Assembly: GCF_007747655.1 (NCBI RefSeq)
Contig: NZ_CP036274.1
Span: 6,076,001-6,140,000 of the forward strand
From: Anatilimnocola aggregata
Lineage (GTDB): Bacteria > Planctomycetota > Planctomycetia > Pirellulales > Pirellulaceae
Reading direction: 5' to 3'
DNA: 64,000 nt
Shown here: positions 1 to 64,000 of the stretch, piece after piece
Position numbering within the stretch: position 1 is the first letter of the stretch
How the letters are laid out: each line of letters opens with the position of its first letter
Made by a program: the position numbers and the translations under genes
Notes under the pieces: model-generated
The model's database searches: none
What the model saw: only the letters and a program-made list of their open reading frames with translations
What the model was told of the DNA's origin: nothing

Positions 1-87
1 GCTGGGGACTGCCCCGGGAGCACGTTCGCGTCCGTCACCTGGATTGCTTGGCCCCGATATTTGTTGATAGGAAATGCGGTCTGACAT
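1..87 (-). CDS. N-terminal fragment of an unidentified protein (runs off left edge)
   Basis: An open frame starts with ATG at 87 and reads leftwards without a stop to the edge, giving 29 residues beginning MSDRISYQQISGPSNPGDGR. A good ribosome binding site (AAGGA, 5 nt spacing) precedes the ATG on the minus strand, which is the main reason to believe it. The visible part is hydrophilic and has no signal peptide. It is divergent from ohr, so 88-294 would hold both promoters. I do not recognise the family. Confidence 0.45.
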   Translation of the reverse strand, partial: MSDRISYQQISGPSNPGDGRERAPGAVPS

Positions 88-294
88 GGAAGTCCTTTCG
101 TAGGAGGCTCAGGAATCATAGGCGCGGGTAAATGCTGCGGCAAATTGGACTGAGATGAGGAAGAAGAGCGTCCCGTTGGCTACTGCCGCAAGCGGGACAT
201 TCCGCGAACTGCTTGTAAGATGGGCCGCGGCCACCGGTAATCACTGACAGTTACCAGTGTCGAATTCAGTCAGTTATTTGCGAAGGAGCCTGTC

Positions 295-711
295 ATGTCT
301 CAACTAGAGAAAGTCCTCTACACCGCCAAGACACACACGACCGGTGGCCGCGACGGCGCGTCGCGCAGTTCGGACGGACGTCTCGAAGTCACACTGTCGT
401 CGCCCGGCGCTGCAGGCACGGGCACAAATCCGGAACAGCTATTTGCGGCTGGTTGGTCGGCCTGCTTCATCGGGGCAATGGGAGTGGCTGCCAGCAAGCT
501 GAAAGTAACCCTGCCAGCTGAGCGGGCCATCGATGCCGAGGTCGATCTCGGGTTGGTCGATGGCGGTTATCAACTTCGCGCTCGTTTGAACGTCAGTTTG
601 CCAGGCTTAGATCGGGCCGTGGCGCAGGCGATCGTCGACGCGGCCCATCAGATCTGCCCCTATTCCAAGGCGACACGGGGCAACATCGATGTGGCGATCA
701 CACTTGTCTAA
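295..711 (+). CDS. ohr: Organic hydroperoxide resistance protein (Ohr, OsmC family)
   Basis: A 138-residue cytoplasmic thiol peroxidase that reduces organic hydroperoxides. The two family cysteines are present, Cys57 in WSACF and Cys121 in CPYSKAT, as is the conserved Arg19 in TTGGRDG. Length is the usual one for Ohr (about 140) and the N-terminal YTAKTHTTGGRDG block favours Ohr over OsmC. A strong Shine-Dalgarno AAGGAG at 283-288 lies 6 nt before the ATG. No adjacent MarR-type OhrR regulator is seen, so regulation is unknown from this window. Confidence 0.95.
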   Translation: MSQLEKVLYTAKTHTTGGRDGASRSSDGRLEVTLSSPGAAGTGTNPEQLFAAGWSACFIGAMGVAASKLKVTLPAERAIDAEVDLGLVDGGYQLRARLNVSLPGLDRAVAQAIVDAAHQICPYSKATRGNIDVAITLV

Positions 712-750
712 TGACGAAATAGGTCGCAGGAAATGGAAACAAGGTTGGAG

Positions 751-1350
751 CTACAACGACTCCAGCCAGTCGAGCAGCAAGGTGGGTTCAGCGAGCGAGC
801 GCAGCACGAGGTCCGCTCCTTCGCGATTTTCGTAAGTGTGCGGATCGACTTCGCCCGTGAGCAACACGGTTCGCGCGCCGGCGGCACGGCCGCACTCAAT
901 ATCGAAGCGATAGTCGCCGATCATCACAACTTCTGCGGGGTGCACCTGCCACTCGCGGCAGATTTTTTCGATGGGCCACGGATGTGGTTTCACGGGACCA
1001 TCGTCGCGGGTGATGACCTGCGGAAAGTGGAGTCCCACCCCGCGCAGGGTTGCCTCGGTCACCGGCCGGCTGTTGCGGGTGACGATGGCCTGGTGCCATT
1101 GCCGCACTTTCACGGCATGGAGCAGGTCCGCGACGCCGGGCAGCAACTGAGAGCGGGCTGCACCCTCGCGTTCGTGCCGGTCGAGAATTTCCTTACAACG
1201 GGCCGCATGATCTGGGGGTAATTTTGTGAGCGCTTCGAGAATCGCCATCTCTGGCGGTAACTGCATTTCTTCGCGCATCAGATCGAAATCGAGCCGCGAG
1301 TCGACAAGCGTGCCATCGAGATCGAAAATCACACCACGAATTGCCGGCAC
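751..1350 (-). CDS. HAD-superfamily hydrolase, phosphoglycolate phosphatase-like
   Basis: A 199-residue haloacid dehalogenase-type phosphatase. Motif I is FDLDGTLVD with the nucleophile and acid at Asp10/Asp12, motif II is the Thr in IVTRNS, motif III the Lys in GPVKPHP, and motif IV is IGDYRFDIECG. The cap is helical and inserted after motif I, as in phosphoglycolate and beta-phosphoglucomutase-type members. The substrate cannot be read from the sequence. Its 3' end faces the 3' end of ohr with about 40 bases between them. Confidence 0.88.
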   Translation of the reverse strand: MPAIRGVIFDLDGTLVDSRLDFDLMREEMQLPPEMAILEALTKLPPDHAARCKEILDRHEREGAARSQLLPGVADLLHAVKVRQWHQAIVTRNSRPVTEATLRGVGLHFPQVITRDDGPVKPHPWPIEKICREWQVHPAEVVMIGDYRFDIECGRAAGARTVLLTGEVDPHTYENREGADLVLRSLAEPTLLLDWLESL

Positions 1351-2078
1351 GTCACAAAATCCTCGCTCAGAATGCTCTCACTTAGTAAGCGATCTATTGT
1401 AGCCAACTGGCAAGATTGTTGGCTGAGTGCAACCAACGCATGCAACGCGAATTGAATAACTTTCCGAATGCGCTGTTGGAGAGCAGTGATTCTCCAGCTG
1501 GCAACGCTAGTTGCCGGATTTGAGCGGCGTGGCTCGCCCGGGCCAAAATAGCACGAAAACTTTCAGCCAAATGTTATTGACAAGTAGTCACGACATAGCA
1601 ATAACTTAACTGGCTGTTTGGCAACCTGGTGGAAGGGGCGTGACTGCGCGGCAAAAACGTTGCGCGTCGTCGCGAGGCATCTGTTCTTGTCATTCGTGGC
1701 AAGCAACGAATCGCCGCGCGTGCGGCACAGAGTTTCATCCATGGGGTTTTTCAACAAACAGGATGAATTCGGAATTGGAAAGTTGGCGCAATTCATTGCT
1801 GTGAAACAGCTTGCTGACAATCTCGCAAAAGGGGGGTGTTGATAAACCTCGTGGTACTACGCCGCGGCTGAATAGCCGACAACAATTGTTCGGCGAGCCC
1901 GACCGCAATCGAGGGGGTGTTCAACAATCGGAGCCATTATTGGGCGGAAAACAGCGTAACTATCGTGTTTCCGCAAGATTTGCTACTAACAATGAGACGG
2001 ATTGTTGAACATTCACGTTTTTTTAGAACGCGTGAGAGCAATTTCCCGAATCCGATTTGAATGCCCGCGGGCGAGGCA
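1351..2078. other. Long intergenic region holding a diverged dihairpin repeat
   Basis: Between the start of the HAD gene and the stop of the UDP-glucuronate decarboxylase gene there are about 730 bases in which no open frame shows a ribosome site or recognisable protein. The right half holds a diverged copy of the dihairpin repeat (1919-2010), a further partial G-run (about 1829-1840) and a short palindrome at 1875-1894 (GCCGACAACAATTGTTCGGC). Confidence 0.6.
1919..2010 (+). repeat. Dihairpin repeat, copy A (diverged)
   Basis: Two 27-nt units, 1919-1945 and 1984-2010, are separated by 38 nt. Each unit has 10-nt arms around a 7-nt loop. Pairing is imperfect here (core AACAAT/ATTGTT kept in the second unit). 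The linker aligns with those of copies B and D through GCGTAAC..TCG.GTTTCCG. A G-run (GGGGGTG) precedes the first unit as in the other copies. Copy A is the most decayed of the four. Confidence 0.7.
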
Positions 2079-3047
2079 TTAATAGTTCGGTGTCGGCGGG
2101 CGGTAGTGGGTCAGGTCGATGTTGCGGAACCATTCGATGGTCTTTTGCAGACCTTCGCGCAGGCTGATGGTGGGTTGCCAGCCGAGTTTGGCGAGGGCCA
2201 GCCCGATGTCGGGGCGGCGGCGGGTTGGATCGTCGGCAGGCAGGGGTTCGTGAATGATTTTGGAAGTCGAGCCGGTGAGTTGCAGCACCAGTTCGGCCAG
2301 TTCGCGAACGGTGAACTCGTCGGGGTTGCCGAGGTTGACCGGGCCGATGAAATCGTCGGGGCCTTCCATCATGCGGATCATGCCGTCGATCAGGTCGTCG
2401 CGATAGCAGAACGAGCGGGTCTGCTGGCCATTGCCAAAGAGGGTAATGTCTTCGCCCTGCAGCGCCTGGCGGATGAAGTTCGAGACGACGCGGCCATCGA
2501 ACGGGTGCATCCGCGGGCCGTAGGTGTTAAAGATGCGAACAATGCGAATGTTGATGCGGTTCACACGGTGATAGTCCATGAACAGCGCTTCGGCGGCTCG
2601 TTTGCCTTCGTCGTAACAAGCGCGCGGACCGATGGGGTTCACACTGCCGCGATAATCTTCGCGCTGGGGATGTACTTCAGGGTCGCCATAGACTTCGCTG
2701 GTCGAAGCTTGCAGCACTTTGGCCCGACAACGTCGAGCCATGCCGAGAACGTTGATCGCCCCCATCACGGATGTCTTCAGTGTCTTGATGGGATTGAACT
2801 GATAGTGTCCCGGTGCGGCGGGGCAGGCAAGGTTGTAAATTTCGTCGACCTCGAGCCAGAACGGCAAGGTGACATCGTGCCGGATCAGGTCGAAGTTGGT
2901 TCGCCCGAGCAGGTGCGTGATGTTGCTCTTCTGGCTCGTAAAGAAGTTATCGAGGCAGATGACATCGTGGCCGAGTTCCACCAGCCGTTCGCATAAATGC
3001 GAACCGAGAAACCCAGCCCCACCAGTGACGAGAATGCGCTTAATCAT
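2079..3047 (-). CDS. UDP-glucuronate decarboxylase (UDP-xylose synthase), SDR family
   Basis: A 322-residue extended short-chain dehydrogenase that oxidises and decarboxylates UDP-glucuronate to UDP-xylose for surface polysaccharide synthesis. The NAD site GGAGFLG is at residues 9-15 and the catalytic Tyr145/Lys149 pair is in YDEGK. The [14 protein letters not shown] and FNTYGPRM blocks are typical of UXS rather than GalE or RmlB. The ATG at 3047 is chosen because the glycine motif begins 8 residues later; a longer frame to 3155 adds unrelated sequence. Other UDP-sugar epimerases of the same branch remain possible. Confidence 0.88.
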
Positions 3048-3214
3048 AGAATGACGATCACCCGAATGACCCAGTCGGTTACTCCTGCCGTAATATAGGT
3101 CATCGTCGTTACGGTCGAGCGGATGGTGGTCGCACAGCAAAGATAACGGTTGCAACGAATAGTGGATGGCCGAGCATCGCGAACCGGATGACAGAGAAGG
3201 AATGATTGGAATTC

Positions 3215-4444
3215 ATGGACCAGCGGACCACTACGACTGCTTATCGCGCCCGCTGGGTTTTTCCTGTGGAAAGACCGCCGATTGAGCAGGGTGTGGTGAC
3301 GGTTGCCAATGGGCTGATCGTGGGCGTGGGCCAGCAGCCGGTTGAGGGAGCGGCCGTAGTTGACTTGGGTAATGTCGCGCTGTTGCCGGGGCTGATTAAC
3401 GCCCACACGCATTTGGAGTTCAGCCTGTTTAATCGGCCGTTCGGCCAGCGAGGAACCTCGTTCGCGACCTGGCTGAAGCAAGTGGTGGCCTGGCGACGCG
3501 AGCAGCCGGCGGTGCTTGGGCAAGAAGAGTGGGCGCTCGCGCAGGGGTTGAACGAAGTGCGAACGACAGCAACAGCGGCAATTGGCGAAATTGCTACGCC
3601 GTTGTTTTCTGACTGTTGGCGCAACCAGCCAACCGAACAGGCCGGCGTCATTTTTTTGGAGTTGCTAAGTTTGAATCCGGAGCGTGTGGCACCGCTCCTT
3701 AACCTGGCCGTGGAATTCACTCGCGGCACATGGGAAGGGAATCCGCAGCGAGGGTTAAGCCCGCATGCGCCTTACACGGTTCATCCCGAGTTGCTGGCCG
3801 GTGCAGTGGAACTATCCCGGGAACGACAAATTCCGCTGACGATGCATCTGGCCGAATCGCGGGAGGAACTGGAACTGCTGGATGCGCAGACTGGTCCACT
3901 CGTCGAACTGCTGCACAATCTGGCCGCCTGGTATCCCGAGTCCTTACGGAAAGGTACTCGGCCTCTCGACTACTTGCGCGTGCTCACCAATGCTCATCAT
4001 GCCCTGATCGCCCACGGCAATTATCTGCAGGCGGATGAGATTGCGTATGTGGCGGAACATCGCAAGCGGCTAACGGTTGTCTACTGCCCGCGCACGCAGG
4101 CTTATTTCGATCACGATCCGTATCCCCTGCTGCAAATGCTCCATGCGGGAGCGAGAGTGGCAGTGGGAACCGATTCGCGGGCGAGCAATCCCGATCTGTC
4201 GGTATGGAAGGAACTGCAACAGGTACGGACGACGCATGCAAACGTGTCGCCTGAGGTAATCCTAACCATGGGAACGATCGCCGGAGCAGAGGCGCTCGGC
4301 AAGCAAAGTCAGCACGGCACCCTATCGGTCGGCAAACGTGCGGAATTAACGATAATTCAATTGCCGAATGAACATGGCGATGCCTACGAAGCGCTCTTCT
4401 CCGGTGAGCAGATTACTCATCCGATTTATCGAACAGGATGCTGA
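3215..4444 (+). CDS. Amidohydrolase, TRZ/ATZ (deaminase-like) family
   Basis: A metal-dependent amidohydrolase of about 409 residues. Metal and catalytic motifs appear in order: HTHLE after LLPGLINA, HAPYTVHPE, MHLAESREE, AHGNYL and VGTDSRASNPDLS. This order matches the cytosine/adenosine-type deaminases, including S-adenosylhomocysteine, chlorohydrolase and aminodeoxyfutalosine deaminases. A menaquinone-pathway role (MqnX-like) is possible in a planctomycete but unproven. The ATG at 3215 follows a GAAGGA site; a TTG 9 bases upstream is also in frame. The last 32 bases overlap the 3' end of prs on the other strand. Confidence 0.82.
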   Translation: MDQRTTTTAYRARWVFPVERPPIEQGVVTVANGLIVGVGQQPVEGAAVVDLGNVALLPGLINAHTHLEFSLFNRPFGQRGTSFATWLKQVVAWRREQPAVLGQEEWALAQGLNEVRTTATAAIGEIATPLFSDCWRNQPTEQAGVIFLELLSLNPERVAPLLNLAVEFTRGTWEGNPQRGLSPHAPYTVHPELLAGAVELSRERQIPLTMHLAESREELELLDAQTGPLVELLHNLAAWYPESLRKGTRPLDYLRVLTNAHHALIAHGNYLQADEIAYVAEHRKRLTVVYCPRTQAYFDHDPYPLLQMLHAGARVAVGTDSRASNPDLSVWKELQQVRTTHANVSPEVILTMGTIAGAEALGKQSQHGTLSVGKRAELTIIQLPNEHGDAYEALFSGEQITHPIYRTGC

Positions 4445-5369
4445 TCGATTGGTCGTGGTGAATCCGCTTAATGGCTTCGGCCAAGAGCGGGGCAACCGAA
4501 AGAACTTGCAAATTCGGCAGTCGCTTTTCTGCGGGTACGGGAACGGTATCGCAGACGGCCAGCGTGGTGATCTTCGAGTCTCTGATCTTTTCGATAGCCT
4601 TACCACAGAGCACGCCGTGAGTAGCCGCCACGAAGATTTCGCGAGCTCCCGCTTCGTGTACGCGGGCGGCAGCACCGCAGATCGAACCGCCGGTGGTGAT
4701 CATGTCGTCGAACATGAATGCGACCTTTCCCTCAATGGGACCGCCGATGATGTGTTCCTGGCGAGTCTCCATGGCGTTATCGCGGCGCTTATCGACGATC
4801 GCTAACTTGCCACCCATCCGCTTCGCATATCCGAGAGCCCGCTTGATGCTGCCCACATCGGGACTGACGACGACTCGCTCACCTTCGCCAAACGGCAGTG
4901 ACGAAGCAAACTCTTGCAGCACCGGTGCGGCGTAAAGATTATCGACCGGGCAATCGAAAAAGCCCTGAATCTGCGGCGAATGGAGGTCCATCGTCAGTAC
5001 GCGGTCGGCACCAGCGCGGGTGATGAGATTCGCCACGAGCTTGGCGGTGATCGGTACGCGCCCTTCGTCTTTGCGGTCTTGCCGGGCATAACCAAAGTAA
5101 GGAATGACCGCTGTAATGCGTTCGGCCGAAGCCCGCTTACAGCTGTCGATCATGATTAGGAGTTCCATCAAGTTGTCGTTGACGGGTGGGCAGGTGGGCT
5201 GCACCAGAAAGATATCGCGGCCGCGAATGTCTTCTTCGATCTTGCAGAAGTTTTCGCCGTCCGGAAACTTGCCCAGCGTGATTTCGGCCAGCGGCAAATG
5301 CAGAAAATTGCAAATGCTCTTGGCCAAAGGTCGGTTGGCCTGGCCGGAAAAGATCTTCAGTTCACGCAT
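4413..5369 (-). CDS. prs: Ribose-phosphate pyrophosphokinase
   Basis: A 318-residue PRPP synthase, making 5-phosphoribosyl diphosphate from ribose 5-phosphate and ATP for nucleotide, histidine and tryptophan synthesis. The sequence carries the catalytic flexible loop around YARQDRK, the metal-binding DLHSPQIQGFF, VVSPDVGSIKRA and the PRPP loop FDDMITTGGS. Length is standard for class I enzymes. It follows dapA on the same strand, and the 142-bp inverted-repeat unit occupies the spacer just upstream of its ATG, so its leader is unusual. Confidence 0.97.
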   Translation of the reverse strand: MRELKIFSGQANRPLAKSICNFLHLPLAEITLGKFPDGENFCKIEEDIRGRDIFLVQPTCPPVNDNLMELLIMIDSCKRASAERITAVIPYFGYARQDRKDEGRVPITAKLVANLITRAGADRVLTMDLHSPQIQGFFDCPVDNLYAAPVLQEFASSLPFGEGERVVVSPDVGSIKRALGYAKRMGGKLAIVDKRRDNAMETRQEHIIGGPIEGKVAFMFDDMITTGGSICGAAARVHEAGAREIFVAATHGVLCGKAIEKIRDSKITTLAVCDTVPVPAEKRLPNLQVLSVAPLLAEAIKRIHHDQSISILFDKSDE

Positions 5370-5377
5370 TGTTTTGG

Positions 5378-5519
5378 TTAGCCCGACGCGTCAGCGAGGG
5401 AGAGGTGAATTAAACCGCTGCGACGTTGAGGGCGTTCTTAAATGGATCGAGAGACAAGGAACGAGAGATGTCAGATAGACGCGAAATTGCATTTCACCCT
5501 CGCTAACGCGTCGGGCTAA
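5378..5519. repeat. 142-bp unit bounded by 23-bp inverted repeats (REPIN-like)
   Basis: The left arm at 5378-5400 (TTAGCCCGACGCGTCAGCGA then GGG) is the reverse complement of the right arm at 5497-5519 except for one base. The interior of about 96 bases has no open frame. The unit fills nearly the whole spacer between dapA (stop at 5526) and prs (start at 5369). Two inverted arms around a short interior is the layout of REP doublets; no transposase is nearby. Confidence 0.85.
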
Positions 5520-5525
5520 ATGGGT

Positions 5526-6413
5526 TTACAGCAGCCCGTAGTTGACCAAGGTTTGCTTCAGCTTGGTCTCGCCCGCGGCATCGAGGGGCGTCATTGGCAA
5601 ACGCAATTCGCCCGTGTCGCGCCCGAGCATCTTCATGGCTGCCTTAAGTGGAATTGGATTGGTAGAGAGGCCCAGCATGTCGCGACACAGGTGGAACAGC
5701 TTGTGGTGCCACTTCTCGGCTCCCTTGGTATCGCCCTGGGAATAAGCGTTGAGCAGGGCGAGCATATCCTTGGGGACGATGTTGCCGACCACGGAGATGA
5801 CACCTTCGCCACCGACCGAGAGGAGTGGCAGCGTCAGGCTGTCGTCGCCACTGAGAATCGTGAGATCGGTGCTGCTGAGAATCTGCGAGGCTTGGTCGAG
5901 CGAGCCGGTGGCTTCTTTCACACAGGTGATGTTCGGCAATGTGGCCAGACGAACGAACGTTTCAGGCTCAATGTTCTTGCCAGTGCGGCCCGGAATGTTG
6001 TAGACGCAAATCGGAATACCTACTTGCTCCGCTACAGCCTTGTAATGTTGGAAGAAACCTTCCTGCGTCGGCTTGTTGTAGTAGGGAGCTACCATCAGTG
6101 CGGCGTCAGCACCTTCCTTGGCGGCCCACTTGGTCAGGCGCAGCGCTTCGGCCGTGCTGTTGGAACCGGTTCCCGGCATCACTTTGCAGCGGCCGCGGGC
6201 CGTTTGCACGACGATGGAAATGACCCGCTCGTGTTCTTCGTGCGAGAGGGTGGGGGATTCGCCGGTGGTGCCAACCGGGCAGAGCCCGTGAGTGCCGGCC
6301 GCGATTTGAAACTCGACCTGCTCCTTGAGCTTGGCTTCGTCCAATTGGCCATTCTTAAGAGGGGTGGTAATCGCAACCCACAAACCTGCAAACGCCGAAC
6401 CTTTCCGCGCCAT
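5526..6413 (-). CDS. dapA: 4-hydroxy-tetrahydrodipicolinate synthase
   Basis: A 295-residue class I aldolase condensing pyruvate with aspartate semialdehyde in the lysine/diaminopimelate pathway. The family motif [10 protein letters not shown] follows GLCPV, the Tyr of VYNIPGRTG is the catalytic proton relay, and the Schiff-base Lys is in CVKEATGS. The ATG at 6413 gives the usual DapA length; the longer frame from 6551 adds a 46-residue basic extension with no counterpart in the family. Other DapA-superfamily lyases share these motifs, but the overall match favours DapA. Confidence 0.9.
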
Positions 6414-6681
6414 AACCACATCCACCTTAGAAGATCGCCAGCTTCGTAAAAATCGCTCTCGTCGGTTGGACTGATTGGTAAGCCAGTTCGGCCACTTTGG
6501 TCGTACCGCGAGCAAACGATCATGATAGCGCCCGCAGGCGGAAGTTCGCAATGGGCAGACTGAGCGTGCGGGCCTTGTCGCTGGCTTTCAACGGCCCGGT
6601 GCGTAGGCTATTCTGGGGGCACTTACAGAACCCTGCCGGAACGCATGTTTTGGCCGCTGAAGAAGTTGGGAGCCTGCCTCA

Positions 6682-7686
6682 ATGATTTTTGATCTGCTAC
6701 TTCTCGCGCAAGATGGTGTGCCGCCAGCCGGCGACGGCGCTTGGTTCTTTTGGACGGTCATGGCCATCGTCGTGGTCACCGGCTTCATTCTGCTCATTGC
6801 CGCCATCTCGTTCGCCGCCTTCGGCAAGATCTGGTTTCAGGCTTACATGTCGGACGCCGACGTGAGCATGCTCGCCTTGGTCGGCATGTGGTTCCGGCAG
6901 GTCAATATGCGAATCGTCGTGCAAGCCAAGATCATGGCCGCCCAAGCCGGGTTGGATATCAACCGCCGCACAGGCATCAGCACCGCCCGCGTCGAAGCCC
7001 ACTATCTGGCAGGCGGTAACGTGATGAACGTCATCCACGCTATCATCGCCGCCCACCGCGCGGGAATTCCCCTTGATTTCGATCAGGCAGCTGCCATCGA
7101 CCTTGCCGGCCGCGATGTGCTTGATGCAGTCCGCACGAGCGTGCATCCCAAAGTCATCGACTGCCCCGACCCGCGCCGCAGCGGCAACGATACTCTGGCA
7201 GCCGTCGCCAAAGATGGCATTGAACTCCGCGTAAAGGCCCGCGTCACCGTGCGCACGAATCTTGCCCGCCTGATCGGTGGTGCAACGGAAGACACTGTGA
7301 TTGCTCGCGTCGGTGAAGGGATCATCACCTCGATTGGTTCGTCAGCTACCCATAAAGATGTGCTCGCCAATCCGAACCGCATTTCCAAAGCGGTGCTCGA
7401 TCGCGGGCTGGACAATCAAACCGCTTTCGAAATCGTGTCGATCGACATTGCCCACGTGGTCGTTGGTCAAAACATCGGTGCTCGCTTGCAAGCCGATGCT
7501 GCGGAAGCGGATACACGCGTCGCCCGCGCTTTGGCAGAACAACGTCGCAGCGAAGCCGTAGCCCACGAGCAGGAAATGAAAGCCAAAGTCGCCGAAAATC
7601 GGGCGGCACTCGTCGAAGCAGAAGCCCAGGTACCGCTGGCAATGGCCACGGCATTCCAAAAGGGAAATCTGTCGACGGCGAACTGA
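6682..7686 (+). CDS. floA: Flotillin-like protein FloA (UPF0365)
   Basis: A 334-residue membrane-scaffold protein. An N-terminal hydrophobic segment (about residues 23-48) is followed by an SPFH-like region containing [10 protein letters not shown], then [18 protein letters not shown] and [15 protein letters not shown], all characteristic of FloA. The C-terminal Ala/Glu-rich stretch ([19 protein letters not shown]) is predicted coiled coil. In other bacteria FloA organises functional membrane microdomains. No NfeD partner gene lies next to it here, although many floA genes are paired with one. Confidence 0.93.
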
Positions 7687-7723
7687 TCTAGAATAAAGTA
7701 CTCCCACCGCTGAGGATGCTCCC

Positions 7724-9406
7724 ATGCTTGCCTGGCTGTTGCTCGCTGCTACGTTCTCGGGCGAACTTGTCCCAGCAGATGTGGCGTTGCTCGAGACTTT
7801 TCGTGACGAGTTTGTACTAATCACGCCGGGATCAGGAAAGTTTCCCGCCGACGAGAAGGTTAAAGAACCGTTTGCCATTTCACGGTACGAAGTGACCCAA
7901 AACGTTTGGGGCGTCGCGCTCGGCAAGAATCCCAGCGAATGGAAAGGTGAACGCAACTCTTGCGAACGTTTCGATTTTCAGGAAGCGAAGCATTTTTGCG
8001 AACGCATTACTTCGGAACTCCGTAATCGAAAGCTGATCGGTCCCAAGCAGGAGATAAGGCTCCCCACGTCTGACGAATGGAATTACGCAGCCGCGGCCGG
8101 CACTAAAACGAAATACTCCTTTGGCGATGATGAAAGCCAACTCGGGCAGTTTGGCTGGTTCCATGGAAATGCCGCGGGCAACGATCCCGTCGTCGGCGCC
8201 AAGAAGCCGAATGATTGGGGCCTCTACGACGTGCATGGCTATTTGTGGGAATGGTGTACCACCGAAGCTGGGCCCGTGCTGCGAGGTGGTAGTTGGACCG
8301 ATCCGGCCGACCAATTGGCAACGGCAATTGTGAAAAAGGTTGCCCCAGAAACGCGCGGCCCGCACATTGGTCTGCGCTGTGTGCTCGCAGGCGAAGGGAT
8401 TACCACAGCGAAGTTCGTTGCCGTGGCCGAACCGATGAAAGGCGTTTTCGCGCCGGTAAAACAACGGGCGATTATCCCAGAAACGTCCAAGCTGGAAAAA
8501 CTATGGGCCGAGGGTGAATTCACCGAAGGTCCAGCGACCGCGCCCGATGGCTCCATTTTGTTTTCGGATATCGGCACGAAGATTTTTCGCTTCGACCCGA
8601 CGACCAAACAAACGAAGCTCTTTCGCGAACCCAGTGGCCGGAGCAATGGCTTGCTGTTCGATGCCAGTGGCCGGCTGATTGCCTGCGAAGGAGCCAACAC
8701 TGGCGGCAATCGACGGATTTCGATCACCACGGGCATTCAGGGGGCGACCGACGGCAAGATTGAAACACTGGCAGACAACTTTGAAGGGAAGCGTTTCAAT
8801 AGCCCGAATGACTTGGCCATTGATGGTCAGGGGCGCACCTATTTCACCGATCCACGTTACGTCGGTGACGATCCGCGCGATCTGGATTTTGAAGCAGTCT
8901 TCATCGTCGACGCGCCAACTGCTGGAAAAAAGAGCAACGTCCGCGTGGCCACTCGCGAAGTGCAAAAGCCGAATGGAATTCTGGTTTCAGCAGATGGTAA
9001 GACGGTCTTCATCGCCGACAACAATCCCAAGGGTAACGTGCAACTGGTGGCGATGAGCGTCGAGCCTGATGGCAAGCTCGCCGACAAACGGGTGCTGTTC
9101 GATTTCGTCAGCGGCCGCGGCATCGATGGCATGACGCTCGACAAAGCGGGCAATATCTACGCCACGGCTGGCACCGGCAAAAAAGCAGGAATCTACGTGT
9201 TCTCGTCCAGCGGCGAGCATCTGGCGTTTATCGCCACTCCTGGTGACCCGACCAATTGCACCTTCGGCGCGAACCAAAATGAAGGTGCTTACCTCTATAT
9301 CACCGCCTCGACCGGACCGAAGAACAATGGCCAGGATCCCAAGTTCGGGTTGTTTCGCATCTTGCTGCCGGTGCAAGGTCAACACGTAGTGAAGTTGATG
9401 CCGTGA
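7724..9406 (+). CDS. Secreted SUMF1 domain fused to SMP-30/gluconolactonase propeller
   Basis: A 560-residue two-domain protein with an N-terminal hydrophobic signal-like segment (LAWLLLAATFSG). Residues about 30-225 are a formylglycine-generating-enzyme-like (SUMF1) fold, shown by ISRYEVTQNVWG, RLPTSDEWNYAAAAGT, NDWGLYDVHGYLWEW, VLRGGSW and GLRCV. Residues about 260-560 are a six-bladed SMP-30/gluconolactonase type propeller, shown by EGPATAPDGSILFSD, NSPNDLAIDGQGRTYFTDP and KPNGILVSADGKTVFIADN. The propeller would act on lactones or sugar acids in the periplasm. The SUMF1 half is probably not a sulfatase activator, as no sulfatase is adjacent. Confidence 0.85.
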   Translation: MLAWLLLAATFSGELVPADVALLETFRDEFVLITPGSGKFPADEKVKEPFAISRYEVTQNVWGVALGKNPSEWKGERNSCERFDFQEAKHFCERITSELRNRKLIGPKQEIRLPTSDEWNYAAAAGTKTKYSFGDDESQLGQFGWFHGNAAGNDPVVGAKKPNDWGLYDVHGYLWEWCTTEAGPVLRGGSWTDPADQLATAIVKKVAPETRGPHIGLRCVLAGEGITTAKFVAVAEPMKGVFAPVKQRAIIPETSKLEKLWAEGEFTEGPATAPDGSILFSDIGTKIFRFDPTTKQTKLFREPSGRSNGLLFDASGRLIACEGANTGGNRRISITTGIQGATDGKIETLADNFEGKRFNSPNDLAIDGQGRTYFTDPRYVGDDPRDLDFEAVFIVDAPTAGKKSNVRVATREVQKPNGILVSADGKTVFIADNNPKGNVQLVAMSVEPDGKLADKRVLFDFVSGRGIDGMTLDKAGNIYATAGTGKKAGIYVFSSSGEHLAFIATPGDPTNCTFGANQNEGAYLYITASTGPKNNGQDPKFGLFRILLPVQGQHVVKLMP

Positions 9407-9444
9407 GTGCAGAGACTTGAGCCCTCCACACCACTTTTGAGTCG

Positions 9445-9729
9445 ATGAACGCATCCTTCGAGTGTGAACTTTGCCTCCGTCTGCTCAAAGGAAAAGGGAG
9501 CCGGCATCACCTCATACCACGAGCCTGTCATCGTCGCACCTGGTTTCGCAATCGTTACTCGCGCGAGCAACGGCTGTCGACCATCGAGCTTTGCAGCGAT
9601 TGCCATGCAGCCATTCACGACTTGATTCCGGACGAGCGCGAGCTGGGCCGGTCGTATTTCACGGTCGAGTTGCTGGCGAGTCATCCGGCCGTCGCTAAAT
9701 ATTTAGTGTGGGTCCGCAAGCAGAAGTAA
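9445..9729 (+). CDS. Small HNH-type nuclease-like protein
   Basis: A 94-residue protein with CELC near the N-terminus, RHHLIPRACH at residues about 20-29 and ELCSDCHAAIHDL at about 50-62. Paired CxxC motifs bracketing a HH/H metal site are the pattern of small HNH-fold proteins. It starts 38 bases after the SUMF1/SMP-30 gene on the same strand. Planctomycete genomes carry many orphan proteins of this size and a DNA substrate cannot be inferred. Confidence 0.72.
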   Translation: MNASFECELCLRLLKGKGSRHHLIPRACHRRTWFRNRYSREQRLSTIELCSDCHAAIHDLIPDERELGRSYFTVELLASHPAVAKYLVWVRKQK

Positions 9730-9859
9730 TCTCACAGCCAAGACTGGCATCTCGCGCGGCCAACTGCTAGGGTAGATCGACGTGGCAGCTATCGAATGCC
9801 TGCCGCAGCCGAAGCAAATGGCTTCTGGCTCCCGCCTTTCCTTCCTAGGAGAATGAATC

Positions 9860-10471
9860 ATGTCGAAGTGGAATACCTTGCTCCTTACCGGTGTTGTTGC
9901 AGCGTGCATCAGCACTGTTTACGCCGCCGATAAAGCGCCTACCGCCGAAAAGGCCCCTGCTGTGCTCGAACACAAAGTGAAAAATATTGCCGGGCAAGAA
10001 GTCGATCTGTCGAAGTACAAGGGAAAAGTGCTGCTGGTGGTTAATGTCGCCAGCCGCTGCGGCTTGACCGACCAATATGAACAACTTCAAGGACTGCACG
10101 ATAAGTACAGCGACAAGGGCTTGGCCGTGATGGGTTTCCCTTGCAATCAATTCGGCAAGCAAGAGCCCGGTTCAGAGGCTGATATCGCCGCCTTTTGCAC
10201 GAAGGATTACGGCGTGAAGTTCGATATGTTCTCGAAGCTCAACGTCAACACGATCAAGAAGGACGGCAAAGTGATCGAGGAAGCCGACCCGTTTTATCAG
10301 AGCCTGACTTCGACCGAAACGAAGCCAGCCGGTAAGGGAAACATCACCTGGAATTTCGAGAAGTTCGTTATCGGTCGCAATGGCGAAGTGGTCGCCCGCT
10401 TTGCTCCCCGCACTTCACCCGACGATGCCGAAGTAGTGAAGGTGATCGAAGCCGAACTGGCCAAGAAATAA
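9860..10471 (+). CDS. Exported glutathione peroxidase-family thiol peroxidase
   Basis: A 203-residue protein with a cleavable signal peptide (about 1-22, ending VYAAD) followed by a thioredoxin-fold GPx domain. The peroxidatic Cys67 is in VASRCGLT, the FPCNQFGKQEPG motif contains the Gln and second Cys, and WNFEKFVI supplies the catalytic Trp/Asn. Bacterial members mostly use thioredoxin rather than glutathione. Export distinguishes it from cytoplasmic BtuE. A strong terminator follows at 10508-10550. Confidence 0.93.
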   Translation: MSKWNTLLLTGVVAACISTVYAADKAPTAEKAPAVLEHKVKNIAGQEVDLSKYKGKVLLVVNVASRCGLTDQYEQLQGLHDKYSDKGLAVMGFPCNQFGKQEPGSEADIAAFCTKDYGVKFDMFSKLNVNTIKKDGKVIEEADPFYQSLTSTETKPAGKGNITWNFEKFVIGRNGEVVARFAPRTSPDDAEVVKVIEAELAKK

Positions 10472-10507
10472 TTAGTCAAGCCACCGAACAATAAATCGCT
10501 TCGCTTC

Positions 10508-10550
10508 AGCCCCCGGTCGGTTATCTTGCCGACCGAGGGGCTGTTTTTTT
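10508..10550 (+). terminator. Rho-independent terminator after glutathione peroxidase
   Basis: A GC-rich hairpin pairs AGCCCCCGGTCGG (10508-10520) with CCGACCGAGGGGCT (10529-10542) around an 8-nt loop and is followed by seven T residues (10544-10550). It directly abuts the stop of purQ on the opposite strand, separating the convergent genes. Confidence 0.93.
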
Positions 10551-11349
10551 AGCCGAAGAAGCGGACTGCGTTCTCGAATACAGCCACGCCATCGCCCCGT
10601 TCGCGCAGTTCGCGAGTCCAGCGCGGATGATGCGTCGGATCGATGTGGCGTTCGGGGTGCGGCATCAAACCGAAGACGCGGCCGGTGTCATCACACAAAC
10701 CGGCAACATTGCGCTGCGCGCCATTAGGATTCAGGGGGTAGGGGAGCAACCCTGCTTCCGTCAACTTCGCATCCGGGGCGGAGCCATCTTGAGGCAGGTC
10801 ATATCGCAACGTGAGTTGCCCGGCGGAATCCAACTGATTGAGCGTGGCTTCGTCGCGGGCGATGAACTTTCCTTCGGCATGTGCGATCGGCAGGTACATC
10901 GATTCGATCCCCTGCAAGAAGACGCATTTCTGGCTGGCGGTGCGTAGCCAAATCCAACGATCTTCGAACTTGCCGCTGTCGTTGAGAGTAAGCGTAGCTT
11001 GCGGCTCATCCGCGCGATCGGGAAGCAAGATGCCGGACTTGATCAAGATTTGAAAGCCGTTGCAAATTCCCAGGATCAGTTTTCCTGCAGCGCGAAATTC
11101 CTGCAGCGTGTCGCGCAAGTGATGACGAATCTGGTTGCCGAAGATCCGCCCCGCGGCGATATCGTCGCCATAGCTGAAACCGCCGGGAATGCTGAGGATC
11201 TGAAAATCGGCGGCCAGGACGGGGCGCTCGAGAAGACGATTGAGATGCACCACCTCGGCCTTAGCGCCGGCGGTTTCAAACGCGAAAGCTGTTTCCTGGT
11301 CGCAATTGCTTCCCGGGGCCCGCAAGATCAACACGCGCGGAGTTGCCAT
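10549..11349 (-). CDS. purQ: Phosphoribosylformylglycinamidine synthase glutaminase subunit
   Basis: A 266-residue class I glutamine amidotransferase subunit supplying ammonia to FGAM synthase in purine synthesis. The nucleophile is Cys96 in LILGICNGFQIL; GGFSYGDDIAAG and the C-terminal GLMPHPERH triad residues are present. It is somewhat longer than small PurQ proteins (about 225), resembling the longer variant. No purL or purS is adjacent. Confidence 0.95.
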   Translation of the reverse strand: MATPRVLILRAPGSNCDQETAFAFETAGAKAEVVHLNRLLERPVLAADFQILSIPGGFSYGDDIAAGRIFGNQIRHHLRDTLQEFRAAGKLILGICNGFQILIKSGILLPDRADEPQATLTLNDSGKFEDRWIWLRTASQKCVFLQGIESMYLPIAHAEGKFIARDEATLNQLDSAGQLTLRYDLPQDGSAPDAKLTEAGLLPYPLNPNGAQRNVAGLCDDTGRVFGLMPHPERHIDPTHHPRWTRELRERGDGVAVFENAVRFFG

Positions 11350-11563
11350 CGCTCCATCCCTATCAAAATCGCTGCTTTGCTCAGCTTGACTTGTGCCAAA
11401 ACCTGAACTGCCAGCGTAACAAGCGAGCCCGGTTTTCGGTAGGCGGCAGGCGGTGGCAGCGACCGTAACAATCGGGCACAGTTCGTCCGTTTCGCCTATT
11501 TCCCCTGGCAGTCATTAGGGCGATAATTGAGTAGAGATTGATTCACAACCAGGAGGCGGGACC

Positions 11564-12007
11564 ATGCAAGCCAAAAAGATTTTGTTGCCAGTCGATTTTT
11601 CCACAGCGGGAGAAGCAGCGCTCAAGATGGCGACGATGCTCGCCCGCGACGGCGGCGGCACGCTGATTATTTTGCATGTGGAAGAACCGCCCATGGCCTA
11701 TGGCGGCGGCGAACTTTATTACGGACTCGTCGAGCCCGATCGAACCGAACTCTCGCGCATGTTGCACGAGATCAAGCCTTCCGATCCCAGCATCCCGGTT
11801 GTCTATCGCCTGGTAACGGGCGACCCGGCAACATCCGTGGTACAAGCAGCTGAAGAAGAAGGGGTCGACTTTATCGTCGTAGGGTCTCATGGACGAACCG
11901 GTCTCGGCAGGCTCTTGATGGGGAGCGTTGCCGAATCGATCGTGCGGCATGCCAAGTGTCCTGTCGTCACAGTCAAGGCACCAGCCCCTGCACCGAAGAA
12001 GGCATAA
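11564..12007 (+). CDS. Universal stress protein, UspA family
   Basis: A 147-residue single-domain Usp. The start MQAKKILLPVDFSTAGE and the ATP-binding loop VVGSHGRTGLGRLLMGSVAE near the C-terminus mark the ATP-binding subgroup. GGAGG lies upstream of the ATG at about 11551-11555. The gene converges on a small-membrane-protein operon with a hairpin between them. Its C-terminal KAPAPAPKKA tail is low complexity. Confidence 0.93.
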   Translation: MQAKKILLPVDFSTAGEAALKMATMLARDGGGTLIILHVEEPPMAYGGGELYYGLVEPDRTELSRMLHEIKPSDPSIPVVYRLVTGDPATSVVQAAEEEGVDFIVVGSHGRTGLGRLLMGSVAESIVRHAKCPVVTVKAPAPAPKKA

Positions 12008-12048
12008 AGCAGAATTGGCTCGTCTTGGCACACCACCAAGAAATGACA

Positions 12049-12090
12049 CGGCCCATCGTGAGGTTTTCACAATGGGCCGGATTTTGTTCT
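12049..12090 (+). terminator. Probable terminator between usp and the small membrane-protein operon
   Basis: CGGCCCAT and GTG (12049-12060) pair with CACAATGGGCCG (12068-12079) across a 7-nt loop, followed by GATTTTGTTCT. The T-tract is interrupted, so efficiency is uncertain. It lies between two convergent genes and could act in both directions. Confidence 0.65.
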
Positions 12091-12103
12091 GGATCTTGCT
12101 GTG

Positions 12104-12826
12104 TTAGGACCAGCGTTGCTCTTGTTGATTCGTCTGCTCGCCCAGGATCGAACCCTTCATCACCTGGCCACCGAGCGACGTAGTGAGCCCGTTGATTATT
12201 TCGGTCATCTGCCCTTCGAGCTGCTTCGGAACTGACTTGACGACTATGTCTCGCAGCAGTCCTAGGGCCGTTCCGACTGCTAAACCTTGTAGCTGGGTCG
12301 ATGCCGGTCCGAGCCACTCACTTAGGCCAGCCATTAGTTGCGATGGCTGTTTTGGTGCCCGTTCCGCCGGGGGAGCATAATTGGACGGACGACTGGCGGG
12401 CGACGGCTCGAAACTGCTGCCGCCGTTGTAGCTGCCCTGAGGCATGCTCCCTTGCGACGCAGACAGGTGACGAAACTTCGCATCTGCAAGTTCATCGGGC
12501 GACTTTTTCATCAGCATGTAGCCGCCGACAAAGCCGACCGCAGTGGCACCCGCGACCATCGGCCAAGGATGTCGTTCGACGTGATGGGCAAGGTTGAAAG
12601 CTTCGCCCACGGCGTCGACTGTTTCGCGAACTGAAGCCTTCACGTTATACACCGTGTCTTCCACGGCATGCTTAACGTTTTCAACTGTGTCGGCTGCACC
12701 CTGAACCGTGTCGGTGACCTGCTTCTCAAGCATTCCCAACTTTTCGGTCAAGGCGTGGCGAGTTTCGTCCATCTGGCCGCGAATTGCCAGGGTCTCTTGA
12801 ATGCTCATCTCTGCTGAGTGATCCAT
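12104..12826 (-). CDS. Membrane-anchored protein, DUF883/YqjD-like
   Basis: A 240-residue protein. An amphipathic helical region (about residues 10-90, with Thr/Val/Glu heptads) leads to a glycine-rich transmembrane segment (HPWPMVAGATAVGFVGGYML), the layout of ElaB/YqjD/DUF883 proteins that tether ribosomes or DNA to the inner membrane. The C-terminal half is low complexity and then amphipathic. The start at 12826 has AAGGAG 8 nt upstream and overlaps the upstream gene by 22 bases; an alternative ATG at 12808 would give a 4-base ATGA overlap. Last gene of a three-gene operon. Confidence 0.72.
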   Translation of the reverse strand: MDHSAEMSIQETLAIRGQMDETRHALTEKLGMLEKQVTDTVQGAADTVENVKHAVEDTVYNVKASVRETVDAVGEAFNLAHHVERHPWPMVAGATAVGFVGGYMLMKKSPDELADAKFRHLSASQGSMPQGSYNGGSSFEPSPASRPSNYAPPAERAPKQPSQLMAGLSEWLGPASTQLQGLAVGTALGLLRDIVVKSVPKQLEGQMTEIINGLTTSLGGQVMKGSILGEQTNQQEQRWS

Positions 12827-13245
12827 TGCACATTCTCCTTCAGCGCTCGGGCAGATTCGTCCGGCAGGGGATTGAATTCGTTAAACTTCCGCAGGGCACC
12901 ATAGAAGACGAGTCCGCCGCCAGCAGCGAGCAGGCCGCCAACAGCTCCAAAGCAGCCCCACAATGGCAACTCCGTCGTTGCCTGGAGTGCGTAAACCAGC
13001 ATAAAGGACAACAGCGTACCGCCGACCGAAACTAGCGCCAGACCAGTGACCAGCGAGATGACGGCTTGCTTGGTTTTCCGTACGTCTTCTTTCACTTCGG
13101 TACGAAACAAAGCCAACTGCTGCTTCATCAGATCTTGCGCGTCGGTGATAATTCCACTCACCAAGTGCGTCATACTCGGGGCAGAGTTTGACTCTGGCAG
13201 CGAATTAGCTGACGCCGGGCGATCAGATCGGAAGTCGGTCGCCAT
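12805..13245 (-). CDS. Phage holin-X/DUF1469-like membrane protein
   Basis: A 146-residue protein with an N-terminal soluble helix (LVSGIITDAQDLMKQQLALF, then TEVKEDVRKTKQ) and two adjacent transmembrane segments (about 64-85 and 95-117). This is the pattern of the putative Actinobacterial Holin-X/DUF1469 family, commonly found beside YqjD/ElaB-type genes in stress operons (E. coli yqjD-yqjE is the analogue). Five bases separate it from the gene before and it overlaps the next. Confidence 0.8.
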   Translation of the reverse strand: MATDFRSDRPASANSLPESNSAPSMTHLVSGIITDAQDLMKQQLALFRTEVKEDVRKTKQAVISLVTGLALVSVGGTLLSFMLVYALQATTELPLWGCFGAVGGLLAAGGGLVFYGALRKFNEFNPLPDESARALKENVQWITQQR

Positions 13246-13250
13246 GATCG

Positions 13251-13703
13251 TTAGCTCCGGCTCGTAGTGCAGGCTTTAGCCAGTAGAAACCCGACGCCAG
13301 CGGCGATGAGCACAGCCGGAATCGGATTCCGCTTGATCATGGTCGTCATGTCTTCGGCCATGCCGCTGAAGCCCTGCTCTTCGATGTACTTGCCTGTGTT
13401 TTCAAGCGTTTCGGCCACCGAACATGCAGCAGAATGCATCATGTCTTCTTCTTGTGGCGCGGCCGAGCGGAGGCTTTCGCCAGCCGACTTCAGCGAACTG
13501 CCGATTGCCGACTTCGCGTCAACGGCGCGATGCCCGACGTACGAAGCAGCTTGTTCAGCACCGTGCTTGACCGACGATGCAACGTTCTTGCTCATGTCAG
13601 CAACGTAGGTGCCAGCTTCATTCGCAATGTCAGTGGCGGCAGTGGCAAGGTTGCCAGCTGAATTTTCTTCGTTCTTGGTCCGTGGATTGGCAACGTTGGA
13701 CAT
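13251..13703 (-). CDS. YqjD/ElaB-like membrane-anchored stress protein
   Basis: A 150-residue protein with a long Ala/Ser-rich amphipathic region (about residues 18-85) and a C-terminal NPIPAVLIAAGVGFLLAKA segment, the hallmark tail anchor of ElaB/YqjD/YgaM proteins. First gene of the three-gene operon with the holin-X-like and second YqjD-like genes. A GGAG ribosome site precedes the ATG. Expression in stationary phase or stress is typical of the family; no promoter motif could be assigned here. Confidence 0.75.
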   Translation of the reverse strand: MSNVANPRTKNEENSAGNLATAATDIANEAGTYVADMSKNVASSVKHGAEQAASYVGHRAVDAKSAIGSSLKSAGESLRSAAPQEEDMMHSAACSVAETLENTGKYIEEQGFSGMAEDMTTMIKRNPIPAVLIAAGVGFLLAKACTTSRS

Positions 13704-14029
13704 GTCTAATCTCCTGCGTGAATTAAGTGGCTCCTCGCTGATAGGTCATCAGCATGCGAACTGTAGATTGCAATGGGCGTGCCAATATCCCGGCTGAGAG
13801 CGATTTGGCACTGCAACCTCCTTAGTTTGCCCCCAAACCCCGAAAAACACGGCCAAATCCTGCAATTTCGAATTTCCCTGACAAATCTGGATTTTGCACG
13901 ACTAATAGGAACATCGAGAATTACCCTGTTGGCACCTGAATGCGGATTCTCCAGACTGGTCGACCAGCAACCGCCGCCAATAATGCCATCCGGTCGAGAA
14001 AAATCCTTACAAGCAGAGAAGAGACAGTC
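13704..14029. promoter_or_regulatory. Divergent intergenic region, yqjD-like operon and tspO
   Basis: These 326 bases separate a minus-strand operon and a plus-strand gene, so promoters for both must lie here. I could not assign -35/-10 boxes or an operator with confidence. An in-frame ATG at 13940 could extend TspO but has no ribosome site. Confidence 0.4.
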
Positions 14030-14554
14030 GTGTCCCGAGCAACTTCCCATCCCGACAAGCTGTTGAACGGGGCCCAAACCAAGGCTGGCAATTGGAGCTG
14101 GCTAAACTTTGGCTTCGCCTTTCTCGTCACTTTTGCCGCAGCTGCTTTCGGAGCGTCTTTTCAGCCGGGCAGCTGGTATGCTTCGCTAACGCGGCCGCCC
14201 CTGACACCACCGAACTGGATCTTTGGTCCAGTCTGGACGCTCCTCTATTGCCTGATCGCTATTGCTGCCGGGCGCGCGGCCAATCGCAGTTCTCCTCAAC
14301 AGCGCGGCACGACGTGGGGCCTCTTTCTCATTCAGTTATTCTTGAACGCCGCGTGGTCCGCGATCTTTTTCGGCGCTCAGCAGCCGGGCTGGGCCGTGTT
14401 CGATATCGTTCTGCTCTGGCTGATGATTGCGGCCACCGCCTGGCACTTCGGTCGATTGGATCGAATCGCCGGCTGGCTCTTCGTACCCTATCTCGCCTGG
14501 GTCAGCTTCGCGACCTATTTGAACATCGGTTTTTGGTGGCTGAACCGGAGCTAG
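14030..14554 (+). CDS. tspO: TspO/MBR-family tryptophan-rich sensory protein
   Basis: A 174-residue five-helix membrane protein of the translocator/peripheral benzodiazepine receptor family, which binds porphyrins and is linked to oxidative and light stress. Family blocks are FQPGSWYASLTRPPLTPPNW, FGPVWTLLYCLI, LNAAWSAIFFG and PYLAWVSFATYLN. The GTG at 14030 is preferred, with GAGAAGAG just upstream and the normal family length; the ATG at 13940 would add 30 unlike residues. Confidence 0.92.
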   Translation: MSRATSHPDKLLNGAQTKAGNWSWLNFGFAFLVTFAAAAFGASFQPGSWYASLTRPPLTPPNWIFGPVWTLLYCLIAIAAGRAANRSSPQQRGTTWGLFLIQLFLNAAWSAIFFGAQQPGWAVFDIVLLWLMIAATAWHFGRLDRIAGWLFVPYLAWVSFATYLNIGFWWLNRS

Positions 14555-14567
14555 TTTGACGCTGCAG

Positions 14568-15329
14568 CTATTCCGTCACTTCGGTCGCCGAGTACGAATT
14601 GATCTGCCATTCAGCGAGGGTCGAACCCGGGGGAATTTCGCGTTTGGCAGAGATCCAGATCGAGCCATTGGTCGAGGGAACATGGCCGCGGACGACCTCG
14701 TAGCGAAGGGTAAAGTAGTCGGTGTTGCCCTGCACAGCGTGCGTTGTTATTTCAGCAAAAGCCAGTTCCAAGTCACTGTTCTTGGCGATGGCCGCGATGA
14801 TCGGACTCCGCTGGAAGGCTTCGAATTCTTTGCCCGCTTCAAGTTGCACTTTGTAGAAACTCTCCAGGTCGGTCCCGATGGCCGTGCGCCGGCCCGCCGT
14901 CGTGGCCACCTGATGCGCTTCGTGCATCTTGCCCTGGCGAAGTAGTTCTAGCCAATCGTCGACGAATCGCTGGGCCTCGCTGGTGGACCGAACTTCGCGA
15001 CTCAAGCGCTGGGCCACCGCCCAGCCGGCAAACAGCGCGGCCAGGCAGATGCCGCAGACGGCGGCATTTTTGCCGATGTAAGGCGGATCGCCGGTGCGCA
15101 ACTGGCGAAAGGCCAGAAGCGCGAGCGGAATGGCAATCAGCGGAACCCACCAAAGCAATGGCCCGATTAGTGCCAGAGGCGCAGCCAAGCCGGCGATGAG
15201 CGTCGCCACGGCCCACGGGCTGATGGCGCGATATTGCGGTAGTTCTGGTTCGCCGTGATTCTGGTCCATCATCGTATTGGCTGGCGAACTGCGTTCCATG
15301 GAGGAAGTCGATTGCATAAACCTGGCCAC
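14568..15329 (-). CDS. Hypothetical membrane protein
   Basis: A 253-residue protein of unknown function. Two or three hydrophobic helices (about residues 38-75 and 88-108) precede a soluble C-terminal domain of about 140 residues. The start is uncertain: GTG at 15329 is furthest upstream, with in-frame ATGs at 15317, 15299 and 15272. It lies 6 bases after the CvpA-like gene and is likely co-transcribed with it and with the pilT pair. The C-terminal part contains a threonine-rich beta-type region but no motif I recognise. Confidence 0.65.
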   Translation of the reverse strand: MARFMQSTSSMERSSPANTMMDQNHGEPELPQYRAISPWAVATLIAGLAAPLALIGPLLWWVPLIAIPLALLAFRQLRTGDPPYIGKNAAVCGICLAALFAGWAVAQRLSREVRSTSEAQRFVDDWLELLRQGKMHEAHQVATTAGRRTAIGTDLESFYKVQLEAGKEFEAFQRSPIIAAIAKNSDLELAFAEITTHAVQGNTDYFTLRYEVVRGHVPSTNGSIWISAKREIPPGSTLAEWQINSYSATEVTE

Positions 15330-15335
15330 TGCTGA

Positions 15336-15971
15336 CTACGGAGTCATTCCTTCGAGTTCTGAGTACTTCACGCGGCGATAGCGAAATTTGAAGGGGAACT
15401 CGCTCGTTGGATCGAACGCTTCAATGTTCAATTGAGCTTGGGTATCTTTCGGGTTCTCGACGCCGGAAAAATTGCTGCGACTCAGGTAGCCGCGCGACTC
15501 CTGCTGCATGAAGCCCAGCCACATCCGATCCGGCGCGAAACCGAGGAAGACGCGATCGGTTGGACCTTTCCAAGCGCCCATAGGTTCGGGATTGTTGAGC
15601 GGTGCCATCTGCAGAGTGAACGTCGTAAAGCAGACCAACAACCAGCCGCACCACAGGGCCAGAATCGTGCGTCCCGCCATTTCGACCGGCAGGATGAATT
15701 TGACTTGCTGCTTTGAGAGGCTATCGGTAATGCCACGAAAAGCACCGAAGAAAATAAAGAACAACACCCACACGGAGACAAAGTCCCAAAAATAGGTAGC
15801 GGCGGGAGACATGTCATAGGCGAATGTCGCGACGGGCTCATAAAAGTTGGTGGCCAGCAACATCGCCAGCAACAGGTTGATGAGCGTGATGCCGTTGCTC
15901 CACAGTCCATGAAACCACAAGGTGCCTGCAGTCAGGACCAGAATGAAAACCAGCAACATGGTCATTAGCAT
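15336..15971 (-). CDS. CvpA-like membrane protein
   Basis: A 211-residue protein with about four N-terminal hydrophobic segments (residues 5-22, 27-45, 59-78 and 98-118), matching the CvpA/colicin V production family in layout and length. A GGAGG site lies 10 nt upstream of the ATG. The C-terminal 90 residues are soluble and contain DRVFLGFAPDRMWLGFMQ. Sequence-level evidence is mainly the hydrophobic pattern, so assignment is moderate. Confidence 0.65.
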   Translation of the reverse strand: MLMTMLLVFILVLTAGTLWFHGLWSNGITLINLLLAMLLATNFYEPVATFAYDMSPAATYFWDFVSVWVLFFIFFGAFRGITDSLSKQQVKFILPVEMAGRTILALWCGWLLVCFTTFTLQMAPLNNPEPMGAWKGPTDRVFLGFAPDRMWLGFMQQESRGYLSRSNFSGVENPKDTQAQLNIEAFDPTSEFPFKFRYRRVKYSELEGMTP

Positions 15972-16034
15972 AAGTCAAAAACCTCCGCACAAACCGCTTC
16001 CATCACTGCTGAATCGACGACCGCCGAGCACCAC

Positions 16035-17855
16035 CTACTGCTTCAAGACTCGTTGCAGTTCGGGAAGTGAAGTCACCCCGAGCGCGATGAGCACGATTCC
16101 TTCTTCTTGCAACGACCGATTTCCCGCCTGCCTGGCGACTTGCTTTATCACTTCCAACTTGGGCTGCTGAATCAACGCTTGTTTCACTCGTTCGTCGAGC
16201 ACCAAGAATTCGTAAATGGCCGTCCGGCCAAAATAGCCCAGCCCACGACACTTGGGGCAGGTGGGCGGTATTTCGTGCTTCTTCATCGTCGCCAGTTGTT
16301 CCGGCGTCGGGGGCTGGTACTCGCGATAGATGTGATCGACTCGCCCCGGCGGAATGCCTAACCGTTGGCTCAATTCGGGAGTCAGCGGGATCGCCTGTTT
16401 GCAACTATCGCACAGCTTACGGATCAGTCGCTGATTGATTACCGCTCGCATCTGCTGGGCGAATTGCGGCATCGGCGGCTTCAGAGCGAGCAAACGCAAC
16501 AGCGCATCGGCTGCTTCTTTGGCCCGCAAACTGACAATGCCCAGCTTGGCATCGTCTTCGGCTTTTTGCGTTAGCACGCCGAGCACCGCCCCGCTGGTGA
16601 TGTTCGGAACGCAGAGGACCTCGGGCATTTTCAGCAAGACTTTGGGGAGCACCGATTCGATCGTTTCGCCGGCGGCGCTGTTCACGCGCTGGGCATTCAC
16701 GTTTTCAATTTCCGGCTCTTTTTGACCCGCGTCTTCAATCGAGATAAAGTCGCGGAGCAAGCGATCGGTAGCCCGCAGCGCGGCAACCCAAGTTGCGGTG
16801 AGACCATCGCCGGGCATCGCGCAAAATGCGACAACACCGGTGTTGCCCATTCCCAGGATTTCTTTCAGCTGATCCCGCTGCTTTTCGCGCATTCCCAACT
16901 CTTCGAGCGAGCGAATGTGCTTGGTAACGAGCAGGAGGGTGATCACAGCCCGCTCACCAGTTTGCGTCCCTTGCGACATCAAGATTGTGTCGTACTTGTT
17001 GCCGGCATATTCAATCTTCAGCTTGCCTTCTTGCTTACTGCGGCGATCGGCCGGGTTAAGCGCCGCGAGCTTCTTCAGCACGAACAGCATTTGATCGCCC
17101 CACTGGCGATTGAGCTGTTCCTTCTCGTGAATCTTCGGGTTGCCGGCGTGCCAGACGCCATCGACATAGTAGCGCAGCGCAACCGCATCGGCCGTGAAAT
17201 CGAGCATGACTTTTTCAGCTCGGTTTTCGAGTGCATCGGCGATCATCTTTTTCACCGGCACATAGGCGGGTGACTGCCGCGCCTCGATCATGTTCGCCTG
17301 GTTCACCGTGGCAATCGGTCCCGTCGCTTGCATATCGACGGCGGGGCCCAGTTCCCAAGGCTGCTTCTCTTCGACGGGGCCCTTTTTACCGCGGCCAATG
17401 TTCGCGATCACACGTTTGAAGTGATCGGGGGTTAGGACCTTCCGTTCGTTGGTAACACGCCCATTGCGCAGCGCGATGTAGGTGGCCAGCGGCGCGATAT
17501 AAGCAATAAGGATGAGAAAAAAGCCCGCGAGATAGATCGGAATCAGCATCGCGATGACGAACGTCAGCAAGAACGAGAAGACGACGATGGGATTCCAGAG
17601 ATCGGGGGGTAGCCCGATACTATTGCCAATCTCGCCGGAATCGCGATTGATCCAGTCAGTTGTTTTCACCCACATCCAAAAGACGAGCAGGAGCAACACG
17701 ATCTTCCAGATGGCCAGGTAAAAACCGCGGCCGCGAATCATCGCATGTGGATCTTCCAGGCCGGAGATATATTCGATGAATTGGGCCTGGGCAACGCCAG
17801 CGCCGATCAACACGATCAGCGCGGCGCCGATGCAGGACGTCACGATGCGAGACAT
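16035..17855 (-). CDS. GspE/PilB-family pseudo-ATPase with N-terminal membrane segments
   Basis: A 606-residue protein. Residues 1-24 look like a signal peptide (ending AQAQ) and hydrophobic segments follow at about 46-64 and 88-128; cytoplasmic GspE/PilB proteins have none of these. From about 200 it follows the secretion ATPase fold through ERAVITLLL, LGM..KQRDQLKEIL, INQRLIRKLC and the zinc region CDSC (482-485) to CPKC (533-536) with YFGRTAIYEFL. The nucleotide site is lost: the Walker A position reads AMPGDGLT (Lys replaced by Leu) and the Walker B position reads PEVLCVPNITS (no acidic GEIRD). Its start overlaps the stop of the intact pilT, so it is probably a structural or regulatory partner rather than a motor. 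Confidence 0.85.
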   Translation of the reverse strand: MSRIVTSCIGAALIVLIGAGVAQAQFIEYISGLEDPHAMIRGRGFYLAIWKIVLLLLVFWMWVKTTDWINRDSGEIGNSIGLPPDLWNPIVVFSFLLTFVIAMLIPIYLAGFFLILIAYIAPLATYIALRNGRVTNERKVLTPDHFKRVIANIGRGKKGPVEEKQPWELGPAVDMQATGPIATVNQANMIEARQSPAYVPVKKMIADALENRAEKVMLDFTADAVALRYYVDGVWHAGNPKIHEKEQLNRQWGDQMLFVLKKLAALNPADRRSKQEGKLKIEYAGNKYDTILMSQGTQTGERAVITLLLVTKHIRSLEELGMREKQRDQLKEILGMGNTGVVAFCAMPGDGLTATWVAALRATDRLLRDFISIEDAGQKEPEIENVNAQRVNSAAGETIESVLPKVLLKMPEVLCVPNITSGAVLGVLTQKAEDDAKLGIVSLRAKEAADALLRLLALKPPMPQFAQQMRAVINQRLIRKLCDSCKQAIPLTPELSQRLGIPPGRVDHIYREYQPPTPEQLATMKKHEIPPTCPKCRGLGYFGRTAIYEFLVLDERVKQALIQQPKLEVIKQVARQAGNRSLQEEGIVLIALGVTSLPELQRVLKQ

Positions 17856-19045
17856 TAGATGATTCCAGGCTGCGAAACGTTGATGCCTTTGAGGGCCATC
17901 TTCAGGGCGTCGGGATTCGGGGCCACTTCAAAGGCAGTCGGGCGGTCAATCAAGTTGTCATCAATCAATTGCTTCAAACTCATGGTGAAATCTTGCATGC
18001 CGTCGGCAGCGCCAATGCGGATCGCGTCGGCCAGTTTATTATCCTGCGACTCAAGCACGATCTTCTTGATGATCGCGTTGAAGAGCATGATTTCGCAAGT
18101 CGGCACGCGCGGCACGCCGGGCTTGATCGACTTGAGGAGTTTTTGCGCAACGATGCCCTTCATGTTGAACGCGATCGCCGAGCGAATGGCCTTGTGCATC
18201 GCTTCGGGGAACAAGTCGAGAATACGACCAATGGTGGAAGGGGCTGAACTGGCGTGGATCGTACCGAATACCAAGTGGCCCGTTTCGGCCGCGTGAATCG
18301 CCGTCATGAACGTTTCTTCATCACGCATTTCGCCCACCAGCATGATGTCTGGATCTTCGCGGACTGCGTGCTTCATGCCGATCTTGAAGTCCTTCACGTC
18401 AAAGCCGACTTCGCGCTGGTTAATGAGTGCTTTGTCTTCGGAGAAAATGAATTCGATCGGGTCTTCCAGCGTGAGGATGTGAACTCGCTCGCGACGATTG
18501 ATAAAGTCCAGCATCGAGGCAATCGTCGTACTCTTGCCAGAACCCGTCACGCCGGCCAGCAGTACCATCCCTTGATCGTAGAAGCACAACTGCTCGATCG
18601 AGGCGGGCAAGTAGAGACCTTCGAAGTTCGGGATCTTGTTGCTGATGCGGCGGGCGACCATACCCATGCACCCGTTTTGTTGCAGCAAGTTCACGCGGAA
18701 CCGCCAGCGGACGCCATCGACATCGCAGCTGTGCGAAAAGTCGGCACCACCTTCATCGTCATAGATGCGGCGATTACGGTCGTTCATCATCGGCACAAGG
18801 AGCTTGGCCATCTCGATGCGCTCGATGTTCGGATGATTGAGCGGGCGCAGTTCGTTGCGCACGCGAATCATCGGCGGCCGACCGACTTTCATGTGCAAGT
18901 CCGAGCCTTCGAACTTCACCAGCGCGCGGAAAAACTTGTCGACTTCGAGATCGTGCGTCTCGACCGACATTTTTTTGATCAGGTCTTCGATCGACGGCGC
19001 GGCAGCGGGTGGTCCCGAAGGGGCCGGTGATGGTGAGTGACTCAT
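17855..19045 (-). CDS. pilT: PilT-type retraction/secretion ATPase
   Basis: A 396-residue hexameric ATPase of the PilT branch. Walker A GVTGSGKS is at 165-172, the Asp box LEDPIEF at 193-199, Walker B DIMLVGEMRD at 233-242 and the His box HLVFGTIH at 257-264, all intact. A proline-rich leader (1-18) precedes the PAS-like N-terminal domain. It overlaps the start of the degenerate GspE/PilB-like gene by one base (TAATG) and follows hisF. No pilin, PilC or secretin gene lies nearby, so the machine it drives is not shown. Confidence 0.92.
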   Translation of the reverse strand: MSHSPSPAPSGPPAAAPSIEDLIKKMSVETHDLEVDKFFRALVKFEGSDLHMKVGRPPMIRVRNELRPLNHPNIERIEMAKLLVPMMNDRNRRIYDDEGGADFSHSCDVDGVRWRFRVNLLQQNGCMGMVARRISNKIPNFEGLYLPASIEQLCFYDQGMVLLAGVTGSGKSTTIASMLDFINRRERVHILTLEDPIEFIFSEDKALINQREVGFDVKDFKIGMKHAVREDPDIMLVGEMRDEETFMTAIHAAETGHLVFGTIHASSAPSTIGRILDLFPEAMHKAIRSAIAFNMKGIVAQKLLKSIKPGVPRVPTCEIMLFNAIIKKIVLESQDNKLADAIRIGAADGMQDFTMSLKQLIDDNLIDRPTAFEVAPNPDALKMALKGINVSQPGII

Positions 19046-19074
19046 TTGCGTTTCCTCTTTGTTCAGTTCATTCC

Positions 19075-19148
19075 TGATGTCCGGAGGACAGAGGCCGGAG
19101 ATCAGAAAGCACTTTCCGATCTCCGACCTCTGTTCTTCTGACCTCTGA
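19075..19148. repeat. Imperfect inverted repeat between hisF and pilT
   Basis: The arms are about 35 bases each (19075-19109 and 19112-19148) with a 2-base centre; the inner 21 bases (CAGAGGCCGGAGATCAGAAAG) pair with only two mismatches. The right arm contains GACCTCTG twice. No T-tract follows, so it is not a classical terminator; it could be a dispersed palindromic repeat or an RNA-stability hairpin within the hisF-pilT spacer. Confidence 0.75.
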
Positions 19149-19149
19149 T

Positions 19150-19917
19150 CTACAGCCGGACGGGAATTCCTCGACTGGCCATGATTTCTTTCGTTTGACG
19201 AATGGTGAATTCACCGAAGTGGAAAATGCTGGCTGCCAAAGCAGCGTCCGCACGTCCCACTAGGATTGCATCGGCCAGGTGTTCGGGCTTGCCGGCACCA
19301 CCGCTGGCGACGACGGGAATCGAAACCGCGTCACTCACGGCTCGGGTAATTTCCAGATCGTAGCCATCTTTCGTGCCGTCGCAGTCCATGCTGGTGAGGA
19401 CGATTTCGCCGGCGCCGAGCGCCTCGACTTCTTTCGCCCAGGCCACAGCTTCCAGCCCTGTGGGAGTGCGGCCGCCATTGATATGCACTTCCCAGACTTC
19501 GCGGCCATCGCGCTGCACGCGTTTAGGATCGATGTTGACCACAATGCATTGATTGCCAAAACGCCGCGCCGCTTCGCGAACGAAGTTAGGATCCTTGCAC
19601 GCCGCGGAATTGATCGAGACCTTGTCGCTGCCGGCGTTGAGTAGGGAGCGAATATCGTCGATGGTCCGAATGCCACCCCCGACGGTCAGGGGCATGAAGA
19701 CTTGCTCGGCAGTGCGGCGAACTACGTCGAGCATGATCCCCCGCTGCTCGTGGCTGGCGGTGATATCGAGGAAGACCAACTCATCGGCACCTTCCTGCTC
19801 ATAGCGCCGCGCGACTTCGACGGGGTCACCGGCGTCGCGCAATTGCAGGAAGTTCGTTCCTTTCACGACCCGGCCCTGATTGACGTCCAAACAGGGAATC
19901 ACACGTTTTGCAAGCAT
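19150..19917 (-). CDS. hisF: Imidazole glycerol phosphate synthase cyclase subunit
   Basis: A 255-residue TIM-barrel cyclase converting PRFAR plus ammonia to IGP and AICAR in histidine synthesis. Catalytic Asp11 is in [13 protein letters not shown] and Asp130 in [12 protein letters not shown]; phosphate loops TVGGGIRT and [11 protein letters not shown] are present. The ATG at 19917 gives the canonical [12 protein letters not shown] start; 23 extra residues upstream are not family-like. Its glutaminase partner hisH is not in this window. Confidence 0.97.
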
Positions 19918-20286
19918 GCACGAGTGGCCAAACGGGAGCGATGAGATTTGCCTGGCAACGTCGCGGCATAAAATGGCCCGCAACATTCCAAAAACCTACT
20001 CTAAACGCTGCTGCCACAAGGGTCAACGTAACGGCTGGCGGGCCTCGTCGCGGGAAACTTGAGCGACCAAGCCGCAACAACCAGCGCGACACCGAATCGC
20101 CCTGCTGCGGCGAAACCGAAGGTACGTCACGAAACTGCAAAAGGGGGGTGTCCAACAAAGCGGGCCTTAGTTGGACAGCACCGAGCGCAACTCTCGGGTT
20201 TCCGGCAGTTTGGTGTCCAACAATCGAGGGCATTGTTGGACGTTTAGGTTGCATTTTCTATGCACAATTGTGCCGCAAGTGCAGCA
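19918..20286. other. Intergenic region containing dihairpin repeat copy B
   Basis: These 369 bases between the dinB-like stop and the hisF start hold copy B of the dihairpin repeat and its G-run at about 20138-20241. No ribosome site or protein-like frame is visible. Confidence 0.6.
20138..20250 (+). repeat. Dihairpin repeat, copy B
   Basis: A leader GCAAAAGGGGGGT (20137-20149) is followed by hairpin 1 at 20150-20176 (GTCCAACAAA with one mismatch to its partner arm), a 38-nt linker, and hairpin 2 at 20215-20241 (GTCCAACAAT, loop CGAGGGC, ATTGTTGGAC, fully paired). The linker differs from that of copy D at only a few positions. The flank beyond GTTTAGG diverges from copies C and D, so this copy is truncated at the dinB-like gene side. 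Confidence 0.85.
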
Positions 20287-20796
20287 TTACCGCACCGGTG
20301 CTCGTCCCAAAAGTCGCCGGAGGACTCCGATTTGCCCGGCATGGAGCATTTCGTGACAGGAGCAGAAGAGGAGGGCTCCGTACTTCGTCGGATAGGCTGC
20401 GTACGGCATGTCGATAGGCTCGTCGAGCGTGGCAGCCGCGATTTGAGGAAGTTCGAGCAGTGCCTGCTGATAGACTCGGTCGAAGGTGTCGCGGATTTCG
20501 GCGATCGGCGGGTTCTTCGCTGGATCGGGCTCGGGAACCGTGCCGCGGCTGAACTGCTTGCGAAAGCTGGAAGTCATTAGTTGCAGGTCTTCGGGCTGGC
20601 GACCGCGTTGGCGGAACAATGCCAATCCATACTGGGCCATGGCTAAGTGCCCCAGTTGCCAGCCCAGATGGGTGGACGCGCCGGCTGGCATTCGAAACCA
20701 CTCGTCCGCTTGAATGTCGGCGAGCAGAGTTTCGACATATTCCCGCGCAAATTCAATTTGTTTGAGAGCCAAATCCAAGCGAGCATCCATCAACAT
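20287..20796 (-). CDS. DinB-family putative metal-dependent protein
   Basis: A 169-residue four-helix-bundle protein of the DinB/YfiT type. The expected three histidines are seen: one in HLGWQLGHLAMAQ (residues about 43-55) and two in SCHEMLHAGQIGVLRRL near the C-terminus. Many members are bacillithiol or mycothiol transferases, others are uncharacterised; the substrate here is unknown. AGGGGAG precedes the ATG at 20796, with a second in-frame ATG two codons later. Confidence 0.85.
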   Translation of the reverse strand: MLMDARLDLALKQIEFAREYVETLLADIQADEWFRMPAGASTHLGWQLGHLAMAQYGLALFRQRGRQPEDLQLMTSSFRKQFSRGTVPEPDPAKNPPIAEIRDTFDRVYQQALLELPQIAAATLDEPIDMPYAAYPTKYGALLFCSCHEMLHAGQIGVLRRLLGRAPVR

Positions 20797-21012
20797 TCAT
20801 CTCCCCTAAGTGAGGACCCAGCAAACGAGTGTCCGACAACTTGACTCTGCTATCATAACGAACTGAGAAAGATTGATCGGATGTTCGTTAAAACCTCCAA
20901 GTTTCGCCCTACCATTTCGCAAAAATGACCACGACTGCGGTAGCCCGACGACAACCCGAGGGATAAAATCTCCCACCCTGATCTGTTTACCTTGCGGAAA
21001 GTCGGCTTTGCA

Positions 21013-21648
21013 ATGAGTGCGCACGATGAATCCTCGTTCGGCGACGACGCGGAACTCTTGCGACTATTGAATCTCGCCAATCAAGGCGATACTACTTCTA
21101 TGGAGCAGCTATTCGAGCGGCTGTATCCTTATCTACTGCTGTGTGCACGCGAAGAGCTCGATTCTGACCTGCGGGCGAAAGTGCGCGAGTCTGATCTTGT
21201 GCAGCAGTCGTGCCTGGAGGCGCATCGCGATTTTCGCGAGTTGTCGTGCCACAATGTGCACGATTTGCTGCACTGGCTGGAGACGATATTGCGGTCGAAT
21301 GCGGCCGATTTGCGTCGGCGCTTCGAAGCCACTCGCCGCCACGGACTTGAACCGCAATTCTCACTCGATGACAGTGGTTCCGAACAAGCCCAGGATGCAA
21401 AACAGAATCTGCTCGACCAGCATCCGCTCGGCAGCGGCAGTTCAAGCGCCAAGGATTTGGAATTGGATGCGGCAATTTCCCGTTTGCCCGCCGAATATCG
21501 AGACGTGATTCTGATGCGCCACCGAGATAAACTATCGTTTGCCCAAATTGGCCAGCGAACCGAGCGAACTGCCGATGCCGCTCGCATGCTTTGGGCCCGA
21601 GCGGTGAAACGCTTGGAAGCCGATATGAACGGCCCGGAAAGCCAATAG
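21013..21648 (+). CDS. ECF-type RNA polymerase sigma factor (planctomycete kinase-linked group)
   Basis: A 211-residue group IV sigma factor. Region 2 is at about residues 15-95 with SDLVQQSCLEAHRDF and region 4 at about 150-200 with LPAEYRDVILMRH and FAQIGQRTERTADAARMLWARAVKRL. It is 60 bases upstream of a Ser/Thr kinase gene on the same strand, a pairing well known in planctomycetes. No anti-sigma factor is adjacent, so kinase-based control is likely. The ATG at 21013 is preferred; a TTG 21 bases upstream is also in frame. Confidence 0.9.
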   Translation: MSAHDESSFGDDAELLRLLNLANQGDTTSMEQLFERLYPYLLLCAREELDSDLRAKVRESDLVQQSCLEAHRDFRELSCHNVHDLLHWLETILRSNAADLRRRFEATRRHGLEPQFSLDDSGSEQAQDAKQNLLDQHPLGSGSSSAKDLELDAAISRLPAEYRDVILMRHRDKLSFAQIGQRTERTADAARMLWARAVKRLEADMNGPESQ

Positions 21649-21708
21649 CTTGCACCGTCAAACTGGTGGTGCCAGCAATCAACCTGATGCTGTGGGGAAT
21701 CTCACGCT

Positions 21709-24700
21709 GTGGATGATCACGACGAAACACCAGCCAGCTCACCTGCGCACGAATCGGTGTTGCCACAGTCGTCCATTTCGTCTGGCTCCACGGCAGCTGA
21801 CGATGCGACGATGGAAGATGCTACTATTGATAGTAGTTTTTTGCGACGCCTGGAGAAACGTTGGCCCACATCGAAGCTAGAGACGAAGCTCGGCCCCGCC
21901 CAGCCACTGCTTCAGCGGCTGGGGCGATTTGAAATTCGCCGCGAATTGGGTCGCGGGCGATTTGGCGTTGTCTTTCTCGCTTGGGATCCGCAGTTGCATC
22001 GGCATGTGGCGCTGAAGATTCCACAGTTCGATGCCGCGCTCGATCCTGACTTGCGCGAGCGCTTTCGGGGAGAAGCGAAAGCAGCTGGCTGCCTCGATCA
22101 TCCGGGCATCGTTTCCATTCACGACGTGGGGCAAAACTCCGGCATTGACTATATCGCCATGGCGTACATCGATGGGATGACGCTGGCCGAACGTTTGAAA
22201 GCCGGGCCGCTACCACCGCTCGATGCAGCGCGGTTAACCATCGGTCTAGCGGCTGCAGTGCAACACGCCCACGAGCAAGGGGTGATTCATCGCGACCTCA
22301 AGCCAAGCAATATTCTGATCGACAAGAGCGACCAGCCTCACGTGATGGATTTTGGTCTGGCGCGACAATTGTCGGAATCGGCAATGCGGGCAACTGCCAC
22401 TGGGCAAGTCCTTGGTACTCCTGCCTACATGTCGCCCGAACAAGCCACTGGCAAGAGCGATGTGGGGCCTCTCAGTGACGTATATGCCCTCGGCGTGATT
22501 TTGTACGAGGTCATTACTGGCCGGCCGCCCTTTCAAGCAGGCACATTCGCCGAAGCCATCGAATTCATCGTCAATCGGGATCCGCTGCCGCCGAGCAAGT
22601 TGATTCCTAAACTTCCACGCGAGTTGGACGCAATTACATTCAAATGCCTCGAAAAATCATCCTCCGCGCGTTACGAATCGGCTGCCGATCTGGCGGATGA
22701 CTTGCAGCGTTTTCTCGATGGCCGGCCAATTCGCGCTCGTGCACAAGGCTACGTGCAGCAATCCATTCGCTGGTGTCGAAAGTATCCCTCGCGCGCTCTG
22801 CTGCTCGTTACTGTTTTCATTGCGCTCGGCTTGCTCCTCACCACCGGCAGCATCTATTCTCGCTGGCAGTATGCCGATAAGTTGGCGAAAGAACAGCAAC
22901 AGAATGCAGCCACTGAACGGTACTACGCCACGGTCACGCGGGCCCGCAATTTAATCGCCCGCCGTACGCCAGATTGGACGAAAGTTGCTGAAGATCAATT
23001 GCGCGCCGCGATCGCGAACCAAACTCCCGTCGCCGATCCGCTCGAACTGCGTGCACTTGCCACGGAGTTTCTTGCCGGCTTCGATTTAAACGAAGTTGCG
23101 AATATCAATGCGGAGATGCTAGTCGAGCGAATTGCCTTCAGTCCCGATGGACAACTGCTCGCCGTGGGCGAATTGAAAGGGACGGCTACCTGCCGCGTGG
23201 TGCTGATCGATACGACGAGCCTCACGCCCAAGCACACTTTCACCATCGTCAATGTTGGGAGTAGTGTGACGCGACTTCTCGAAGGGGCCTCGCGCTGGCA
23301 GGAAGGAGTGCGCGAATTTGCCTTCAGTGGCGATAGTCGATATCTGGCTGTCGGCATGCGGTTCGGATCTATCTACTGTTATGATTTGCACAACCCCCAA
23401 CAGCCTCCCAAGCATCTTCCGATTGGCGACAGTCGTGAACTCTCGCGAATCAGGATGTCGGCTGACGGGCGTGCGCTGTATGCAATCACAAAGAAAGATG
23501 ACTCGCTGTTGCATTGGCCCGACTGGCGAAACGATTCGAAGGCAAGGAGCACAATCCCCGATAAATCGCTGAGTATGGCGGTTGCTGCGAGTGGGGAAGC
23601 GGTGTTTGTGCAGAGACTGAGCTCCAACGAATTGCGCATGTTTGACAGCCGGCTGCGACCACGTACCTGGTACCCGCCACTTTGTAGCATGCTCAAAGGA
23701 ATTGAACGGGATCTAGCAACCAATGACGATGGCAGCTTGTTGGCGGGGGCGTCGGACTACGGTCTATGTGTTTACGAGACGGCCGGTGGCGTGATCGCTC
23801 GCCACATCCAGGCCGACACCGTGGGCGATGAACCGGTGGCCAGCGAACTTTTTATTTCCGCCGATGGTCAGTTGCTGGCCGGTTATTCGGATCGGGGTTT
23901 TGTCCGACTCTTCGATATCTCTAATGGTCGCCAACTTATTCGTCTGACTCTCGACAAGCACGATTGCCAGGATGTTGCGCTCGATCCCCAGAAGCGCTGG
24001 TTGGTGGTGGCCAACGATCGCCAATTGAGTTTTCGCAAGATTCGCGAGTCGAGAGTCTGCCGTGCAATTACGAACGCAGCGCAGAGCGTGAACGACATGA
24101 ATTTTTCGCCCGATGGAAAGTCGCTGGCCTGTGCTTGGTACTCCGGTGGTATCCACGGTACCTATCTCAACTCGTTGACGACGTTCGACTGCGAAACCAG
24201 CCAACCGCTCGCAACATTCTCGGGGGGCTTCGACTCGGCTGGCTTTTCGCTCGACTGGCCGCTGGTAGCCTGGCGACCGAATGGGCAGGAACTGGTGTGG
24301 AAAAGCAACTTTGGCACAGTGGTCTGTGGAACGGTCGGTTTGCACTCGACGGAACGCTTTTTTCCACTGCCATTGCAGGGGCCGGTGGTGCCGATTGAAT
24401 TTGAAATCACGGAACTGAACGGCGCGCGCCGAGGTGCGACGAAACAGGCTCCTCTAATCGCGTTAGAAGAAAACGATTCGCACCGAGTGTGGACCGTTCA
24501 GCCGAACAGTCAAGAGCTTCGTTTCACGGGTGCCCTGAAGTCGGCGTTGAGGCCCAATAAGCAAGCCGGCACACTGTTGTTCTTGATGAAGCTAGATGCT
24601 GCGTATGCCGACGAGCCACCATTTACGTTCAGCAGAATCGGCGCAAGAGAGCCCGTCAACGTTTATCTTCCAACGCGTAATCTAAAGGGTCAGTCGGCGG

Positions 24701-25515
24701 ATTATCAGTGGTTCTCGGTCGACTTGCAGGCCAATGATTTGCCGCTGAAGGAGCTGAACTTGAAGCTAACACCCACCAGCAATCTACGCTCGTTTGCAAT
24801 TGCCAGCATCCATTACGTAGCGCTCAATCTGGAATCACACCCGACCTCAGGAAAGATCTCGGCCGAACCGTTCAATCAGTTGACGTTCAATACCACAGGA
24901 GATCGTTTGTGGGGAACCATCAACGACGAAGTTCGTTGCTGGAGTTATCCGGAGTGTAAGCTTCTCACTCGCTGGACCAACCCCAGCCATTTTTTAACGG
25001 GAGCAGGCAATCAACGGAGTCTGGCCGCAGGAACGAACGGGACATTGGCCGGGACTCGGGATGGGCGCGTGCATTGGCTCAATCCACAGACCGGAACCTC
25101 CGATGCTTCCTGGCCTGGGCCCGGCAGGGAGACCGTCGTGGTTGCCTTGTGTGAACCTGCACAACTGGCACTAGCAGCTGCCGAGAATGGCAAAGTTCGC
25201 GGCATTCGCGTGCCTACGGGGGCGATCTTGTTTGATTTGCCCGCGCACCAAGACGCCATCACGGCAATGGCTGCCACACCCGATGGAGCCACGCTCGTTA
25301 CCGCGTCGGCCGATCGAGAGCTAAAGATCTGGCACCGCGGCGGCGACGGATTCAAGCTCTTCACTCAGCTGCCAGATACTTCGTCACCCACGAGCGTGCT
25401 CAGGATATCGTCCGATGGTCGTTACCTGGCAGTGCTTGGCAGAGCCACCGCTTGCGTGGAGCTGTGGGACCTGAAGCATTTGCAGACCGAACTGGAATCG
25501 ATGGGAATTCCGTAG
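21709..25515 (+). CDS. Ser/Thr protein kinase with transmembrane segment and WD40-like propeller
   Basis: A 1268-residue protein from a GTG start. The kinase domain spans about residues 74-345: glycine loop LGRGRFGVVF, Lys103 in ALKI, HRDLKPSN (Asp196), DFG (214-216) and SPE. A transmembrane segment follows (LLLVTVFIALGLLLTTGSIY, about 365-385), then about 850 residues of WD40/YVTN-like repeats marked by FSPDGQLLAVG, FSGDSRYLAVG, FSPDGKSLACAW and TPDGATLVTASADRELKIW. Topology predicts a cytoplasmic kinase and an external sensor propeller. It follows an ECF sigma gene, suggesting a kinase-sigma pathway. Confidence 0.93.
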   Translation: MDDHDETPASSPAHESVLPQSSISSGSTAADDATMEDATIDSSFLRRLEKRWPTSKLETKLGPAQPLLQRLGRFEIRRELGRGRFGVVFLAWDPQLHRHVALKIPQFDAALDPDLRERFRGEAKAAGCLDHPGIVSIHDVGQNSGIDYIAMAYIDGMTLAERLKAGPLPPLDAARLTIGLAAAVQHAHEQGVIHRDLKPSNILIDKSDQPHVMDFGLARQLSESAMRATATGQVLGTPAYMSPEQATGKSDVGPLSDVYALGVILYEVITGRPPFQAGTFAEAIEFIVNRDPLPPSKLIPKLPRELDAITFKCLEKSSSARYESAADLADDLQRFLDGRPIRARAQGYVQQSIRWCRKYPSRALLLVTVFIALGLLLTTGSIYSRWQYADKLAKEQQQNAATERYYATVTRARNLIARRTPDWTKVAEDQLRAAIANQTPVADPLELRALATEFLAGFDLNEVANINAEMLVERIAFSPDGQLLAVGELKGTATCRVVLIDTTSLTPKHTFTIVNVGSSVTRLLEGASRWQEGVREFAFSGDSRYLAVGMRFGSIYCYDLHNPQQPPKHLPIGDSRELSRIRMSADGRALYAITKKDDSLLHWPDWRNDSKARSTIPDKSLSMAVAASGEAVFVQRLSSNELRMFDSRLRPRTWYPPLCSMLKGIERDLATNDDGSLLAGASDYGLCVYETAGGVIARHIQADTVGDEPVASELFISADGQLLAGYSDRGFVRLFDISNGRQLIRLTLDKHDCQDVALDPQKRWLVVANDRQLSFRKIRESRVCRAITNAAQSVNDMNFSPDGKSLACAWYSGGIHGTYLNSLTTFDCETSQPLATFSGGFDSAGFSLDWPLVAWRPNGQELVWKSNFGTVVCGTVGLHSTERFFPLPLQGPVVPIEFEITELNGARRGATKQAPLIALEENDSHRVWTVQPNSQELRFTGALKSALRPNKQAGTLLFLMKLDAAYADEPPFTFSRIGAREPVNVYLPTRNLKGQSADYQWFSVDLQANDLPLKELNLKLTPTSNLRSFAIASIHYVALNLESHPTSGKISAEPFNQLTFNTTGDRLWGTINDEVRCWSYPECKLLTRWTNPSHFLTGAGNQRSLAAGTNGTLAGTRDGRVHWLNPQTGTSDASWPGPGRETVVVALCEPAQLALAAAENGKVRGIRVPTGAILFDLPAHQDAITAMAATPDGATLVTASADRELKIWHRGGDGFKLFTQLPDTSSPTSVLRISSDGRYLAVLGRATACVELWDLKHLQTELESMGIP

Positions 25516-25669
25516 CACTCGTTCTGTTGGAAGTTTCGCTCGCCTGAAATGTATCTGGAGTCGGCGCTTATCGACAGCAAGCCGAATTGACATGACAGGC
25601 GGCTCTGCGGACGATTGAGGTAGTTGTGGCGATTCGCCGCGCTCGTCAGTCCCGCGAAGGATCGGTTTT

Positions 25670-27082
25670 ATGCCGTTACGGAATCTCTCGGTCGTTTTTC
25701 TGGCAATGCTCATTTCGGTCGCCTGTTATCGCACTGCCAGCCGCAATCGCTTCGTAGGCACATTGGCCGAGGCGATGAACCTGGTCGTCGAAAACTACGT
25801 AGACGAAGTCGACGATCGCAAGCTGTTCGAAGGAGCCATGGAAGGGATGATCGACGAGCTCGATCCCTATTCCAAATACACCACGCCGGACGAACTGCCG
25901 AAGTTTCAAGAATCGATCGGCCAGGAGTTTCCCGGCATTGGCATTGTGGTGGAACTGGACGAAAAAGAAAAACGCCTAAAGGTCCGCAGTCCCATCCCCA
26001 AGTTGCCGGCATTTATGGCGGGACTCAAGGCGGGTGACATCATCCTGAAGATTGACGGTCAGGATACGGCCGACAAATCACTCGAAGACTGCACCAAGAT
26101 GATTCGCGGCGAGGAAGGTACCCTCGTCAAACTGGAGATCAAGCGCGCCAGCGAAGAAAAGCCGCTGACCTTCGAAGTGCAGCGGGCGAAGATTCCGATC
26201 GAGTCAGTGAAGGGTGACCGTCACGACGCAGCCGGCGAATGGATTTTCAATCTGCCTGGGCACGAGCGGCTCGGTTATGTGCGCATCGTCAGCTTCGGAG
26301 AGCGTACGGTCGACGAACTGAAAACTGCGCTCGAAACATTTGGTCCCGGCGCAAAAAAAATCGATGGGCTGATTATCGACCTGCGCGGCAATGCCGGGGG
26401 CCTGTTAACCGCCGCAGTCGGCGTGTGCGATGCCTTTTTGGACACGGGGCTCATCGTCAGTACACGCGGCCGCAATAAGGTAGAACTCGAAGCCCACAAT
26501 GCTCGGTCGGACCTGGCGATTCCCAAAAACTTGCCTGTAATAGTGCTTGTTGACGGTTTTTCGGCCAGTGCCAGTGAGATCGTCGCCGCTTGCTTGCAGG
26601 ATCATGACCGAGCCATGGTGGCCGGGCAGCGTTCGTGGGGCAAAGGGACCGTGCAAAAGGTTTATATGCTAGAAGGAAATAAGAGTGCCCTGCGGCTGAC
26701 ATTTGCCACCTACTGGCGACCGAGCGGCAAGGACATTCATAAGCGACGTGATGCCAAAGACACTGATGATTGGGGCGTGCGGCCCGATGAAGGACTCGAA
26801 GTACTGATCAGCAAAGAACTGCAAGAGAAGCTCTACCAGCAGCGGGCTGAACGAGACGTTTCGGCCGTCGAAGGAATGGAACCAGCGGATTCAAAGCCAG
26901 GTAAGAGCGAGCCGCCGAAGGCAGAAACGAAGAAGCCCGATTCAGAAGACTCGACTCCCGTGCCACCGATTCCGGAACCAGAGCCCGAAGGAGACACCAC
27001 CGGCAAAGCGCCCGTGGAAGATCCACAACTTCAGCGCGCAATCGAGTTCTTCGCGAAGCTCAAAGCCAAAGGGGCGGCCTGA
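25670..27082 (+). CDS. C-terminal processing protease, S41 family
   Basis: A 470-residue CtpA/Prc-type periplasmic protease. An N-terminal signal or anchor (residues 5-20) with a Cys at 19 could be a lipobox-like site, followed by a PDZ domain (about 85-170) and the peptidase core. The nucleophile is Ser300 in SASASE and the base Lys325 in SWGKGT, 25 residues apart as in Prc. The C-terminal 70 residues are Pro/Glu/Lys-rich. It converges on rsfS; a small unpaired-T hairpin (CTGCGG/CCGCAG, 27087-27105) lies between. Confidence 0.93.
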   Translation: MPLRNLSVVFLAMLISVACYRTASRNRFVGTLAEAMNLVVENYVDEVDDRKLFEGAMEGMIDELDPYSKYTTPDELPKFQESIGQEFPGIGIVVELDEKEKRLKVRSPIPKLPAFMAGLKAGDIILKIDGQDTADKSLEDCTKMIRGEEGTLVKLEIKRASEEKPLTFEVQRAKIPIESVKGDRHDAAGEWIFNLPGHERLGYVRIVSFGERTVDELKTALETFGPGAKKIDGLIIDLRGNAGGLLTAAVGVCDAFLDTGLIVSTRGRNKVELEAHNARSDLAIPKNLPVIVLVDGFSASASEIVAACLQDHDRAMVAGQRSWGKGTVQKVYMLEGNKSALRLTFATYWRPSGKDIHKRRDAKDTDDWGVRPDEGLEVLISKELQEKLYQQRAERDVSAVEGMEPADSKPGKSEPPKAETKKPDSEDSTPVPPIPEPEPEGDTTGKAPVEDPQLQRAIEFFAKLKAKGAA

Positions 27083-27121
27083 AGTGCTGCGGTCAGTGGC
27101 CGCAGATCGTTACTAGCAGAA

Positions 27122-27508
27122 CTACTTCCACGCGACCGGCTGAGCAGCTGACCAGAGGTCTTCCAGGCGGTAGTATTCGCGAGTCTTTTCGTCGAATAGA
27201 TGGACGACAACGGTGCCGAAGTCGATCAGCAGCCAGGGGCTGTCCTGATAACCTTCTTGCCCGAAGCGACCACAGGCCATTTCCTTTTGCAGCACGTCAT
27301 CGATGGCGTCAGCCATTGCCCGCAACTGACGTTGGCTGGAACCCGTGGCGACCACGAAGTAATCGAAAATCGGTGCCTGGTCGCGCATGTCAAGGATGAC
27401 GACATTCTTGCCGGCATTATCTTCAGCTGCCCGCGCAGCGGCGGTCGCGAGTGAAAAACTGCGGGTTGGACTTGGACGCGATTCGACCTGGCTCACAGTG
27501 CTGGCCAC
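27122..27508 (-). CDS. rsfS: Ribosomal silencing factor
   Basis: A 128-residue RsfS/Iojap protein that binds L14 and blocks subunit joining in starvation. The conserved core reads DMRDQAPIFDYFVVATGSS, RQLRAMADAIDD, GYQDSPWLLIDFGTVVVHLF and REYYRLEDLW. Length is typical. In many bacteria it sits next to nadD, which is not the case here. Confidence 0.95.
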   Translation of the reverse strand: MASTVSQVESRPSPTRSFSLATAAARAAEDNAGKNVVILDMRDQAPIFDYFVVATGSSQRQLRAMADAIDDVLQKEMACGRFGQEGYQDSPWLLIDFGTVVVHLFDEKTREYYRLEDLWSAAQPVAWK

Positions 27509-27656
27509 GGCAACTCCTGGAAACTGAGAAATCGACAGCTATCTAACTCCTAATTCTACTCTGGTTAGAGCAAAAAACCATGACCTGGGTTCAGGCTAGC
27601 CGACTGCTTCTCAAATTAGCGGAATTCAATGCGGATTTTGGGCAGGAGCACCTTCA

Positions 27657-28796
27657 CTAGGAGCGCTGCACGCGGTTGCCGCTGACACGCCGGACGAGGC
27701 GGCGCATTTCGAGCACGCTGAGAGTGGAAAGAACGCGGGGAACGGGGAGCCCACTCTGGACAATCACCTCGTCGATCAGGCAGACTTCATCCCCAATCGC
27801 TTGCAACACGGCTTGCTCCTGCGGGTTCAATTGCAGTTCGATGGGGTGACGAATTTGCAGCCCATCTTCGCGCACACTTGGCTGCGGCAACGGACCGAGT
27901 TCTTCGAGCACATCATCGACATCTTGCACAAGCTTGGCACCATCCCGAATCAGTTGATGGCAACCGCGGGCCATGCGATTGTCGACGCGCCCGGGCACGG
28001 CGAACACTTCTCGACCTTGTTCGCTGGCATGTTTCGAGGTAATCAGGGCGCCTGAACGCTCCGCCGCTTCCACCACAATGGTCCCCAGGCTCAAGCCGGA
28101 GATCAATCGATTCCGCTGCGGGAAGGCTCCACTCAGGGGCGGAGTGCGCGGCGGGGCTTCGCTGAGCAGCGCTCCATGCGCGGCGACGTCCTTGGCCAGA
28201 TCTCGATGCTCGGGTGGATAGACATTCGCAATACCACTACCGAGAACCGCGATGGTACGCCCCCCGGCCGCTATGGCACCGCGATGAGCGGCAGCATCAA
28301 TGCCCCTCGCTAGACCGCTGACGATAGTGTAACCCGCTCGCGCGAGACCACCGGCCAAACGCTCCGCCTGCTGCGTGCCGTAAGCCGTGGCGTGACGAGT
28401 TCCCACGATGGCAATCGCCATTTCGTCGATCGCTTGCAACTCACCCAGCATAAACAAGACACCTGGCGGATCAGGAATCTCGCTCAGGCGGGCAGGATAT
28501 TTTTCATCGCCATCAAGCAACACTTGGATTTGCTGCGCAGCGCAGTAGGCGAGCTCTTCGTCGGCATCGACATCGCGAGCAGAATCCTGAATTGCCTGGC
28601 CAAGCTTCTGGCCGATGCCGCGCACCTCGCGTAGTTCCGTCAGCGAGGCGCGGAGAACTGCTTCGGCCGTGCCAAAGCGTTCGAGCAATGCCTGCCGAGT
28701 AATGGGGCCGACGCCACTAATCAGCGCCAGGCGCAGGGCAGCCAGACGTGCGGGCTGTGGTGAAAGATGGTTCACAGGCAGGCTTCCGCGACTCAC
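27657..28796 (-). CDS. dprA: DNA-processing protein A
   Basis: A 379-residue DprA/Smf protein that binds single-stranded DNA and loads RecA during natural transformation. An N-terminal HhH-like region (about 15-70) precedes the Rossmann core with IVGTRHATAYG, SGLARGIDAAAHRGAI, GSGIANVYPPEH and FPQRNRLISGLS. A C-terminal winged-helix (about 315-375) completes the three-domain form. It suggests competence capability, but no com genes are in the window. Confidence 0.96.
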   Translation of the reverse strand: MSRGSLPVNHLSPQPARLAALRLALISGVGPITRQALLERFGTAEAVLRASLTELREVRGIGQKLGQAIQDSARDVDADEELAYCAAQQIQVLLDGDEKYPARLSEIPDPPGVLFMLGELQAIDEMAIAIVGTRHATAYGTQQAERLAGGLARAGYTIVSGLARGIDAAAHRGAIAAGGRTIAVLGSGIANVYPPEHRDLAKDVAAHGALLSEAPPRTPPLSGAFPQRNRLISGLSLGTIVVEAAERSGALITSKHASEQGREVFAVPGRVDNRMARGCHQLIRDGAKLVQDVDDVLEELGPLPQPSVREDGLQIRHPIELQLNPQEQAVLQAIGDEVCLIDEVIVQSGLPVPRVLSTLSVLEMRRLVRRVSGNRVQRS

Positions 28797-28973
28797 ACCT
28801 CGATTAACAAAACCGCGACTCGGCTATCCACGACCGAGCCCGTTTCGCCGTCTATGATGCCGCCTGTGAGACTCTGGAGCAAGAAATAAAAAACGGTCGA
28901 CCTAGATTCTCGCGCGACCTGCCTTCGCTTGAGTTCCAAATCGACCGCCACACGAATCATCACACGCGCATTG

Positions 28974-29002
28974 AAAAAAACAACCCCGCCGATCAGGCGG
29001 GG
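28974..29002 (-). terminator. Rho-independent terminator after the FixJ-type regulator
   Basis: On the minus strand CCCCGCC pairs with GGCGGGG around a 5-nt loop (28984-29002) and is followed by TTGTTTTTTT (28983 to 28974). It lies about 55 bases past the regulator stop codon. Confidence 0.93.
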
Positions 29003-29056
29003 CGATCATGAATCGACTTGACAGTGTGTGCTTTGCGGACGAGTCAGGAAAGCGAT

Positions 29057-29686
29057 TTAAGCCTTCTCTTCCGATTTGAAGAAATCCACCAGAAGTGCGA
29101 GGCGAACTAGCTCGGCCAGGGAGCCTGCCCCCATCTTTTTCATAATGTTCGAGCGGCGCAGTTCAACTGTTCGCAGGCCAATATCTAGGTCCGACGCGAT
29201 ACGCTTATTAGGCAACCCCTCAAGCATCTTGCGCATGACCGCAATCTCATCTTCGCTGAGGGTGGTCAGTTTATTTTCAACATCCGACTTCTGCTTGCGC
29301 AACGCGGCTTGAGCCTGTTCCAGGTTGAGTGCCTGTTGAATGGCCTCAATCAAATCGGCTTCGTTGCACGGCTTTTCCAGGAATGTAACCGCTCCAGCTT
29401 GCATTGCACGCACGGCGGTGGGCACATCGGCATAGGCCGTGATGATGATGACCGGCAGGTTACTTTTCGCCTCCGCCAATTTTTCCAGCAACTGCAGTCC
29501 CGACATGCCCGGCATGCGCACGTCTGAAACGACGCAACCGGTGTCGGACGGCTTCAGTGCGGTAAGAAACGATTCCGCCGACGAATAGGCCTTGGCGGTG
29601 AGTCCCCGCATCTGAACCAGGGCGAGCAAAGACTCGCGCACGGCAGAGTCGTCATCAATAATGTGAATTGTGCTTGTGTCTGCCAT
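29057..29686 (-). CDS. FixJ/NarL-type response regulator
   Basis: A 209-residue protein with a receiver domain (acidic triad 11-13, phosphoacceptor Asp55 in VVSDVRMPG, Thr and the conserved Lys in LEKPC) joined to a LuxR-type HTH (about 140-200, LPNKRIASDLDIGLRTVELR). This is the FixJ/TodT arrangement, normally paired with a PAS histidine kinase that is not in the window, so it is an orphan. The ATG at 29686 is chosen over one at 29701 because the receiver begins four residues later. Confidence 0.93.
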   Translation of the reverse strand: MADTSTIHIIDDDSAVRESLLALVQMRGLTAKAYSSAESFLTALKPSDTGCVVSDVRMPGMSGLQLLEKLAEAKSNLPVIIITAYADVPTAVRAMQAGAVTFLEKPCNEADLIEAIQQALNLEQAQAALRKQKSDVENKLTTLSEDEIAVMRKMLEGLPNKRIASDLDIGLRTVELRRSNIMKKMGAGSLAELVRLALLVDFFKSEEKA

Positions 29687-29823
29687 CGGAGTAAGGCCCA
29701 AAGCGTGCGAAACAGCTTGCGGTTAACCGTAAGGTTAGTTCAGTTATCGGACGAGATGCAAGAGAATGGGGAACTTCCTGCCGTGAATTTTCAAGGGTTT
29801 TTTGGCGCAATTGAGCCACGGCA

Positions 29824-30903
29824 TTAGCTTTGGAGTACTTCGAGCACAACTTCGGGGGAGACGCCGCTCACGAGTTCGACATGTCCCATTCTGGTCGGCA
29901 GGACGAACCGCAATTTACCGTGTTCCACCTTTTTGTCGTGCTGCATAGCCGCTAGCAGTTGCTGCGGATCGAGCCCCGCAACCGTGGTGGGCAACTCGAG
30001 CGCCTGTAATAAATTGAGTTGCCGCATGGTGAGCGATTGTTCAATTCGGTTTAAATTCTCAGCTAGCTGAGAAGCCTGAACCATGCCGATGGCGACCGCT
30101 TCGCCATGCAGAAATCGACCGTAACCACTGACGGTCTCTATTGCGTGGCAAAAGGTATGGCCGTAATTCAGTACCGCGCGCAACCCGCTTTCTTCTCGCT
30201 CATCCTGCTCGACAACCTGAGCCTTCAGTTCGCAGCAGCGGGCCACGACCCGCTCCAGCACCACTTCATCGCGGGCGAGCAATTGGGGAACCACGCTTTC
30301 GAGATATTCGAAAAATGTTGCGTCGAGAATCATGCCGTACTTTACGACCTCGGCGAGACCAGACACATACTCGCGCCGCGGCAGCGACTGCAGCACCGCC
30401 AGGTCGATCACCACACCCGTGGGTTGCCAAAACGAGCCAACCATGTTCTTTGCTGCGGGCAGGTTGATGCCAACTTTGCCGCCGACACTACTATCGACCT
30501 GAGCAAGCAGAGTTGTAGGAACCTGAAAAAAGGCGAGCCCGCGACCGAAGGTGGCGGCCACAAAGCCCGCCAAGTCGCCGACGACTCCTCCACCCACGGC
30601 AATCACCACGCTCTTGCGATCGGTGCGGCATTCCAGCAGCGAATTCCAAAGCATTTCTGCCTGAGCAGTGCACTTGGTCGCTTCACCGGCCGGAACTGCG
30701 AGCAGATTGCAGCGGTAGCCGTTCTTGGACAGCGCGGCCGCAAGAGGTTCGCCGTAGGGCGCACGCACATTGGCGTCGCAGATCAAGACGGCATGGCGTC
30801 CCGGATGGCGCGCTTGAAAGAAGCTCGCGCTCTGGGCCAGTTGTCCGCTTGCCACTTCAATATCGTAGGCCCGCGGACCGAGATTCACGCGAACCAACTT
30901 CAT
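29824..30903 (-). CDS. aroB: 3-dehydroquinate synthase
   Basis: A 359-residue NAD- and metal-dependent enzyme converting DAHP to 3-dehydroquinate in the shikimate pathway. Family blocks are KSVVIAVGGGVVGDLAGFVA, RGLAFFQVPTTLLAQVDSS, GKVGINLPAAKNMVGSFWQP, REYVSGLAEVVKYG and NYGHTFCHAIE (metal His). Its ATG overlaps the stop of the small upstream gene by 4 bases (ATGA), so the two are translationally coupled. Confidence 0.97.
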   Translation of the reverse strand: MKLVRVNLGPRAYDIEVASGQLAQSASFFQARHPGRHAVLICDANVRAPYGEPLAAALSKNGYRCNLLAVPAGEATKCTAQAEMLWNSLLECRTDRKSVVIAVGGGVVGDLAGFVAATFGRGLAFFQVPTTLLAQVDSSVGGKVGINLPAAKNMVGSFWQPTGVVIDLAVLQSLPRREYVSGLAEVVKYGMILDATFFEYLESVVPQLLARDEVVLERVVARCCELKAQVVEQDEREESGLRAVLNYGHTFCHAIETVSGYGRFLHGEAVAIGMVQASQLAENLNRIEQSLTMRQLNLLQALELPTTVAGLDPQQLLAAMQHDKKVEHGKLRFVLPTRMGHVELVSGVSPEVVLEVLQS

Positions 30904-31121
30904 TTTCGCACGCGCTGCAGGTCAGCGGCCGAAGCAGTGATCTGGCGGCAGAAGCCGGTATGGACGCGCACATACTCCAAAGCCGCACAGGCCTGCGGTT
31001 CCGCATGCAACTTCGCTTCCAATGTCGGCTTTTCGGCAGGCGAAACCGCGACATCTGCAGGCCAAACCGTATGCGTTTCGACAACGAGTGCTTCGCGGTA
31101 TGGATCGAACGTATCGGCCAC
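30900..31121 (-). CDS. Small conserved-looking hypothetical protein coupled to aroB
   Basis: A 73-residue acidic to neutral protein starting MADTFDPYREALVVETHTVW. It lacks a signal peptide or membrane segment and has cysteines at about positions 45 and 58. The only evidence for function is its 4-base overlap with aroB, which makes translational coupling very likely. I do not recognise the family. Confidence 0.7.
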   Translation of the reverse strand: MADTFDPYREALVVETHTVWPADVAVSPAEKPTLEAKLHAEPQACAALEYVRVHTGFCRQITASAADLQRVRK

Positions 31122-31580
31122 GGGGGCGAACTCCTACAGCAAACAAACCAACAGCACGATAACTAAGCCCGTCAATATAAAGTGTGCCTGTTTTCGCACA
31201 AGACGCGGAACACCTGGGTTGTGGGCCAGTTTGATGATCCGGCCTGGTCATGTGACGGCTTGCAATCGAATCGGGCCAGCATCCCGAGCAACGGCTACTG
31301 CCCAGAGAAACAGAGGCACCACAACTCAGCACTTCGCCGCGAAATCTCGGCCGCGAAATCTCGCGTTCTAATTTCAGCCTAAATGTTCAACATCGCCCCT
31401 CTTAATTGGACACCCAATCGCAGCTAAACCCGCGAATGGCGCACATCGCTGTTCAATTAACGACCCCTTAATTGAACACCCCCCCTTTTGCGGTTTGCGT
31501 GCCAAACTGCTACACGACGATCGCTGATTGCCGCAGTCGGTCAAATCAGTCCACGACCAACGCCCGCGGCATCCGGGCGA
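31122..31580. other. Intergenic region containing dihairpin repeat copy C
   Basis: These 459 bases between the thioredoxin/TPR gene stop and the aroB-linked gene start are largely filled by copy C of the dihairpin repeat and its flanking homology with copy D (about 31240-31500). No coding frame with a ribosome site is seen. Confidence 0.6.
31240..31500 (-). repeat. Dihairpin repeat, copy C (stem sequence changed, pairing kept)
   Basis: Hairpin units lie at 31385-31411 (GTTCAACATC, loop GCCCCTC, TTAATTGGAC, partly paired) and 31451-31477 (GTTCAATTAA, loop CGACCCC, TTAATTGAAC, fully paired), separated by 39 nt, followed by a C-run (CCCCCCCTTTTGCGG). About 130 bases to the left align with the same flank of copy D, including CACCACAACTCAGC and TTTCAGCCTAAA. 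The second stem differs from other copies at several positions on both arms. Confidence 0.85.
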
Positions 31581-32441
31581 TTAGCACAATGCCAGCGACA
31601 GAGAGCGGCGAAACGAGTTCGTAAGCGGCGAGTTTTCGCCCATGATCTTGAAGGTCGAGACCATTAGCTCTCGGCCCCGATCGCGCGAAGGTCCCGGTCC
31701 CGCTTCGACCACCGTCAAGCACTCGTTCAACCCTTCCTCATACTGCCCACCCGCCAGCAATGCTTCAGCCAATTGCAAACGCATAGGCAGATCGTTCGGT
31801 GCCTCCTTCACCTTCTGCTGCAGTGCCGACAAATCGCCGCCGGAAAGTCGGCTGCGGCGCAAATGGAGTTCCGCGAGCAGTTTTTCACCTTCGGGTTCGA
31901 GGTAGCCGCGCTCTTGCAACTTGGCGAGCGTCTGTTCAGCTTCAGTCAGTTTTTCTTGGGCCAGTTGCGTGCGGGCGACACCAATTGCCGCAGCAATCAA
32001 GTCCTCTTCTTTATCAAGTGCCTTTTGAAAGAGCGATTCGGCAATCGCCGGGTCCGTTCCCTCACAAGCTTCGGCCTGTTGCACGAGGAGGTCGGTCTCG
32101 GTGGGGAGGAGCGACTCCATCCATTGGCGCAATTGCGGTTCGGTGAGCAGTCCGACAAACGAATCGACGACCTGGCCGTTGCGCACGGCATAAACAGCCG
32201 GGATGCTCTCAACGCGAAAAGCCTGCGCTTGCTCCGGAGTCTGATCGACATCTGCTTTGACAAGCGCGATCTGCCCCGCGAATTCGGCTGTCATCTTTTC
32301 GAGCATCGGCCCGAGTTTGCGGCAAGGTCCGCACCAGGCAGCCCAGAAGTCGAGGACCACGGGCACGCCTTTGGAGCGCTCGATCACGTCCACTTCGAAG
32401 GTGGCGGCCGACGTTTCTGTGACCCAAGGAGAATTGCTCAT
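31581..32441 (-). CDS. Thioredoxin-domain protein with TPR-like C-terminus (CnoX/YbbN type)
   Basis: A 286-residue protein. Residues 1-110 are a thioredoxin fold with active site CGPC at 37-40 in DFWAAWCGPCRKLGP and cis-Pro in ESIPAVYAV. The C-terminal 170 residues are helical with TPR-like pairs (AIAESLFQKALDKEEDLIAA, LQLAEALLAGGQYEEGLNEC). This architecture matches E. coli YbbN/CnoX, a redox chaperone working with GroEL and DnaK. Unlike E. coli CnoX it keeps both active-site cysteines. Confidence 0.92.
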   Translation of the reverse strand: MSNSPWVTETSAATFEVDVIERSKGVPVVLDFWAAWCGPCRKLGPMLEKMTAEFAGQIALVKADVDQTPEQAQAFRVESIPAVYAVRNGQVVDSFVGLLTEPQLRQWMESLLPTETDLLVQQAEACEGTDPAIAESLFQKALDKEEDLIAAAIGVARTQLAQEKLTEAEQTLAKLQERGYLEPEGEKLLAELHLRRSRLSGGDLSALQQKVKEAPNDLPMRLQLAEALLAGGQYEEGLNECLTVVEAGPGPSRDRGRELMVSTFKIMGENSPLTNSFRRSLSLALC

Positions 32442-32490
32442 GGTGAATTACCGCGAGAGAGGAATGATGGCCATATTCTACCGCGTTAGT

Positions 32491-34464
32491 CTACATCTGT
32501 TCGACTACGCCGATGCCGAGCAGGCTCAAGCCAAGGGAAATGGTGCGCGCCGTGAGATCGCACAGCAGCAAACGACTATTCTTTAGTTCCGTTGTTTCGG
32601 CCTTCAGCACCGGGCAGTTCTCGAAGAAGGTCGAGTAGCTCTTGGCCAGGTCAAACAGGTAAGTCGTGAGATAGTGCGGACGGAATTCGGCTTCAACAGT
32701 CGCCAGCGCTTCAGCCAAGCGGAGGAGTTGAATGCCCAGGGCGCGCTCTGCTGGATGCGAGAGGACGATCTTGCCACCAGCGGCGAGAACTGCGGCCGGC
32801 GTCGTTTCTGCCTTGCGAAAAATGCTGCGGACGCGGGCGTAGGAATACTGCATGTACGTCGCTGTATTGCCATTCATCGCCAGCATCTTCTCGTAGCTGA
32901 ACGTGTAATCGCTTTCGCGGTTTTGCGAGAGATCTGCATACTTGAGCGCGCCAATGCCGACGGTTTCGGCAATGTTCTGCCGTTGTTCGGCCGAGAACTG
33001 CGGCCCAGTTGGGTTGGCGTCGTCGATCGACTTCACCACTTCGTTGGCCTTGGAAACCGCTTCGTCCAGCAGTCCTTCGAGCCCTACGGTGTCGCCGCTG
33101 CGGGTCTTGTAGGGACGGCCATCTTCGCCGAGGACGGTGCCGAACTTGACGTGGGCCAGTTGAATGTTTTCGCAGCCCCAGAGCTTGGCCGCAGCGAACA
33201 GCTTTTCGAAGTGGTCGCTTTGACGATGGTCGACGACATACAGAATCGCGTCAGGCTGCCACGTTTCGCGGCGATATTGAATCGTGGCGAGGTCCGTCGT
33301 GGAATAAAGAAACGCGCCGTCCTTCTTGCGAATGATCATCGGGGCTTCGAAACCCGGTAGAAAGACGCACATGGCTCCCTGACTATCCTTCGCCAGGCCG
33401 CGCGCGACAAAGTCTTCGACTACCGGCGCGAGGCGGTCATGATAGAAGCTTTCGCCCAGTTCGTGATCGAAAGTGACATTCAGCCGCTTGTAGACGCGCT
33501 GAATCTCGTCGCGGCAATGCGGCAGGAAGTCGTGCCAGAGCTTGAGGTTCTCGGCATCGCCGGCATGCAGCTTGGCGGTTTCGGCCAACACGCGTTGATC
33601 GATATCGCTATGGGCAGCTGCTGTTTTGGCTAGTTGGGGATCGCCCTCGACGGCCGCGATCTTCGTTTGCAGCGAGTCGATTTCTTCTTGCAGCGACTTG
33701 GCCTGGTTTTGGGCCTGAGCCAGCTGTTGAGCAGCTTTCTTTGCCGCCGCTTTGTCGGCCGCGGCGGGCTGCGATTGAAGCGTTTTAATCTCCGCTTGTC
33801 GCTGCGTCAGCTTTTGCTGAACGGTCGGTAGCGCGGCCAGACTCTCGCGATATTCCACCAGTTTGCTGACGAGGCGATACAGCCGGCTGAGTTCAGGGAC
33901 GGGGCGAGCAGTAAACGCAGCGGCATCCGCAAAGTGCTTCCAGCCGTAGATAATCATCCCGAACTGGGTGCCCCAGTCGCCGAGGTGATTATCGCTGATG
34001 GTCTTGTGCCCGAGGAACTGGAGCGTGCGATAGAGGGCGTCGCCGATGACGGTCGAACGAATGTGGCCGACGTGCATCGGCTTGGCAACGTTCGGCGAGG
34101 AGTAGTCAATGACGAAGGTCCGCGGCTTTGTCGTTTTCTCAATGCCCAAGCGGTCGTCGGTGGTGGCTGCCTGGAGTTGAGCAGCCAGCCAGTCGTCGCG
34201 CAACTTCAGGTTAATGAAGCCGGGGCCGGCCACATCGAAAGGCAGACAGAGGTCGTCCAACTGCGTTTCGCCGGCGATCTCGGTGGCCACATCGCGGGGT
34301 GATTTGCCGAGCGTCTTTCCCAGAGACATCGCAAAGTTGGCCTGATAGTCGCCGAACTTCGCGTCTTGCGCAACGCGAATCATTTCCAGCAGGGATGCAG
34401 GATCGGTAACGCGAGATTTCAAGGCAGGAGCAAAGCGACTTTTCAGGAGGGCAAGAATGTTCAT
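32491..34464 (-). CDS. argS: Arginyl-tRNA synthetase with internal coiled-coil insertion
   Basis: A 657-residue class I synthetase. The HIGH-equivalent HVGH is at 131-134 in SPNVAKPMHVGHIRS, and the C-terminal DALRB domain ends near IGVVEQM. An insertion of roughly 90 residues at about 205-295 is rich in Ala, Lys and Gln with heptad spacing (AAAKKAAQQLAQAQNQAKSL) and is absent from the usual 550-600 residue ArgS. The ATG at 34464 gives the standard ArgS N-terminus; the longer frame to 34659 adds no family sequence. Confidence 0.95.
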   Translation of the reverse strand: MNILALLKSRFAPALKSRVTDPASLLEMIRVAQDAKFGDYQANFAMSLGKTLGKSPRDVATEIAGETQLDDLCLPFDVAGPGFINLKLRDDWLAAQLQAATTDDRLGIEKTTKPRTFVIDYSSPNVAKPMHVGHIRSTVIGDALYRTLQFLGHKTISDNHLGDWGTQFGMIIYGWKHFADAAAFTARPVPELSRLYRLVSKLVEYRESLAALPTVQQKLTQRQAEIKTLQSQPAAADKAAAKKAAQQLAQAQNQAKSLQEEIDSLQTKIAAVEGDPQLAKTAAAHSDIDQRVLAETAKLHAGDAENLKLWHDFLPHCRDEIQRVYKRLNVTFDHELGESFYHDRLAPVVEDFVARGLAKDSQGAMCVFLPGFEAPMIIRKKDGAFLYSTTDLATIQYRRETWQPDAILYVVDHRQSDHFEKLFAAAKLWGCENIQLAHVKFGTVLGEDGRPYKTRSGDTVGLEGLLDEAVSKANEVVKSIDDANPTGPQFSAEQRQNIAETVGIGALKYADLSQNRESDYTFSYEKMLAMNGNTATYMQYSYARVRSIFRKAETTPAAVLAAGGKIVLSHPAERALGIQLLRLAEALATVEAEFRPHYLTTYLFDLAKSYSTFFENCPVLKAETTELKNSRLLLCDLTARTISLGLSLLGIGVVEQM

Positions 34465-34620
34465 CGGCCGAAGGTTGAGTACGAGGAACGCGGTCAACGA
34501 GAGAGAGAAGTGAAAAACGGAAGGTTCAAGTGTGACGTCCCCGGGCCTGACGGGCAATGTCCGGTGCGAAAAGGGAAATTTGCGAGGGGTCGGGAACTCA
34601 CAAAGCCAAGAAACGATGCC

Positions 34621-34653
34621 GGGGTGTGCAGCCTGCAGTGTCATGCACACCCC
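34621..34653. terminator. Hairpin between the CAP-domain gene and argS
   Basis: GGGGTGTGCA (34621-34630) pairs perfectly with TGCACACCCC (34644-34653) across a 13-nt loop. It lies 76 bases past the CAP gene stop. The downstream T-richness on the minus strand is weak, so it may be a terminator or an RNA-processing hairpin. Confidence 0.5.
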
Positions 34654-34728
34654 GTACATCAGTTGTCAGGCAAACAATGGGCAGGTTCGCTAGCAGGAAG
34701 CCTGAATTGCTTGGTTGTGAGCGAGGCC

Positions 34729-35514
34729 TTAGGCTCCGGTCTTGTCGTCAATCATGGGCGCGACCTTGGTCTGGGTCTTCTCGGCCGTTTCCGACTCGTC
34801 GGCATCGGCGGAAACTGCCTTCTCGGCCGCAGCTTTTTCTGCGTCCTTCTTCAGCACGGTGGCGTAATCGGCTTCGTCTTCGGCCGTGGCCGCGCCGTAC
34901 ACGCTGACCCAATAGGTTTGGCCGTTAGCAGAGCGGGCGTAACCAAAACCGGCATCGGTGGTGCCGCTCACAATGGCCGAGTAGTGGCCGCCACTGTTTT
35001 GCCAGCCAACAAAGGCCTGGTCGATGGTGGCATAGTTCCAGCCGATGTTCTCGCGAACGCCGCCCCGGAAGCCGAACCGGCGTGCACGTCCCACGTAGCC
35101 GCCGTTGGTGTCGTGGCTGAAGCTGCCCGTCGACGCCATGTACTCGGCGTGATTCTGGGCCGCCCGGCAGAGAGCCGGATTCAGGCGATGGCCGCGGAGG
35201 CCAACTCGGCCCCGAATACCGTTGCTGCGCTGCAGCATGGTGACCATCGTCGGATGTTGATGCAAGACAACGGGCTGCTTGGCCTGTTTCTTCGCTTCCG
35301 CCAGATTTGCTTCTTTGGTTCCTGCTGCGGTCGTTGGTGTGCTGGTTGTCGCAGAGACCGTCTTTGCCTTCGTTTGGCTTTGGGTGTCCTTACCACTCGC
35401 CCCGACGCCTTCTTGCGTCGCCTTGGCGTTGTCGGTTTTGTTTTGCGGGGCAGCTTGCTGTGCAGCTGCAACACCCGTGGTGACCAAAACCAATGCCCAT
35501 GCCAATCGCTTCAT
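34729..35514 (-). CDS. Secreted CAP-domain (SCP-like) protein
   Basis: A 261-residue exported protein with a signal peptide (MKRLAWALVLVTTGVAAAQQ). Residues about 22-100 are low-complexity Lys/Ala/Thr linker. The CAP domain follows, shown by LNPALCRAAQNHAEYMASTG, FSHDTNGG, RENIGWNYATIDQAFVGWQN, SGGHYSAIV and YWVSVYG. The family includes extracellular proteases and sterol binders; bacterial roles are mostly unknown. A 60-residue charged tail (EKAAAEKAVSADADESETAE) ends the protein. The ATG at 35514 is chosen for the signal peptide. Confidence 0.88.
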   Translation of the reverse strand: MKRLAWALVLVTTGVAAAQQAAPQNKTDNAKATQEGVGASGKDTQSQTKAKTVSATTSTPTTAAGTKEANLAEAKKQAKQPVVLHQHPTMVTMLQRSNGIRGRVGLRGHRLNPALCRAAQNHAEYMASTGSFSHDTNGGYVGRARRFGFRGGVRENIGWNYATIDQAFVGWQNSGGHYSAIVSGTTDAGFGYARSANGQTYWVSVYGAATAEDEADYATVLKKDAEKAAAEKAVSADADESETAEKTQTKVAPMIDDKTGA

Positions 35515-36056
35515 TCCAAACCTCCGTGAGAAACAGTAACAATTGCGTAGAACGCATAAGTTGCGATCTATGCACAGGTCACACGACTTGTGCGGGCCCA
35601 TTAAGCGTGACGAGTCAAGCGCTCGCAACTGGGGGTAGGCTATAATTCAGGGCGACGACCCCACCAAAGAAGTATTTTTTGGTCAAACTTTTACATTCAA
35701 GTGACAAAAATAGGCGAAATGGACAGTTTGGTTAAAGTGCTGGAGCGTGTATGATTGCCCGATTTTAATTTGCTCCGCGGCACTTTTGTGCCAACTCGTC
35801 AGGACTCCATCGCTATTTGCCCCGCGACTCCGCAAGGGATTCGTGAATATTTTCACAGCTGTGGCAGTCGACAGCCAGGCATCCACGCCAGGCTGCGGCG
35901 CAAGAATCTCGGTAACCGTTCAAACTCGTGCGCTGGCATACTGCTGGCCCCCAAGAATCCTCCGCCGCAGCGCTACCAAAAATCTGACCAAATTCTCGGC
36001 TGTTGACGCTGGTATTTGTGGCTACAATGGGGGGGCGCGATATTCAGGAGTCTCCC
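35515..36056. promoter_or_regulatory. Divergent intergenic region, CAP protein and kinase-SUMF1
   Basis: About 540 bases between divergent genes. A TATAAT lies at 35641-35646 on the plus strand without a clear -35 box. Several short open frames are present but none has a ribosome site or recognisable product. I see no operator or structured RNA. Confidence 0.35.
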
Positions 36057-38453
36057 GTGGGTTTGAGTGTCGATCAATTTGCGAAAGCCGTGATCTCTGC
36101 CGGCTTATGCTCCACGGACGAAATCAAAACCTATTGGAACTCGCTGCCAGCCGATCAGCGCCCCAAAGATGCCGCGGCCTTCGCCCGGGCGCTAATCGAC
36201 CGCGAAAAACTGACGCAGTTTCAAGCGACGGAACTCCTCTCAGGTAGCACTACTCCGCTGGTCTTGGGCGACTATGTGCTGCTGGCCAAGATCGGCGCCG
36301 GTGGCATGGGGCAAGTCTTCAAGGCCCGCCATCGACACATGAAGCGGCAGGCAGCCATCAAGCTCCTGCCGCCGGCTCTCACCAAGGACGAAGCGGCCGT
36401 TAAGCGTTTTCAGCGCGAGGTCGAAGCTGCGGCCAAGTTATCGCACCCGAACATTGTGCAGACTTACGACGCGGGCGTGCAGCGCGGCGTTTGGTATCTG
36501 GTGATGGAGCATGTCGAGGGGCGCGACCTGGCCGGTGTCGTCGCCAGCGACGGGCCGCTCCCCATTCCCCAGGCCATCGACTGCATCCGCCAGGCAGCCC
36601 AGGGGCTGGCTTTCGCTCACGATAATGGCGTCGTCCATCGAGACATCAAACCGGCGAACTTGCTGCTCGATAAAAAGGGGACGGTGAAAATCCTCGATAT
36701 GGGACTGGCCCGCCTCGACGACGCCAATCAGGACGGGCTGACCGAATCGGGCCAGGTAATGGGGACCGTCGATTACATGGCACCCGAACAAGCGTTCGAC
36801 GTTCACACCGTCGATGCCCGTGCCGATATTTACAGCCTCGGCTGCACGCTCTATCGGCTCCTCACTGCCCGCAACATGTACGACGCCGAATCGCTCGTGC
36901 AAAAACTGATGGCGCACCAAAACAAGCCGATCCCCCCGCTCGCCGTGCACCGTCCCGACGTCCCCAAGTCACTCGCCGCCATCTACGAGCGGATGGTCGC
37001 CAAAAAGCCCGAAGACCGTTATCAAACGATGGCTGAAGTCGAAGCAGCGTTAGCAACTTTGAACAAACCGGTTTCGGCAACAAGCAACATTAGTCCCGAA
37101 CCAGATAGCAAACTCGGTTCCTTCTTGCAGTCCTTCAGCGGCAAGAAAACCGACTCATCCGCGGCAACCGCTGCGCAAGCCACTCTACCCAAAACCCAGC
37201 CGCTCGCGACGGCGGGCGTCTCGCCAACAATTTCCATTCATAGCGCGCAGGTTACCACCGATCCCATCTCCGATCGCTCCATCCAAGTTGCCCGACAACT
37301 CCCGCCGCAACGGCCGCGTGGTCCTTGGTGGCGAAACCGGGTTGCCCTAATCGCTGCTGGCTTGGGTGGGCTGTTATTCCTCGCCCTCGGCGTGTGGGTA
37401 ATTCTCAAAGACAACGACGGGAATAAAATTACCAAGGTAAGAGTGCCAGAGGGAAGGGCTCCCGCGACTCAAACGGTGCGTGAAGACAGCAAGCCGCAAC
37501 CACCTCTCGCCAAAGCGCCGTTCACCGCACCTCAGGCAAAGCAGCATCAACTAGCCTGGGCTAAGCATCTCGGCACGCAGGTCGAAACAAACAACAGCGT
37601 CGGCGCGAAGATGGTGCTAATCCCGCCGGGCGAGTTTCTGATGGGTAGTACTGACGAACAAGTTGCCGCTGCCCAGAAGATGGCAGAAGCGATTAAGGCG
37701 GGTGAAGGAACTTTTGATCGAATCTTGAAGTCGGAACGCCCGCAACACCGGAGGATTGTTACTAAGCCGTTCCGAATGGGAGCCACCGAGGTCACAGTCA
37801 AGCAGTTTCGCCAATTTGTCGCTGCAACCAAGTACGTCACCGAAGCGGAGAAGTACGGCTTTGGTAGTTCAAGTTCGTTTGTGTTGGATGGAAGTATTCC
37901 CGATATCGATCGCGGTCGGAGTTGGCGAGAACTGGATTACCCAGTTGCCGATAACTTACCGGCGATACAGATCAGTTGGAATGATGGAGTGGCATACTGT
38001 CAATGGCTCTCGCAACAGGAGAGTGCTACAGTGCGTCTTCCTACGGAAGCCGAATGGGAATTTGCATGCCGCGCTGGCTCAACTACGCAATTTTCATTTG
38101 GGGACGACTTGCGATTGTTGGATAAGTTCGGTTGGTACAACGAAAATTGCAAAGGTGTGAATCCGGTAGCGATGAAGCCACCAAACGCGTTTGGCCTACA
38201 TGACATGCACGGCAATTTGCGTGAGTGGTGCCAGGACGTTTTTGACGATAACTCCTATTCTCGAAACGCATTGGGTGATTTTCCAGAATCGGCAAATGGG
38301 TCGGCGCGGGTCATTCGCGGTGGCGATTGGAACTACGATGCTGCTCGCACCCGCAGTGCCTTTCGTTCGCGTTACCCACCCTCCGCTCGCTACGGGAGCA
38401 ATGGTTTTCGGGTGGTACAAGAACTGAACTTGAGCCAAACGACTCAGCGGTGA
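36057..38453 (+). CDS. Ser/Thr protein kinase fused to a SUMF1 domain
   Basis: About 798 residues from a GTG at 36057, chosen because AGGAG lies 6 nt upstream; TTG (36003) and ATG (36027) are in-frame alternatives. An N-terminal planctomycete kinase-associated region (1-70) is followed by the kinase: IGAGGMGQVF, Lys102 in AIK, HRDIKPAN (194-201), DMG (214-216) in place of DFG, and APE. A transmembrane segment (VALIAAGLGGLLFLALGVWV) leads to an external SUMF1 domain of about 260 residues (LIPPGEFLMGS, RLPTEAEWEFACRAG, FGLHDMHGNLREW, VIRGGDW, FRSRYPPSARY). No sulfatase is nearby, so the SUMF1 part is probably a binding domain. Confidence 0.93.
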   Translation: MGLSVDQFAKAVISAGLCSTDEIKTYWNSLPADQRPKDAAAFARALIDREKLTQFQATELLSGSTTPLVLGDYVLLAKIGAGGMGQVFKARHRHMKRQAAIKLLPPALTKDEAAVKRFQREVEAAAKLSHPNIVQTYDAGVQRGVWYLVMEHVEGRDLAGVVASDGPLPIPQAIDCIRQAAQGLAFAHDNGVVHRDIKPANLLLDKKGTVKILDMGLARLDDANQDGLTESGQVMGTVDYMAPEQAFDVHTVDARADIYSLGCTLYRLLTARNMYDAESLVQKLMAHQNKPIPPLAVHRPDVPKSLAAIYERMVAKKPEDRYQTMAEVEAALATLNKPVSATSNISPEPDSKLGSFLQSFSGKKTDSSAATAAQATLPKTQPLATAGVSPTISIHSAQVTTDPISDRSIQVARQLPPQRPRGPWWRNRVALIAAGLGGLLFLALGVWVILKDNDGNKITKVRVPEGRAPATQTVREDSKPQPPLAKAPFTAPQAKQHQLAWAKHLGTQVETNNSVGAKMVLIPPGEFLMGSTDEQVAAAQKMAEAIKAGEGTFDRILKSERPQHRRIVTKPFRMGATEVTVKQFRQFVAATKYVTEAEKYGFGSSSSFVLDGSIPDIDRGRSWRELDYPVADNLPAIQISWNDGVAYCQWLSQQESATVRLPTEAEWEFACRAGSTTQFSFGDDLRLLDKFGWYNENCKGVNPVAMKPPNAFGLHDMHGNLREWCQDVFDDNSYSRNALGDFPESANGSARVIRGGDWNYDAARTRSAFRSRYPPSARYGSNGFRVVQELNLSQTTQR

Positions 38454-38477
38454 GATCACGAGGCTTTAACCATAGGT

Positions 38478-38556
38478 TCAGGCGCTCGGGGAACTGGTAA
38501 TGCAATAGATTAAATCGAATTCCCACCAGGGGTGCTGTGCACTTGCCCTGGTCTAC
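38478..38556 (-). pseudogene. Degenerate duplicate of the desaturase 3' end
   Basis: On the minus strand, 36 bases past the desaturase stop, a stretch reads SAQHPWWEFDLIYCIT before a TGA at 38480-38478. The genuine desaturase C-terminus has SVQHRWWEFDLTYYTI at the matching place, and the nucleotide match (GTGCACAGCACC, TGGTGGGAATTCGA) covers about 50 bases. This is a partial tandem duplicate in decay. It has no start of its own. Confidence 0.65.
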
Positions 38557-38591
38557 GAAGCTCAGAGTAGTGGCACCCGACGGCAATAAAC

Positions 38592-39560
38592 TTACCCCCG
38601 CTCTTCCCGGCGAATGTGGCGCGGGGGAGTGACACGGCTGGCGAGGCCGAGGGCGGCGAGGGCTTGGATGGTGTAGTAGGTGAGGTCAAATTCCCACCAG
38701 CGGTGCTGGACACTTGCGCTAGCAGGGTCTTGGTGGTGGTTGTTGTGCCAGCCTTCTCCGGCGCTGACGAGCGCGACGAGCCAGTTGTTCCGGCTGTTTT
38801 CGCTGGTGGCGTAATTGCGATAGCCAAACGTGTGAGTCAGCGAGTTGACACTCCACGTGATGTGCCAGACGGCGACCGTTCGCACAATCACGCCCCACAC
38901 GACCAGGCTTGCGCCCAACTGCAGTCCGGCGGGCCAATCGCCCGAGTACCAGCGACCGGCAACGAGCCCGGCCAGAAAATAAACGGCCGCGTGAGCGAAG
39001 TAAACAATGCCCACCCAATAGGGCCGCTTCTCCAGAAAGAAATAGAACGGGTCGCTCAACAAGTCGCGAGCATATTTTTGATAGACGGCAATGTCGTGGA
39101 CAGCTGGACTCTTGCGAAACAGCCAGCCGATGTGAGACCAGACGAAATCGTCGAGCGGCGAATGGGGATCCCCTTCTTCGTCCGAGTGGTTGTGATGCAA
39201 CCGATGCGTGGCCACCCAGCGCGTCGGCGTATCTTGCATGCAACAAAGGGCAAACGTGGCGAGCGTATATTCGAGCCACTTAGGCACCGCAAAACTGCGA
39301 TGCGTCAGTAACCGGTGATAGCAAAGGTTGATGCCCAGATTGCCGTAGACGTGAATGCCCACGAGCAGTGCGACAACACCCGCCCACGAGAACAGCCAAG
39401 GAGCGACCGCCAGGATCGCCAACAAATGCAGCGTGAAAATTGGGACTAGGTAAGCCCAGAGAATCGCGCCGCGACTACGTGAAATACGAGTTGACGAGGA
39501 ACTGAACGCGCCATCGAGCGCTAAATTCTTGGGAAAAGACATCCTGCTAACCTGATCCAT
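38592..39560 (-). CDS. Acyl-CoA desaturase (delta-9 fatty acid desaturase type)
   Basis: A 322-residue di-iron membrane desaturase. The three histidine boxes are HRLLTH (82-87), HRLHH (119-123) and HNNHH (272-276), and TWSVNSLTHTFGYRNY is typical of the stearoyl-CoA desaturase branch. Four membrane segments lie at about 33-52, 57-75, 184-202 and 213-233. It introduces a double bond into membrane acyl chains. ATGs at 39560 and 39542 are both possible starts. Confidence 0.93.
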   Translation of the reverse strand: MDQVSRMSFPKNLALDGAFSSSSTRISRSRGAILWAYLVPIFTLHLLAILAVAPWLFSWAGVVALLVGIHVYGNLGINLCYHRLLTHRSFAVPKWLEYTLATFALCCMQDTPTRWVATHRLHHNHSDEEGDPHSPLDDFVWSHIGWLFRKSPAVHDIAVYQKYARDLLSDPFYFFLEKRPYWVGIVYFAHAAVYFLAGLVAGRWYSGDWPAGLQLGASLVVWGVIVRTVAVWHITWSVNSLTHTFGYRNYATSENSRNNWLVALVSAGEGWHNNHHQDPASASVQHRWWEFDLTYYTIQALAALGLASRVTPPRHIRREERG

Positions 39561-39955
39561 TCATTCCGCTGCCGGCAAACATTGCCCAAACATCCTTGAC
39601 TAACATTTCCGTGCCTGGCAGGTGGGCGTTAGTCGTTAAAAGCCCGTAGGCCTGTCGGGATTATTCCCATTCGAGACGATTGTTCAACCCATCAAATGCC
39701 GCGAATTCGCAGAATCCGCGTTCGCCTCGGTGTACGCCTGGAAGTGTGGGACTCACGACGTCCGCGATCAGCAATTCGCGAACCCACTTCAACAGCCGGG
39801 TTAACTGCCTGCGCAACAAACGCAAACTACTTTCCCACCGCTTCTTGGACGCGGGGATGGAAATTGGCGCGCGAGGCATTTAGACTCATGGCCACCTGGG
39901 ACGATCGTCCCGTTCTCATCCTTGTTTCAACGTCTTCTCGCTTCGAGGTCTTTTC
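39561..39955. other. Intergenic region, desaturase to proline/lysine-rich protein
   Basis: About 395 bases between divergent genes. A minus-strand frame at 39661-39879 (72 residues) lacks a ribosome site and any recognisable motif. I see no repeat, terminator or RNA. Confidence 0.4.
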
Positions 39956-40678
39956 ATGAGTAAGGCTTCCGCCTCTCCCGCTACCGCAGCGCCCGCAAAG
40001 AAGACCGTGAAACCGCCAGCGAAGACCAACCCCGTTCGGCTGGGTGCGCTTCTCGCAATCCTCGTATTTGCCATTTTGATGTTGGCACATCATTACTTGC
40101 TGGCAGCACCAGCCACGCAGAAGGCTTACGACGATATCGGTGCCTTGTTCAAATCGCAAAATGCCAAGGGTGTGCAGAACGCCGCAGAGGGTGGCAAGAT
40201 CGATGCCAAATTATTGGCCCCCAAAGATGTGCAGGCATTGTTGAACCGCCAGCCTTGGTACGTCGACACTCATCCCGATTACACGGTGGAATGCTACTGG
40301 TGGTACGGCTTGCCAGATCGCAATTACGTCACAGTACTGTATTACGGCAACGGCGATCGATTGCGCTTCAACACACACTATCAGAACCAAAAGCCTGATC
40401 CCGAAGACCTTCCTAATGCACCACTTTCGAACGAACCTCCAGCCCTTCCCGATTCTGATCCACCCCCGACCGTTGAAGTTGGTCACCAGAAGGTCGAAAA
40501 ACCAGCCACTAAAGTAAAGCCCGCCGATGTCATCAAGCCGGCTGAAGAAAAGGCTGCAGAGTCTACCAAGCCAGCTGAACCGGTTAAGCCCGCTGAAGCG
40601 AAGCCAGAAGAGAAACCAGCGGAGGTGAAGCCTGCGGATGACAAGCCTGCTGAAACGAAGCCGGTCGACAAAGAGTAA
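39956..40678 (+). CDS. Membrane-anchored hypothetical protein with Pro/Ala/Lys-rich tail
   Basis: A 240-residue protein. A basic, Ala/Pro/Lys-rich N-terminus (1-28) precedes a single membrane segment (about 29-48), a soluble domain (50-140) with aromatic cluster [20 protein letters not shown], and a C-terminal tail (160-240) of imperfect KPAE/KPAD repeats. The tail resembles periplasm-spanning linkers. It is 20 bases upstream of the DUF1501 gene and probably co-transcribed. I do not recognise the central domain. Confidence 0.72.
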
Positions 40679-40698
40679 TCGTTCGTGCGAGCCCCGCA

Positions 40699-42162
40699 AT
40701 GAGCAATCAGCGACTGCCCGACGACAATTGCGCCAGTCGGCGACGTTGGCTGCAATCGACATCAGGTTGGCTTGGTAGTGCAGCGCTGGCCAGTTTGTGC
40801 GCGAGCCAAGCAACGCGGGCTGACGAACCAGCCTCGCGTCCGCTGGCGGCGAATATGCTGCCGCACTTTGCCCCGCGAGCAAAGCGGGTCATCTACCTTT
40901 TCCAATCGGGCGGGCCGTCGCAGCTCGACTTGTTCGACCCCAAGCCCAAGCTACGTGAGCTGGCTGGCAAAGATTTGCCCGACTCGATTCGCCAGGGGCA
41001 ACGTTTGACGGCCATGACCAGCCGGCAGGCAAGTTTTCCCATCGCGGCCAGCAAGTATCGATTCGCTCAGCACGGCCAGAGTGGCGCTTGGCTTAGCGAA
41101 CAGTTGCCGCACACAGCACAGCAGGCCGATCAAATCTGTTTTGTAAAAGCCGTGCACACCGAGGCCATCAATCACGACCCGGCAATTACGTTTTTGCAAA
41201 CGGGCGCACAACTCGCCGGCAGGCCAAGTATTGGCAGTTGGCTTTCGTACGGACTGGGAAGCGAGAACCAGGATCTGCCTGGGTTCGTGGTGCTGGTTTC
41301 GCAAGGATCCGGCAACGTAACCGACCAGCCTTTGTATGATCGCTTGTGGGCCAGCGGCTTCTTGCCGTCCAAACACCAAGGTGTGAAGTTTCGCGCTGGG
41401 GGCGATCCTGTTTTGTTCCTGTCGAATCCCGCTGGCGTGACGCGCGCGATTCGCCGCCAGGAACTCGACGACCTGCAGCAGTTGAACCGCCTGCAAGAAC
41501 AACAGCAGGGCGATCCGGAAATCGCCGCGCGCATTGCCCAGTACGAATTGGCTTTTCGGATGCAAACAGCGGTGCCCGAACTCGTCGATATTTCGGCCGA
41601 GACCAAGCAAGTCCGAGAGCAGTATGGTCCCGAAGTCGAGCGACCCGGAAGTTATGCCTATCATTGCCTCCTGGCGCGACGACTGGTCGAGCGCGGCGTT
41701 CGGTTTGTACAGTTGTTCCACCGCGGTTGGGATCAGCACGTCACCTTGCCCAAGCAACTCGAGGCGCAATGTCGCGACACCGATCAGCCCACGGCAGCTC
41801 TGCTTGCCGACCTCAAGCAACGTGGCCTGCTCGAAGACACGCTCGTGGTGTGGGGCGGTGAATTTGGGCGTACTGTCTATTGCCAGGGGCCGCTCTCGGC
41901 AGATGATTACGGACGCGACCACCACCCTCGCTGTTTCACGGTTTGGTTGGCAGGCGGCGGCGTAAAGCCCGGTGTTTCGTTCGGTCAAACCGACGATTTT
42001 TCCTATAACGTCGTAGACGGTGGTGTGCACGTGCACGACTTGCACGCCACGCTGCTCCATTTGCTTGGCGTCGATCACACGCGGCTGACGTTCAAGTTCC
42101 AAGGCCGGAACTTCCGCCTGACCGACGTCCATGGTCGAGTTATCCGCGAGTTGCTGGCTTAA
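40699..42162 (+). CDS. DUF1501 protein, Tat-exported
   Basis: A 487-residue member of the DUF1501 family, part of the alkaline-phosphatase-like fold, very abundant in planctomycetes. The N-terminus [20 protein letters not shown] is a Tat-type signal. Family blocks are [69 protein letters not shown] and GRDHHPRCF. These proteins usually pair with a DUF1549/1553 gene, absent here; the upstream neighbour is a different protein. The catalytic function is unknown. Confidence 0.9.
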
Positions 42163-42288
42163 CAACCTATTTTCTCCAGCCCACGTCGCCCCCTGGCCGC
42201 GGCTGGCCGCAGTGATTATTGTGAACCTTCATCAGGCGGTAAAGTTTGCGCAGTTTACGCCGCTCGTTGTTCTTCAGGGGGAATTCCG

Positions 42289-42756
42289 ATGTCTACAGTT
42301 CGCCTGTCGCTGGCTGGAAGCCGGCTATTTGTCGTTGTCAGCCTGGTTTTGCTCGCGCTCACCTCGACTGCCGAAGCTAAGCTCCTGCGCCGCGCTTCGC
42401 AACCAGCTGCCGAGCCGAAACCGGCCGCAGAGGCTCCTGCTGTAGCAGTCGCTCCAGCCACGTGTGCACCGAAGTGCTGCCCGCCCAATATCTGCTACCG
42501 CCATCACAAGGGCTGTGTCTGCTTTGATCCCTGCAAGACTGTAGAACTAATCTTGCACGTGAAGGATCCTTGCACTTGCTGCCTGGTTGAAGTTCCGGTT
42601 TGCATGCCAGTGTGCTGCACGGGCGACCCGACCGTTTGCTGCTATACGGGCTTTTTACGCCGGCCTGTTGTCGAGTACAGTTGGGCCTGTGGCTTCCAAC
42701 TGAAAGTTGTGTTTGATCGCCGTGGTGATATCACGGTGCATTACTACGGCCTGTAA
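42289..42756 (+). CDS. Small exported cysteine-rich protein
   Basis: A 155-residue protein. A signal peptide (about 1-28: hydrophobic VVVSLVLLALTSTAEA) and Ala/Pro spacer are followed by about 98 residues with 16 cysteines (CAPKCCPP, GCVCFDPC, CTCCLVEVPVCMPVCC, TVCCYTGF). The C-terminal 35 residues are cysteine-poor (FQLKVVFDRRGDITVHYYG). The pattern suggests disulfide cross-linking or metal binding at the cell surface. I recognise no named family. Confidence 0.78.
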   Translation: MSTVRLSLAGSRLFVVVSLVLLALTSTAEAKLLRRASQPAAEPKPAAEAPAVAVAPATCAPKCCPPNICYRHHKGCVCFDPCKTVELILHVKDPCTCCLVEVPVCMPVCCTGDPTVCCYTGFLRRPVVEYSWACGFQLKVVFDRRGDITVHYYGL

Positions 42757-42777
42757 TCTTCAGGCAAAGGGCTGATC

Positions 42778-43161
42778 GTGGGGCGGCGAAAGAAAATGCT
42801 CGTTCGCCGCAAGCTGCTTTCCCCGCGCGCGCTATTGGCCGAAGAATCCAAAGCTTCGATCGCGGTCACAGTCAGTTGGATGCTCACCCTGCTCGCCACG
42901 AGTGGAGCCCTGGTTGCGGCTGGCATCTGTCTCGTGCTCGTTCGCACCCTGCAACTAACGCCTCAGACCTCTCAGGTACTGAGCATTATGCCGGGGTTGA
43001 TGACCCTCATCTCAGCAGTCACTGGCATCCTTTGCCTGGCGCTCACGATCATGGTCTATCGGGTGCGGAGTGATCCACCACCGATCTCTATCACCTTTAT
43101 CGCGGTCGTCCTCGGCATCTTCCCACTCGCGACGCTGCTGATAATGACACTACGCGGTTAG
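42778..43161 (+). CDS. Hypothetical two-helix membrane protein
   Basis: A 127-residue protein from a GTG with AAAGGG 7 nt upstream. A basic N-terminus (RRKKMLVRRK) precedes three hydrophobic stretches (about 33-53, 69-93 and 103-125) with short polar gaps. It follows the cysteine-rich gene by 21 bases. No family motif was recognised. Confidence 0.65.
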   Translation: MGRRKKMLVRRKLLSPRALLAEESKASIAVTVSWMLTLLATSGALVAAGICLVLVRTLQLTPQTSQVLSIMPGLMTLISAVTGILCLALTIMVYRVRSDPPPISITFIAVVLGIFPLATLLIMTLRG

Positions 43162-43823
43162 CGATCGTGCTCTAGCGGCATTTACTTCGGTCTCGAAATA
43201 GCCCCTGCGCAAAATTGCACAGGTGTACTTAAAGCGTACTCGCCCAGACCGCCATGTGTGGCGTTTTTGCACACCACCTGCCAGCGAAAATTGGCGAGAT
43301 TCCGAAAAAGCGGCCGGCGCGAAAAACAAAGAAAACACAAAGCCATATACGGCAATGGCTTGCATCGAATTTTCTGCGGCTGTTGAGTTCTGGCACAGCG
43401 AGTGCTTTAGGACTGAGACATCACTGCTACCTCGCAGTGATGAAACGGTTTGTTGTGCAAACTGGCCCGTTGGGGGCTCTGACGGTATTTCACAAAAGCG
43501 GCAGTTAGCCCCTGGTCGCTTTCGTATTCCAATTGTTCGTTGGAGACGCCAGAGCCCCCACTTTCTTTTACGCTGCTTCCAGCGTGCCAGTTTGCCTACC
43601 AATATTATTACTTGGCTGAGCCCACCGTTACCAGTTTTCTGCCTCGGTTTTTCGGGAATTACGCGCTTCGATCTTTAGCACCACCCCTAACACTCTCCGC
43701 AGTTGGCGTACCAACCGCGATGGTTGCCGTGTCAGGCGAAGGTGCCGACGGCATGCTGGTTGCAACTGAACTTTCATCAGACATTCGCAACCAGCTTAAT
43801 TTCTTGATCAAGCGAGGCCTTCC
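43162..43823. other. Long non-coding gap with two structured elements
   Basis: About 660 bases. A perfect 9-bp hairpin with 6-nt loop is at 43419-43442 (CATCACTGC/GCAGTGATG) and an 88-nt multi-stem structure is at 43472-43559. A minus-strand frame crosses both (43150-43602) but starts without a ribosome site and its translation resembles no protein I know. Confidence 0.55.
43472..43559. other. Candidate structured RNA or DNA element (three-way junction)
   Basis: GGGGGCTCTG (43472-43481) pairs with CAGAGCCCCC (43550-43559). Inside are hairpin 1 (AAAGCGGC at 43495-43502 with GTCGCTTT at 43515-43522, one G-U pair) and hairpin 2 (TCCAA at 43528-43532 with TTGGA at 43540-43544, 7-nt loop). All three helices fit together without overlap. 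Strand is unknown and no promoter was assigned. Confidence 0.55.
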
Positions 43824-44369
43824 ATGGAATTCAACGACTCGGTTATTGCGGTCTATCCCAACTACGCATCAGCTGTTGAGGGAATTACGAAACTTCACGA
43901 AAGTGGCTTCAGTGCCGACGAATACTCGATCGTAGGAGTGAAATCAGAAGATTCGCCCGATCTGGAAAACGCGGCTAACTATGGCGATCGCACCGAAACC
44001 GACGCAATGGTCGGTGCTGGAGCTGGGGGAGCGGTCGGCATCCTCGCTGGCGCGACAGTGCTCACCTTGACCGGAATTGGACCGGTAATTGCGGCTGGCG
44101 CGCTCGCGGCAGGTATTACTGGCGCGATTGTCGGCGGTTTGCTCGGCGCGTTTCAGGGCTGGGGCATTCACGAGGACCACCTGAAAAACTACGAAGAGAT
44201 GGTTAAGGATGGCAAATCATTGGTTGTAGTTCGCAGTTCGGCCGCCCAAGTTGCAATCGCGTATGGGATGCTCAACACCACCGCCGCCGAAGCGGTGCAC
44301 ATGCACGCGGAAACAAGCGCCGACTCGCCGGAGATTGATGATCGCCCGCTGCAAAAGTCGCGTCGATAG
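43824..44369 (+). CDS. YflT/general-stress-protein-like glycine-rich membrane protein
   Basis: A 181-residue protein. The N-terminal 50 residues (SVIAVYPNYASAVEGITKLH, SGFSADEYSIVG) match the fold of the heat-induced stress protein YflT/GSP17M domain. A central glycine-rich double membrane hairpin (about 66-108: AGAGGAVGILAGATVLTLTG and AAGALAAGITGAIVGGLLGA) follows. The C-terminal part (KDGKSLVVVRSS) suits a DUF1269-like stress protein. Together with usp, ohr and the yqjD-like operon this adds to the stress load of the region. Confidence 0.75.
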   Translation: MEFNDSVIAVYPNYASAVEGITKLHESGFSADEYSIVGVKSEDSPDLENAANYGDRTETDAMVGAGAGGAVGILAGATVLTLTGIGPVIAAGALAAGITGAIVGGLLGAFQGWGIHEDHLKNYEEMVKDGKSLVVVRSSAAQVAIAYGMLNTTAAEAVHMHAETSADSPEIDDRPLQKSRR

Positions 44370-44376
44370 AAACTTC

Positions 44377-45909
44377 TCAACCCGCGACCTTAGCGCGGCC
44401 CATGGTCGCGGCTTCGAGTATCTTGTGCTCGGTTGCTTCAGCTCGGTTGAAACTGCCGGTGAGGTAGCCTTCGCTAAGGACGAGAATCCGATCGCAGACC
44501 GTAAGCAATTCCGGCAGTTCACTGCTAGTCATGATCACTCCGATACCATCGCGGCAGAGCTTATCGATGAGGCGATACAGTTCGGCCTTCGCGCCAACAT
44601 CGACTCCGCGTGTCGGATCGTCCAGCAACAAGATTTGCGGTTCCGTCTGTAGCCACCGGCCGATAATGCACTTCTGCTGATTGCCGCCACTTAAGCTGGT
44701 AATTGCTGCAGCCAGGCCTGCCGTCTTCACGCCCAGCTTCTTGCTCGTCTCGCTCGCCATTTGCCATTCGCGACTGCTGTTGATCAGCCCCATCGCCCCA
44801 GTGCGATCAAGCGTACAGAGTGAAATATTCTGGCCGACGTTCATCGCTGTAAAGAGCCCTAGTCTCTTGCGATCTTCCGTAACGAGCGCGATACCCTCGC
44901 GGCACGCATCTATAGGATGGCGTAACTTGAGAGTTCGCCCGCGGAGTTCAATTGAGCCCTGCGGTGGCACATCCGAAGCTCCGAACAGGCACTCCAGCAG
45001 TTCCGTTCGCCCCGCGCCCATCAAACCTGCAAAGCCGAGGACTTCGCCGCGGCGCAGCTCAAACGAGATATCGTGCAGCCGCCACTCCCGCGCGTGGCCA
45101 TGCCAGGGAAGCGAGAGGTTCGTTACTTTCAGCAGCACTTCGGCTGTTTGCCGTTCGGCACCGAAGTCGATCGCTTCGATTTCGCGCCCCACCATCAAGT
45201 GCGTGATTTGCTGAGAGTTGGTTTCCGTCTTGCTGAGCGTTTTTACCGTTCGTCCGTCGCGCAGCACAGTGATGCGGTCGGCCAAGTGAAAGACTTCGTC
45301 CATCTTGTGCGAGATATAGAGAATCGTAACACCCCGCTTCCGCAGTCGCTCGATGACGCGATACAGCCGGCTGACCTCTGCTTCGGTGAGCGCGCTGGTC
45401 GGCTCGTCCATAATCAGGATTTCGCTTTGCAGCGAGAGGGCCTTGGCAATTTCGATCAACTGTTGATCGCCAACGCGAAGTTCGCCGGCCAAAGTGCGGG
45501 GATGAACTTCGCACTCCAGTTCGCGTAATAAAGACGAAGCCGCTTGCTCCATGGCCCGATCGTCGCGCAGCCCCAGCCAGCCTCGGAGTTCACGCCCCAG
45601 AAAGATATTTGCTGCTGCCGATAGCTGCTCCACCAGATTCAGCTCTTGATGAATGATGCTCACGCCGGCCGCTTCCGCATCGCGCGTGCTGCGAAAGCGG
45701 ACGGGCTTGCCACTGAGGAGCAATTCTCCTTCGAAGTCGGCAATCACGCCGGAGAGAATCTTCATCAGCGTGCTTTTGCCGGCACCGTTCTCGCCGCAGA
45801 TGGCGTGCAACTCGCCAGGCAAGATCTCGAGCGTAACATGCTCCAGTGCCACAACGCCGGGGAAGCGCTTCGTGACGTCGCGAATCGCGATGATGGGCTC
45901 TGATGACAT
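44377..45909 (-). CDS. Sugar ABC transporter ATP-binding protein (RbsA/MglA family)
   Basis: A 510-residue tandem-ABC ATPase. The first cassette has GENGAGKST, and the second GLMGAGRTELLECLFG, with the signature LSGGNQQK in the second. It powers import of a monosaccharide such as ribose, xylose or galactose; the substrate is set by the binding protein. It is last of three genes on the minus strand, 19 bases after the permease gene. Confidence 0.93.
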   Translation of the reverse strand: MSSEPIIAIRDVTKRFPGVVALEHVTLEILPGELHAICGENGAGKSTLMKILSGVIADFEGELLLSGKPVRFRSTRDAEAAGVSIIHQELNLVEQLSAAANIFLGRELRGWLGLRDDRAMEQAASSLLRELECEVHPRTLAGELRVGDQQLIEIAKALSLQSEILIMDEPTSALTEAEVSRLYRVIERLRKRGVTILYISHKMDEVFHLADRITVLRDGRTVKTLSKTETNSQQITHLMVGREIEAIDFGAERQTAEVLLKVTNLSLPWHGHAREWRLHDISFELRRGEVLGFAGLMGAGRTELLECLFGASDVPPQGSIELRGRTLKLRHPIDACREGIALVTEDRKRLGLFTAMNVGQNISLCTLDRTGAMGLINSSREWQMASETSKKLGVKTAGLAAAITSLSGGNQQKCIIGRWLQTEPQILLLDDPTRGVDVGAKAELYRLIDKLCRDGIGVIMTSSELPELLTVCDRILVLSEGYLTGSFNRAEATEHKILEAATMGRAKVAG

Positions 45910-45927
45910 CGCATGAACCCTTGCAAA

Positions 45928-47121
45928 CTACGAATTTCGACTAAGCTCGCCCACTTTGATGCCGGACAAAATGAGCAGCAAGAGAACTCCGACTCCTAAT
46001 CCCACCCAAGGCCCGAACGTGACCATCGCAATCAATCCCGCAGTCAGAGCCAAGGTGGGAATCGCACAGATTCCTCGTACCCCGGCAAATACTTGTCTGC
46101 CGCTGGCCAGAAACTGCTGCATTTGCGTCAATGTAACGGCCAGTACCACCACACAACCGACGATGAGGCCTTCATAGACATCCGAGCCGGTTTTGATGAT
46201 CTTGGCCACAGCGTCGATCACAATTCGCAGGAAGAGAACACCGAGAATCGTTCCCGAAACAGTGCCGACGCCACCCTGCAACGAGCAGCCACCGACCACG
46301 GCGGCGGCAATCGCATTGAGCTCGTGGCCGCGCGCTTGATTGACGGGATTTGCCACGCTTTCGTTGGCGATATAAAAGATGGCCGCGATGCTCGCTGTGA
46401 GCGCGCTAAAGCAGTAGGCAACCCATTTGACGTTCTCGGTGCGAATACCGCTCAGCCGCGCAGCTTGCTCGTTGCCGCCGAGGGCGTAAATATGACGGCC
46501 CAAGACTGTGCGACTGAGAATCAGCCAGGTGACTAACGCGAGCACCGCAAACACGACGAATGACACCCAGACGTTCTGCCGCAAATAAGCCAGGGCAGGA
46601 TGATTTACATAGATTTGTGAATTGCGACTTCCTTGAGCTTGGAATGTGATGAATTCACACAGCGCGCGCGCGAAACTTCGCAGTCCCACCAAGGTTGCCA
46701 ACGTTGCGATAAAAGGCGGCAAGCGGACGGCTGTGATTAGCCAGGTGTGCAGCGTGCCGATTCCCAAACCCGAAAGGACTGCCGCGCCCAAGGCCAAGAC
46801 GACCGCCCCTGCCGGCGCGGGGCCAGTCTCGGGCGTAAGTAGCAGCAGAACACCCGCGCACACTGTGCCGCTGAAGGCAATGACGGAGCCGGCCGACAGG
46901 TCGATGCCCCCGGCAATAATCACAACTGCTGCGCCCAGAGCAAAGATGCCGAGCAGCGACAAGTTGCGGGCAATGTCTCGCACACTCACTTCGGGCTTGT
47001 TGAAGTAAGTGTGGTTGCTGTCAATCAAGGCCGTGGCGGTTACGACCACGACGATGGCGACGATAAGCGCTAGTTCGGTGGAATACAGAAACGATTTGGC
47101 GGTGTCGCGGTTGCCGCTCAT
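45928..47121 (-). CDS. Sugar ABC transporter permease (RbsC family)
   Basis: A 397-residue polytopic membrane protein with about ten hydrophobic segments. The permease motif GGIDLSAGSVIAFSG near 90-105 and GRHIYALGGNEQAARLSGI, with GGCSLQGGVGTVSGTILGVL further on, are diagnostic of the RbsC/BPD_transp_2 family. Its start overlaps the binding-protein stop by 4 bases. Confidence 0.93.
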   Translation of the reverse strand: MSGNRDTAKSFLYSTELALIVAIVVVVTATALIDSNHTYFNKPEVSVRDIARNLSLLGIFALGAAVVIIAGGIDLSAGSVIAFSGTVCAGVLLLLTPETGPAPAGAVVLALGAAVLSGLGIGTLHTWLITAVRLPPFIATLATLVGLRSFARALCEFITFQAQGSRNSQIYVNHPALAYLRQNVWVSFVVFAVLALVTWLILSRTVLGRHIYALGGNEQAARLSGIRTENVKWVAYCFSALTASIAAIFYIANESVANPVNQARGHELNAIAAAVVGGCSLQGGVGTVSGTILGVLFLRIVIDAVAKIIKTGSDVYEGLIVGCVVVLAVTLTQMQQFLASGRQVFAGVRGICAIPTLALTAGLIAMVTFGPWVGLGVGVLLLLILSGIKVGELSRNS

Positions 47122-48248
47122 GAGCTCTTGAGGTTGTTATCTTTGAGCCATTGGCGTAGCGTTGGCAGCGTCATGAACTCAACGGCATTTTTGTCGAACA
47201 TCTCTTCCTTGAGGGGCGAATTTGTCTCCGGCGCGACGATGCGAATCTTGGTGGTCAAGATATCTCCGTCCGGCTGTCCCTGGTTCGGATACATTTCCTT
47301 GATCACGGCCTCGTCCTTTTCGTACATGGCCTTGAGGAGTCGAACTGCCTGCTTGGCCATGTCGTAAGGATCTTGCACACAAAGTGCGTCTAGATTCCCT
47401 TGTCTCATCGCTTCGATCGAGCCTTCGGCTGCATCGAACGTGACCACGGCGACCTGCTCACGAGCCTGACGTTCACTGACCACTGTGGCGATTGCCGGGC
47501 CGTTGTAAGCCCAGATGCCAATCAGCGCGACAATATCGTTGTGATTGGTCAGGGCGTTGCGAACATTCTCCTGGGCTTTCCCTTTATCACCGCCGTCGGC
47601 CATGCGATCTCGATCTTCGAAGCTGGTGCCCAAACCCTGCTTCACACCATCCATGCGGGCGCGGCCATTGTCGCTACCAGTGTCACCCACGAATTGGATG
47701 TAAGCGCCCTTCTCTTGATTGCGGGCTGCCAGAATGGCCTTCGTTGCGGCCCCCATGGCTTTGCCGGCATCCAGGTTATTAGTGCCGATATAAAACGCGC
47801 GGGCATCGCGAAAGCGATCGCGGTTCACGTCGTTGTCGACGGTGATGACCTTCACACCTGCCGCCTGCAGGTTCTTCATCTCTTCGACAATGGCCGCGTT
47901 ATCGGCCTGAATTGGCGAAATGGCCACGCCGACAATATCGGACTGGCTGGCGAATTGGCGCAATTTGTCGATCTGCCCTTGCGGCGTGCCGTCGTTCGAT
48001 TCAAACGTTACGCTCATGCCCGCTTCGGGCAGCTTCCAGGCTTTTTCACCGGCAAAGAAGCCGGCGCGGGCTGCATCCCAAAACGGGTCAGGCGTGTTGA
48101 TCAGAAACACGATCCGCTTGCCGCTGGAACCGGTCGAAGGCGTGCCAGGATCGCCACCCGGCTGCTTGCCGGCTTCAGTACAGCCGGCAATTAACAGCAG
48201 CGAGGCTGCGACGAGCGCAAACCCAGGACGTAGCATCTTGCAAAGCAT
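47118..48248 (-). CDS. Periplasmic sugar-binding lipoprotein (RbsB/LacI-like fold)
   Basis: About 376 residues starting with a lipoprotein signal and lipobox LLLIAGC. The substrate-binding fold is shown by RIVFLINTPDPFWDAARAGF, GVAISPIQADNAAIVEEM, VKVITVDNDVNRD, YIQFVGDTGSDNGRARMDG and VALIGIWAYNGPAIATVV. This is a type I periplasmic binding protein for a pentose or hexose. The ATG at 48248 is preferred; the longer upstream frame has no signal sequence. First gene of the transporter operon. Confidence 0.92.
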   Translation of the reverse strand: MLCKMLRPGFALVAASLLLIAGCTEAGKQPGGDPGTPSTGSSGKRIVFLINTPDPFWDAARAGFFAGEKAWKLPEAGMSVTFESNDGTPQGQIDKLRQFASQSDIVGVAISPIQADNAAIVEEMKNLQAAGVKVITVDNDVNRDRFRDARAFYIGTNNLDAGKAMGAATKAILAARNQEKGAYIQFVGDTGSDNGRARMDGVKQGLGTSFEDRDRMADGGDKGKAQENVRNALTNHNDIVALIGIWAYNGPAIATVVSERQAREQVAVVTFDAAEGSIEAMRQGNLDALCVQDPYDMAKQAVRLLKAMYEKDEAVIKEMYPNQGQPDGDILTTKIRIVAPETNSPLKEEMFDKNAVEFMTLPTLRQWLKDNNLKSS

Positions 48249-48318
48249 GGGAGAGATACCTTTGACAGATGAAAACCGGCAACAGCGCGGGCCGCAAAGC
48301 GCAGCAAGCGTTTTCGGC

Positions 48319-48441
48319 TTACTTCTTTCCTTCGTCCGTGATCGTGCCCGAGCCTGGCTTGCCATCGGGACCGCTGCAGCCTGCCACAGCACCGCAAGTC
48401 AAGGCCAGCAACATCGTCCACAGCAACCAGTTACGCAACAT
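48319..48441 (-). CDS. 40-residue lipoprotein upstream of the sugar transporter
   Basis: ATG at 48441 with GGAG 8 nt upstream begins a 40-residue protein ending in TAA at 48321-48319. It reads MLRNWLLWTMLLALTCGAVA followed by the lipobox Cys and GPDGKPGSGTITDEGKK. The hydrophobic n-region, AVAGC lipobox and short soluble tail make a lipoprotein very likely. It lies 71 bases upstream of the binding-protein ATG and may be the operon's first gene. Planctomycetes carry many such short lipoproteins of unknown role. Confidence 0.65.
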   Translation of the reverse strand: MLRNWLLWTMLLALTCGAVAGCSGPDGKPGSGTITDEGKK

Positions 48442-48986
48442 CGCACATTCTCCAAGAAAGGGAACCTGTCAAAACCTGAAATCTTAATTATCCGCGGCTA
48501 GCAACGCAAGCTTCGACAGTAATGAGCGCGAGCTAATTTGCTTGGTCCGCCCGATCATGGGACGGCCTGAATTCGAACCAGTTAAGCATCCCAGGCAATC
48601 GCTATCGGTGAGAGCAACAGGATCACCACAACTCAGCCCTTCGCTGCGAAAGCTCGCGGCCTATTTTCAGCCTAAACGTCCAACAATACCCTCGATTGTT
48701 GAACACCAATCTGCCGGAAACCCGAGAGTTGCGCTATCTGCTGTCCAACAATAGGCCCGATTGTTGGACACCCCCCTTTTGCGGTTTGCTCGCCAAAGTG
48801 GCATCCCAAGATCGCTTGCTGCCCAAGTCTCACAAATTGCCTCACTGCCAGCCAATGATCCGCGCCGCAGTTCAGTTCTCACCGCTCGCCTGCCGATGCA
48901 AGTAAGAACCTCTTCTCCTGCCTTCTATTCCCACCTGCTGACACTTCTCTTCGATTTTCCCACCCGTCCTTGCAGACTGTCCCTCT
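48442..48986. other. Divergent intergenic region with dihairpin repeat copy D
   Basis: These 545 bases lie between the small lipoprotein and a kinase gene, transcribed divergently. Copy D of the dihairpin repeat occupies about 48545-48790. Nothing else was recognised, so promoters on either side must sit close to each start. Confidence 0.55.
48545..48790 (-). repeat. Dihairpin repeat, copy D (best preserved)
   Basis: Hairpins at 48678-48704 (GTCCAACAAT, loop ACCCTCG, ATTGTTGAAC, one G-T mismatch) and 48743-48769 (GTCCAACAAT, loop AGGCCCG, ATTGTTGGAC, fully paired) are separated by 38 nt and followed by CCCCCCTTTTGCGG. The left flank (48545-48677) matches copy C over about 130 bases. The linker matches copy B almost base for base in the reverse orientation. 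Confidence 0.9.
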
Positions 48987-49877
48987 ATGCCTTCCTTGCT
49001 GCGATCAGCGCCGGCCCCTGCGCGCACTCGTCCCGACGCTCGCTTGCTACCAACAATTCCCGGTTATGAGTTGGTAAAGCGACTGGCCGTAGGGAACCAG
49101 TTTGAACTCTTTCGTGCGCGACCGGCGGGGCCTGTTCGGCAATCGTCTGCTGACTATGTCATCAAGTCGATTCGCTCCGATGTGGCCGACCGCAGCCTGG
49201 CCCGCGCGATTCTGCAGCGCGAAGCGCTAGTCGCCACTTCACTCGCTCATCCGCATCTGATCAGCGTGTTTAATTACCAGCTGGGCGAACATGAGAGCGA
49301 CGTTGCCTATCTCGTCCTGCCCTATGCACCGGGACAAACCCTGCGCAATTTGATAACGCAAGGTGCAAAGGTGCCCGTACCGCAAGCACTTTGGTATGTG
49401 CGACAAACGGCCGAAGCGCTCGGCGCGCTGCATGGCGGCGGTTGGCTGCACGGCGATGTGAAGCCTGAGAACCTGATTGTTTCCGATCAGGGGCATGTCA
49501 CGCTGATCGACCTGGGGCTTGCCCGGCGGTTGGAGTCGGGCGAGTGCCACACCGGCACCTGGCTGGCCGGCGATGCTGCTTATCTGCCACCCGAAGCATT
49601 TCTCTCCGGTTATCAACTAACCGCCGCTGCGGATATCTATTCGCTGGGACTCACGCTGCTTCATTTGCTGCGCGGCGCAGTCCCCAACTCGCCCGCTCCG
49701 CTGCTCGACAACTGGCATGCCGCACAAGATCTGCGCGTCTCGCGCCCCGATGTCAGCCGCGAAGTGGCCACCCTCATCGCCAAGCTGACGTCAACAGAGC
49801 CAATCCGCCGCCCCCTCGTCAGCGAACTACTCGCCACCCTCTCGCGACTCGAAATCGAATCGCTCATGCAGTGGTAA
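48987..49877 (+). CDS. Divergent Ser/Thr protein kinase
   Basis: A 296-residue stand-alone kinase. The beta3 Lys60 is in VIKSI, the catalytic loop is HGDVKPEN (Asp157) instead of HRD, the metal motif is DLG (175-177), and PPE takes the place of APE. The glycine loop is poor (LAVGNQFELF). HGD-type loops occur in functional bacterial kinases, so activity is still possible. It has no transmembrane segment or extra domain and ends 15 bases from the convergent barrel gene. Confidence 0.85.
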   Translation: MPSLLRSAPAPARTRPDARLLPTIPGYELVKRLAVGNQFELFRARPAGPVRQSSADYVIKSIRSDVADRSLARAILQREALVATSLAHPHLISVFNYQLGEHESDVAYLVLPYAPGQTLRNLITQGAKVPVPQALWYVRQTAEALGALHGGGWLHGDVKPENLIVSDQGHVTLIDLGLARRLESGECHTGTWLAGDAAYLPPEAFLSGYQLTAAADIYSLGLTLLHLLRGAVPNSPAPLLDNWHAAQDLRVSRPDVSREVATLIAKLTSTEPIRRPLVSELLATLSRLEIESLMQW

Positions 49878-49891
49878 GTGGCTGGGACAAC

Positions 49892-51433
49892 TTAAAAGTT
49901 GAATTCCACACCAAAACTGATTCCTTGCAACCAGAAATCGGTATCGCGGAAGGCGAAGGCCGGCACCTGGTCGCCAATCACCGGATTGCTCAGGTTGACC
50001 CGCGTATCGATTTGATCGCCGGCCCAAGCCACATCGTTCCAATACAGGAATGAATAACCCATGGTGAACGTCCAGTTATTCTGCTGATAAGCGAGTGTGA
50101 AGTTGGCCTCGGGAACGAAGGTAAATACATCGCGCGAGTATTGGCCGATGTTCGTCGACCGCGCCAAGAGTCCGTTGGGCGACTGCACTGCCGGTCCAAC
50201 TTCCGGCGCGATCAACGTGCCACCTTCGATCGTCACACTTTGACGCTGATTGCCGATGGCCATTTTGCCAAGCAGCGATAACGTCCACGGCCCACGATAA
50301 AAATCCGCCGCCAGGCCGAGCACGCCGCCGTGAAACTCATTCTTGGTGCGGAAGTAATCGCGCATCGAGATCGTCGTGTTCGGCGGAAAGATTGCCTGGG
50401 GATCGAGCAGGACCAGTTCGGAATTGCGAATCTCCAAGCTATCGTCGAGTCGCGAAAATTGATAACCGCCGAGCAGATCGACTTGCCAACAATCTGATCC
50501 GGCCCACGCATGCCGCACAAACGCATCGGCCCCCAGCATCGAGGATCGCGATTGAATGTCGATTACGCCGTCGGTCGAAACGCCCGGAAAAGCTACGAGT
50601 AGCGCATCTTGTTGCAGGAGCAAGGCGTTGAAAAACGGCCGGGCCAGAATGGGCGAGCCTGTCGCCGATTCAGCATGATAACTATCCGTACTGTCACCCA
50701 GACCATAGAACCGACCCACGGCAGTCCAGGCACCTTCGGCATCCAGTTGATGCCCCAGAGTTAAGCGGCCACCGCTGCGCCAATCGGTGCCAATATCGTT
50801 GTTGCCATACAGGATCGTAGTGCTGAACAAACCGAGCACGCCGGCCTCTGCCATGTCGGTGCCATCAAAGCTGGTCGTCACCAGCGGCGGCAAAGCGCGC
50901 CCGCGCCCCCACCACATCAGGTATTCAATGCGCGCGAAGTTGCGCGTTGGACAGCAGCAACACACATCGCCGCAGCCATCGTTTAGTTGGCAGGCGTCGC
51001 AAGCAGTGGCACAGCCAATGTCGCCCATCGTCGCAATGCCGGGATCAAACGGTTGACTGGCGGCTGGGTCATAGTACTGCGTCGATCCATCATCCTGCTT
51101 ACCCGTGAAGTCGGCCGGTGCGGGAGGAATTGTGTTGTTGTCGTTGTCATCGTAGTAGCTAGTGAGTTCGTGCTGTGCGCGCGGCATAGCTCCCGGTTTG
51201 ACTGCGCTCGTCTGAATCGTCCGCGCCCTGGCATTGCCAGCCACAATCGGCGGCAAGTCTTCTTCAGCGAGAGGGGCCTCATCGACGGCCGATTTCGATG
51301 CAGCTGACACTGCTCGACCATCCCCCGGCACGTACGACTTCCAACTGCGCGGGCCAAAGTTCTGAGCTTGAACGTGTGGGGCGAACAAGGTGATTAAGGC
51401 CAGGGCCGACGATAGCTGCCAGAACTGATTCAT
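49892..51433 (-). CDS. BBP7-type outer-membrane beta-barrel protein
   Basis: A 513-residue exported protein with a signal peptide (about 1-23, ending VQAQ), a proline-rich linker, a Cys-rich segment (CATACDACQLNDGCGDVCC then CC) and a beta-barrel of alternating hydrophobic strands. The RIEYLMWWGRGRALPPLVT block and the terminal GISFGVEFNF, with a final Phe typical of outer-membrane insertion, mark the planctomycete BBP7 family. It should reside in the outer membrane; transport function is unknown. Confidence 0.85.
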   Translation of the reverse strand: MNQFWQLSSALALITLFAPHVQAQNFGPRSWKSYVPGDGRAVSAASKSAVDEAPLAEEDLPPIVAGNARARTIQTSAVKPGAMPRAQHELTSYYDDNDNNTIPPAPADFTGKQDDGSTQYYDPAASQPFDPGIATMGDIGCATACDACQLNDGCGDVCCCCPTRNFARIEYLMWWGRGRALPPLVTTSFDGTDMAEAGVLGLFSTTILYGNNDIGTDWRSGGRLTLGHQLDAEGAWTAVGRFYGLGDSTDSYHAESATGSPILARPFFNALLLQQDALLVAFPGVSTDGVIDIQSRSSMLGADAFVRHAWAGSDCWQVDLLGGYQFSRLDDSLEIRNSELVLLDPQAIFPPNTTISMRDYFRTKNEFHGGVLGLAADFYRGPWTLSLLGKMAIGNQRQSVTIEGGTLIAPEVGPAVQSPNGLLARSTNIGQYSRDVFTFVPEANFTLAYQQNNWTFTMGYSFLYWNDVAWAGDQIDTRVNLSNPVIGDQVPAFAFRDTDFWLQGISFGVEFNF

Positions 51434-51694
51434 TTCCGCCTACTCCCAATTGCCTCGTGGCAGCGAAGCACGATCCACGACACCGCTCCATCAGGGGCAA
51501 AACGACTTTGCCGCTTCTGACGAATATTCCGGGCCTATCAACCCAATCGGCTTTAACGTCTGTAGCGAATAACTCGACTCTGACGATTCCGGTCGTAGAA
51601 GCTGCGCAAGATATTCCAGCTAGCAATTGTTCCGCTGGCGCGCGGAGTGTCGGCCATTCTCAAGGGAGGTTGGGTCACGTAGCTCGCGAGTGAA

Positions 51695-53020
51695 ATGGCC
51701 CGCTGGCATGACGTAGATTCCTCTGGCATCAGATTTTCGAGTGGAGCGACTGCGTTGATCCTGTTCGTGCTGAGCATGGCGATCATGAACATCGGCCTGG
51801 GTTATTCCCTGGCCGTGCTGCTGTCTGATGCGCCCCTGATCTCGCCGACGCTGGTCAAGCGCTTGCTAACCGTGACTAGCAAAGCCCCGAAGGTCGAGCC
51901 TGCGGTAGAGACCGTCCCTCTCACCGTTGCCGATCTGCCGGCGATTTGGCACGAACGATTGACCGCTGCGAACTTGCCTCCCGAGTCATTCGTCGAGGGA
52001 CTTCTGTTGCATCTTTATCTGGCTGCCACTCCCTATCGCGAGCAGCTGCTCACTGCTGAAGTTCGCGGCCGCCACGCCCTTAGTCGGCTCGATCAGCCCG
52101 CTGAATCTCAACTCCTCACCGACGTCCGCACACTGCATCACAATTGGCGGACCACGCTCGACGAAGTATTGCAAATCATCAGGCAGTTCGCCGACCGCCT
52201 GCTCGACGAAACCCCGATCGTCTCGCAACTCGAATTGCTCTTGGAAGAACAATTGACAGCGCTCGACCGGTTGGGCCATGACCTGCAGCAAATCGACCTG
52301 GCTAAAGAACCCGAACTTGGCGCGCGGCAGATACTCGCCCAACTTGCGGCGTCCGTCGAACTGCTCCATAGGGGTCGCGACGGCTGGCAGCACTTGCTGG
52401 GCAAGCAACTCCGCGGTGGCAATCAGAAAACGCTCCCCTCGCAGCCGCTGTACCTTGACTCCCTTACGGGCCAGATCAGTCGCGTGGGAATGGAAAGCCT
52501 ATTCCACTTGTGGTGGGCCGAAGATCCCCAGCGCCTGCGCCTGGTCAGTTGTGCGCTTGTCGATATCGACCGTCTCGCGCGTCTCAACGATCGACTTGGT
52601 CCTCGCGCTGGCGACCGGATTCTCGCTGCCGCGGCGGAGTTGCTTTGTGGCGGCATCCGGACCGATCGCGGCTTCGACCGTCTCGTCCGCTACTCCGGTC
52701 AGCAGTTCCTATTGTTCTTTGGCGATACCGGCCCGCGCAACGCCGGCAGCGCCCTCGAACGCATTCGGCAATCGCTGGAGGCGGTCACACTCGACTACGA
52801 AGGGACCGAACTCGATCTCTCCATCAGCGCCGGCATCGCTGCCATCCAGCGTAACGACACGCTCGACCTCTTCCTCGCCCGCCTCAACCGGTCACTGCAG
52901 GACGCCAAACTCCACGGCCGTAATCGGACATCGGTAGACGAAGGGGAGGGGCCGCAACTCATTGCCGACCCTCAGTATTACCCGGTTCGCGCCAAATGCG
53001 TCCGCATCGAGCAGGCCTAA
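51695..53020 (+). CDS. Membrane GGDEF-domain protein with degenerate active site
   Basis: A 441-residue protein with a transmembrane segment (about 17-45), a helical coiled-coil region (about 80-240) and a C-terminal GGDEF fold beginning LDSLTGQISR. The signature position (334-338) reads SGQQF instead of GG(D/E)EF, so the catalytic acidic residue is lost, while ALVDIDRLARLNDRLGPRAGD upstream is conserved. It is likely an inactive GTP- or c-di-GMP-sensing receptor rather than a cyclase. No partner gene is obvious. Confidence 0.88.
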   Translation: MARWHDVDSSGIRFSSGATALILFVLSMAIMNIGLGYSLAVLLSDAPLISPTLVKRLLTVTSKAPKVEPAVETVPLTVADLPAIWHERLTAANLPPESFVEGLLLHLYLAATPYREQLLTAEVRGRHALSRLDQPAESQLLTDVRTLHHNWRTTLDEVLQIIRQFADRLLDETPIVSQLELLLEEQLTALDRLGHDLQQIDLAKEPELGARQILAQLAASVELLHRGRDGWQHLLGKQLRGGNQKTLPSQPLYLDSLTGQISRVGMESLFHLWWAEDPQRLRLVSCALVDIDRLARLNDRLGPRAGDRILAAAAELLCGGIRTDRGFDRLVRYSGQQFLLFFGDTGPRNAGSALERIRQSLEAVTLDYEGTELDLSISAGIAAIQRNDTLDLFLARLNRSLQDAKLHGRNRTSVDEGEGPQLIADPQYYPVRAKCVRIEQA

Positions 53021-53100
53021 GCTTGCTTGTCGAACAATCTGGCCGTAGCGGACGATACGCCGCTGGCATTCGCTGGCAAACCTTCCGACTGGCCACGAAT

Positions 53101-54567
53101 TTAGTTCACGCGCACGACGGCTGGCGGCTGCCAGGTACCTTCGCCCGCAGGAAGAATGGACGGCGTTTCGGTCTTCGGCCAATAGAGTCGCATCACCAGA
53201 TAGATGGGACCATCGGGTGCGGGGAGCCAGTTGCTTTCTTTGCCTTCGCCCGGGCTTTCTTTTTGAATGTAGAGCGTGAGTGAGCCGTCTTCGTTCTTTT
53301 TCATACTCGGCAGCATCGGGGCGTTAATCAGGTAGCGATTGATCGGATTCTTAATCAGCAGTTGGCTCTTGCCGTCGTACATCGTCACCGACCAGAAAGA
53401 ATTGACCGGCGGCAATTGGCCGGCCGGGAATGTGATCGTGTACTGGTGCTTGTTGCCATCGAGTGTTTCACCGTCGGCATCGACGCGCGTAATCGGATAG
53501 ACCGCTTCAGCAGCGTCGTTCCCATAGATGCCACCTTTCGCTGCCGCTGCCCGCATGAGCCAGTCGCTTTTGAAAAACTCCCGATTGCCAAAGAACGAAC
53601 CGATGCTCCAGCCATTTACTTTTTTGATCCCGCTAGCCAGGAACTTGTCGACCTTCTCGTCACCAGCTTTCATCCCCAGCATGACCGCAGCCTTGTGCTC
53701 CAGCGAAAGATCCTTGAGTTCGAACTTCTTGCCGGGGCCAATCCCAATCGTGGCCAGTTTTTCGCGGATTGGCTTATCTTCTGCCGATTCAGGAACAAAT
53801 TGCAGCGCGGCGTCTAGATACTCGAAAAAGTTCTGCTTGATTCCGTCGGTCGTTGCGGGCAGGAAATCGATTTTGGGAGCAGCCGGAGGTGCGGCCTGTT
53901 TTAAGAAGGACGACAACGGCTGCACTTTGTATCCAGCCTGCACTTTTTCGACGTTCGGCATGTCGTCGGGCTGAAACAACTGCGTCCGAAAAAGTGCGAG
54001 GGAGAACGGCGTGGTTGAGGTAAAGACCTCCTTGATTCCCGCCGGCTTGTCGACCTTCGCATCCGGGCCGACCACCAGGTAGTCACCAGCTTCCGGGCCC
54101 GTCGCGCGACTTCCCATATAGCCGTAGTTGTACGTATTGCCGTCGATCAACTGCACCGAATAATAGCGATCCAGCGGCACTGCCGGTACCGAAATGACCA
54201 TGGGCTCGGCCCGCAGATCGAGCCATACAACGGAGTAAGGAGTGTCGCTATTCGGCGTGACCACCGCGGTATCTTCATAGGTCGCTACGCGGTGCGTGTT
54301 ATCGAGTTGGTTGAACGGCGCTTTGAACTGGCTCCCCTTCGCATCCACCGCATATTCGTTCATCACCGCGTAGTTCATCACAATTGGCAGGCCGAAAATA
54401 AAGCCCTCTTCCGCGATGGCTTTCGTCTCTTCCAAGCCGGGAGCCGGCACGCCAGCCTGCTTATCGGCTTTGACGGCCGCAGTAATTGGGTCATCCATCT
54501 TTCCGCATCCGGTAATTAGAAGAGTGGTTCCGACTATTAGAGGAAACCAGGAACGTGGCAGGTTCAT
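53101..54567 (-). CDS. DUF1254/DUF1214 lipoprotein
   Basis: A 488-residue exported lipoprotein. The signal MNLPRSWFPLIVGTTLLITG ends in a lipobox Cys. DUF1254 (about 45-170: GFIFGLPIVMNYAVMNEYAV, PNSDTPYSVVWLDLRAEPM) and DUF1214 (about 370-470: NSFWSVTMYDGKSQLL, NRYLINAPM) appear in order. The family is common in bacteria and its reaction is unknown. The ATG at 54567 is chosen for the signal; the frame extends upstream without family sequence. Confidence 0.9.
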   Translation of the reverse strand: MNLPRSWFPLIVGTTLLITGCGKMDDPITAAVKADKQAGVPAPGLEETKAIAEEGFIFGLPIVMNYAVMNEYAVDAKGSQFKAPFNQLDNTHRVATYEDTAVVTPNSDTPYSVVWLDLRAEPMVISVPAVPLDRYYSVQLIDGNTYNYGYMGSRATGPEAGDYLVVGPDAKVDKPAGIKEVFTSTTPFSLALFRTQLFQPDDMPNVEKVQAGYKVQPLSSFLKQAAPPAAPKIDFLPATTDGIKQNFFEYLDAALQFVPESAEDKPIREKLATIGIGPGKKFELKDLSLEHKAAVMLGMKAGDEKVDKFLASGIKKVNGWSIGSFFGNREFFKSDWLMRAAAAKGGIYGNDAAEAVYPITRVDADGETLDGNKHQYTITFPAGQLPPVNSFWSVTMYDGKSQLLIKNPINRYLINAPMLPSMKKNEDGSLTLYIQKESPGEGKESNWLPAPDGPIYLVMRLYWPKTETPSILPAGEGTWQPPAVVRVN

Positions 54568-54908
54568 AAAAGCATCCTTCGGTGGCAAGTTGTTAGCCCG
54601 GCTGAATTCACATGAATTTTGGCCAACGCGGAACGTATGCGCACCCAATATAGCGAGGCCGTTTGGCATCGGCCCGTGCTTGACCGAAATTTACCCCTGG
54701 ATCACAACAACGGGCGATGATGGGTCCGACAAGGCGTTGCCGGGTGGCAGTTGCAGCACCCTAGCGGGATAACTAGATTGGAGTGGACTTCCCTTCGGAG
54801 CCAAAACTGGCTCTCCCGCCGTTTCTCGCTGCTCTCTGTTGCTGCCCACGTCTGGATCATCGCTCAAGTTATTGCGCATGGTGGATTGCTCCCGCTACGA
54901 AAGCTCTC
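54568..54908. promoter_or_regulatory. Divergent region upstream of the vWA/MoxR operon
   Basis: About 340 bases separate the DUF1254 lipoprotein from the first vWA gene. An in-frame ATG-like start at 54783 would add 42 residues that resemble no vWA protein, so the ATG at 54909 is used. No promoter motif could be assigned. Confidence 0.35.
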
Positions 54909-55982
54909 ATGTCGTTTGCCGAGTTGAATCCGAACTATCTCGCCCTGCCGGTTGCCGCGCTGGTGCTGATTCTATCGGCCGTTGCCGAAACGATGCACTC
55001 CCGCCGCAGTCGCGCGCTCGCGCGACTAGCCTTCGGACCGACCGGCGAACCGCGCGTTTGGACGCAAGCTGTGCCACTGCTGCGCGTGATCGCGGCGACA
55101 GCGCTCGCCTGGGGATTAGTCATCCTCGCCATTGCACCAAGCGAAGGAATCCAGACGACCGGCGCGGATAGCGACGAAACGGTCGCCCCCGCAGACATTC
55201 AGCGAGTGATTCTGCTGCTTGACGTTTCACCAAGCATGGCAATTTCTGACTCGGGCGAGAATCGCGACCTGCAGCGCCGCCAGCGCGTGCTGCAAGTGAT
55301 TCAAGGGATCTTCCCCCGCATTTCGCTCGGGCGGACCCGCTTCAGTATTATTGCCTTCTTCACTTCCGCGCGGCCGGTGGTTGTCGATGCCTACGATACC
55401 GCCGTCATCACCAACGTGCTCGATAACTTGCCGCTGGTCTGGGCCTTTGAGCCGGGCAAGACGAATGTGATTGAAGGGCTGCAAGCGACGGCCGACATGG
55501 CCCGCGACTGGGCCCCCAATAGCACGACGGTCTTCTTGTGCACCGACGGCGACACGCTCGACTTCAGCCGTATTCCCAAGATGCCGCGGTCGATCAATCA
55601 GTTTCAAATCTTTGCCGTCGGCGATCCCGTCGTCGGCACGTTCATCGACGGCCACGATTCTCGCCAGCAGTCCGGTGTGTTGCGCCGCCTGGCTGCCGAA
55701 TTGCGCGGATCCTATTACGACGTCAACACCCAACACGTACCAACCTCCGCGCTCGCAGAACTGGCCATCACTCCTCCCAAGCCCGCCAAGCTTGGCTTCA
55801 CTTGGAAAGATCTGGCGCTCGGCGCGATCGGCATCGGTGCGGCGCTGTTGGCATTCTTGCCGCTGTTGCTCGAATATTTGGGCTGTGCGTGGAATGCCGA
55901 GCGAGAGTTGCCCCTGATGCGCAATCGTGAAGAAGAACCGGCATTGTCCGCTGTAACGCGCGGTCGGGAGACGGTCGCATGA
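54909..55982 (+). CDS. Membrane vWA-domain protein (BatA/BatB-like)
   Basis: A 357-residue protein. Two N-terminal membrane segments (about 9-26 and 49-73), a von Willebrand A domain with MIDAS motif DVSPS in VILLLDVSPSMAISDSGE, and a C-terminal membrane segment (about 300-324) give the BatA/BatB topology. It begins the operon and overlaps the next gene by 4 bases (ATGA). vWA proteins in these clusters are thought to act with the MoxR ATPase in assembly of periplasmic or membrane complexes. Confidence 0.88.
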   Translation: MSFAELNPNYLALPVAALVLILSAVAETMHSRRSRALARLAFGPTGEPRVWTQAVPLLRVIAATALAWGLVILAIAPSEGIQTTGADSDETVAPADIQRVILLLDVSPSMAISDSGENRDLQRRQRVLQVIQGIFPRISLGRTRFSIIAFFTSARPVVVDAYDTAVITNVLDNLPLVWAFEPGKTNVIEGLQATADMARDWAPNSTTVFLCTDGDTLDFSRIPKMPRSINQFQIFAVGDPVVGTFIDGHDSRQQSGVLRRLAAELRGSYYDVNTQHVPTSALAELAITPPKPAKLGFTWKDLALGAIGIGAALLAFLPLLLEYLGCAWNAERELPLMRNREEEPALSAVTRGRETVA

Positions 55983-56740
55983 ATCGCAAATCGTTAAAAA
56001 AATGGTTCGTCCTCCTCTGGTTGCTCGTGCCCGTCGGCCTGGTTAGCTATCACTTCGGCCCCGGCCAACAAGAACTCGCCTGGCGTGAAGCGGCCGCTTA
56101 CCGGGCAGAAGCAGAAGAACACGAGAAGAAGCAGCACTGGGAACAAGCGATTGCCGCCTATGGCAAGGCCGTGAGCGCCGTTCCTTCTTTCGGCGACGAT
56201 GCTTCTGCGGCCAGCGTGGCCCGCGATCAATTGCGGCTCGCGCAGATCCGCGCAGCGTTTCAGTTGGGCAAGCTCGATGACACGCTCACCGACGCCCGGC
56301 AATTTGTCGAGCAAGTCGAAGCGACCCATGGCCCTGCATCGAAGTTGGCCTACGACGCGCGGGATTTTCTCGGCCGCGTGCATTATCAGGCCATGATTGC
56401 CCTCCGGCTGGAATCGGCCGAAGAGCAGGTCTGGAGGAAGCACTGGGAGCTGTCGCGGCAGAATTTCCGGTTTCTCGCCGAGCACAGCGCGATGGCGCGG
56501 AACGATTTGGACCGCAAGAACCTCGAAGTGGTGATCAAGTCAGCCAACTTACCCCCGCCACCGGTGCCTCCCACTAGCGGCGGAGGAGGCGGAGGTGGTG
56601 CAGCCCCACCGACCTTCACGCCGCCGACCAATGCCCCGCCCACTTCCGGCACCGCTACTGCCCCGCCAGATAATCGCCCTCGGGCGCCGACGTTGAACTC
56701 CAGCGAAGTCACTCCGCCTGAGTTTGAATTAGGATCGTAA
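55979..56740 (+). CDS. Membrane-anchored TPR-like protein (BatC/BatE position)
   Basis: A 253-residue protein. One N-terminal membrane segment (about 9-25) is followed by helical repeats that look like TPRs (EHEKKQHWEQAIAAYGKAVS, RLAQIRAAFQLGKLDDTLTD) and a proline/glycine-rich tail (about 190-253, including a run of glycines). Bat operons elsewhere have TPR proteins at this position. It overlaps the preceding gene by 4 bases and is 37 bases from the next start. Confidence 0.75.
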   Translation: MNRKSLKKWFVLLWLLVPVGLVSYHFGPGQQELAWREAAAYRAEAEEHEKKQHWEQAIAAYGKAVSAVPSFGDDASAASVARDQLRLAQIRAAFQLGKLDDTLTDARQFVEQVEATHGPASKLAYDARDFLGRVHYQAMIALRLESAEEQVWRKHWELSRQNFRFLAEHSAMARNDLDRKNLEVVIKSANLPPPPVPPTSGGGGGGGAAPPTFTPPTNAPPTSGTATAPPDNRPRAPTLNSSEVTPPEFELGS

Positions 56741-56777
56741 CGTACAAGCTCGCACTCATTCGCTGTTGGAAATTGTG

Positions 56778-59700
56778 ATGAAACGAATTCTCACTCAACT
56801 CCGTTACCCGCTGGCCATGGCGATTGTATTCGCCTTTCTGAGCGGTTCTTTGTCGTCGCTCGCGCGCGGGCAAGAGAAGGCCGACGATACGGTCGAAAAG
56901 AAAGACGACAAGACGGAAGATACGGAAGCGGTCAAAAAGGCCGAGCGGCAAAAGGCTGCGGAGGCGAAAAAGGCCGCCGATGATGCCAAGAAAGCTGCGG
57001 ACGAAGCGAAGAAAGCCGCTGATGACGCAAAGAAGGCTGCGGATGAAGCCAAACGCGAAGAAGAACGCCGCAAGACCGAAGAAGCTCGCATCGCCCGCGA
57101 AGCCAAGATGAAAGCTGATGCCGAGGAAGCTCGCATCGCGCGCGAAGCGAAAATGAAGCTGGAAGCTGAGGAAGCTGCTGCCCGGGCAGCGCTCAAGGCG
57201 CTCGCCGACCGAGGTGATGCCTGCTTGAAGGTCAAGATCTCCCGCACGCCCGATGAAGTGTTTCGCGCGGTTGCCCGGATGTCAGCCGGCGGCGATAAGA
57301 GCCTTCCCGACGATGAACGCTTTCAGCTCTACATGCATGCGGGCGAATGGGAAAAGCTGCACGACTTGATCGTCGTCTACCCTGGCGAACAGCCCGCGCG
57401 ACTGCACGGCAAGCTCGTGGGTGAACTGATGTGGGCCAATCCCAAGGCCGTCCTACTCCCGAACGATGTGCTGCGCATCGCGGATGCGTCGCCGGTCGAA
57501 CTCAACGACAAGCAGACGATCGCGTTCGGCAAGTTGCTCGCGCAAACCATTGCGAAAAACGACTCCCGCAGCGAATTGATGACGCTCCTGCGGAAGGGAA
57601 CCAAGCTGCTGGGCGGGAGTGATCCGGAAAAGCGTCACGCAGCCTCGCGCGTGTTGGCCGCCGCAGAGTTCTGGAACGAAGCCAAAGAGTTCGGCCTCAA
57701 GGAAAGCGAAATTCCCGAACTGACCGCCGGCATCAAGCCCGATGCGCCGACTAAGTTCGATCCGAACTTCGAACCCATCGTCGCCAAGCTGCATGAAGGC
57801 AATCTTTCCAAGGAAGATCGGGACGCAGCTTTCAACGATCTGCACGCGGCCCTGCTGCAAGCGACTCCGTCGGTCGTCCGCAATCGACTTGGCCAGATCC
57901 TGAAAGACTCCGCGCATCCGGAACTCGCCTGGGAAGTGGTCGCCCTGATCGGTCGCAAGACGGCACGGGGCCAGGGCGATATCGACTTCGCCATTCGCCG
58001 CTCGAATCTCGAACTGCAAGAAGCGGCAGTCATGCTGCTCGCCGAAAACAAGCTCCTCAGTTCACCTCCCGGCCCAACGTTTGCCAATTTGTATGCTCGC
58101 AATTGGCTGGCCGAAGCTCAGCAGAGCTACGGGATTTTTCCCAACTGGAAGAAAGCCACGCCGGAAGGCAAAGAAAAGTATCAGCACGTCACGATTGAAG
58201 AACTCCTCCGCGCGAAACCGGCCGGCAGTTGGCTCGCTGCAGTCGAACCCCAATTGGCTAGTTCTGTGAAACTCATGATCGGCCGGCTCACGCTGATGTC
58301 CGACAACATCGAACGGATTGTGCCGCAACTGGCTGAGATTTCGAAGCGAGATAAGACCACCGCTGCGGAACTCGGCAATGCCTACTTGATTCGGTGGGCC
58401 CAACTTCACGACCCCAGCTTCACGCCCGAGGCGATGAAGCAGTACAAACTCGATGGGCACGCCATCGTACTGACCCGGGCCGAGCAGGATCAAAGCCTGC
58501 GACAACTCGGTGCGATGCTTGCCGCACTCGATCCCGAGACCCGCAAGTTGCTCGACGAGAACATGACCGTCACCGCCTTCGATCTGTGCCATAGCAAGGC
58601 GGAGATTTACACCCGCGATCAGATCGCCCAGGTCTTTGGACCATTGGAAAATCAATCGCCGACCCTCCTGCTGTCACTGCTCGAGCGGATGCGATTCAAG
58701 CTCGGTGCTCATTGGCGAAATCTCGCCATCCAGCGCGATGCCGCGACCAAGCGCGATAACGACGACGTCTTCCAGCTGGTGAACGAAGGCTATGCCGAAG
58801 CCGAGAAGATCGCCACCGAATGGCTGGCGGCTCATCCCGACGATTGGCGAACGACCTGCACGGCCGGTTCGGTACTCGCCGAATGGGCTGAGTTCTCGTA
58901 CTTCCAGGCCGTGGCTTCCGATAACGACACCGATCGCTTTGCGACATATCTCAAACGTTCGTCCGCCGCGCTCGATCGCTTCCGCGCTGGGGCCAAAGCC
59001 TACGCAGAGTACGTGCCGAAGGCGAGCCGCACCGAGTTCACCTTGCTCCCCTATCGCTCCTGGTTCTACGGCCTTCTCGGCATCGCCAACGACAGCGACA
59101 TCAATCTGCGCAAGGGCGTGACGCACGAATCGCTGGTAGAAATCAGTCAGGCGATGAAGAGCTTGCCGAATGGCGCGGGGGGTGTTCATCTGCAGATGTT
59201 CTCGACGATGGTGGCCGATAACGTGAAGGCCAACGTCATCGCCCCGCAGATGAAGTATCGCTATCTTTCCAGCGCGGTTGAAATCACCGGGCGCAATGCC
59301 ACCGTTTATCCGGCCGAAGAGAAGGTGCAGTACTACGAATCGTTACTGCGCGAAATTCGGCTACGCTCGCGAGTCGACGGCAGTGCCAAGATTCGTCAGA
59401 ACGGCGAATTCGGCGTGTTTGTTACCCTCGTTCACACGGCTGACCTGGCGCGCGAGGCCGGCGGTTTCGGCAAGTACCTGCAAAACGAAACTCGGCGGGT
59501 CGTCTCGGGCAAGACAATCGTCGAGCAGCCTCTGTATCGCGATCGCTTCGAAGAAGCCCTGCGGCTCGCCATTGGCGATTTCTTTGAACTCAAGTCGATC
59601 GTCTTCGCCGATCCGAATGCTGGTTCTCAGCCCATGGTGCCCGATAGCGCCGAAGTGAGCGTGTCTGCACCAACGGCAGCCGATGCGAACACGCCGTCAT

Positions 59701-60665
59701 CGGACCTGAAGGACTGGCACGAGACGCCGCTCGCCTATCTGCACCTGGTGGCCAAGGATGCGACGGTCGACCGCGTACCGCCGCTGGAGATTGAACTCGA
59801 CTTCTTCGATCGCGACGGCAAAGTCGTGATTCCCCTCCCTTCCAATCCGCTGCTGATTGAGATCGCCAGCGATGCACCGGCCCGCCGCGTGGCGACCGAC
59901 ATTGCGATTACCGAGATCGTCGACGCCCGCGAACTGGCCGAACACAAGCGACTGAAGATGGACGTGATTGCCACCTCGCATGGTCTCGTGCCCGATCTGG
60001 AAGAGCTGATCGACCTGCAAGCGTACGGCTTGAAAGTGACGAACGTCGATAATCGCGAAGGTCTGCACGTCAGCGAGTTGCACAGCGGCGACGACGGGAT
60101 GTACGCCAAGTCGGAACGAAACTGGACCGTGGAGCTCGATCCTTCGCCGCTCTTGCAGGGAGCCACCAACAAGGTGGAATTCAAATTTCCGCAGCCCAAG
60201 AACGAAGCCATCGCGGTGACTTATCGCACCTACAAAGACATGGATCCCGTCGATGCGGCCGCTCAGGTCGTCCTAATGGAAGGAAAAGAAGCAGCGGCCA
60301 TTGCCGAGCCGAATTATGCTGCTTGGATCATCGGCGGTTTAGCCACGCTGGCGATTGTGGGGCTCGCAATTGCCAAGGTCTTCTGGAAGAAGACCGACGA
60401 GGCGGATGCTGGCCCGCCGGCCTTCATCGCTCCCCGAGATGCCACGCCGTTTTCGGTTATCAGCTTGCTGCATCGCATTCGAACCAGCCCCATCGCGAAA
60501 TTGTCCGACGCCCAGCGCGCCGAACTGCAACGCGAAATTGTCACGCTTGAGCAGGCTGCGTTTGCGGTCGAAACGAGCCCGCGCTCGAAGAGCGATTTGC
60601 AATCGCTGGCCGATCGCTGGATCAACGTCGCCCTGGCCGGCAAGTCGGGTGCTCAGGCTGTGTAG
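56778..60665 (+). CDS. Giant periplasmic protein with coiled-coil and C-terminal membrane anchor
   Basis: A 1295-residue protein from the ATG at 56778. A signal peptide (about 1-31) is followed by an extended coiled coil (about 45-145) containing perfect seven-residue repeats of the type KKAADDA/KKAADEA. The middle 1000 residues are helical with no motif I recognise. A single membrane segment (about 1182-1201: WIIGGLATLAIVGLAIAKVF) and a cytoplasmic tail of about 90 residues end the protein. It lies in the Bat/MoxR operon between the TPR-like gene and moxR, so it is probably the system's structural subunit or substrate. Confidence 0.8.
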   Translation: MKRILTQLRYPLAMAIVFAFLSGSLSSLARGQEKADDTVEKKDDKTEDTEAVKKAERQKAAEAKKAADDAKKAADEAKKAADDAKKAADEAKREEERRKTEEARIAREAKMKADAEEARIAREAKMKLEAEEAAARAALKALADRGDACLKVKISRTPDEVFRAVARMSAGGDKSLPDDERFQLYMHAGEWEKLHDLIVVYPGEQPARLHGKLVGELMWANPKAVLLPNDVLRIADASPVELNDKQTIAFGKLLAQTIAKNDSRSELMTLLRKGTKLLGGSDPEKRHAASRVLAAAEFWNEAKEFGLKESEIPELTAGIKPDAPTKFDPNFEPIVAKLHEGNLSKEDRDAAFNDLHAALLQATPSVVRNRLGQILKDSAHPELAWEVVALIGRKTARGQGDIDFAIRRSNLELQEAAVMLLAENKLLSSPPGPTFANLYARNWLAEAQQSYGIFPNWKKATPEGKEKYQHVTIEELLRAKPAGSWLAAVEPQLASSVKLMIGRLTLMSDNIERIVPQLAEISKRDKTTAAELGNAYLIRWAQLHDPSFTPEAMKQYKLDGHAIVLTRAEQDQSLRQLGAMLAALDPETRKLLDENMTVTAFDLCHSKAEIYTRDQIAQVFGPLENQSPTLLLSLLERMRFKLGAHWRNLAIQRDAATKRDNDDVFQLVNEGYAEAEKIATEWLAAHPDDWRTTCTAGSVLAEWAEFSYFQAVASDNDTDRFATYLKRSSAALDRFRAGAKAYAEYVPKASRTEFTLLPYRSWFYGLLGIANDSDINLRKGVTHESLVEISQAMKSLPNGAGGVHLQMFSTMVADNVKANVIAPQMKYRYLSSAVEITGRNATVYPAEEKVQYYESLLREIRLRSRVDGSAKIRQNGEFGVFVTLVHTADLAREAGGFGKYLQNETRRVVSGKTIVEQPLYRDRFEEALRLAIGDFFELKSIVFADPNAGSQPMVPDSAEVSVSAPTAADANTPSSDLKDWHETPLAYLHLVAKDATVDRVPPLEIELDFFDRDGKVVIPLPSNPLLIEIASDAPARRVATDIAITEIVDARELAEHKRLKMDVIATSHGLVPDLEELIDLQAYGLKVTNVDNREGLHVSELHSGDDGMYAKSERNWTVELDPSPLLQGATNKVEFKFPQPKNEAIAVTYRTYKDMDPVDAAAQVVLMEGKEAAAIAEPNYAAWIIGGLATLAIVGLAIAKVFWKKTDEADAGPPAFIAPRDATPFSVISLLHRIRTSPIAKLSDAQRAELQREIVTLEQAAFAVETSPRSKSDLQSLADRWINVALAGKSGAQAV

Positions 60666-60721
60666 TTTCGGCAACCCTGTTCAGAATTCCCACCGTCAAC
60701 CTTTCGCAGAAGCAGATACTC

Positions 60722-61708
60722 GTGAGCACCGCCGAACTGAATTCCATTGCCGCCAGCCAGATTGAGGAGATCCGCACACGGGTCGCCAAAGTTGTCGTCG
60801 GGCAAGACGTCGTCGTCGAACGCATCTTGATTGCCTTGCTCACCGGCGGGCACTTGCTGCTGGAAGGTGTGCCGGGACTGGCCAAGACGCTGCTCGTGAA
60901 TGCTGTCGCGCGGACCATTGGCATGAGCTTCGGCCGCGTGCAGTTCACCATCGACATGCTGCCGTCCGATGTAATTGGCTCAGAAATTCTCGATCAAGCG
61001 ACGCACCAGTTTCGCATTCACAAGGGGCCGGTCTTCACCAACCTACTCCTCGCGGACGAAATCAACCGCGCTGCTCCCAAGGTGCAAGGCTGCTTGCTGG
61101 AAGCGATGCAGGAACGCAAAGTCACGCTCGGCGGCAACACGTTTCCGCTACCTGCGCCGTTTCTGGTCATCGCCACGCAGAACCCCATCGAGCAATCGGG
61201 AACGTTCGAGTTGCCCGAAGCCCAACTCGACCGCTTCATGCTCTGCCATCGGCTGGAGTATCCCTCAGCCGATCAGGAGAAAGAAGTTTATCGTCGGCAA
61301 TTGAACATGGGTCTCGTTCGGCAGGATGGTGGCGGCGCGGTGCCACGTTCCGCGTTCGATATGATCTCTGCGAATCCGGTTTGCGGAATTCCGGAACTCG
61401 TCAACATGATGGAGCAGGTCCAGTCGATTCACGTCAGCGAGGCTTTTACCGAGCACGTCGTCCGTACCGTTCGCCGTACTCGTGAACACTCCGCCCTGGC
61501 CGTCGGCTGCAGTCCGCGTGCTGGCTTGTCGCTCGTTCAGGCATCGCGCGCTCGCGCCTTATTGCACAACCGCTCGTATGTGGTTCCGGAAGACATGATC
61601 GCCCTGGCCGAAGACGTGATTCTGCACCGCATTCGCTTGACTTACGAGAGCGTCGCCCGCGGCGTCCACGCCCGCGATGTGCTCGAAGAAATCATGCGTG
61701 AGTTGTAA
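60722..61708 (+). CDS. MoxR-family AAA+ ATPase
   Basis: A 328-residue ATPase from a GTG. Walker A GVPGLAKT (about 46-53), Walker B LLLADEINRA, sensor 1 ATQNPIEQSGTFELPEAQ and the arginine-finger region LDRFM are intact. MoxR proteins act as chaperone-type ATPases with vWA partners, which flank it here. No ATP-binding defect is seen. Confidence 0.95.
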   Translation: MSTAELNSIAASQIEEIRTRVAKVVVGQDVVVERILIALLTGGHLLLEGVPGLAKTLLVNAVARTIGMSFGRVQFTIDMLPSDVIGSEILDQATHQFRIHKGPVFTNLLLADEINRAAPKVQGCLLEAMQERKVTLGGNTFPLPAPFLVIATQNPIEQSGTFELPEAQLDRFMLCHRLEYPSADQEKEVYRRQLNMGLVRQDGGGAVPRSAFDMISANPVCGIPELVNMMEQVQSIHVSEAFTEHVVRTVRRTREHSALAVGCSPRAGLSLVQASRARALLHNRSYVVPEDMIALAEDVILHRIRLTYESVARGVHARDVLEEIMREL

Positions 61709-61764
61709 TCGTCGCGAATATGTGTTGAATCCGTTTTTCTCTCCCGCATCGCCCGCGTTGAGCT

Positions 61765-62616
61765 ATGTCTTACTTACTACCACCCATCACGAATCCGCGC
61801 AGACAGTTTGAATTCGAAATCAAACTGCTGGCCGACAGCTTGAGCTTCGGCGGCGATGCCTCGCGCTTTTTAGGGTCGGGCTTGGAGTATGCGCAGTCGC
61901 GACCCTATGAACCGGGCGATCCCGTCAAGCTGATCGATTGGCGAGTCACTGCTCGCACGGGAAAGCCGTTCGTCAAAGAGTACGAAGCAGCGCGGCAAGT
62001 TCCCATTTATCTGGCGGTCGATACTTCGGCGTCGATGTGCGTTGGCTCGGTCGAACAGAGCAAGTACTACTGGGCCGTGCGTCTCGCGGCGGGCATTGCT
62101 CTCGCGGGACTCGAGCGTCTTAGTCCCGTTGGTGTGGTCGCCGGCGGCGAGCGCGACTTGCGCGTTACACCCACGCTGTCTTCACAAAGCCTGCTGCAGT
62201 GGGCCGAACAATTGCGGCAATACGATTTTCGCGAACGAACCCTCCTCTCTTCGCGATTGCGAACGCTGGCTGCGTCGCTCAAGTCTCGCTCGATCGTCTT
62301 CGTCCTCAGCGATTTGCATGACGAAGGAGCGATCAACGTGATTGAACTGCTCGCGACCAATCACGAAGTAGTCGTGCTCTGGCTGCAAGATCCGGCTGAG
62401 GTTACCTTGCCCCGCGGTGGCATCTTCCGCGCTCGCGAAGCAGAGACCGGCAGTAAGGCCGTCCTGCATGGCTGGACCAAGCTCAGCACGAATGACCGCA
62501 TCCGCGAATCGCTCGTGCAAAGCGGCATCGAGTTCCTGCATCTGCCGATTGACAGTCCGGTTCTCCCTCGCGTTCGTTATTTTCTCAAGCATCGCAAGTC
62601 ACTCGGCCACGATTAA
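61765..62616 (+). CDS. DUF58-domain protein
   Basis: A 283-residue soluble protein. The DUF58 motif GSGLEYAQSRPYEPGDPVKL then IDWRVTARTGKPFVKEY is followed by AVDTSASM, a vWA-like MIDAS. DUF58 genes directly follow moxR in many genomes, as here, and the proteins are thought to link MoxR to its vWA partners. Spacing to moxR is 56 bases. Confidence 0.93.
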   Translation: MSYLLPPITNPRRQFEFEIKLLADSLSFGGDASRFLGSGLEYAQSRPYEPGDPVKLIDWRVTARTGKPFVKEYEAARQVPIYLAVDTSASMCVGSVEQSKYYWAVRLAAGIALAGLERLSPVGVVAGGERDLRVTPTLSSQSLLQWAEQLRQYDFRERTLLSSRLRTLAASLKSRSIVFVLSDLHDEGAINVIELLATNHEVVVLWLQDPAEVTLPRGGIFRAREAETGSKAVLHGWTKLSTNDRIRESLVQSGIEFLHLPIDSPVLPRVRYFLKHRKSLGHD

Positions 62617-62634
62617 CCCGCTGAAGCGATTCCC

Positions 62635-63486
62635 ATGACACCAACTTCATCACAGCCCCGCAGCTTGAGTGCCTTCGCGCTGCGTCTCGTGCTGTTGTCG
62701 TTGGGGCTCGGTGCCATCGCGATAGTGGTGCTCTTGGCGATCTGGTTTCGTCAGGGCCCGGCGGTGACGATCGGTGTCGAAGGGCAGCGGATCGTCGAAA
62801 TTCCCGGCCCGCAGTTGATCGCGGTGCCGTTCACGCCCGGTGATGCCCTCTCGGTAAGGATTGCGAATGTCGAGCCGGTTGAAGGCGGCTTTCGTTACGA
62901 CTTGCGCTACATGGCCTTCGGTCCGGGCGAACACGACATCGGCAAATCACTCGTCCAGCCCAACGGCCAGCGTCCGGAACCGCGGCCTGAGTTCGCGGTT
63001 TCGATGCAGGCTTTGATTCCCGAAAAGTATTCGGGCGAACTGTATGCGACACCCAATTCTGAAGTTGACCTGCATACTAATTACTCGTTCCTGATGTTCC
63101 TCGCCTGGAGTTCATGGGCGTTGCTGCTGATTCCGCTCGTTTGGTACGGCCGCGATTGGCGCCGCAGCGCTGCAGTCGCACCACCACCGCCGAGCATCAC
63201 CGAGCGTCTGCGCCTGCTGCTGCAGCAAGCGTCGCGCGCGGAGTTAAGTCCGGAGCAACAGGCCGATCTCGAACAATTGCTACTGGCTTTTTGGTCCCAG
63301 CGGTTGAATCTATCGACAAAGCGTCTGGGTGATGCCGTCGAGCAGCTCCGCTGTCATCCGCAGGCTGGGGCGCAGTGGAGCAGTGTCGAGCGCTGGTTTC
63401 ATAGCCACCAATCACCGTTCGGCGGCAAAGGAGCGAACGGCACCATCGCCAAGGATCTGCTCCGCGATCTGGAGGCGCTGAACTAA
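62635..63486 (+). CDS. Membrane protein of the MoxR operon (BatD/DUF4381-like layout)
   Basis: A 283-residue protein. A first membrane segment (about 18-40), a periplasmic beta-rich domain of about 110 residues, a second segment (about 147-169) and a cytoplasmic helical tail give a layout like BatD or DUF4381 proteins. No catalytic motif is visible. It starts 18 bases after the DUF58 gene and ends 2 bases before the next. Confidence 0.7.
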   Translation: MTPTSSQPRSLSAFALRLVLLSLGLGAIAIVVLLAIWFRQGPAVTIGVEGQRIVEIPGPQLIAVPFTPGDALSVRIANVEPVEGGFRYDLRYMAFGPGEHDIGKSLVQPNGQRPEPRPEFAVSMQALIPEKYSGELYATPNSEVDLHTNYSFLMFLAWSSWALLLIPLVWYGRDWRRSAAVAPPPPSITERLRLLLQQASRAELSPEQQADLEQLLLAFWSQRLNLSTKRLGDAVEQLRCHPQAGAQWSSVERWFHSHQSPFGGKGANGTIAKDLLRDLEALN

Positions 63487-63488
63487 CT

Positions 63489-64000
63489 ATGATCTTCTCC
63501 CGCCCCGAACTGCTTCCCCTGTTGTGCCTGCCAGTATTGCTCGGCTGTTGGCAATGGTGGCGGCGCGGCCGGCCCGTGGTGCTGCCGTTCGATTTCGGCA
63601 GCCTGCGGCGCGGCACTTGGATTGGCCTGTTCGTGCGCTCGGCGGATTTGCTGCCCGCAGCGATCTTGGCGGTGGCCATCTTTCTGTGGGCCGGTCCGCT
63701 CATCGAAGGTCCGCCCGTTTATCCTTCGCAAGTGGCGAACATTCAAATCGCGCTCGATACCTCGGGCAGCATGAACGATCCGCTGGGTGACAAGATCAAA
63801 AAGGACGGCACGCCGTACACCAAGTACGACGCAGCCATGGAGGCCATCACCGAGTTCACCACGTTCCGCAAAGGGGACGCGTTCGGGTTCACGATCTTCA
63901 CCTCCGGCGTGATGCATTGGGTCCCGCTAACGACCGACCTCTCGGCGATTCGGTTGGCAACGCCCTTTGTTGGTCCCGGCACTTTTCCGCTTAAATGGTG
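63489..64000 (+). CDS. vWA-domain membrane protein, BatA-like (cut by right edge)
   Basis: An open frame from ATG at 63489 runs to the window end (170 codons seen). Membrane segments at about 7-23 and 48-73 precede a vWA domain with the MIDAS motif DTSGSM at about residues 93-98. The rest, including a second membrane segment, lies outside. It is the seventh gene of the operon and the second vWA gene in it. Confidence 0.9.
   Translation, partial: MIFSRPELLPLLCLPVLLGCWQWWRRGRPVVLPFDFGSLRRGTWIGLFVRSADLLPAAILAVAIFLWAGPLIEGPPVYPSQVANIQIALDTSGSMNDPLGDKIKKDGTPYTKYDAAMEAITEFTTFRKGDAFGFTIFTSGVMHWVPLTTDLSAIRLATPFVGPGTFPLKW

Follow-up and report, generated by a model that had tools for sequence, protein, structure and literature searches.

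REPINs (Bertels and Rainey 2011, PMC3116915) are doublets of REP sequences that can adopt either a single long hairpin or a two-hairpin "clover" and that are presumed to be moved in trans. The repeats of TIRYT genes (TIRtrons; Di Nocera 2013, PMC3733652) are linked to Y1/HUH transposases, and some of them are self-complementary or double-palindromic, dimeric or carry the G-run motif GGGGWSAS; the same paper mentions flanking repeats for R. baltica as well, and describes CGTC-tagged REPs that are palindromic, mostly dimers and without a dedicated transposase. The GTAG REP palindrome doublets described so far are tied to a Y1 transposase and to a tetranucleotide tag.

We analyzed a double-hairpin repeat of which four copies, A to D, lie in a window of 64,000 nucleotides of Anatilimnocola aggregata (the whole stretch of DNA under study, positions 6,076,001 to 6,140,000 of contig NZ_CP036274.1). 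Read in one orientation, the element is made of a head GCAAAAGGGGGGTG, hairpin 1, a spacer of 38-39 nt containing GCGYAACTCTCGGGTTTCC, hairpin 2 and a tail close to ATTTAGGTTGAAA. The features located in the window are as follows.

1897..2033, + strand: copy A, core; units at 1919-1945 and 1984-2010, the second unit decayed (7/10 pairs)
20129..20264, + strand: copy B, core; units at 20150-20176 and 20215-20241
31362..31499, - strand: copy C, core; hairpin 1 at 31451-31477 (10/10 pairs), hairpin 2 at 31385-31411 (6/10)
48655..48790, - strand: copy D, core; hairpin 1 at 48743-48769, hairpin 2 at 48678-48704
31217..31558, - strand: copy C, long form; outer inverted ends GGTTGTGGGCCAGTTTGA ... TCAAATCAGTCCACGACC, placed by eye
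48524..48849, - strand: copy D, long form; degenerate outer inverted ends, placed by eye
1743..1848, + strand: inside-out half copies before copy A; tail-like end at 1743-1766 (GGGGTTTTTCAACAAACAGGATGA) and head-like end at 1824-1848 (CGCAAAAGGGGGGTGTTGATAAACC), by eye

The positions, strands and geometry that an earlier note had read from the letters proved exact, with unit starts at 1919/1984, 20150/20215, 31385/31451 and 48678/48743 and spacers of 38, 38, 39 and 38 nt; a G/C run does lie beside the units, both strands are used, and all four copies are intergenic according to our own codon-usage gene caller. The hairpin of two 10-nt arms and a 7-nt loop ascribed to every unit was recovered with at least 9 of 10 pairs, G-U included, in six of the eight units, while A2 (1984-2010) retains 7 pairs and C2 (31385-31411) 6. 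The extent had been drawn too short, as the core model comprises 136 positions and copies C and D are alike over ~300 nt.

A search of the genome (one contig of 9,007,740 bases) with the DNA of copy D returned 55 matches, reverse shadows included. On the same genome, a covariance model built on 32 copies, the E-values of which are rough, produced 121 matches at E <= 0.01; 23 are reverse-strand shadows, leaving 98 places, with scores of at least 60 bits in 89 of them and below 45 bits in 6. The possibility raised in the earlier note that only four copies exist genome-wide is thereby dismissed: the occurrence of four copies in the window by chance is excluded, and these copies are members of a dispersed family. 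One further place beside copy c7533565 brings the family to at least 99 places, and this count is a lower bound since 150 of 1403 candidates were scored in the model search. This second, weaker element beside c7533565 (L137:456-588, minus) is separated by ~110 nt from its neighbour, and the next closest two places by ~2.5 kb. The two-hairpin span measures 91-93 nt in 72 of 95 copies (exactly 92 in 57), that is, 27-38-27 within 1 nt, and 80-89 or 97-103 nt in the other 23, with an anchor finder that fails on decayed hairpins. A strict structure-only scan (9/10 Watson-Crick pairs in both hairpins, gap of 34-44) detected B and D alone in the window and gave no hit over 0.4 Mb of shuffled sequence. 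Weaker copies escape it, as did A and C and, in a further 0.4 Mb taken from this genome, one known copy.

Copies are distributed along the chromosome much as random points would be (CV 0.92 vs a random mean of 0.98), without regular spacing among the 98 places. Neither half of the genome, divided without reference to the origin, shows a visible bias towards one strand (25+/18- and 31+/24-). Using gene calls from our own crude codon-usage method, we observed no gene overlap longer than 30 nt at any of the 98 places, one of which overlaps a gene by 6 nt; median distances are 94 and 46 nt to stop codons and 225 and 210 nt to starts. Both neighbours were called in 84 places, distributed in 48 tandem, 21 divergent and 15 convergent gaps, and occupation of all three kinds indicates that the element is not confined to terminator positions. 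A single terminator-like site was found near copy D (48643-48660, + strand; chance gives 0.8), and a reading of the hairpins of D as terminators was discarded, none being found there.

Across the 32 copies, 93.1% of the cells of the two local hairpins hold a pair, compared with at most 55.2% in a control where the 3' partners were slid by 1-3 columns. Double-change cells number 38 vs 14.3 in shuffles; pairs changed on both sides, of which there are 6, are not above shuffles (182 of 500 reach 6). A larger set of 97 rows was obtained from 118 model matches by removing 21 shadows, with one row contributed by the copy of a related genome described below and three one-hairpin places left out. In this set, 907 of 965 cells are paired for hairpin 1 and 817 of 969 for hairpin 2; long-range pairing reaches 83.3% between arms 1 and 4 and 88.5% between arms 2 and 3. 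Covariation in hairpin 1 is located at positions 3, 4, 7, 8 and 10, its inner letters swapping between AACAAT/ATTGTT, AATTAA/TTAATT and other types, and entire arms change together with their partners in the GTCCAACAAT, GTTCAATTAAG, GTTGAATAAGTC and GTTGATAAA types. Arms thus exchange their letters wholesale yet stay paired, which is clearest in hairpin 1; this supports selection on the fold itself, as the earlier note had suggested. Contrary to the uniform hairpins of that note, the signal is weaker in hairpin 2, where the inner three pairs are often broken.

Each window copy folds better than shuffled sequence, whichever strand is taken (z of -2.7 to -4.8). The predicted fold of B consists of two hairpins, that of A and D is one long hairpin on both strands, and C is predicted to form hairpin 1 alone on the G-run strand and the long fold on the other. 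In copy c7239972, arm 1 pairs by eye with arm 4 over ~16 pairs with one bulge. A TACTAA subfamily once considered as proof of long-range pairing was dropped after a hand count of pairs. On the G-run strand, G-T pairs exceed A-C mismatches in hairpin 1 (31 vs 16), in hairpin 2 (43 vs 27) and in sum (74 vs 43), an excess which, the cells not being independent, hints that the G-run strand is the folding one.

Outside the source genome, the covariance model matched one place in a same-genus genome (G001, the genes of which match those of A. aggregata at ~64-89% by blast). This copy, at L068:1524-1616, has both hairpins perfect, a related tail by eye and inner arm letters absent from the copies read in the first genome; it keeps a 27-39-27 geometry with other arm letters, so that the constant geometry reported in the earlier note extends to the one copy found in a relative. 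No further G001 copy was detected by the strict structure-only scan in 0.8 of 8.9 Mb, a weak scan as indicated by the known copy that it misses in A. aggregata. There was no model match in 18 other relatives, nor in 117 other genomes of the family that partly overlap these 18 (27 candidates scored in each, under stricter filters), and the exact outer-letter pattern was present in 1 of 392 genomes of the phylum, which is the source genome, G001 being outside that draw. A geometry search in other organisms, using the GTTCAA form, returned 3 stretches in the genome collection that look unrelated by eye and none in viral contigs; plasmids and phages gave no match at E <= 0.01 in a collection from which records close to the source genome may be absent. 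The family is thus almost private to one species, with one diverged copy in G001.

In G001 the neighbours of copy C stand side by side, their blast matches separated by ~62 nt vs ~446 nt here (a difference of ~380 nt). This leaves no room for the element, which was therefore gained here or lost there and, given its distribution, gained. The gap of copy D is ~360 nt shorter in G001, and synteny is broken there at copies A and B. Conversely, the two proteins neighbouring the G001 copy have no orthologous site among the source-genome loci examined, which yielded one weak partial match (L122, 30% identity).

Like REPINs (PMC3116915), the repeat consists of two palindromic units with a short spacer, exists in many dispersed intergenic copies among which doublets dominate, and can fold in two ways. 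Unlike them, it has neither a GTAG tag nor a RAYT gene beside any copy, its G-run head and its tail (~TTTAGGTTGAAA) differ from each other, each unit is a nearly perfect palindrome that encloses a loop of 7 nt, its long forms carry outer inverted ends, and its arm letters vary widely. We looked for tags within 14 nt outside each end of 72 copies: GTAG, absent from every head and present at 5 tails, is not conserved, and CGTC occurs outside the stems in neither direction, appearing at the tail (as GACG) in 13 copies if 3 stem letters are counted. The CGTC-tagged REPs of PMC3733652 resemble our repeat as palindromes that are mostly dimeric and lack a dedicated transposase, but the CGTC of these 13 of 72 copies is read from the opposite strand, where it runs into the end of the hairpin 2 stem, and is not conserved. 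Some of the TIR repeats of TIRYT genes (PMC3733652) share with our repeat the palindromes, the doublet form and a G-run motif, but the motif here, GGGGTGTY, misfits GGGGWSAS at position 7.

The genome encodes seven Y1_Tnp loci, the inverted repeats of which differ from the element; no copy was found at any of them within ~1.5 kb on each side, and no transposase gene at the seven loci is flanked by the repeat in inverted orientation as in a TIRtron. A direct link to Y1/RAYT genes was accordingly rejected, the repeat being borne by 0 of 7 loci. The best two Y1 (IS200-like) genes are themselves flanked by 48-nt inverted repeats that are double-palindromic by eye (L031:1375-1422/1986-2033 and L032:1375-1422/2005-2052), in the same layout as the TIRtrons of PMC3733652, with sequences unlike the double-hairpin repeat; by eye, double-palindromic repeats thus occur in the source genome around these two genes, as other sequences. 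At the remaining five Y1 loci, the inverted repeats are different ones. Since membership in the REPINs fails on the tag and on the cognate transposase, we would say that the element works like a REPIN, not that it is one. Among the papers listed by literature searches, none dealt with the repeat, and Rfam gave no match in the window at the gathering score, with one sub-threshold match at D (18.3 bits, gathering 40). The view of the earlier note that no named family matches consequently holds for Rfam, but the kind is known, namely the palindrome doublets of the REP, REPIN and TIR type (PMC3116915, PMC3733652).

The reading that we favour, and to which we assign an even chance, is that the family is a non-autonomous mobile palindrome doublet moved in trans by a Y1/HUH-type transposase of the RAYT/TIRYT kind that would recognize a folded single strand. 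An element of two 27-nt palindromes, set at a fixed distance of 38 nt and headed on the 5' side by a G-run, would have spread between genes through such an enzyme, the class of which is suggested by what has been proposed for REP doublets (REPINs); the cognate enzyme may have been lost or may be encoded elsewhere in the genome. We infer transposition as the cause of dispersal, the recognition of a single strand and the enzyme class from the features above, and the Y1 link would be by analogy only. Against this reading stand the lack of any copy at the seven Y1 loci, the missing GTAG or CGTC tag, the failure to recognize a target-site duplication by eye and a core that is far better conserved than its flank. 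Among the three options offered by the earlier note, a mobile palindrome fits best (dispersed, nearly species-restricted, no room in the gap of C, a composite found four times), a protein-binding array is disfavoured and a structured RNA is possible.

Rearranged copies were also observed. Three of the 98 places carry a single hairpin by eye, which fits the loss of one unit, as if two palindromes had recombined. The spacer is in forward orientation in 82 of 98 places and inverted, at <= 2 substitutions, in 2 (c8787446 and c8866320); 14 read neither way at this strict criterion, including two that are inverted by eye (c5909209 and c5724384). Copy A, c2994677, c8138417 and c8928818 share by eye a composite made of a tail end, a head end of GTTGATAAA type and a complete element; that the block recurs four times supports its having been copied whole, and its inside-out order, tail then head, could come from a circular intermediate.

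Several other explanations deserve consideration. Bacterial MITEs are short, dispersed and intergenic, and possess terminal inverted repeats, a target-site duplication and a parent transposon. The repeat could be a classical MITE of ~330 nt, in which a DDE transposase recognizes the outer inverted ends (GGTAGTGGGCTRATTTGA...) and the double hairpin, carried along as a passenger, was subsequently retained for a different reason. Like MITEs, it is short, dispersed and intergenic; inverted ends are found in the long copies only, and the extra length of C (~380 nt) and D (~360 nt) relative to G001 fits a long form. A profile grown from D extends over ~330 nt in better-kept copies, up to outer ends GGTAGTGGGCTRATTTGA / TCAAATYAGCCCACTACC, around a common core of ~130-150 nt; the outer flanks can be aligned in fewer than half of the copies (left, 26; right, 16), and in 72 copies the columns around the doublet are rich in information from -11 to +17, carry little out to -22 and +35, and almost none beyond. 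Most copies have no recognizable outer ends and the core defines all of them, partly by construction since the model was built on it. A search with the outer ends for an autonomous copy gave, at E <= 1, 21 matches, chance probably accounting for the weakest; of these, L160 and L164 were read. The ends occur there without the core, singly in the first and, in the second, as two inverted copies separated by 716 nt. This L164 segment (L164:1501-2216; G000:C1:4213229-4213944) has 36-nt inverted ends (30/36 alike) matching the outer ends of the repeat and carries two small ORFs of 90 and 97 aa, with no Pfam family over cut-off and no transposase match; it is possibly a mobile cassette. Unlike MITEs, the family showed no parent insertion sequence and no target-site duplication recognizable by eye, and its core is better kept than its ends. 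Protein families PF01797, PF05598 and TIGR02249 were searched genome-wide. Ends such as GTTGAATAAGTC suggested an IS1182-type mover, but the corresponding transposase (DUF772), which is the DDE-type family searched, is absent from the genome and was rejected as the mover. Furthermore, DDE recognition needs no compensatory hairpin arms, and altogether we consider a MITE unlikely. In 15 long copies, core identity is 0.737 vs 0.561 for the right flank and is higher in 101 of 105 pairs, reflecting either selection after insertion or exchange among cores. Such a difference would not be shown by a dead transposon and counts against the mobile doublet favoured above; it leaves room for a domesticated RNA or single-stranded DNA role.

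A structured element domesticated by the host after insertion, acting as RNA or extruded hairpin (e.g. protection of mRNA 3' ends or a site for a hairpin-binding protein), ranks behind the MITE and seems improbable to us. It would account for the conservation of the core over the flanks of the same copies, for the compensatory changes in the arms, for the proximity of copies to stop codons and, with the reserve that cells are not independent, for the G-T excess on the G-run strand. It sits poorly with the 21 of 84 copies in divergent gaps, with an orientation of just 30 vs 18 relative to tandem genes, with hairpins of D that coincide with neither a promoter-like site nor a terminator, and with the absence of an Rfam family and the single copy of G001 in relatives. 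Less probable again would be a module distinct from the REP/RAYT and integron systems, moved by a recombinase or transposase of a novel class that recognizes the shape and spacing of the 10-7-10 double hairpin instead of its letters and can flip or delete the spacer, the ~100 cores being kept by the host after insertion for a role of its own. We are very doubtful that the units are tyrosine recombinase sites, integron attC-like or dif-like. The ends of attC are invariant, RYYYAAC and GTTRRRY, and the four 7-bp arms GTYCAAC/GTTGRAC fit them, with AAC at letters 5-7 of arm 1 in 40 of 72 copies; inverted spacers and one-hairpin copies point the same way, and the fold of one strand matters in both systems. 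Unlike in attC, local pairing of hairpin 1 is the best kept here, the AAC is variable (AAT in 23/72, AAA in 4/72), places are single and dispersed without arrays, and homologous exchange between palindromes explains the rearrangements equally well. No integron integrase exceeded the curated cut-off, and weak matches such as the 12 found were present in 14 of 14 control genomes too. Least probable of all, and highly unlikely, is a sequence-specific protein-binding array of dimer operators or nucleoid sites. The outer six letters of the two 5' arms read GTYCAA in 77 of 96 copies (GTTCAA/GTTCAA in 38, GTCCAA/GTCCAA in 26) and the centre-to-centre distance is 65 bp in most, but whole arms change in some copies and homology reaches beyond the sites. 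The symmetrical variation of the inner arm letters disfavours such an array.

Returning to the mobile doublet, the family is well defined, with neither an associated Y1 transposase nor a tag found and with many wholesale compensatory arm swaps within one genome. It provides the opportunity to ask which enzymes recognizing single strands disperse palindromes that lack a tag, and whether the host comes to benefit from them. A different 26-nt inverted repeat, TTAGCCCGACGCGTCAGCGAGGGAGA, lies in the window at 5378-5403 / 5494-5519 (92% complementary, 90 nt apart) and resembles a member of a further REP-type family; by eye, L160 contains a similar stretch, as does the inverted repeat of L035.
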